A stretch of 31,445 nt of DNA from Pilasporangium apinafurcum (taxonomy: Eukaryota; Oomycota; Peronosporomycetes; Pythiales; Pythiaceae): the NCBI GenBank assembly GCA_001600495.1, contig BCKE01000080.1, positions 70,280 through 101,724 of the forward strand, given 5' to 3'. Below the pieces are notes generated by a model. That model ran no database searches. It saw only the letters and a program-made list of their open reading frames with translations, and was not told the origin of the DNA. Positions within the stretch are counted from its first letter, which is position 1. Every line of letters starts with the position of its first letter. Below are positions 1-31,445 of this stretch, piece after piece. The position numbers and the translations under genes were made by a program.

Positions 1-230
1 TTTCATGCAACACCATGGAAATCGCCACCTGCCAAAGCATGCGAGGCAAAGAAATAGAAAAATTAATGAGACAGCAATGCTATTATCCTTGCGCACTTAT
101 TTCTAACACTATTCAGATCGTGATCTCCACCCAAGTCTCATAATTTTTGGCGACAGTACTCAATTTTTTTGGAGCAGAAAGTCGTTCTTGAATTTTATTC
201 TGTCTCCACTGCTCCCAGCACTCGGAATGA
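1..230. repeat. Left arm of a 230-bp inverted repeat
   Basis: Position x here is the complement of position 20218-x, so 1-230 matches 19988-20217 in reverse orientation. I find no mismatch except two N bases in the right copy (20109 and 20122). Homology stops sharply after base 230. The left end coincides with the window edge, so the repeat may continue outside. No coding content is recognisable. It could be an arm of a mobile element, an inverted duplication, or an assembly effect at a contig end. Confidence 0.9.
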
Positions 231-1213
231 TGCATATTTACTCCTTTGAGATAAATGTCGTCGTTGGGCCTCGTACATATGCGTGTCGCATCTTTTTCTG
301 TGCCAAAATCTTCAAACGCATGAAGAGATTCTTCACTGTAAAATATCTTGCTCCAAACGCACTCAACACCAGTCTACAGCCATAGATGGGTGCTTCTTTT
401 GAGCAATAGGATTACTCATAGAACACGCACTTCTACTTGAGTGCACTACTATTCGATCAAATTCTGTGTTATAGGGAAGTAAACGTTAAAAGGTATTTTC
501 CATTGTGGGTATCAACCAGTAATGGGGTAATTTTTTGAAATCGTGATCACTTGGCAGTCAATGACCGCAATTGAGGGGTTTAATAGTTAGCGAATTGTAC
601 ATACTACATAGTAATTATGTTTGAGTGGTTAGATAAGCGCTAGTTTCATTGGATTCGAGCTGATATGGAACGTCAGCGACGATGTTTGCTGGGTGGGTAC
701 TTGCATCGCTAAATGCTGACGATGCTGATACTGTACATAGCCTTGACTACATGATATGTTTGAATTGCGCGAGAGTACTCAAAACCCAGCAATCACACCA
801 TTGGTATCGCTCATCTCAGGGATATTTTGGTGTTAATCTGCAAGTTCGACGATGCGATTTCCAAATTTATTTTCCTCTCTGGGTGGTAATACAGTTTAGT
901 GAATGCACAACGATGATGCCATCCCTCTAATCAATGTATTAGATGCCAATTATAATTCTGAGTATCAGAGTGCTCATCATAAACCTTTGAATACTAATAT
1001 CAACCAACACTCAGCGTCATTTCCTTGTGCTACTCTTGCATCCAAGACTCTGATATGAAACACACATTTGCCTCGCAAATCAAATTAACGTACTCTTTTG
1101 AAATAGTCCGAGAAAGCTTGTGTTTGGTGAGTTTAGTTTAGCTGCTTTGCTAGCAAGGATTGGAAATGCGTGAAGTATTTTGTGTTCAGAAGAAGAAGAT
1201 AGTAATAATTAAT
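231..1213. other. Gene-poor stretch, nothing recognised
   Basis: Only short open frames are present (longest about 82 codons at 682-930, +). None shows a recognisable motif, splice pattern or promoter-like sequence. It lies between the inverted repeat arm and the 3' end of the PX-like gene at 1214. Confidence 0.5.
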
Positions 1214-2026
1214 TTACATTTTTTTCATATAGCCAGCATATTTGTTGGCAATAAATATCAAGTTCGAGTAACTACGTCTTCTTGTGCTACTCGCTGAACT
1301 AGTGCAAACATTGGAGACATCGGTTGGGGAGTCACAACTCATGCTAGAAATGCGCATGTCGTCCAAATCACTCAGATTTAGCTCACTCATGCCATCTTCA
1401 TCGGAGGTGTCTGACACAAACGACCATGCGAATGCACGATCGTGACCAGTCAATCGCTTCTTTTGCTGGTTCTTGCCAGCCTGCCAGTTGCCCATGACAA
1501 ACGAGGCAAAAACATTCGCCACATCATTTGACAGAATTGAACACGCATGGTTCCCTCGATTCAGTAGCGATGCCTGCAACACCAATAAACAGCGCAGCAA
1601 CTTTTCACGTCGCTTTTCCACTGTGCATTGTGATTTGCCGCTCAACAGCGCTGGTTTGGGAAAGTAGTTCTTAACAAACGAGAACAACCATTTACATTCG
1701 GCTCCACAACAGTGACCACGTTGCAACACTGTCAACAAGTGCTGCTGAAACTCACGAAAAGCATCAAGCGAATGGTTGACTGTCCAGGTGACGCCGCTCC
1801 ATCGGTGACGCAGCTGCATGGTGTATAGCGCTTTCTTGTTGGATGTAGTAGCGACCATTTCGATCGTCAGATGTTCAAGCCACGCGACTGTTTGAGGCAA
1901 ATCTAGCGATCGTGGGAATGTGGATGTGATAAACTTGAGCCATACGGGAATCGCTGACAGTGGTGGATCGGAATGTGCGCGCTTGCGTGAGCCATTGATC
2001 ATCGATCTACTGGAGCCAGAGATCAT
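1214..2026 (-). CDS. PX-like domain protein, no RING (PX family copy 1)
   Basis: A 270-residue protein related to the two genes at 12838 and 14164. The shared core has a Phe/Gln-rich helix (EFQQHLL), a conserved Cys pair (GHCCGAECKW), the block FSFVKNYFPKP, then a VEKRREKL helix and LLNRGNHACSI. The order resembles a PX phosphoinositide-binding domain: an R/Y-x-x-F helix, a proline-containing loop, then an R-rich helix. The family assignment is inferred from this pattern and is not certain. The C-terminal third is acidic and Ser-rich and lacks the RING seen in copy 2. The frame stays open upstream to an ATG at 2212, but an Inr-like sequence at 2063-2078 and the basic N-terminus shared with the paralogs favour the ATG at 2024-2026. 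No intron is needed. Confidence 0.75.
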   Translation of the reverse strand: MISGSSRSMINGSRKRAHSDPPLSAIPVWLKFITSTFPRSLDLPQTVAWLEHLTIEMVATTSNKKALYTMQLRHRWSGVTWTVNHSLDAFREFQQHLLTVLQRGHCCGAECKWLFSFVKNYFPKPALLSGKSQCTVEKRREKLLRCLLVLQASLLNRGNHACSILSNDVANVFASFVMGNWQAGKNQQKKRLTGHDRAFAWSFVSDTSDEDGMSELNLSDLDDMRISSMSCDSPTDVSNVCTSSASSTRRRSYSNLIFIANKYAGYMKKM

Positions 2027-2062
2027 TGATGTGGGTTTGTATATATGTGTGTGATCTGTGGC

Positions 2063-2078
2063 TGAATCGTAAATGATC
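2063..2078 (-). promoter_or_regulatory. Inr/FPR-like core promoter of PX copy 1
   Basis: The minus strand reads GATCATTTACGATTCA, about 11 of 16 matches to the oomycete Inr plus flanking consensus GCTCATTYYNCAWTTT. It sits 37-52 bp upstream of the ATG chosen for the gene. This is the weakest match in the window. Confidence 0.4.
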
Positions 2079-4325
2079 TGTTGAAAGCAACGACCCACGA
2101 CTCGGGTCTTTGTCCGCCATTCACTAACGTCTGTCAGCAAGAGTGGCATCAACGCCAAGCATTCAGCGACCGTTGCAAGCGAATCTAAAGACCCATGAGA
2201 AATCATCAACATGGTTTGTTCTTAAATCCGCAAAATGCGGGTCTATATTATGATTAATATTAGTTTGCTATACTTTTAGGTTGCCATTATTATATATGCG
2301 GGTTTAATTAGTTGGAGGCTGAGATGGTTCGCTCACTCGATGATGCCCAGCAAAAAGTTACATAGTTGAGTGATGGCGCTTGCTTCTATCCCAGCACTGG
2401 AAATACAAATGGCACTGACGCAATGATGGGCTAAAGTATGAGCGACAACATGCACGGGAATACTATCACATCATCGCGTCTACTACTCTTCAAGAGTGAT
2501 ATTAAGATTCTCCGTGAGGCTCTGCACGCCCTTAAAATATTTGTGTTAATTCGTGCCTCGCGATTTGAAATTTAGTGAGAGTCGGAGCGGGTTGTACGGC
2601 GACAACAATGAAGTTCGTCACGCTTATTTTACGGTGAGGATGAGGCGACACAATGAAATGAGTGGCACCGTTACTCAGCACAAAAACGCATGCTGTTTCA
2701 TGCTATAATGTATGAGATATTTGGTGCTTGGTGCGACGGGAATCAAACAATTTCTGTCAAATTGTTTGAGAGAGACATGTGACATACGCTTGTGGTTTGT
2801 CTCCGCAACGATTATCCATAGAATACTAACCCTGTAGGCGCTTGCGACAGAAATACAGGGATTTATTTCAAAGACCTTGTGAAATGCAAACTTGATGGGT
2901 GAAGAACGTGATTTTCCTATTTAAGATGCCTTGGCAGTGGGAATGATTATTATGCTTTTAACCGGCGCTGGAAGCCTAGCGACAATGTTTGCTTCTTCGT
3001 TGGTTTACACGGTATGTTGCATGCGATACGTTCAGGCATTTGTAAATAGGGACTAAGTCCAAGTACCAGGACGATTACGATTAGAGTTCTGATCTATGAA
3101 TATGATGCAAATTTCTAAGACTACCACAGGGCGCTATTCAATTTGTAGATAATTGATTACGAATGTCACGTGTGATCATGAATAGGCTGCCCACTGTTAG
3201 CACTACTGAACACTGAACATTTTCTTTATTGGATGCCGTGTGAACAGTTAACTGGATTCTGTTTGCCGATTTATGCGCGCCATTATGGTTGATATGAGGC
3301 TCATAGGTGATTACGATCCAACCAGCTCCGTCAATGAATGACGACTCTGTTTTTTTGTTTGCGGTGGAATTACAATAGTACAGAACGAAAGGGTATGAAG
3401 AAAAAAATTGATGACGCGATTTCTAGATGTAGATTTTTTTGCTATGATGGTGCCACATCAAACAGCAACAATAGAGAGAAATCAGAAACGTCGACAAGAT
3501 AGACAGTGGGCTAAATCAGCAACGTCGATGATGTGATCCTGCAGTGTCGCCGTGTCTTTGTGATATGCCCATCGCTTGGAATCAAGTTAAATCCAGTCAG
3601 TCAATTGAGATAGGAACTTTGAAAGCAAAACAGTGACTCATTTTATCGTAATACTTTCTCGAAAGAGTTTGTGGCTTGAGGAAGTGGAAAGTATCCAAAT
3701 GTAGCCATTACAGAATACTACTCGAATAGTAGACTATCACAACTTCAATCAAAGGAAAAATGTAGCCATGTCTTCTAACTGTGGTCAACAATGCGTTTAA
3801 TGTTATTCAGCGATATTCTACAGTTGAAATTTCGGCATCAGTATGCGGTTCAAATGGCGTGTACATGAGCTGGTTTTTTCAGAATAATGTTCCAGTTGAT
3901 ATCTACAATAAAGAAATGGATGATTTATGAACCCAGACTTTCAAATAGAATGATCGACAGATTAACACAGATGACGAAAGCTTGGCTGGATAGGAACTCC
4001 GATCGAACCTCACAAGTAGTGAATATCGACATTGTAATAATAACTACCCAACGGCATTCAGCGCGCGTGTGATGCCTGCTTTTATGTGGCATGCAAAAAG
4101 AGCTGCATGACTATGAGAACATTTTCAATGTCAAAGCGATTTGGTTTAACCAATTTTCGATGTATTAGAAGCTGAGCAATGCTATTTCAATCGAGATTGA
4201 GCCCGAATTGAGTGCGCAGGCAAAAAGACAAGAGCGTGCATTTCTTGTCAGCCAATCTCTTTCGTATCACGACGGGCACTGTTGTAGCTATCAGTTGCAT
4301 CAAATTTCCACTTCATATCTCAGTT
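2079..4325. other. Long intergenic region, no gene recognised
   Basis: About 2.2 kb of AT-rich DNA with only short, unsupported open frames. It holds a perfect 11-bp stem hairpin at 2743-2769. At 2224-2305 a pair of short inverted motifs (aaatccgca and tgcgggttt) flanks about 80 bp. I see no protein or RNA gene. Confidence 0.5.
2743..2769. repeat. Perfect 11-bp hairpin
   Basis: TCAAACAATTT is followed by the 5-nt loop CTGTC and then the exact complement AAATTGTTTGA. It is isolated in a gene-free stretch with no U-tract or gene end nearby, so its role is unknown. It could be the core of a small non-autonomous element. Confidence 0.7.
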
Positions 4326-5370
4326 TCAGTTGAAGCGGTTGCGATCGTGTGGTGCTTCGTAGTCGACAAATGGGCCCACCGGCATTTTGTTTATGTCGAT
4401 GTTGGTGTTCACCAAACCGTTCTTGATGTGTTGCCAATGCACTGTCGCCTTGACTGCTGGCATCTGATACAGATCTCGCAGGTACTAACCATACAAAACA
4501 ATTACAATAAATGAGTCGTCACCTTCACAGAGTTTATAAGACACTACGAAAGTTAAAGTCACGTACACTGACAATATTAGGGAAGGTGGTGAGGTTCTTC
4601 ACGTTGCTCTCACGCTGAGCCGTATCCAATCGAATGAGTAGACCAAATAAGCGCACGTCCGATTCTGTGATGGTATTGCCCGCCAAGTAACGCTTGGTTG
4701 ATAGAATTTCCTCTACTTCTTCCAAATATCTCAATCCAATCGTCAAACCCTCTTGATAAGTAACATCGTCACGCGCATACGCCATTTTGTAGAATCCGCC
4801 GCTAAGCGTCATCAACAAACCATCGTTCAATTTTTCAATCTCGGATACCAAGTGTGTAGGTAACAAGTTAATCTCAGAGGAGGCCAACTCGCCAAACCCC
4901 GAGTTAAACATGCGCAGAATGTCAGCCGATTCGTTGCAGACGATGGTTTGCTTCTTCTTGTCCCAGAGCAATGGCACCGAGAATTTTCGCGGCGTCTTGT
5001 CGACTAATTCGTACAGATCACGGACGAATTTCGTGTGCTTGACTGTGTCGGGGATGCAACCATCAGTCGAGAATTGCTGCCCATTGCGTGCAGTCATTAG
5101 AGGCGTAGTTTGCGGATCAAAAAATGCCCAGCCCTGGTGAGTATCACTCTCGTCGTCTGGCTTGGTCTTTTGGAAGACTGAGTGGGCAACGGAGATGTCA
5201 ACAACATTTTGCAGACCCTTCAGATTACGAGCGAGCAATGCCCGGCAGGCAAATGGGCAGGCGTAGGTAACGTATAAGTGATAGTGACTTTTTTCCGCGG
5301 GAAACGCAGCGTCTGCTTTGGGTTCGACGTAGTGAATGTAAGGAGGAACGGTAGCGGTGGTAGCGGCCAT
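4326..5370 (-). CDS. Glutathionyl-hydroquinone reductase (Xi-class GST), copy 1
   Basis: Encoded by complement(join(4326..4484,4567..5370)), 320 residues, the usual size for the ECM4/YqjG family. These enzymes reduce glutathionyl-hydroquinones with a catalytic cysteine, probably in the cytosol. The N-terminal thioredoxin-like domain has HLYVTYACPFACRAL, with the likely catalytic Cys38 in CPFA (usually CPWA). It is followed by PLLWDKK and NESADILRMFNS, typical of the family, then the helical domain with YLAGNTITESDVRLF. The 82-nt intron (GTACGT...GTTAG) lies before YLRDLYQ, at the same place and phase as in the other three copies. The C-terminus after that point differs from copy 4 and from the classical family ending. 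First of three head-to-tail genes. An Inr/FPR match lies 47-62 bp upstream. Confidence 0.93.
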
Positions 5371-5416
5371 GGTAATTGATAAAATGTCTTGATGTTGATT
5401 GTGCTCTCTGCAAGAA

Positions 5417-5432
5417 GAATCGAGAAATGAGG
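5417..5432 (-). promoter_or_regulatory. Inr/FPR-like core promoter of GHR copy 1
   Basis: The minus strand reads CCTCATTTCTCGATTC, 13 of 16 matches to GCTCATTYYNCAWTTT. It ends 47 bp before the ATG at 5370. Confidence 0.6.
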
Positions 5433-5740
5433 AGCTCGCAGTTGGTTACACTGAGGAAGAAGCGAGGTATTCTATGTTTTGCACTCATTTGTCCGTCCAT
5501 ATGCTACTCTTGCCCTTGATCGCGTGAAAAAAATGGAACAGAAAGTGGTGTGTTGCATCCCTTGATATGAAACAAAAGAAGCAAATCACTGTTGAACTCG
5601 CCTCACATGTACATAGCCATGGCCAAAAAAAGGAAACGAAATTACTAAAAGAACACCCCTCATCATTTGATTCACAACTTTAGCGTGTTCGATCTTAAGA
5701 TCTTGTCGACAGATTCAAGAAAACCGAAAAATGAGATTAT
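5433..5740. other. Intergenic spacer between GHR copies 1 and 2
   Basis: About 300 bp holding the 5' flank of copy 1 and the 3' end of copy 2. I see no further gene. Confidence 0.5.
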
Positions 5741-6781
5741 TTAATTGAGCTTGGTGCGATCGTGGGGGGCATCGTAGTCAATAAATGGACCTTCCGCGGG
5801 AGGAGCATCAGGCTTGTGATTTACAATACCGACCTTCAGATGTGGCCAGTGCACGGTCGCCTTCAACGCGGGGTTTTGATACAAATCGCGCAAGTACTAC
5901 CAGTCAACGAAATACACCAATACAAACACATACATCAGTCAAAGTATACAATAGACGAGAACAATCAATCAATGACAACATACTCCCACAACATTCGCAT
6001 ACTGTGTTAAATTTTGCTTCTCCGCCGCCTTCTGTCCCACATCGGCGCGAATGAGCGTATGGAAAAGTCGCACATCAGGCTCCGTAATCGTATTCCCAGA
6101 CAAGTAGCGTTTGGTACCCAACAGCTTGTCCAACTTGTCAATCGATTCGAAAAATGCTGCCGTACCTGCTGCAATCGCTTCTGGGTCTTGTGAAAATACG
6201 ATTTTAAAGTACCCTCCACCTACTTCGGCTACGATGCCATCGTTCAATGCATTAATCTCATCTTCACGGTCAGCAGGGACTAGATCCACACTCGATGGCA
6301 CTAAGTCCCGAAAGCCCGTGTTGAGCGTACGAAGGATATCAGCAGATTCATTCGAGACGATCGTCTTCTTCTTCTTGTCCCATAGAAGTGGCACTGTATA
6401 GCGGCGCGGTTCCTTATCAACTAATTCATAGAGATCACGCACAAACTTCACACCATTGATATGGTCAATGGTTGTGCCTTCAGTTGAATACTGCTTGCCG
6501 TTCGTAGCTGTGACGGTTGGCGTAGTTTCTGGATCGAAAAATGTCCAACCAAGGTGTGTATCATTTTCATCATCAGGCTTGGTTTTTTGGAAAATCGGAT
6601 GCGCCACGGACAGTCCAATGACGTCTTGTAATCCCTTCAAGTTGCGTGCACTCAATGCACGACAGGCAAATGGACAGGAATACGTGATGTATAAATGGTA
6701 GCGGTCCTTTTCAGCTGGGAATTCGGCATCCGCATTCGGTTGGATGTAGTGACGATACGGAGCAGGTTCAGATGTGGCCAT
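5741..6781 (-). CDS. Glutathionyl-hydroquinone reductase (Xi-class GST), copy 2
   Basis: Encoded by complement(join(5741..5896,5984..6781)), 317 residues. It has the same domain order as copy 1: ITYSCPFACRAL with likely catalytic Cys36, then PLLWDKKKKTIVSNESADILR, then the helical domain with YLSGNTITEPDVRLF. The 87-nt intron (GTATGT...GGTAG) precedes YLRDLYQ. The frame is open to an ATG at 6889, but that ATG sits beside a strong Inr/FPR match at 6870-6885 and would lie at or before the transcription start. The ATG at 6779-6781, in the context AAAATGGCC, is therefore preferred. The role is as for copy 1. It is a close tandem paralog, so functional overlap is likely. Confidence 0.93.
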
Positions 6782-6869
6782 TTTCTTCTTTTTTTGCGTG
6801 CGGATAGAGTTGCTTGAGCTTAAAGCTTCTCGTTTGGTTGTTTGGTTGATCGGTTGCTTGGATTCAGGC

Positions 6870-6885
6870 AAATTGGCAAGTGAGT
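6870..6885 (-). promoter_or_regulatory. Inr/FPR-like core promoter of GHR copy 2
   Basis: The minus strand reads ACTCACTTGCCAATTT, 13 of 16 matches to the oomycete consensus, including an intact CCAATTT flanking part. It decides the start of copy 2, because the longer open frame begins beside it. Confidence 0.6.
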
Positions 6886-6889
6886 CCAT

Positions 6890-7384
6890 TGTTGACTGTG
6901 TGTCAAACTTGGATCTCCTGTGATCACGTCAACATAACTGGTCCATTGTTGTTAATACCGGTTATTACCGATACTACTTCAAGTTGCTCAAACCTATGCT
7001 CCGTCATATCAAGTTTCCTATATTATATCAAGTATGAAACCTACTATACAGACTATTTTCATGATTGGCAATCGTTCCTTCAAGGTCAAGAGCAGCTTCA
7101 ACCAATGGAACTCATGGAAGCCACGTTGTCATTTGGAAGTTTAGTGTTTTGTGAAGATCCATGAATCAACAACAACAAAAAAGTTTGCATGAACAGAGTC
7201 TCTCTCGTTATATTCAACAACCAAGTATGTGAATTGGACATCTCCATTTGAACCCTTACATGGACAGTGCTGTGTTTATCTTCAATCAGAGCCAAGTACT
7301 TGCATAGACTGCCCCTTCCGCTAACGGATCGAGAGGAAAAGCTCATTAACCAGCTTCGACTTGCGCCTCCTTATTCTGCTTTTG
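6890..7384. other. Intergenic region between GHR copies 2 and 3
   Basis: Nearly 500 bp. Short open frames on both strands overlap each other and have no recognisable motif. I see no gene, repeat or RNA. Confidence 0.5.
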
Positions 7385-8412
7385 CTAAGCGACCGTTTGG
7401 CGACTGTGAGGTTTATCATAATCGACAAATGGTCCTTCCACAACGAAATCGGGTCTGGCATTGATGAATGTAAGATTTAAATGGTTCCAGTGCACTGTGC
7501 GTTTCAACGCTGGCATCTGGTACAATTCGCGCAAGTACTATAATGTATACACCAAACAATATCCAGGTGAATATGGTTTAAATGAGATGCCACAAAAACA
7601 AATCTTGCTATTTCACTTACCCCAACGACGTTCGGGAATTGCGTCAAGTTCTGTTTGTTGGTAGTGACTTGTGCCAAGTCAAAGCGGATCAAAATGTGGA
7701 AGAGTCGCACATCTGATTCGGTGATCATGTTGCCCACGAGGTAACGCTGCTTTGCAAGCAGCTCATCTGCTTTAGCAATCTCAGGGAAAATTAACCTCAC
7801 TCCTTCAGCATAAGCTTCTGGATCCTTTGCATGAGCAGCTTTCATGTACGCTTTTGTGATATCAGCCACAATGCCATTATTCGCCGCTTCAACTTGGTTC
7901 GCCAGATGATCTGGGTACAAGTCCACGTTTGATGCCACTAATTCGCGGAATCCGATATTCAATGTGCGCAAAATGTCGGCCGATTCGTTCGAAACGATCG
8001 TTTTCTTCCTCTTGTCCCACAGCAAAGGTACTGAATATGGCCGCGGCTCTTTGCTTACCAACTCATATAAATCACGTACGGATCTTGCATGGTTGACTGT
8101 ATCCGGAATACAACCAGTGGTGGGATACTCTTTGCCGTTTTCTGCTATGATTGTAGGAGTGATTGCTGGGTCTACAAACGTAAAACCGCGATGTGTATCA
8201 CTTGGATCATCAGGTTTGGTCCTCTGAAAGACTGGGTGTGCCACAGAAATGCCGATGTAATCTTCCAAACCTTTCAGGTAGAGTGCACTCAAAGCACGGC
8301 TAGCAAATGGGCATGTATAGGCGACATATAGATGGTAACGATCTCTCTCAGCTGGGAATTCGGCATCAGCGCTTGGTTCAATGGAGGAACGATATGGCGC
8401 AGGTGTTGACAT
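7385..8412 (-). CDS. Glutathionyl-hydroquinone reductase (Xi-class GST), copy 3
   Basis: Encoded by complement(join(7385..7537,7621..8412)), 314 residues. The active-site segment is VAYTCPFASRAL with likely catalytic Cys34. Copies 1, 2 and 4 have a second cysteine four residues on (CPFAC); here it is Ser. PLLWDKRKKTIVSNESADILR and YLVGNMITESDVRLF are conserved. The 83-nt intron has a consensus donor GTAAGT and ends in TATAG before YLRELYQ. The C-terminal exon matches copies 1 and 2 (VHW, GPFVDYD) more than copy 4. The start at 8412 gives an N-terminus parallel to copy 2. The upstream region has only a weak Inr candidate. Confidence 0.93.
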
Positions 8413-8599
8413 GTCGTGTTAGAATTCTTTTCTATTCGGATACTTTCAGAAAATAGTGGGCTTGTAGATTGCCAAGGAGGATTTGCAGCAACAATGGGTG
8501 ATAGTTTGGAACTGGTGTGTCGGTTGGATCGTGTCTATCCGACCTCTCTTACTGCATGAGTGTGATGTGGCTCGCGTCACAGATCAAATAGTTGCCCAG
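8413..8599. promoter_or_regulatory. 5' flank of GHR copy 3
   Basis: Short spacer between the GHR copy 3 start and the 3' end of the IS607-like relic. It presumably carries the copy 3 promoter, but no clear Inr/FPR match is visible. Confidence 0.3.
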
Positions 8600-8760
8600 T
8601 GTGAAAGGGAGGACCTGGTAAATAGCATATATGACACACTAAAGCTGTAGCTGCTATTGTTTGGGTTCGATTTAACTAGCAAAACCCAGCTAAGACTAGA
8701 CGACTGCGGAGTAGCCATCTTCGATACCTGGACTCGATGAATCCAGGAGAGTAGGTGCTC
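8600..8760 (-). ncRNA. Candidate guide-RNA scaffold / right end of the IS607-like element
   Basis: The DNA just past the RuvC-III motif of the nuclease relic stays similar to the second relic (19610-19690), although neither needs it as protein. It includes a hairpin at 8727-8747 (CCTGGA paired with TCCAGG). In the other copy the same place folds as TGGATTC-AAT-GAATCCA (19674-19690). A second possible stem (TGGGTT at 8662-8667 with AACCCA at 8683-8688) is seen in this copy only. In TnpB and Fanzor systems the guide RNA comes from the 3' end of the nuclease gene and the element's right end. That this is one is inference. Confidence 0.4.
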
Positions 8761-9940
8761 ATTCTTGAGAAAGATGTTTCTAGTAGCATTGACATCTCTA
8801 TCAAGGACGAACTTGCAGTGAGGACACTCCAATACTTTCTGGTGTTCCATCACGCGGTTGATTCTCTCACAGTGAGAACAAGTCTTTGTTGTATAGTTTT
8901 CCTCACATTCGATCATCTTTCCTTCACTCTTTTTCATCTTCTATTTCAGTAACTTCTTGAACTTGTAGTGAGACCACGTGAGTATTTTTCTTGACGCCTT
9001 GCTTGAAATTATTTTTTACTTGGACGCCAGTTCTGATGTACCAAAAGTTGGAAGAAGGACTCTGTGGTAGTTGTCTGACAACCACTTGGAGACTTTGTGA
9101 TGTGCATCTGACATTATCGCTTTCATCTGTTGAAAGATCCTGTAAACTCTCTCTCATGCGATGACGTTTTCGCTTGGACTTTTTTGAGATAACTGAGACT
9201 TGAGACAATCGATCAACAGACAGCGGTTGAACATTACGTTCTTAGTGCCGTCCATGCTTAACGTCATGTCATGAGGATCGCACAGTATGATGAAGCTACG
9301 AATTCCGGAATCATTTGCACACGTTCGAATGGAGTTTGTTTACTGGAATTCTTTTACTCGAGGAATGCAGATATAGTAGCGATCTTCTCGAGTTCGTTGC
9401 AGACGGACTGAATACTCGAGCGCTGGAAGTTGTTTTTTATGTTAATCCCTTCATTCTTAGAGAACCCAAAATATCGTGGAAAGAATCGAAGTTGGCCTTC
9501 AACATACTCTAGCGATTGAGACTGGATTTCAATCGAAGTCGAGTTATCTTTTCTTGACTTGAATCTCAACCCAGGAAAAGACGTCTTCTTTTCTTTATCC
9601 TTTTGAGATTCGAATTCAGCTTTCGATGAGTCAATAGCTTTGACGAAATCTGTGTAGGTTGAATTCATGGCCGGTTTCGGAACTTCAAGATGATATTTCG
9701 GAAGATACTTGTCCAACGAATGCTTTTGAGCGATCGGAAGATATTTCACATCTAGGTATTTCATTGACGACTTATAGCAGTCATCTCTCGACAGTTCGAC
9801 AATCTTGTTATAGATTGCTCGATGGGTATCAAACATCTTGCGGAGAAGTTGTTTCTGTTCCTTTGTTGGATCCAACCTCATTTTCAGAGTACTGTTTGGA
9901 CTTGGTTTGTCTTTCTTGCGCCTTTTAATCCTCGAAGATT
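8690..9940 (-). pseudogene. TnpB/Fanzor-type RNA-guided nuclease relic
   Basis: An almost complete TnpB-like protein spread over several frames. The N-terminal segment starts near an ATG at 9879-9881 (MRLDPTKEQKQLLRKMFDTH) or at an in-frame ATG further upstream inside tnpA. It runs to a stop at 9354 and holds VPKPAMNSTYTDFVKAI and FPGLRFKSRKD, as in TnpB. The next pieces are KQTPFERVQMIPE, then SFIILCDPHD, KSKRKRHRMRESLQ, LLPTFGTSELASK and the C-terminal TTKTCSHC...CPHCKF zinc ribbon. Candidate RuvC-II Glu lies at 8899-8901 and RuvC-III Asp (DRDVNATRNI) at 8794-8796. The region expected to carry RuvC-I (DPG) reads IPE before a frame change, so the first catalytic Asp appears lost. At least three frame changes and two in-frame stops follow. 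Confidence 0.85.
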
Positions 9941-9945
9941 GGAGA

Positions 9946-10353
9946 TCAGAGTCTTCTGAGCATTCCTGCCTTCCTTCCATTTCTTCTGACAACGAAGATG
10001 TTGACACGAGACCAGAGGTCTTCTTGGCGTTCTCTTGCTTCCATGTCTTCATTCTTGTCTTCATGAAGCTGTTGATCAGCGTGAACCGCGGCTTGGATGC
10101 TATGCTCTTTACACATTTGTGCGAGGAGTTCGTACTCAAATCAGTCTTGGATGGTAACCACAATGCTCGAGATCTGCTCTCTACGTGCCATTTCCATCAA
10201 TTTAGACAGTTCTGACTTGCTTTCCTTGAGACCGGAACCAATGTCGATCTTCTCGGGCATGCACTGCCATCGACTCGCATCCTTCCTCGAAAAGAAGGAT
10301 AGTGGAGAAAAGATCTCATTGCAGAGAATTGGAAAAGTTTCTATTTCTAACAA
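9946..10353 (-). pseudogene. IS607-type serine recombinase (TnpA) relic
   Basis: The minus-strand frame reads KIDIGSGLKESKSELSKLME, then ISSIVVTIQD, a TGA at 10141-10143, and FEYELLAQMCKEHSIQ. It ends with EDLWSRVNIFVVRRNGRKAG before a stop at 9946-9948. DIGSGL, the VVVT strand and the C-terminal NG-R-A-G segment are hallmarks of IS607 serine recombinases, which move the element by site-specific recombination. The segment that should read D-R-L-x-R-F around the stop is shortened. The N-terminal catalytic Ser motif and the DNA-binding domain are not readable upstream. The gene overlaps the start of the nuclease relic, as in IS607. Confidence 0.75.
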
Positions 10354-10363
10354 TAGGGATAAA

Positions 10364-10935
10364 AAAACACGTCAAAGTATATCCCACCAGTAGGATAAGT
10401 GAGGGAATAAAGGGTAAGGAATAGCTCCGATATCCAATTCTATCATCCATCGCAGATCTTGGACACGAAGAAGGTTGGAGCGGCTGTTGATCTAACGGAA
10501 TTGGAACGATAAAAACACGTGCTTTATCTTCTTTCGGCTGTATGAATGTGGGCAGTCAACTTTTATCGCTACTCTGATGCTCGCTATCTTCTCTGGGGGG
10601 AGGGGTATGGACTCAAGACACAGCTGGTGAATGGGCATATGTAAGTGACGTATAGATGGTAGCGATCGCTCTCAGTTGGAAATTCGATGTCAACGTTTGC
10701 GCGTCAGCTACTATCGACTATTGTGAGGAAGTTGGGCTTTGACCAAGCATGCTTATCAAGCTCAGCAAGACCTGCAGAAGCCGAACCAATCGGCTCGCTT
10801 GCATCCGCCACGTCTGCTAGTCAATTGCAAAACCGGTGAATACCGGTAAAAACGTCCATGGCTGACGCGATCAACGTGTTCTGATTAGGTAAACCTGTCA
10901 AAATGCTAATCGCCTCCTCTGGCGGGCTCTCTATC
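10364..10935. other. Intergenic DNA with a GHR fragment
   Basis: Flank between the IS607-like relic and GHR copy 4. It holds the GHR fragment at 10614-10695 and a short ACCGGT-GAAT-ACCGGT repeat near 10833. No intact gene is seen. Confidence 0.5.
10614..10695 (-). pseudogene. Fragment of a GHR gene (N-terminal active-site region)
   Basis: The minus strand reads DIEFPTESDRYHLYVTYICP followed by FTSCVLS. This matches the FPAE-DRYHLYVTY-CPFACRALS region of the neighbouring GHR genes. Nothing homologous follows on either side, so it is a remnant of a lost tandem copy. It lies in the same orientation as copies 1-3, just upstream of the oppositely oriented copy 4. Confidence 0.8.
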
Positions 10936-10951
10936 TCTCACTCCTCAATAC
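10936..10951 (+). promoter_or_regulatory. Inr/FPR-like core promoter of GHR copy 4
   Basis: TCTCACTCCTCAATAC has about 12 of 16 matches to the oomycete consensus. It ends 35 bp before the ATG at 10986. Confidence 0.5.
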
Positions 10952-10985
10952 CATCGACAAGCACCACAAAACGCTACTTGAGGCA

Positions 10986-12115
10986 ATGGCATCGCTGCGG
11001 AATTCCATCCAAAATACTCCGGACGCCCAATTCCCACCAGGTATGTTAATGTGATTACTACGGGACATCATAGTTCTTCATTACTTTGTATAGCTTGTTG
11101 GTGCTCATCCTTATTTCTGATATATGTACCATCAAGAAAAGAATCGCTACCACTTGTACGTGGCGTTGGGGTGTCCATTTGCATGTCGAGTGCTCGCGGC
11201 GATCAATTTGAAAGGCCTGAACGATATCATTGGGGTGACAGTTTGCCACCCAGTGTTTCAACGCACACGGCCGAATGACCCAAACGATACGCATAATGGT
11301 TGGGTATTTGTGGACCCAGAGGAAACACCGTTTGTCACTGGAACAACTGGGTTCGGTCGCTACTCGTCCGCTGGGTCATCTGTCGATCCACTTTACAACG
11401 CCAAGTTCATCCGTGATCTGTATGAGAAAGTGACGGACGTACCCACTCGATACTCGGTGCCATTGCTCTGGGACAAGAAAACCCACACGATCGTCTCAAA
11501 CGAATCAGCCGACATGATTCGCATGTTTAATACTGCGTTTGAGCACTTGGTACCGTCCAAAATCGATCTGTACCCGCTGCATCTGAAACAAGAGATCGAC
11601 GAAGTCAACGAGTGGGTTACAGAGCATATCAACAATGGCGTCTACAAGTGTGGGTTCGCCAAGGAGCAGGACATTTATGACGAGGCATTTGATAATTTGT
11701 TTGATGCGCTTGATCGTGTGGAGTGTATTCTCGACAAGCACCGGTACTTGGTCGGAAATCAGATCACGGAGGCGGATTTGCGACTGTTTGTCACGCTCAT
11801 TCGCTTTGATGCAGTCTATGCCATCCAGTTCAAGACCAACAAGAAACTCATCCAGCAATATCCCAACCTCTTCAATGTAGGCTTTACTCGGCTTTATATG
11901 TCCATGTCTCATTTGCTGATTACTATCTTTCTTTTGGTGTAAACTAGTACGTCAAAGATCTCTACCAAGTACCAGAAATCCAGGTAACGGTCAATATGGA
12001 CCACATCAAGCTGACTTACTTTGCATCACAAGTCAACTTGAACCCTTTTGGCCTTATTCCAAAAGGCCCGGACGTTGATTACTCTGCTCCACATAATCGT
12101 CACCGTTTTCAATAA
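10986..12115 (+). CDS. Glutathionyl-hydroquinone reductase (Xi-class GST), copy 4
   Basis: Encoded by join(10986..11040,11137..11876,11948..12115), 320 residues. The short first exon (MASLRNSIQNTPDAQFPP) joins across a phase-1 intron (GTATGT...ATCAAG) to EKNRYHLYVALGCPFACRVL, with likely catalytic Cys31. A start inside the intron at 11124 would lose this match to the paralogs. PLLWDKKTHTIVSNESADMIR and YLVGNQITEADLRLF are typical. The 71-nt second intron sits at the position shared with copies 1-3. The final exon (MDHIKLTYF, then NPFGLIPKGP) keeps the classical ECM4/YqjG ending that copies 1-3 have lost, so this may be the ancestral-type copy. It is divergent in orientation from the other three. 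Confidence 0.93.
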
Positions 12116-12764
12116 AAAGGCAAATATGATAACAGCAAACAGCATCACTCACATTGTTAATCAAAAACGGAAGCAAATCACAGAACTTTCGAATCCTGGA
12201 TATTTCCCAAGGGACATTTTGTAATCAAGGCAATACACATGAGCGCTGGCTGCAAAATGGGTTTTCAATTCTGTCTCACTGTCTTTGTACATTAATTGCA
12301 TATTAAATGGGTTCCACATCCATTCGCCACAACCAGACAACCCAGCGTATAATCTATTCATTTCGCATGAAAGTACCGAAGGTGAGTGGTGTGTTATTAG
12401 TGCTGCTAGATGCACTTCTGAATCTTTATTTTTTAAACCCGCAAAATCATTGCCGAAATAAATAGAGTACACATAAATAATCTTTTTTTAAACCCGCATC
12501 TATTGATATGATCCTTTGCACACATGGTGGAGAAAATCCATCCATCGTCAATCCAGCAGGTGTAGCTTCATGAGAAAAACATGCCAGATATCCTCTACCG
12601 GCATATTGTCAGGAGTGTTGGATATGATTACACGGCGACTTGCAGTGCAGCTGTCTGATTACGCAGTGGGATTATGATGTTTATTCCTTATATTTGGTTT
12701 CATTATGCCCGGGAGCATTTGCTCCAGTCCAGATTTAAAGGAAAATGAAGGTGCTACGGGAGAG
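12116..12764. other. Intergenic region, one unexplained open frame
   Basis: A 103-codon minus frame (12161-12472) covers much of it but shows no motif I recognise. The motif aaacccgca occurs twice in direct orientation (12435-12443 and 12490-12498), similar to a motif near PX copy 1. No gene is supported. Confidence 0.4.
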
Positions 12765-12780
12765 GTCGCATTTTTTATTT
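12765..12780 (+). promoter_or_regulatory. Inr/FPR-like core promoter of PX copy 2
   Basis: TCGCATTTTTTATTTT has 13 of 16 matches to the consensus and ends 57 bp before the ATG at 12838. It lies downstream of the longer open-frame ATG at 12745 and so argues against that start. Confidence 0.5.
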
Positions 12781-12837
12781 TACTTTCAACCCAAACAGGC
12801 ACCTCTTCTCGTCTCCTACCTCTCCAAAAAACACGAA

Positions 12838-13752
12838 ATGGCTCCATCGCGTCGTCACATGGCACGGAAACGGTCACCTACGGCATCGTTACCCCCTGCA
12901 TTGGCACTGCTGGAGCAAGTCACGGAAGAGTTCACAGCCGTTAAACACTCAGGTTTCAAGGACAATACCTCCTCTTCCTCTAGCAGCAATATTCAGTATG
13001 TCTTGATGGTGACGCATAAAACTTCCAAGCTTGAATGGACGTATTATCGATCGTTTGAAGACTACGTGACTTTCCAACACCGACTGCTACAGCTCATGCG
13101 TCAAGGTCATTCCTGTCAAGCGCAATGTCCGTTCCTATACTCTTTCGTCAAAAACTATTTCCCCAAGCCATCAATGTTTGGACGAAATTCCACGAGACTC
13201 ATGAAATCACGTTGTGATGCTATTAAGCAGTGCTTTACGACGTTAAAAGGTGTGCTTTTGAATCGAGGCAACCATGGGTGTTCTATTTTGACCGATCAAG
13301 TGGCGAGTCACGTTGTGGATTTCATTGTTGGAGACTTAACCCACGTGGACCACCCCCTCTACCATCATTACTGGGAGAGTGGTTCGCGTGCGTCTACCTG
13401 CTCATCAACAGAAGATGCAATAGTGAACTGTAACCGTCGTGATAGTCGGTATTCACTACATAATTCGACTTTTGACGATGTGGATTCATCGTTGACGTGC
13501 GCGTTATGCCACCACAGTTTAGATGAAGAAGCGTATAGTAACCACTTTGCTAGTTTTATGAGCACGTGCTCGTCCTCCAGTACGCTCAGCTCTAATTCTA
13601 CGACTTCTACCAGCAGTTCTGGTAGTAGTGGGCGATTGAGTGGAAATTACGGCACGACATTAAAATGCGGCCACCGTTTCCATGACGAATGCATTATTCC
13701 CAAGCTCAACGAATCCCTGCATTGTCCCATTTGTAGGCAAGCTCAAGTGTAG
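12838..13752 (+). CDS. PX-like domain protein with C-terminal RING-H2 (PX family copy 2)
   Basis: A 304-residue intronless protein, possibly a membrane-associated E3 ubiquitin ligase. The basic N-terminus (MAPSRRHMARKRS) leads into a PX-like domain (about 25-170) with SFEDYVTFQHRLL, GHSCQAQCPF, FVKNYFPKPSMFG and GVLLNRGNHGCSI. The C-terminal RING-H2 has ligands C221, C224, C277, H279, H282, C285, C296 and C299. Its first loop is 52 residues and very Ser/Thr-rich, longer than the 9-39 typical of RING fingers. PX would bind phosphoinositide membranes and RING an E2 enzyme; both roles are inferred from domain type. The start follows the promoter match and the paralogs. It is in tandem with copy 3. 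Confidence 0.85.
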   Translation: MAPSRRHMARKRSPTASLPPALALLEQVTEEFTAVKHSGFKDNTSSSSSSNIQYVLMVTHKTSKLEWTYYRSFEDYVTFQHRLLQLMRQGHSCQAQCPFLYSFVKNYFPKPSMFGRNSTRLMKSRCDAIKQCFTTLKGVLLNRGNHGCSILTDQVASHVVDFIVGDLTHVDHPLYHHYWESGSRASTCSSTEDAIVNCNRRDSRYSLHNSTFDDVDSSLTCALCHHSLDEEAYSNHFASFMSTCSSSSTLSSNSTTSTSSSGSSGRLSGNYGTTLKCGHRFHDECIIPKLNESLHCPICRQAQV

Positions 13753-14122
13753 ATTCACTCACAGAGTGATAATGCTATTTCTCTATTTATTTATTCGCAA
13801 TTGAAAGTATAAATACTATAAGTGCTGATGATTAATGCGGCTTCCAGTTGGATATGGATACAGATATACCAAGATCTAGTCCACACAGAAAGAGGAAGGA
13901 AGCAAGGACAAACATCATTCACATGTATCCATTGCGAGAGTGTTTGTATAATGAGGATATTTTCGCTGAGCGTATCACCACGCTATTGGTTTAAAAGGTG
14001 TTTATTAAAATTTTAATAAAATATTATTGGACAAAATGACAAAAGATGATAACTAGGAATGTGGGTAGTATGGGTCCTGAATGTGTGTACTACGTTTGGC
14101 GTTGGGTGCAGATGACAAAATG
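13753..14122. other. Spacer between PX copies 2 and 3
   Basis: AT-rich spacer of about 370 bp with no gene visible. It ends at the core promoter of copy 3. Confidence 0.5.
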
Positions 14123-14138
14123 GCTCATTCCTGAACAA
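14123..14138 (+). promoter_or_regulatory. Inr-like core promoter of PX copy 3
   Basis: GCTCATTCCTGAACAA carries a perfect Inr half (GCTCATTCC) and a weaker flanking half, 12 of 16 overall. It ends 25 bp before the ATG at 14164. Confidence 0.55.
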
Positions 14139-14163
14139 GAGCATTACAGCCAACATCATCCAA

Positions 14164-15003
14164 ATGGCTTTACAAGCTACGCATCGTAATTCATCCCGTC
14201 GGCACACTCGTCGCAAGCGATCGTTGCATCCACGTGCGGTATTACCATCGAATCTGGCGGTGCTGGAGCTGCTGACCATCGAGGTCTCAGTGGTAGATGA
14301 CGGCCATTTTCTTATCACCTGCCAGCCAAAGAATACATTGCCTCGCGAAGACCAAGCAGCGACACTATCTGCGGAGCTATACGACTTCAACTATTGCCAG
14401 CAACGAACCTTTCAAGAACTTTGTGAATTTCAACAACGGTTGTTAACTGCTATGGAACAGGGCCATTTTTGTAAATCTGAGTGTCCATGGTTCTTCAGCT
14501 TCCTCACCAACTACTTCCCCAAGAAGCACCTACTACCATTCATTAGATCTCGCACGGTTGAAAAGCGTCGAGAGGCTTTGGCATTGTGCCTTGCCAAGAC
14601 GCAGGAATTTCTGCTGGATCGGAATAACCACAGCTGCTCAATTGTCACAGGTCCAGTCGCTGATATCTTCATGGGCTTCCTGCTTGGGCGATACTCTTCG
14701 GTAGATGGATATTATGTGGAGCTGCTCACTTCTACTACATCATTTACTGAAGAAGATGAACAGTGTCGAACTTCGACGGATTCATTTACATCCCTGTCAT
14801 CTGTTGAAGACGAAGAGAGCAAAGTGTGTTGTCAATTTGATGGCTTGGAATTGAGTCGTCTTAGCGAGAAAGAAGACAAAGTATACCGTCTTAGTTCGTG
14901 CTCTACAGTTAGCTCTGTATGCAGTACAACTCGTTTCTCTTCTACGGACTCCCTCTCATATATCTCCACACTGAGTTGTGACCACCAATTCCATGACGAG
15001 TAA
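14164..15003 (+). CDS. PX-like domain protein with truncated RING (PX family copy 3)
   Basis: A 279-residue product related to copy 2: basic N-terminus (SSRRHTRRKRS), TFQELCEFQQRLL, GHFCKSECPW, FLTNYFPKKHLL, VEKRREALALCL and LLDRNNHSCSI. The tail is Ser-rich and acidic. The frame ends at SCDHQFHDE, which aligns with KCGHRFHDEC of copy 2, just before the Cys and CPIC pair that would complete the RING. The stop overlaps a consensus 5' splice site (GA|GTAAGT), so an intron could begin here. However, joining to the nearest acceptor (ending at 15050) gives only a few residues and no CPIC. The first RING pair is also altered (VCCQF for CALC). The RING is therefore probably non-functional. Confidence 0.78.
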   Translation: MALQATHRNSSRRHTRRKRSLHPRAVLPSNLAVLELLTIEVSVVDDGHFLITCQPKNTLPREDQAATLSAELYDFNYCQQRTFQELCEFQQRLLTAMEQGHFCKSECPWFFSFLTNYFPKKHLLPFIRSRTVEKRREALALCLAKTQEFLLDRNNHSCSIVTGPVADIFMGFLLGRYSSVDGYYVELLTSTTSFTEEDEQCRTSTDSFTSLSSVEDEESKVCCQFDGLELSRLSEKEDKVYRLSSCSTVSSVCSTTRFSSTDSLSYISTLSCDHQFHDE

Positions 15004-15434
15004 GTTCTCCTCCCATTCGTAGCAAACCCTACGTGTGACTATTTAGATCCTGGCATAGTTACTTCTTATAAGCAAAATGAACAATGAATATATACACGCT
15101 CATGAAGAATTGGCCCTGTCTACGCCATTCGCAGCCACAAAGCCCCAACGCTTGCGTTTGTTGGTCAGCCTAACAAACAGCTAGTTCTGCAGGAAATGAT
15201 AAAGACTGAGAGCGATGGGTGAAATTGGGACGGAGTCGTCACGCATGGAAACTCTATATTCTTACAATCCTAAAAAATATTCGCTCCCTTTCTCCCATTC
15301 TATCCTTGAGTGGCCGTTGGTGAACTTGTCCATTTATACAGACCATCGTTCATTACTACACACGTACACGCACTAACTTATTTAGCATGCACACCACAAA
15401 TTAAAACTGTATCATTAACCGCTAAACACAATAA
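15004..15434. other. Convergent intergenic region, PX copy 3 and MYB 3' ends
   Basis: 3' flanks of two convergent genes. It contains the possible splice donor at 15002. I searched it for a missing RING end (C-x2-C) and found none in a usable frame. Confidence 0.5.
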
Positions 15435-16327
15435 TTAGAGTACTGGGTCGGTCTCAAAGATGTGAGCGTCAAATGTACACGCTAGAACGCTCATATCACC
15501 AAACAACTGATCAAAGTGGCTCCAGTCCATGGCAACGCGCAGTAAGTCATCATCACTTGTATCCGCCGTGTCGCCGGCCAAGAGAGCAAAATGATCGTCA
15601 TTCTTTGGCCAGCCAGCCAGAGCGGCGGCAAGTTGTCCACCGATCTCTTCCATCGTCTTTTCACTGGTGTGGGTTGAGAGCATCTGCCGGTTTCGCTTGA
15701 CCGGTCGGTCATTCGTTGTCGATCCAGTGTCGACAGCCATGCGCTTTAGCCTTGGTTTCATCGACGAATGCCAGTGATTTTTGACGGCATTATCTGTCCG
15801 CCCCCGAAGCTTCTCTGTGATTTTGGCCCAACGGTTGCCGTATTTTGTCTGCATCGCCACGATGATCTCTTCTTCTTCAGCTGTCCATGGCGCTTTACTG
15901 ATCGCCGGATTGAGTTGGTTGTGCCATCGCTCTCGACACTGCTTGCTCGTGCGGCCAGGAATGTACGACGCAATGACCGCCCATTTTCTAGCGCCAAAGT
16001 GCTCAACCAATTCACACAATTGCGCATCTTCATGCATTTGCCACGGTTGCTTGAGTGCCGTGCCTAGGTTTTGCAGCTCACGCCACCGTTCGCAGCACTG
16101 TGCGGGCGTTTTTCCCGTCAGTTCGCCGTTGATCGCGTTCCATTTCTTGCCGCCATGCAGACAGATCGCTTGGCGCAATTTTTCGTCCTATATATCCATG
16201 CAATACGAATTTACTACCTAAATAGAAACTCGTAGAGCACCCTGTCCTCTCACTCTATTACCTCTTCATACGTCCAATTCACAGTGGTGCCATATTGAAT
16301 TTTATAGTTTGCAGACCGACAGATCAT
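15435..16327 (-). CDS. Three-repeat (R1R2R3) MYB transcription factor
   Basis: Encoded by complement(join(15435..16187,16262..16327)), 272 residues. The 66-nt first exon (ATG at 16325-16327) supplies the start of R1 (TTVNWTYEE) and joins across a 74-nt intron (GTAATA...ATATAG). Tryptophans are evenly spaced: R1 at 18, 38, 57; R2 at 71, 91, 110; R3 at 123, 142, 161. R3 carries GRTDNAVKNHWHSSMK, typical of c-MYB-type DNA recognition. The family binds AACNG-type sites, often in cell-cycle genes. A basic stretch follows (about 162-187), then an acidic C-terminus. An Inr/FPR match lies 56-71 bp upstream. The single-exon reading would lack half of R1, which supports the two-exon model. Confidence 0.92.
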
Positions 16328-16382
16328 TTTTACTTTGGTCCTCTGCTAAGAATGTTTCTGTAGCTCTTGGTAATTCCTCAGC

Positions 16383-16398
16383 AAATTGAGAACTGGGG
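16383..16398 (-). promoter_or_regulatory. Inr/FPR-like core promoter of the MYB gene
   Basis: The minus strand reads CCCCAGTTCTCAATTT, 13 of 16 matches, with a perfect CAATTT flanking part. Confidence 0.55.
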
Positions 16399-17294
16399 CC
16401 GGACTTGGTGGAGCGGAGAGTGCTGATCCACAGGGTCTGCGACATTTTCGCATGAACTAGAGAAGCCAAAATGGACCCATGGGACCATACGTCGTGACGC
16501 TTTTTGAATATTTTATGCTCGCATATTGAAAGCGTGGTAACGACCGTCGCCTCCCAGCGTTGTTGGCGTAGTTTTAATAAGAAAGTCACCGTTGGTTTGG
16601 GATGGGGTTGGGGAATGACGGGCCATGTTGTATGTCTATGCGCTTTTTGCTCGCAACACCGATTGTCGCGGAAGACAATTCAATTAGCCACGTTTCCCTT
16701 ATTGGCGAAAGGTGACTCAACAAACAGCAGCAGCAAGAATATTGGATATCGACACTATGTTTTTGTAGCCGATTATATAGATACTTAATAATAATCCTGG
16801 GGTACAATTAGACATGTTCTTCATTTTGGGAACCTGCATTTAGGTACCGGTCGGATAAATACATAGTGTGGAGACCAAATGCCTTCGTCTCATATTCTCG
16901 TTAAAGGGAGATGATGAAATGGCACGAAACTGCAGGAAATTAGCCCAGTCTCACGTAATTTTGTGACTAACCGGCTGACACGAAGATGCTCACTCATATT
17001 GTCTTTTAATAATATAAACGGCACAGTAGAAAGTGCGTAATTGCATTTAGATCACCGACTGTCGTCTCGGCTCACCTCCGCGTCGCATAGTAGCTTCATG
17101 TATGCCTTATATTCACTTTCTCATCAACAAAGAATGCTACGAAGAGTCAATGCACAGCGAGAGACTGACGAAATGTATAAGCAGATAGCCAAGAAGCACG
17201 TACGCTCTCTCGCTTTGAGAGACGAATACATACATAACGGATTGTTCATTCCGTATCTTTTCATGAGTGAGACAACTCGCACAGATCTTGTTAT
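16399..17294. other. Intergenic region upstream of MYB and downstream of MscL
   Basis: About 900 bp. Small open frames on both strands (for example 17041-17304, +) show no recognisable motif. One overlaps the last MscL exon in antisense. No gene, RNA or repeat is supported. Confidence 0.45.
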
Positions 17295-18115
17295 TCAAAA
17301 ATGAGAACCACATTCCTTGCAAATTGTTGCTCCTCCTTTGACGTACTCCTTGCAGTATGAACATTGCTTCTTGACTGTCACATTGTGTTTGAAGATCACT
17401 TCCAGCACTATAGTACACAAAGATAGGTTAGCCACATGCCAAATATTGCAAAATCACCATCGAAATCCATGAAATACCCACTATGACTGACCTTTCTTGA
17501 TGGCGATGTACAAGAAGAGCGCATTGATGAGGAAGTTGATAATGTTCTCGACGAAAAGTCCATAGTTGATAGTCACTGCGCCAGCATCTCGAGCTATACA
17601 CAATATCAACATAGCAACAAAGGAAAATTATCTAATAAATCAAAAGTAACTATTGATTTACCCATCATACCTTGGTCCCATGTTTCCCACGTCTTGCTAT
17701 TACAATGTGGTGTCAACTGTGGACAACGCGCCACAAAGTAGTAGTTTGCAATACTGCGTGCTGGCAGATTACAACCAATAAATGCTGCATAAGATACACA
17801 CACCAGGATCAACCAGTAGAACCGCTACGCACCGGAAAAGAGACCGATGATCGGAGACAAAATATCCACTACGAACGAATCCAAGATGGCCGTGAACGCC
17901 TTGCCCAAGATCAAGCCGATCGCGAGGTTGATGATGTCGCCCTGCGCAATGAAATTCTGGAATTCACTCACTACCGATTGTACACTCTCGGCAGGTGATG
18001 TGTAGTGCTGGAATTTCTGCACTGCCTTGTGCAGTAGTGAGGATTGTTCCTCTAATGCGCTTGTTGTGGTCGAAGGCGGAGACGACGAGCGGTCTTTCTG
18101 AATACCTGACTGCAT
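17295..18115 (-). CDS. mscL: MscL-type mechanosensitive channel with zinc ribbon, copy A
   Basis: Encoded by complement(join(17295..17407,17492..17593,17671..17760,17833..18115)), 195 residues. MscL opens a large non-selective pore under membrane tension and releases solutes during hypo-osmotic shock. TM1 (about 61-93) reads [16 protein letters not shown] then [15 protein letters not shown], close to the bacterial pore helix. TM2 (about 129-157) is [20 protein letters not shown] then IAIKK. The external loop holds two Cys (VARCPQLTPHC). The C-terminus ends in a zinc ribbon, CSYC...CKEC (C174, C177, C188, C191), also seen in some bacterial MscL. There are three introns of 72, 77 and 84 nt. The middle one (after TWDQ) is absent from copy B. 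Whether it sits in the plasma or an organelle membrane is not visible; no clear signal peptide is seen. Confidence 0.92.
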
Positions 18116-18458
18116 GATTTGACTGGTAAATTGCTCAAAACCAGAGCGCTAATGGCAAGCGAGAAAGTTGTGATGTAGATGATGCGGATGGGAGAGGTAA
18201 TGCAAGTCTGTTTTTCTTTTCTGCGCTTCCCTTTCTGTACTATCCCACTCTGATTGCAGCTCTTTGAATTCAAATGACCCTCAAATAGCAACAAGCATGC
18301 TGATTTTCTAGATTAGTTGCAAATTGAGAGGTTTGATACCTAAAATACATCCATGAACTTACTGTAGCACCCTCACTCTACGAACGAGCTCAATTGTACC
18401 ATCGCAGCGTTACTTTGACTCAGAAAGTATTATCTATTTTACTTGCTTCCCTTGACAG

Positions 18459-19193
18459 CTACTCCAAATGCGAACCGCAATTCTTACAGATCGTCGCTGC
18501 TCCTTTCACAAACTCCTTGCAATACGGACATTTCTTTTTGAGTGTCACGTTGTGTTTGAAGATCAATTCCGACACTACAGTAATACAAAATCTACTACGT
18601 AAGACCGATCCGTACAAAAGCACCCATATCTATGATATTCGTACGTACCTTTCTTCACGGCAATATACAAAAACAGAGCATTGATAAGGAAGTTGACAAC
18701 GTTTTCTAAAAACAGGCCGTAGTTGATGGTCACGGCACCGGCCTCTCGAGCTTCGTCCCAGGTTTCCCATGTCTTGCTATGGCATTGGGGCTTCGTGTTT
18801 GGACATTTTGCCACAAAGAAATTATTCGCAATGCTTCGTTCTGTTGTTCAATCATCACAATATCGTCAGTGTTACTCAATCGCCGTGAAATTTTGTCTAA
18901 ATGGTCGCCAAACCTGAAAAGAGACTGATGATAGGCGCAAGAATATCCACTACAAAGGAATCCAAAATCTCTGAAAACGCCTTTCCCAAGATCAAGCCAA
19001 TCGCGAGGTTGATCATGTCACCCTGCGCGATAAACGCCTGGAATTCTTCCATCACGGATTTCACGCGTTGCTCGGCTTGGGGAGTGTACTGCTGGAGCTT
19101 GTGCTTGGCCTTGCTCAAGAGTGAAGATTGCTCCTCTAACGCACTTGCGTTAGTGGTAGATGGAGAAGACAGCAGTGGTGGTGTGTGTGGCAT
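18459..19193 (-). CDS. mscL: MscL-type mechanosensitive channel with zinc ribbon, copy B
   Basis: Encoded by complement(join(18459..18574,18649..18840,18914..19193)), 195 residues. It is a tandem paralog of copy A. The N-terminus is an amphipathic Gln/Lys-rich helix ([16 protein letters not shown]). TM1 reads [16 protein letters not shown] then [21 protein letters not shown]2 is [20 protein letters not shown]. The C-terminal zinc ribbon is CPYC...CKNC (C173, C176, C187, C190). Both introns (73 and 74 nt) match positions in copy A, but the exon across [12 protein letters not shown] is unbroken. The first intron begins GTTTGG, a less common donor. The start at 19193 is chosen because an Inr/FPR match lies just upstream, downstream of the longer-frame ATG at 19256. 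Confidence 0.92.
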
Positions 19194-19210
19194 GTTAGTA
19201 GATGCAGAAC

Positions 19211-19226
19211 AAAATTTGAATGGAGA
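19211..19226 (-). promoter_or_regulatory. Inr/FPR-like core promoter of MscL copy B
   Basis: The minus strand reads TCTCCATTCAAATTTT, 12 of 16 matches to the consensus. It lies 18-33 bp before the ATG at 19193, giving a short leader. Confidence 0.45.
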
Positions 19227-19599
19227 GAAAGCGTAGCACGAAAATGTGATGCTCATGTAGACGGGGGTTACTAGCCAGCTTCTTTTCTCATCGAGAATAT
19301 GAGGCTATCCCAACAAGACGATCGTTGATTGGCCCATGCTGTTTCGAAAGTCGGAATTATTCACTAAGAGACGCTTGCTGTTTGCTGTGAAATGCATGAG
19401 GCAGATTGCACGCTGACTAACGCAGATACAAGTAGGATATGGACATTTAACGGTCGCAGAGTGCGGGTGCACAATACAACTGTAGCTTCTCAACTATGCG
19501 ACATTTTGCGATGAGATACAAAATCGTGATGTAGATGGGTTCACTACAGCACATCGCAAGGATCATATGAGATACCGAAATGCCGGTACCTCAGGGAGG
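19227..19599. other. Intergenic region upstream of MscL copy B
   Basis: Nothing recognised apart from short unsupported frames and a small TACCG/CGGTA stem near 19581-19596, next to the start of the transposon relic. Confidence 0.45.
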
Positions 19600-19987
19600 A
19601 TCTCCCGTTAGTTGTTTGGGTCCGACTTGATTAATCAAAACTAGACAATCGCGAAGTAGGCAACTTCGACATTTGGATTCAATGAATCCAGGAGAGTAGG
19701 TGGTCATTCTTGAGAAAGATGTTTCTAGCAGCATTGACATCTCTATCAAAGACGAACTTGCAGTGAGGATACTGAAAGACTTTCTGGTGTTTCACCGCGT
19801 GGTTGATTTTCCCCACAATGAGAACAAGTCTCTATTGTATAGTGTTCCTCACAGTCGTATGTGTGATCTTTGCCTTTCTTTCGCACCGATACTACCGCAC
19901 CACGCTTTCTGGACAGTCACTTTAATTTTTCACGCATTCGATCTCCTCACATCCGTTCTTGAAAAGAAGAATGGCGCTAAAAAGCGC
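19600..19987 (-). pseudogene. Second IS607/Fanzor-family relic (nuclease C-terminus and right end)
   Basis: The minus strand carries the C-terminal part of a nuclease closely related to the one at 8690. It reads DCEEHYTIETCSHCG, then after a one-base frame change KINHAVKHQKV, YPHCKFVFDRDVNAARNIF and LKNDHLLSWIH. The RuvC-III Asp (19739-19741) is kept. The first Cys of the second zinc pair is changed (YPHC for CPHC). The non-coding right-end segment (19605-19690) resembles 8640-8750. Upstream the protein cannot be followed past about 19920. It ends directly against the right arm of the inverted repeat at 19988. Confidence 0.8.
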
Positions 19988-20217
19988 TCATTCCGAGTGC
20001 TGGGAGCAGTGGAGACAGAATAAAATTCAAGAACGACTTTCTGCTCCAAAAAAATTGAGTACTGTCGCCAAAAATTATGAGACTTGGGTGGAGATCACGA
20101 TCTGAATANTGTTAGAAATAANTGCGCAAGGATAATAGCATTGCTGTCTCATTAATTTTTCTATTTCTTTGCCTCGCATGCTTTGGCAGGTGGCGATTTC
20201 CATGGTGTTGCATGAAA
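19988..20217. repeat. Right arm of the 230-bp inverted repeat
   Basis: Exact reverse complement of 1-230 apart from N at 20109 and 20122 (C at the matching complementary places in the left arm). It abuts the second Fanzor-family relic and lies about 270 bp upstream of the SulP start. Confidence 0.9.
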
Positions 20218-20490
20218 AAATGATCCGTTTATTTGCCAAACCGGCCACTAAATACGAAGCGTACTTTAACAATGCATCACTATAGTAAATCGTACTTAAT
20301 TCTCCCAATCGCACTTAACTACGGAAAAGAAACTCTCTGTTTTTGTCAAGAGACAGTCAAACGGACAAAACAAGGAGGAAACCGGGCGCACGCAAAGACG
20401 ATCATCAGCAAGCAAACACCACACGACGATCGATCGCATCCCTCTCTACCAATCCACTCACCTCTTTGTACGTGTACTCGCAGCCAGGAG
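20218..20490 (+). promoter_or_regulatory. 5' flank and leader of SulP transporter 1
   Basis: This stretch stays open in the SulP frame back to an ATG at 20233, immediately beside the inverted repeat. Its translation has no similarity to the other SulP N-terminus. It is best read as promoter and leader. No strong Inr/FPR match was found. Confidence 0.35.
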
Positions 20491-23400
20491 ATGATGGCGG
20501 AAATGGAAGGTCCGTCACTATCGCAGCAAGCGTCAACAACTCGACCACCACCCCGCTCTCGACACGTGAACGACCATCATTCTGTTTCAAGTCGCCGCAA
20601 TCAAATAGAAGAAGACGGAGAAATGTCGTGGACGGCGCTAGTACTCGCTTGTCGCGATCGATTGGCATATATGCGAAGACATTGCACGCGTGATCACGTG
20701 GTATTTTTTTTAAAGCAGCATATTCCAATTCTAGAATGGCTACCAGCGTATGACATGCACGAAGACCTGCATTACGATTTGGTTGCTGGTGTAACGGTCG
20801 GTCTGATGATTGTGCCGCAGGAGATCTCGCTCAGTACAATGATGGGTGTGCCACCGATTTATGGGCTATATACTGCTGCGTTAGTACCGATGATCTATCC
20901 GCTGTTTGGCACATCGCGTGTTTTGTCAGTCGCGAATGGGTCGGAAGTGTCGCTACTCGTAGGATCGGCGATCAAGAAGATTGAAAGCGAGGATGAACGT
21001 GTTGCTACGGGGATTTTATTGTCGTTTTTGGTGGGGATGATGCTGTTCTTGATGGGTGTATTTCGACTTGGTGTAATTGCCGATTTCTTTTCACGACCGG
21101 TCATGGGCGGCTTCATCTCTGCGGGTGGCATATTAATCATGCTGTCGCAGTTTGCCAACTGGTTTGGCGTCACGGTACGCAGTCATGATCTACCATTTTT
21201 GACGGTATTGGGGTTACTGGAGCAGAGTGATAACTGGAACGGACGGAGTTTTCTTGTGGGTGCATTGTCAATCGGCATTTTGGTCGGTATGCGACGATTG
21301 AAGCGCAGTGTCGTGTTGGAGCTGAGCAAGTTGGAAGAAGAGTTTGAGGAAGAGTTTGCGTTGGAAACGACCCGTGTGATGAACCGCATGAATAGTCAAA
21401 GCGAATTTACCGATGATGAATTGCCACGAATGGATGTGGATACCGATCCAGAGGAAGAAGAGAAGCCGGGATATGACGACGTTGAGTTAGGAGACGTAGA
21501 TTCAGCAGCTAAGCGGAAACAGAAACATGCTGATGGCAGCAATGGCACACCTCGAGCATCAACACCCTCGCGGTGGAAAAATCTTACGTCTGTGTTTAGC
21601 ACCAGTGCGCTTCGAAGGAGCGATTTCGTCTTGACCTCGCCGTGGTCTACCACGAACCGGCTGGACAGCAGTAGAAGCATAGATGGACATGATGTTGAAG
21701 CACGTTCCACTCGGCAGATCGATATTTCAGCCGTCACCAGAAGCACAAGGCATCGTGGTGGGGCAGCAAATCTCATTGTGGATGATGGTGTTGGCTTTTC
21801 ACTCTCTGACGAAGACTATCTACATCTTGAACAGCCTCTTGAGTATTCACGACGTAACGAAGACAACAGTCGACGTTCGGGACTCCCGCCGACACTTACT
21901 CGTACTGCTTCGGATATGTCCATCGCTGTTTTAGCAAAAACTCCAGTGGGAGCCGCTACTCCTAAACGAAGGAAACTGCACGCCAATGGTGTAACTAACC
22001 AAGGAAAACCTGAACGGCTAACCATTGAGAGCAAATTGACTGACGATACAGATGCAGATGGACCACCTTCTGGTCAAAAACCACAAACGTACACACGAGT
22101 GAAGAACATGGCTTCACCGGCCAAATCCATTCCAGATGACACAGCATCGATTAGCGATTCGACATGCTCAACGACGGCCTTAAATGGTAGATCACTAGAA
22201 TCCATTGTCTCATCCTCGATGTCAGTTCGTATTTTACGTTCCAAAATTGCTATTTTGATTGCGCTTCGACTGGTGTGCGATCTGGGTGCGTTTATGGTCT
22301 GTTTGATTGGCGGTATTATCGGCTTCTTGTCTGCAGAAGGAGATTTGGTGCTGACAGGTGATGTCCCTGGTGGCTATCCGTCACCACTTCTCCCGTGGTA
22401 TGGTTTTCTAGACAAAATTATCGACACGGACCGACTCTATCATATCATTATCGATGCGTTGTCTATTGCTATCATCTCATACATGTCGAGTATCGCCATG
22501 GCCAAGCGGTTAGCTATCAAGGAAGGATATCGGATTCGTCCCAACCAAGAACTCATTGCTTTGGGATTGTCAAACTTGACCGGCTCGTTCTTCCAGTCCA
22601 TGCCTGCAACCGGAGGGCTTTCTCGTACGGCTGTGAACATGCAAAATGCACGTACGCAACTCGCGTCGCTGATCACTGTCGGTGTGGTGGTGTTTTGTCT
22701 CTACACGTCGACATCCACCTTGGCGTACCTTCCCAAGGCAAGCTTAGCTGCCATCATCATCGTCGCCGGTGAATCATTGATTGAGATGAAAGAAGCCAAG
22801 TGGTTGTATCGCGTGAAGCGAGACGAATTCTATGTTTGGTTGGCGTCATTTATCTTGACCGTCTCGCTTGGTGTGCTTCCAGGATTGTTGTCCTCCATCT
22901 TTTGCTCCTTGATTGCTGTGATCTACAAGACGCGTCGCCCTACCGTGACAATGCTCGGTGAGATCGTTGATGAGGTCACTGGGGAGACGAAATTGGTCGA
23001 TTTGGACCTGTATCCTGATACGGCACAACCACTGTCTGACATTGTCGTGATTCGTGTGGAAGGCGCACTATATTTCGCGAATTGCGAATACATTGACCGC
23101 GTGATCACACGCGAGATCCGAAGGCGCCAGCAAACGGAGCACGTGTACGTCTCAGGCGTGATCATCGACGCATGTTCGATCATGGACTGGGACTCCACGA
23201 CCATTCAGATGATGAAGCACATGAAGGAAGATCTGCTCAATCGCGACATTCAGTTGGCGATTGTGAACGCTCGTGACCGGTTGCAGAATTTACTGCAGTC
23301 TTCCGAGTTTATTTACGGTATAGTTAGGAACGACGCGCGAATTAGTTTCAACGAAGCCATCACGGCGATACGAGAAGACGCCCTAGCAATCCCAACAGAG

Positions 23401-23517
23401 ATTGCGGATATGGATCTGGATGCAGGACGTCGTTCTGTAAATGATATGGGGAAAGACCGACAAGAAAGTGAAGACGCTGTCGAGCAGAAAGCCACCAAAG
23501 AGACAGCCAGTATCTAG
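20491..23517 (+). CDS. SulP/SLC26-family anion transporter with STAS domain and large insert
   Basis: 1008 residues from the chosen ATG (20491); the frame remains open from 20233. It is a probable sulfate or other anion transporter of the SLC26/SulP family in a cell membrane. The membrane core starts near residue 95 (DLVAGVTVGLMIVPQEISLS) and includes GLYTAALVPMIY and FFSRPVMGGFISAGGI. The second half has SSIAMAKRLA and NQELIALGLSNLTGSFFQ near 683. A STAS domain spans about 848-945 (VVIRVEGALYFANCEYIDRV, then WDSTTIQMM). Between TM7 and TM8, residues about 270-577 form a hydrophilic insert with an acidic helix (LSKLEEEFEEEFALE) and long Ser/Thr-rich disorder. The insert is far larger than in the paralog at 29527. 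No intron. An AATAAA lies at 23596. Confidence 0.93.
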   Translation: MMAEMEGPSLSQQASTTRPPPRSRHVNDHHSVSSRRNQIEEDGEMSWTALVLACRDRLAYMRRHCTRDHVVFFLKQHIPILEWLPAYDMHEDLHYDLVAGVTVGLMIVPQEISLSTMMGVPPIYGLYTAALVPMIYPLFGTSRVLSVANGSEVSLLVGSAIKKIESEDERVATGILLSFLVGMMLFLMGVFRLGVIADFFSRPVMGGFISAGGILIMLSQFANWFGVTVRSHDLPFLTVLGLLEQSDNWNGRSFLVGALSIGILVGMRRLKRSVVLELSKLEEEFEEEFALETTRVMNRMNSQSEFTDDELPRMDVDTDPEEEEKPGYDDVELGDVDSAAKRKQKHADGSNGTPRASTPSRWKNLTSVFSTSALRRSDFVLTSPWSTTNRLDSSRSIDGHDVEARSTRQIDISAVTRSTRHRGGAANLIVDDGVGFSLSDEDYLHLEQPLEYSRRNEDNSRRSGLPPTLTRTASDMSIAVLAKTPVGAATPKRRKLHANGVTNQGKPERLTIESKLTDDTDADGPPSGQKPQTYTRVKNMASPAKSIPDDTASISDSTCSTTALNGRSLESIVSSSMSVRILRSKIAILIALRLVCDLGAFMVCLIGGIIGFLSAEGDLVLTGDVPGGYPSPLLPWYGFLDKIIDTDRLYHIIIDALSIAIISYMSSIAMAKRLAIKEGYRIRPNQELIALGLSNLTGSFFQSMPATGGLSRTAVNMQNARTQLASLITVGVVVFCLYTSTSTLAYLPKASLAAIIIVAGESLIEMKEAKWLYRVKRDEFYVWLASFILTVSLGVLPGLLSSIFCSLIAVIYKTRRPTVTMLGEIVDEVTGETKLVDLDLYPDTAQPLSDIVVIRVEGALYFANCEYIDRVITREIRRRQQTEHVYVSGVIIDACSIMDWDSTTIQMMKHMKEDLLNRDIQLAIVNARDRLQNLLQSSEFIYGIVRNDARISFNEAITAIREDALAIPTEIADMDLDAGRRSVNDMGKDRQESEDAVEQKATKETASI

Positions 23518-23738
23518 AAGAATATTCCATGTCGAGTAGACAATAGACTTGTATTTTTCGGATAGGATGCTTGTAGATAAAATGGTGTAAGTTGTAATAA
23601 ATGTTGTCAAAAGCAAGAAGGTCATCGTGTTGGAATCTAACCTTTATTCCCCACATCATTGTACCATAGATGGTACAAATGAGAAAATAGTTACGCTCAT
23701 CCGTTCCCGAAATCATAGCAGTGAGGTTGTTTATTACC
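23518..23738. other. 3' flank of SulP 1 and of the Fanzor relic, with hairpin
   Basis: Contains AATAAA at 23596-23601, 79 bp after the SulP stop. It also has a hairpin at 23659-23678 (TTGTACCA, loop TAGA, TGGTACAA) on the 3' side of the convergent Fanzor relic, where an element's right end would be expected. Confidence 0.45.
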
Positions 23739-25641
23739 TCAGTTTTTGATTTCGAGTACCAATTCATTCTTTTTCCTCGTGAACGCCTCGAGTCTCCTCT
23801 TTTTCTTCACCTGGTCGACGAGTAGTCTCAAAATATTGATTGCGGTGTTGATGCCACGGTCTCACAATGTGCGATGACATTCACTATTTTTGCAGTGTCG
23901 CACACCATAAAGACCATCGCTGACAACTTTTCCGTCAAAGACGAACCCCTTCATCTTCTTGTGACAAGCACAACACAGCTTGCTCGTCCTGAACTCGTCC
24001 ACATCAACAACACGACACCTGGAACCAATTTGCTTCCGTAGGGTCGTTGTGAAAACACCAATATTGCCTTTAGCTGAGCTTGTGAAACTTGCATCTCCAT
24101 ACGCGATAACAGTTCGTTTATTACCATCTGTAAGGCTCTTGACTACCTTCTCGTACGTCTGTTGTCGATGGATGTAGGTCGACCATCGTAGCCTCTTCAT
24201 CCTCCTTGATGAATACACGTCAAGAAGANGATCTAAATACACGAGACAAAATCTCATCCGTTTCAAATAGGAGACAAGGTTCGCAACTTTTGCCGAAGGA
24301 ACGTTTTCATTGAAGGTTTTGATGTCAGGCTGAGTATCAATCCACTTTTTCGTCAACTTTGTTCGTCTGTGGTAGCCGCACTCTCTGTAGAAACGACCCT
24401 TCGACCAGTAGATGACTTCATGTTTCACGTTCTCTCCTTTCGGTTTTTGCAGCGTAGCCATGCTTTCCTCTTTGTAGACAACAGCAGTGAAGATCTTCTT
24501 TCTTCCCGGGTCCAAACCGATGATCCGGTCTTCAAGAGAAAATTTCTCTTTTTGCTCTCTCGCGGGAAGCTTTGGACGGGAGATTGTCACACCAACTGAC
24601 ATACCGTCGATAGAGATGAAGTGCTCAAACTCCTTTCGCTGGGCTTTGGTCACAAGACCTATATTGAAGTACGTGCGCCATAACTCAGCTTTGTCGGCGT
24701 AAAGCTCAACAGGGTCACCCAAAGTCTTAGCGAGTTCCTTCAGGAAGGTGGTGTTGATCTTGATGAAAATGGGTCTGAACTGTTTCTGTGGAAGCAAAGA
24801 CCAGACTCGGCAACCCTTCATTCCATCATCTACGTGAGCTTGTATGTCTTTCAGCATTGTGTGGAGAAAGGGCATGTAACATTCCGGAGAGCTCTTCAAC
24901 TTGAGCGGCAGCGGTTCGATCTCGTTTCTCATTTTATCCGATAATTCCTGCATCCAAACAATCTCCTCAGCAGGGATGGGATACTTCTTGAACCTGGAGT
25001 ACGTGGGGATCAGGGCAGATAAGCTATCCTGAGTTTGGGTGCTTGCACGGACCAACAGTAAAAACAGCGCTCTTGATTATCTTACCTTGGTGCTTTTCAA
25101 AATAGTCACTGTTATGAAGACGTATCTGCAAGTGCATCCACTTACACAATCGGGAGTAGAACGTCAATCGGTTGCTGACTTGAAAATTCTGCCTCGCTTG
25201 TTGAGCGATCATAACTAATATCTGAGCCATGTGGGGTCTTCGTTCTGTCAGTTCATAAACTGAAGGGTGTTGGGTCCTGTAAAGGTCTAGACTGATCTCC
25301 AAGTCAGAATGGACCTCTCCGCTGCCGCCCAAGTTGGCTATTGCAGATGAGCATTGATTGAAAAAGTTATTATCCAATGGAGGAAGTTCTTCGCCAGCTT
25401 CCAATAATCGCAGAACATGGACGGATGCCAGCATAGATGTCTCACATGCTATTCTTGAACAAAGTCACACAGCCTCATCAATCTTTTCCGCCATTTTTTT
25501 GTCTTTGCAAAACTTTCTCTAGCCAGTTTTCACCGTTGTGTAGACTATTTGCTTTTGTCGAGCTTTCTGCTCCGCATAATCCGGGCGGGCTTTTCGCTTT
25601 TTAGCGGTGTTTTCTTCAGTACCGTCGCTCGTTGATGCCAT
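23739..25641 (-). pseudogene. Fanzor nuclease relic, lineage distinct from the 8.7-10 kb copy
   Basis: A TnpB-descended, RNA-guided-nuclease-type protein of about 630 codons. The N-terminus (ATG 25639-25641) has a nuclear-localisation-like AKKRKARP. The first frame is interrupted by TAG at 25519-25521 and TGA at 25465-25467. It changes frame near 25030-25085, where a GTAAGA donor-like site lies, then continues open to 23862. RuvC-I Asp (IIGLDPGRKK) is at 24510-24512 and RuvC-II Glu (VDEFRTSKLC) at 23994-23996. The zinc ribbon is CCAC and CKNSEC. A TGA at 23862-23864 stops the protein directly before DRGINTAINI, the RuvC-III segment, whose Asp is 23859-23861. The frame then runs on to 23739. 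One N lies at 24230. The long N-terminal region and DEFRTS wording suggest a Fanzor1-like type; that subtype is inference. Confidence 0.85.
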
Positions 25642-26021
25642 TTTATCACAACGTTCAAAAACAAGGGCACCTCGTAGTTGGTTTGATTTTTTTGATTATG
25701 CTGTTTCTCAAAGCTGCAGTTCTTTCTATCTTGGCAAATGGTGTTAAAGCGACACTCAATGGATAGCTGCTAGAACGTGAGGTGGTAAATACTTCAATTC
25801 AATACGCTTCGCTATTGAGAAGCCCAGTAGAAACTAACACTGTGAAACGGTGTCTACTTCATACACTACAACTCTACTTCCCCTAGTAAATGCAGGGACA
25901 TCGAAAATGTATCCATGTAAAGTCAATTCACTATTATCCGTACTATAAATGCATTTTGCTATTATCCGTAATATACATGATATTATCAAGTATACATTTG
26001 CCATAACAATTTTGTGGGAAA
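25642..26021 (+). promoter_or_regulatory. 5' flank of the PHD gene, with a direct repeat
   Basis: AT-rich flank between the Fanzor relic and the PHD gene. The 12-mer ctattatccgta occurs at 25931-25942 and 25959-25970, about 50-90 bp upstream of the ATG. CAATTTTG, like an oomycete flanking element, occurs close to the start. No gene is visible. Confidence 0.4.
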
Positions 26022-27467
26022 ATGGTGGCAGCTACTGCCGGTGGTAGCGAAAACAGCAGCGTATTCGACTGGGAGAAGGAGCTACGTGCCGATGCGCGGC
26101 TGCTGAAGATGCAGTGCGCGGTTGACCGTATTCTGAAGGTGAATTTCTCTCCTTCAGCCGATCAGCCACCCGTTCAGCCGTCATTGACCTCTTCGACTGC
26201 GGAGGAGAAAGCAGAATTTATCGATGCGGCAATGTACACGAGCGAGTCTATGAGTGAGGCGGAGATGCGTGAAGTCGATCCGATGGATGAATTAAGCGAC
26301 TTTGAGCCGCAGAAGAACCAGCAGAAACGACAACAAAGAGCAGCAGAAGTAGAACGAGAAGAAACAAAACAGGAAGAAGAACCATCGCGTGTAGACCAGG
26401 CAATGGAATATACAGATGATGTGGTAATGACTGATGAAACTGAACAGCAGCAACCACAAGAACAGGAAGCAGAAGCAGAAAATCAAGGAGTACGTACAGG
26501 CATTTCCTTGATGGATATGGGGAAGTGAAATGTGACGCTTACTCATTGCTTCTACATCTCTTGTTTGCTCTTTTGAGGAAAACAGATGGATGAAGAAGAC
26601 CAAACAGCGTGTACACTGTGTGGCAGTGCCGCGAATGGCAATCAGATCCTGCTCTGTGACGGCTGCGATGCAGGTGAGTGGCTGTGAACTATTTGACTTT
26701 GAATCAATTCGATAGAAATGGATGTGGCTAACCAATTCGATAATAATTGCTGCATTCTGAAGAGTTCCATATGTATTGCTTGCGCCCAGCATTGACGAAA
26801 GTGCCCGAGGGTGATTGGTTTTGTCCAGACTGCAGTCGACAGCGGGCAAAAGCTGCTACTACTATTGTCAGTAGTGCAGAAACAAGCAGCGAAAATCGGA
26901 CTAAAGAACCAAGTGCAGCCAACATTAAGCAGGAGCGGACTACTAATACCAGCAGTAATGGGGCGATGAACGAGGAGGCACCAGCGCCATTGATTCCCTC
27001 ACCTGCAGCCAATACGGAATCCAATCGTGTAACAGCACCGCAACCACCATCAGTAGATCAACAACTACCAGTTCATGACAGCAACACAACGGAGAATCCA
27101 TCATCGACCTCCATCAGCGTATGTTCAAATCCACTTCTCTTAATGGGTCGTATTTCTTATGTCTCCTTCGTTGTTGTAGATCGCTCAATCTTTTGAACAG
27201 GATGCCGAAAAGAGCAACCAATTACTCATCCACGCGTGTAATTGCGACGAACTACGGTGCTCCAACGCACAGTTTCAAGAGTTTTGTCCGCACATGAAGC
27301 GGTTCCTGCGTAGCGCCTGTTGGATTTCACATAACCCACAATGGCGGGCGTTCCGGATCGCCAAAGTCACCGCTGAACTCTTCGCGTATCACGCTATGCA
27401 TTGCAATGCCTCGCCGTCGTGTAACGTGCCGCTCTGTGACCAGCTTCGTGCCGAAGAATTGGTATAA
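26022..27467 (+). CDS. PHD-finger protein with C-terminal TAZ-like zinc domain
   Basis: Encoded by join(26022..26489,26586..26673,26763..27118,27180..27467), 399 residues. It is a probable nuclear chromatin-binding regulator. Residues 1-156 are acidic and rich in Gln/Glu (coiled-coil-like at about 88-150). A C4HC3 PHD finger follows: C165, C168, C180, C183, H188, C191, C206, C209. It has the LLCDGCD and DWFCPDC wording of histone-H3-reading PHDs. A disordered Ser/Thr/Pro linker leads to a TAZ-like domain (about 319-394): LLIHACNCDELRC, FCPHMKRFL, YHAMHC and CNVPLC. The first and third zinc sites appear present, but the middle C-x2-C is missing. TAZ domains bind transcription factors in CBP/p300. 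Introns are 96, 89, 89-type short and 61 nt class with GT-AG ends; the PHD is split across the second. Confidence 0.87.
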
Positions 27468-29461
27468 GGTGTCGTAATTGGGTGATTCAGACCAGACTGG
27501 ACCTTGTTTGTGGTTTATGGATGATTTTGTATGTTATTGGTATCTGGTCTGGTATATCGTACGTGGCCAACATGATGACGCGTGTGTATAATATTTCCAT
27601 CTCTTTCTGCTTGTTGCCTGCAGTGGTACAGCCTTCGTCTCTCCAAGTGGTGATTAGCTAATTTTGTTCAGTAAGTCTTTGGAAATTAAAAACGTGAGGT
27701 GCTTCAGAGAGTACCACATGCGAAACCGAGCTTTTGATCTCGGAAACAAGCATGCATTTCTTACATCGCTTGTAAAATTTTGTCTAATATGCGTTTTTTT
27801 CTCTGCTTTAGTAGGTGAATCGACACATCAACAAATGCATTTCTTATCATCATCCAGCTATATATTCTCCCATTTCCTTCAGTTTTGGGCTAGAATTATT
27901 TCGTTTTTCTTTCGGCTGAATATGTTGCAAGGTTCCTCTCTCACCCAGTCTCTGGACAAAAAAAAAAGCACAATCTTTTTCAATTTGCATCCTGTGCTGG
28001 CGTGACAAGAGTTACAGATATTTTGTGGCCGAAGGTGGGCGCTGATGGTGGTGAAAACAAGAAAAAAAAAAGAAACACAACAAAAACAAGTACACGAAGC
28101 ATGTCAGCATAACAGAGGAGTCAGAGAACCCCTACCTGTCTCTTCTGCCTGTTTGTAGCGATCAGACTTGAGACCTGCTTTTGGTGACACTAGATTTGTG
28201 CTACTCAAGATTGGCTGGCATGAGAGACCAATCACAGCCATATCCTTGAAGGAATCACCTGTGTTGCTCATGAAGTGGTTCCTGGCAAGCTCGAGTTTAC
28301 AGTATCGTCACAAGGCCGTGGAAGAGGTGATATTATGGGGACTGCTGTTTGCGCAAAGTGTAAGCGTGGACTCTCAGAAGACTAATCTCACTTCAGTTTT
28401 CTTTGATAACAAGTTGTTCGGAGAAGAGCACCACCGTTCTTTGCAGTGTGAGACCATTAAGAACAGAATGTACCCATAACTGATGGCATTTGGACCAATC
28501 ACTATCAAGAGATCAGGTAGCTTAGCATGTATCAGCAGGCCAACATGCCAAATTAAAATGCGATACATGCTTTGGGGTCTCTCCTCACCATAGTGATGTT
28601 CTGATGATGACTAAGAGACCTGCAGCACCAGTACATACCGCTGTTATATACTTTCCGAGTGTTGGCGGAAAATGCATCAATGAGTAAAACAATAATGTTT
28701 TATTTTGTTTTTTGTTCACATGCACATGCTCACAGACAATAGTGCAGGTTGCTTCGCATTAATCTAAAGTTCTAGGCGGTACTGTGAGTTCAAATCTACA
28801 AAGGTAGATGTACTTGAAGAGTTGCGTCCATGAGAAGAGTAACCAACTTCGCTCAGTCACTTTCAAAGAGAACTGATACAGGGAGTGTTTTTCGTTTCAG
28901 CGTGAATCGACTACCTGACTTAACTTATAAAGAAAACAGCGAGATCCATCACCTTGACTCCGTCCGCTCTCATCCAGCGACGCTTTACTCCATACCGACC
29001 AGAATATGGGCAGCAGTTTTATGAGCTTGAGACCAGACCTTGGTCGTTTGATCATTTTTCTTTTTCATGCCTTGCATCGACCTGGTTCCATCGCTGCTAG
29101 TTGTTGGTCAACCGCTTTAACCAATCAAAGAGTCGAATTGGGTACACACATGAAGCGGATACTTCAATTCAGCCAATCAATGGCCTTTATTTAACCAACG
29201 CGACTAAGAATTTCGCTAGTCGTCTTTGAGACCATCCGAATCACCCACTTGAACTCACATTCTGTCCAGTAGAAGACGATGAACATTGGCCCGTGGGTCA
29301 GGGAGATAGGAGCTTTCATGTTCCATTGAGATGATCGGGGAGATGGTACTGTGAGGCTGGCCATTTTTTGCTGAGGTAGGGTGACTTAGTGCATGTACTG
29401 GACTGTCGTTTGCGGCAACTTCTTGCAAATCCAGAAACGCAACTTTGGTACTTTTCAGAAA
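27468..29461. other. Gene-poor region of about 2 kb
   Basis: Contains an A-rich stretch near 28060-28085 and unsupported frames at 27664-28005, 28168-28479 and 28830-29024 (all +). The frame at 28168 has a faint resemblance to a Copia-type RNase H region (a W-L segment then F-D-N), too weak to call. No confirmed gene. Confidence 0.4.
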
Positions 29462-29477
29462 GCTCACTTTCACTTTT
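29462..29477 (+). promoter_or_regulatory. Inr/FPR-like core promoter of SulP transporter 2
   Basis: GCTCACTTTCACTTTT has 13 of 16 matches to the oomycete consensus and ends 49 bp before the ATG at 29527. Confidence 0.55.
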
Positions 29478-29526
29478 GCCACCAAGCTCCATTGACGCAA
29501 AGACAAGGAAGCACTTTCAAGCAGTC

Positions 29527-31445
29527 ATGGTGACGCACCGACGCAGCAATAACCTCAATTCACCTGCACTTGGCGATGAACAGCAAAAGCCTGGTCTGCA
29601 GATCAACCGCTTTTCAGCCCCGAAGAAGACATGGAAAGAGCGTGCCACGCATTACATGCCAATCATCGATTGGTTGGGAAACTACAAAATCAAGCGCGAT
29701 CTCAAACAGGATATCATTGCCGGGATCACCGTTGCGATGATGCTCATCCCACAAGAAGTGTCGCTCTCGACCATTATGGACGTGCCAGCACATCACGGGC
29801 TCTACACAGCCGCTACTGCTCCGTTGGTATACGCGATATTCGGTTCATCGACGGTGCTGTCGGTGGCCAGTGGGTCGGAAGTGAGTTTGTTGGTGGGTAC
29901 GATCCTGTCAGATATTGAAGATGAAGATGAGCGTGTCGCCACTGGTGTGTTGTATGCATTTCTCTCTGGGTGCATCTTGTTGATCGTGCGGTTTCTGAAT
30001 TTGAGCCAGATCGCCGACTTTTTCTCGCGTCCTGTCATGGGCGGATTTGTGTCGGCCGGTGGTATTTTGATCGCATTGGCTCAAGTTGCCAATTGGTGGG
30101 GTGTCAAGATTGAATCTTCTGACTATCCTCCAGTGAATATTTATCGTTTGTTCTCTGTGATTGGGGACACGAATGGTAATAGTTTCTGGGTCGGCACAAT
30201 CTCAATCATCTTCTTGATTGCACTTCGCATGTTCAAGAAGAGGTACTTCCCCAACTCTCACTCGAGCACGCTTTTTGAAGCTGACAAGCAGGATTCGAAA
30301 TCGGAAGAAGCAGAAGAAATCCTCACACCTGTTCGTGATGAAGGAGTAGCACCTCCCAACCACAGCAGTCATGGATTCTCGTTAACAGACCAACAGTACA
30401 TCAGCATGGAAACTGCTCGCGCGGCAGAACGTACTCGACGTGGTCAAGAAGCGCCTGTCAATAGATTCAACCCAAAATCGACTCCTCTACGCGTTTTGGT
30501 ATTCATCCTTCGTACGATCTGCGACTTGGGTCCATTGATTGTCTGCATCGGCGGTGGTCTGGTTGGATATGCTCTCGGACCAAAACACATTAAGCTCACC
30601 GGTGATATTCCCAGTGGTTTCCCGGCTCCGGAAGTACCATGGTATGGATATAACAACCATTTGATCCATACCAACTTCGGAACCATTCTTTTGAACGCAC
30701 TGACAATTGTCGTGGTTGTGTTCTTGTCGAGTATCGCCATGGCCAAGCGATTGGCAATCTATAAAGGTGAAGACATCAACACTGACCAAGAACTGACTGG
30801 TTTGGGTGTGGCCAGTATTGTTTGTGGATTCTTCCAAGCTATGCCTCCTACCGGTGCCATGTCACGAACAGCTGTCAACTTCCAAAATGCGCGTACACAA
30901 TTGTCTTCGATCATCACGACTTTGATCATCATCTTGTCACTCTACGCGTTGACAGGAACCTTGTACTACTTGCCACGAGCCACACTTGCTTCTATTATCA
31001 TCACGGCGGGTATGACACTGGTCGAGCTTAAGGAAGCCAAATGGTTGTACAAGGTCCGCAAGGATGAGTTTGTTGTCTGGACACTATCATTCGTCTTGAC
31101 ATTCTGTCTTGGTGTGCTCGATGGCTTGATTGCCTCCCTCATCGTCTCTGTGTTGGCGCTCATGTACAAGTCTAAGACGTCACCTGTAGTGATTCTCGGT
31201 GAATTAGACAACGGTAGTTTGGTTGATCGCACAGCTTACGCAGAAGCCAAGCATTTGGATGATGTCGTCGCTGTTCGTGTTGAGAGTTCACTCTTCTTTG
31301 CAAATTGTGAGCGTGTTGCTGTCTTCATTGACAATGAGATTGCGCGTCTGCGTTACGAGGGCATTCGTGTGCGCGGGGTCGTGATCGATTCTCAATATAT
31401 GAATGATATGGATGCCACAACGATTCAAGTGCTTTCGGATGTACA
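29527..31445 (+). CDS. SulP/SLC26-family anion transporter 2, 3' end beyond window
   Basis: 639 codons are visible and the frame is open at the window edge. The protein aligns along its length with SulP 1: IIAGITVAMMLIPQEVSLST, GLYTAATAPLVY, FFSRPVMGGFVSAGGI, SSIAMAKRLAIYKG, DQELTGLGVASIVCGFFQ and RTAVNFQNARTQLSS. The STAS domain begins near 31255 (VVAVRVESSLFFANCERV) and is cut off. The loop between TM7 and TM8 is about 80 residues, against about 310 in SulP 1, but still acidic and Ser-rich. The start follows the promoter match and precedes a short hydrophilic N-terminus. No intron is seen. Confidence 0.93.
   Translation, partial: MVTHRRSNNLNSPALGDEQQKPGLQINRFSAPKKTWKERATHYMPIIDWLGNYKIKRDLKQDIIAGITVAMMLIPQEVSLSTIMDVPAHHGLYTAATAPLVYAIFGSSTVLSVASGSEVSLLVGTILSDIEDEDERVATGVLYAFLSGCILLIVRFLNLSQIADFFSRPVMGGFVSAGGILIALAQVANWWGVKIESSDYPPVNIYRLFSVIGDTNGNSFWVGTISIIFLIALRMFKKRYFPNSHSSTLFEADKQDSKSEEAEEILTPVRDEGVAPPNHSSHGFSLTDQQYISMETARAAERTRRGQEAPVNRFNPKSTPLRVLVFILRTICDLGPLIVCIGGGLVGYALGPKHIKLTGDIPSGFPAPEVPWYGYNNHLIHTNFGTILLNALTIVVVVFLSSIAMAKRLAIYKGEDINTDQELTGLGVASIVCGFFQAMPPTGAMSRTAVNFQNARTQLSSIITTLIIILSLYALTGTLYYLPRATLASIIITAGMTLVELKEAKWLYKVRKDEFVVWTLSFVLTFCLGVLDGLIASLIVSVLALMYKSKTSPVVILGELDNGSLVDRTAYAEAKHLDDVVAVRVESSLFFANCERVAVFIDNEIARLRYEGIRVRGVVIDSQYMNDMDATTIQVLSDV

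What the first reader, a model, noticed from the sequence alone, without database searches (positions are those of the whole stretch)
8600..10363. IS607-type element in an oomycete-like genome with both recombinase and Fanzor/TnpB relics
A serine-recombinase relic (DIGSGL, VVVT, RRNGRKAG) sits directly before, and overlaps, a TnpB-like nuclease relic on the minus strand, as in prokaryotic IS607. Eukaryotic Fanzor genes are known to travel with IS607-type recombinases. A clear overlapping tnpA-tnpB pair in this kind of genome would document the ancestral arrangement and may point to intact copies elsewhere.
Basis: partly seen in the sequence, partly recalled or inferred. Interest (0 to 1): 0.8.

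Follow-up and report, generated by a model that had tools for sequence, protein, structure and literature searches.

The report
Bacterial-type transposon captured by TTAA element
In a water-mould (oomycete) genome, the dead remains of a bacterial-type jumping gene pair sit inside a different kind of transposon, so that the same genome seems to show both the original and the captured form of an RNA-guided nuclease element.

Summary
On the minus strand a serine-recombinase remnant (9946-10269) overlaps a TnpB/Fanzor relic (ATG 9980 to about 8689) by 35 nt. NCBIfam transpos_IS607 matches the recombinase piece (1.2e-5; 6.8e-15 in a fuller copy). TnpB of a fuller copy (C62) carries the published Fanzor2 fingerprint. 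Both relics recur together in other copies.

The interpretation needs correction: the mobile unit is no longer an IS607. The window copy (8651-10413) falls in a clade (99/97) that lost about 28 nt of the IS607 left end and 50-60 nt of the right end. It has a short terminal inverted repeat and TTAA flanks; 1 of 22 insertions tested gave an empty paralogue, with a single 4-bp site. Older copies in the genome still end in GG, as IS607 does. At least 130 TTAA-type left ends exist.

Best reading: an IS607 tnpA-Fanzor2 cassette captured by a TTAA-targeting (piggyBac-type) element and moved in trans. Both genes are broken here; none of 111 genome matches is a complete open tnpA. Fanzor2 capture is published for an alga and molluscs, so this is a new variant of a known kind. 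The responsible transposase is not identified.

The parts
8651..10413 (-). Body of the captured element (1763 bp): IS607-derived tnpA and tnpB relics between a left arm and a right end with a short imperfect inverted repeat
   Evidence: Ends by comparison with 23 other copies with both ends defined; letters read directly
10414..10417 (-). Left flanking tetranucleotide TTAC, taken as a decayed TTAA target-site copy (inferred)
   Evidence: 22 of 24 copies have TTAA on at least one side, 15 of 24 on both; the window is one of the two without
8647..8650 (-). Right flanking tetranucleotide CTAC, taken as a decayed TTAA target-site copy (inferred)
10270..10413 (-). Transposon left arm: terminal CCTTTATT and an imperfect copy of the palindrome CCCACCGGTGGG of other copies
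   Evidence: Pattern of the C62 left end found 130 times with up to 3 mismatches, reversed-pattern control 0; alignments
9946..10269 (-). tnpA relic: later half of an IS607-type serine recombinase with one in-frame stop; HTH and catalytic-serine segment missing
   Evidence: NF033518 1.2e-5 on 10144-10269; genome search 2.1e-6; homologous DNA in fuller copies
8689..9980 (-). tnpB/Fanzor2 relic with a change of frame near 9440 and four in-frame stops in the later part; the stop found at its end in C62 is lost
   Evidence: PF12323 1.9e-9, PF07282 2.1e-14; translations
9946..9980 (-). 35-nt overlap of the tnpA end with the tnpB start
8651..8800 (-). Right end, in the place where IS607 TnpBs encode their guide-RNA scaffold; about 50-60 nt shorter than in GG-ended copies; RNA function inferred by analogy only
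   Evidence: analogy with PMC10711439; conserved fold only weakly supported

Best explanation
An IS607-type element with tnpA (serine recombinase) and an overlapping Fanzor2-type tnpB once moved in this oomycete lineage by recombination at GG dinucleotides. One copy became enclosed between the ends of a cut-and-paste transposon that inserts at TTAA (piggyBac-type target), losing its own two ends. From then on it was moved in trans by a TTAA-specific transposase made elsewhere in the genome. TnpA was no longer needed and was partly deleted; internally deleted forms such as the window copy, and 0.5-kb MITE-like forms, spread. The window copy is a dead member with both genes broken. Shown: the gene pair, the clade, the changed ends, the TTAA flanks, one empty site, the many truncated copies. 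Inferred: capture by an existing TTAA element, the class of transposase, mobilisation in trans, and any nuclease function.
For: Identity: (C62: DPG-x135-E-x6-CxxC-x14-CxxC-x6-D; best solved relative 9b0l, TnpB-like L79, 6.3e-25). GG-ended copies in the same genome: GG at 2 of 3 located left ends and strictly at 9 of 14 right ends picked by eye. TTAA type: TTAA on both sides in 15 and on at least one in 22 of 24 copies with both ends defined; TTAACC(T/G)TTATT at both ends. Empty site: joined flanks of the C19 copy (L069) match C101 and C78 over 124 bp at 78%, with one 4-bp TCAA where the filled site has TTAA on both sides. Loss of IS607 ends: similarity to GG-ended copies starts 28, 28 and 27 nt inside their left ends (three compared), and the right end stops early. 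The nine copies labelled TTAA-type by at least one end form one clade, 99/97. 77 of 111 tnpA matches are truncated; 33 of the 77 have one of the 100 listed (of 130) TTAA-type left ends within 1.2 kb upstream, 31 of them at 99-143 bp, against 2 of 34 fuller matches within 2 kb; downstream control 0. A piggyBac-type gene exists: PF13843 2.1e-41 at C5 with a 546-aa open frame.
Against: One empty site from 22 TTAA-type insertions tested, at 78% identity and reading TCAA; none for the window insertion. The three piggyBac loci share no terminal repeat with the element that I could see. The left arm was found only in elements of this kind among the 40 scored of 528 candidates, so no separate carrier is shown. 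Nine small derivatives with the same left arm do not show the TTAA-type right end in the stretch aligned (0 of 9), and their left ends read TTAA in only 2 of 9, one letter off in 5, not aligned in 2. C1:1168 lies outside the clade but has the TTAA-type right end; its last third looks recombined from the clade, and a tree with it and C121 in the clade is rejected (p 4.7e-5).
Confidence: 0.75

Rival explanations
1. A plain IS607 element that moved by its own TnpA and has decayed; the TTAA ends are chance.
For: tnpA and tnpB overlap and are of IS607 kind; older copies have GG ends.
Against: TTAA on at least one side in 22 of 24 copies and a 4-bp single empty site; IS607 targets GG and leaves no duplication (PMC6188088, passages); 77 of 111 tnpA matches lack the N-terminal part.
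Confidence: 0.06
2. TTAA is a fixed part of the element ends, not a target duplication; an altered recombinase or unknown enzyme moves it.
For: TTAA is at the left end of 18 of 19 aligned MITE-like copies and only one empty site supports duplication.
Against: The empty paralogue keeps one 4-bp site exactly at the join; L073 reads TTAT on both sides, and in other copies the two flanks differ.
Confidence: 0.13
3. Accidental neighbours: tnpA and tnpB relics from separate insertions.
For: Both are broken in the window.
Against: C62, C55, C24a and C24b carry both in the same order inside one set of ends; the reading frames overlap by 35 nt.
Confidence: 0.01
4. The TTAA ends arose on an IS607 copy by deletion and chance creation of a terminal repeat, without a pre-existing carrier, and were then used by a resident TTAA-specific transposase.
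For: On the right side only about seven letters (ending in TTAA) replace the IS607 sequence; no carrier without IS607 sequence was seen (40 of 528 candidates scored).
Against: The left arm of about 507 bp has no match to the GG-ended copies compared.
Confidence: 0.2

Closest known systems
Fanzor2* elements (Fanzor2 in cut-and-paste transposons of Chloropicon primus and molluscs; PMC10711439, sections 13, 23, 25 and passages read)
   Same: Fanzor2 with DPG and displaced glutamate in an element with (degenerate) TIR and target duplication, of IS607 descent
   Different: Here the target is TTAA, an IS607 tnpA remnant is still attached, GG-ended relatives survive in the same genome, and MITE-like forms spread; host is an oomycete. 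Whether the published cases keep tnpA was not seen in what I read
IS607 family (PMC6188088, passages read)
   Same: TnpA homologous to the IS607 serine recombinase; tnpA and tnpB overlap; older relatives keep GG ends
   Different: The window's clade has lost the IS607 ends and has TTAA flanks; the window copy lacks the N-terminal half of TnpA
Mimivirus TnpB-like protein L79 (PDB 9b0l)
   Same: Best solved relative of the C62 TnpB, 6.3e-25
   Different: Viral (virus name recalled, not from the call); its element was not examined
Phytophthora infestans protein P0118 (PF00239 + PF12323)
   Same: tnpA and tnpB joined in one gene model; 56% identical over 101 aa to the C55 tnpA piece
   Different: DNA ends not examined
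piggyBac-type transposons
   Same: TTAA target; terminal repeat begins with CC (general knowledge, and title/abstract of PMC7351741 in listing for TTAA)
   Different: No piggyBac transposase inside; no shared terminal repeat found

Membership tests
IS607 family | TnpA with N-terminal HTH and serine-recombinase domain | tested here: not met
   Window has only the part from DIGSGL on. Copies C1, C121 and C2:968 keep HTH-like and RVSS/RVLS segments in broken form, by eye
IS607 family | tnpA and tnpB overlap | tested here: met
   35-nt overlap; 'often overlap' in PMC6188088
IS607 family | GG at both ends | tested here: not met
   Window TTAC/CTAC, its clade TTAA. Older relatives: GG at 2 of 3 left ends, strictly 9 of 14 right ends
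IS607 family | No target-site duplication | tested here: not met
   4-bp site for one member of the TTAA type; none found for the window. GG-ended relatives: no empty site for the 3 copies tried
Fanzor2 | DPG in RuvC-I and glutamate six residues before the zinc finger | tested here: met
   Met in the C62 copy. The window relic keeps E-x6-C but reads DSG
Fanzor2 | HTH_OrfB_IS605 and TNB zinc ribbon | tested here: met
   Window; C62
Fanzor2* | TIR and target duplication of a cut-and-paste element | tested here: met
   TTAACC(T/G)TTATT at both ends; one empty site
Fanzor2* | RNA-guided nuclease activity | not testable with these tools
   No expression or assay data; weak fold conservation at the right end
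piggyBac superfamily | TTAA target duplication | tested here: met
   one empty site only
piggyBac superfamily | Encodes, or shares ends with, a DDE_Tnp_1_7 transposase | tested here: inconclusive
   Three PF13843 loci, one with an open frame; no shared terminal repeat in those loci with about 1.5 kb on each side

The most novel reading that the evidence does not exclude
A whole IS607 tnpA-Fanzor2 unit switched transposition systems inside one genome lineage and then gave rise to many short elements that keep the ends and the guide-RNA-coding right end, so that dispersed copies could supply guides in trans to a few intact Fanzor2 proteins.
Probability: 0.18. Interest if true: 0.82.

Novelty: new variant of a known kind. 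Interest (0 to 1): 0.6.

Why it matters
How bacterial IS607 nucleases became part of ordinary eukaryotic transposons is argued in print from distant species (PMC10711439). Here GG-ended and TTAA-ended forms, and the breakpoints between them, can be read in one genome, so the steps of a capture can be ordered and tested. It also shows that a tnpA-tnpB pair in a eukaryote should not be taken for a working IS607 without looking at the ends.

Tried and rejected
Albugo was my first guess at the host from genome size and base composition; rejected, since the window sulfate transporter is 54% identical to Albugo laibachii against 67-68% to Globisporangium. TTAA copies as IS607 with a changed core dinucleotide: rejected for the conserved 4-bp flanks and the empty site. 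A link to the resident piggyBac genes by shared ends: looked for, not found; the one strong match was an IS607-type right end beside the C12 relic (80% over 81 bp), and one TTAA site beside the C5 gene reads TTAACCTTTGGCC, sharing nine letters but facing away from the gene. Conserved guide-RNA fold in GG-ended copies: covariation term -0.26, two pairs with changes on both sides, not used as proof. Selection: codon-position differences in tnpB among the nine TTAA copies are 0.128, 0.104, 0.152, mild and not tested for significance. Empty sites: none for the window insertion, for 21 of 22 other TTAA insertions and for 3 GG-ended insertions. Small derivatives L042-L050 were at first taken for simple deletions; 7 of 9 run into a segment that looks like another Fanzor and none shows the TTAA-type right end in the stretch aligned. 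Structure prediction was not used, because its rule does not list loci of this genome search. Gilbert and Cordaux 2013 is not held; I know it by recall and by its citation in PMC6188088. The copies were picked by a match that includes the TTAA letters, which favours TTAA somewhat. The 14 right ends were picked by eye; weaker lines of that list (such as L049, L050, L054) were left out, and L032 would make 10 of 14 if shifted by one base.

Full report
What was checked. The minus strand between 8500 and 10450 was translated in three frames. Pieces were searched against Pfam and NCBIfam. The tnpB part has HTH_OrfB_IS605 (1.9e-9) and the TNB zinc ribbon (2.1e-14). The tnpA part 10144-10269 has transpos_IS607 at 1.2e-5. 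The next piece, 9949-10140, has no match of its own, but its DNA aligns with a fuller copy, C55, whose 132-aa piece matches transpos_IS607 at 6.8e-15, Resolvase at 2.1e-6 and a solved serine recombinase (3lhf) at 1.1e-9. The tnpA frame ends at 9946 and a tnpB ATG lies at 9980, so the two overlap by 35 nt.

Copies in the genome. The window lies in a 36.5-Mb assembly of 136 contigs. A DNA search with 8400-10500 gave 65 matching pieces, with 40 of 766 candidates scored. Copy C62 is 2494 bp between its ends and contains both genes; C55 is 2453 bp. Against C62 the window copy lacks about 725 bp, which removes the HTH and the catalytic-serine segment. The same break is seen in C24a, C24b, C2, C7, C3 (L021) and nine small derivatives; C41 breaks at the same place on the left but further on at the right. 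C62 has a 504-codon open tnpB frame whose plausible start is 72 codons in, with the Fanzor2 fingerprint of PMC10711439 (section 23 read).

Ends. Two kinds exist. Fourteen right ends of old copies, picked by eye, share the form CATATGATCTCTTGAGG, strictly with GG in 9 of 14; of three left ends located, two start GG. IS607 inserts at GG without duplication (PMC6188088, passages). The window's clade instead starts TTAACCTTTATTCC and ends AATAACGGTTAA. In 24 copies with both ends defined, TTAA is on both sides in 15 and on at least one side in 22; the exceptions are L073 (TTAT on both sides) and the window (TTAC and CTAC). Of nineteen MITE-like copies aligned, 18 have TTAA at the left end, and 13 of the 18 that keep a right end have it there. 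The nine small derivatives are less clear: TTAA at 2 of 9 left ends, and no TTAA-type right end in the stretch aligned.

Empty site. Joined flanks of 22 TTAA-type insertions were searched (8, 14). One, L069 on C19, matched C101 and C78 across the join at 78% over 124 bp. There the empty paralogue has one 4-bp TCAA in the place where the filled site has TTAA on each side. This supports a 4-bp duplication at TTAA. The two empty places are alike and count once. The window insertion gave no empty site, nor did three GG-ended insertions.

How the two forms relate. In the tnpB region of 25 copies (some partial), the nine copies labelled TTAA-type by at least one end form one clade, 99/97, with the window copy branching first. 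C1:1168 has the TTAA-type right end but falls outside; its first 1000 alignment columns are closest to C121 (82-96% per 100 columns), the last 500 closest to C62 (85-94%), so it looks recombined. Holding it and C121 in the clade without C50 is rejected (p 4.7e-5). Similarity between GG-ended copies and C62 begins 27-28 nt inside the IS607 left end in the three copies compared, and the right end of C62 stops about 50-60 nt before the IS607 right end.

Spread without tnpA. The IS607 transposase profile has 111 matches in the genome (131 candidates scored), none above the family cut-off; every match that starts before profile position 40 contains stops, and introns are not considered. Of the 111, 77 begin at position 86 or later, as in the window. 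With the 100 left ends listed (of 130 found), 33 of those 77 have a left end within 1.2 kb upstream, 31 of them at 99-143 bp; only 2 of 34 fuller matches do within 2 kb; the downstream control is 0. So the truncated form multiplied. Some of these are the small mosaic derivatives, whose right end differs.

Mechanism. I infer that a TTAA-specific transposase moved these copies in trans. A piggyBac-type gene with a 546-aa open frame exists at C5, but no shared terminal repeat was found. The right end lies where IS607 TnpBs encode their guide RNA, and PMC10711439 reports that TIR and target duplication appear to become part of that RNA in Fanzor1s and captured Fanzor2s (passages). Whether that happens here is untested.

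What is known. Fanzor2 in cut-and-paste elements is reported for Chloropicon primus and molluscs (PMC10711439; sections 13, 23, 25 and passages). Bao and Jurka 2013 appear to list Fanzor2 in three Phytophthora species and name serine recombinases in some Fanzor2 elements, among them ACa-1, ACa-2 and ISvMimi_1 (PMC3627910; passages and section 13). My searches for Fanzor with piggyBac or TTAA (15 of 511 papers listed), IS607 with oomycete (2 papers) or Phytophthora (3), Fanzor with oomycete (8 of 9 listed) and Fanzor with Albugo (1) showed no title or abstract that reports a TTAA-type capture of IS607 or Fanzor2 in an oomycete; the library holds only open-licence papers and I did not open most of those listed.

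Verdict. The finding is real and its gene assignment is right. Its unit is better described as an IS607-derived, TTAA-flanked element with both genes broken, a new variant of a published kind.

Noticed in passing
window 23862-25076 (-): A second, Fanzor1-like relic with GLDPG and an E-x6-C arrangement (VDEFRTSKLCCAC) by eye; only weak profile matches (PF07282 0.02; guided_TnpB 0.021), and the motif script did not match it.
   Followed up: partly
window 4534-5445 (-), 5969-6928 (-), 7504-8418 (-), 11121-11942 (+): Similar glutathione-S-transferase-like frames around the element (Pfam run on two of the four), with a 70-bp fragment at 10630-10699 80% identical to 8306-8375.
   Followed up: partly
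L005 1477-3192 (-) and C135:18007-18549 (-): Another TnpB with DPG but, by eye, the glutamate at the canonical place (IIFLEKFE) and alanine where Fanzors have the displaced one; an IS607 tnpA relic overlaps its start region and IS630/Tc1-like pieces lie beside it. PMC10711439 regards eukaryotic copies of that kind as mislabelled bacterial sequences; a 659-bp part recurs at 88% on the 875-kb contig C7 (L001).
   Followed up: partly
L091 1-1801 and the start of L005 (C135:13500-15377, -): A long open Fanzor2-like frame (626 codons or more) with a lysine-rich N-terminal part; one search lists further TNB matches in open frames of 500-800 codons.
   Followed up: no
L042-L050: Small derivatives with this left end and a tnpA-tnpB stretch; seven of nine continue into a segment reading GIDPG or close to it, like another Fanzor: mosaic elements.
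   Followed up: partly
L061 2386-4603 (C3:607385-609602) and L035 1412-3022 (C4:431676-433286): Head-to-head inverted pairs of element copies forming palindromes.
   Followed up: no
L007 (C26:256373-259570): A TTAA-type copy (1181 bp) directly beside the right end of a GG-type copy.
   Followed up: no
C1:1168 (L056): Recombinant copy: body like C121, last third like the TTAA clade, with repeats near its left side.
   Followed up: partly
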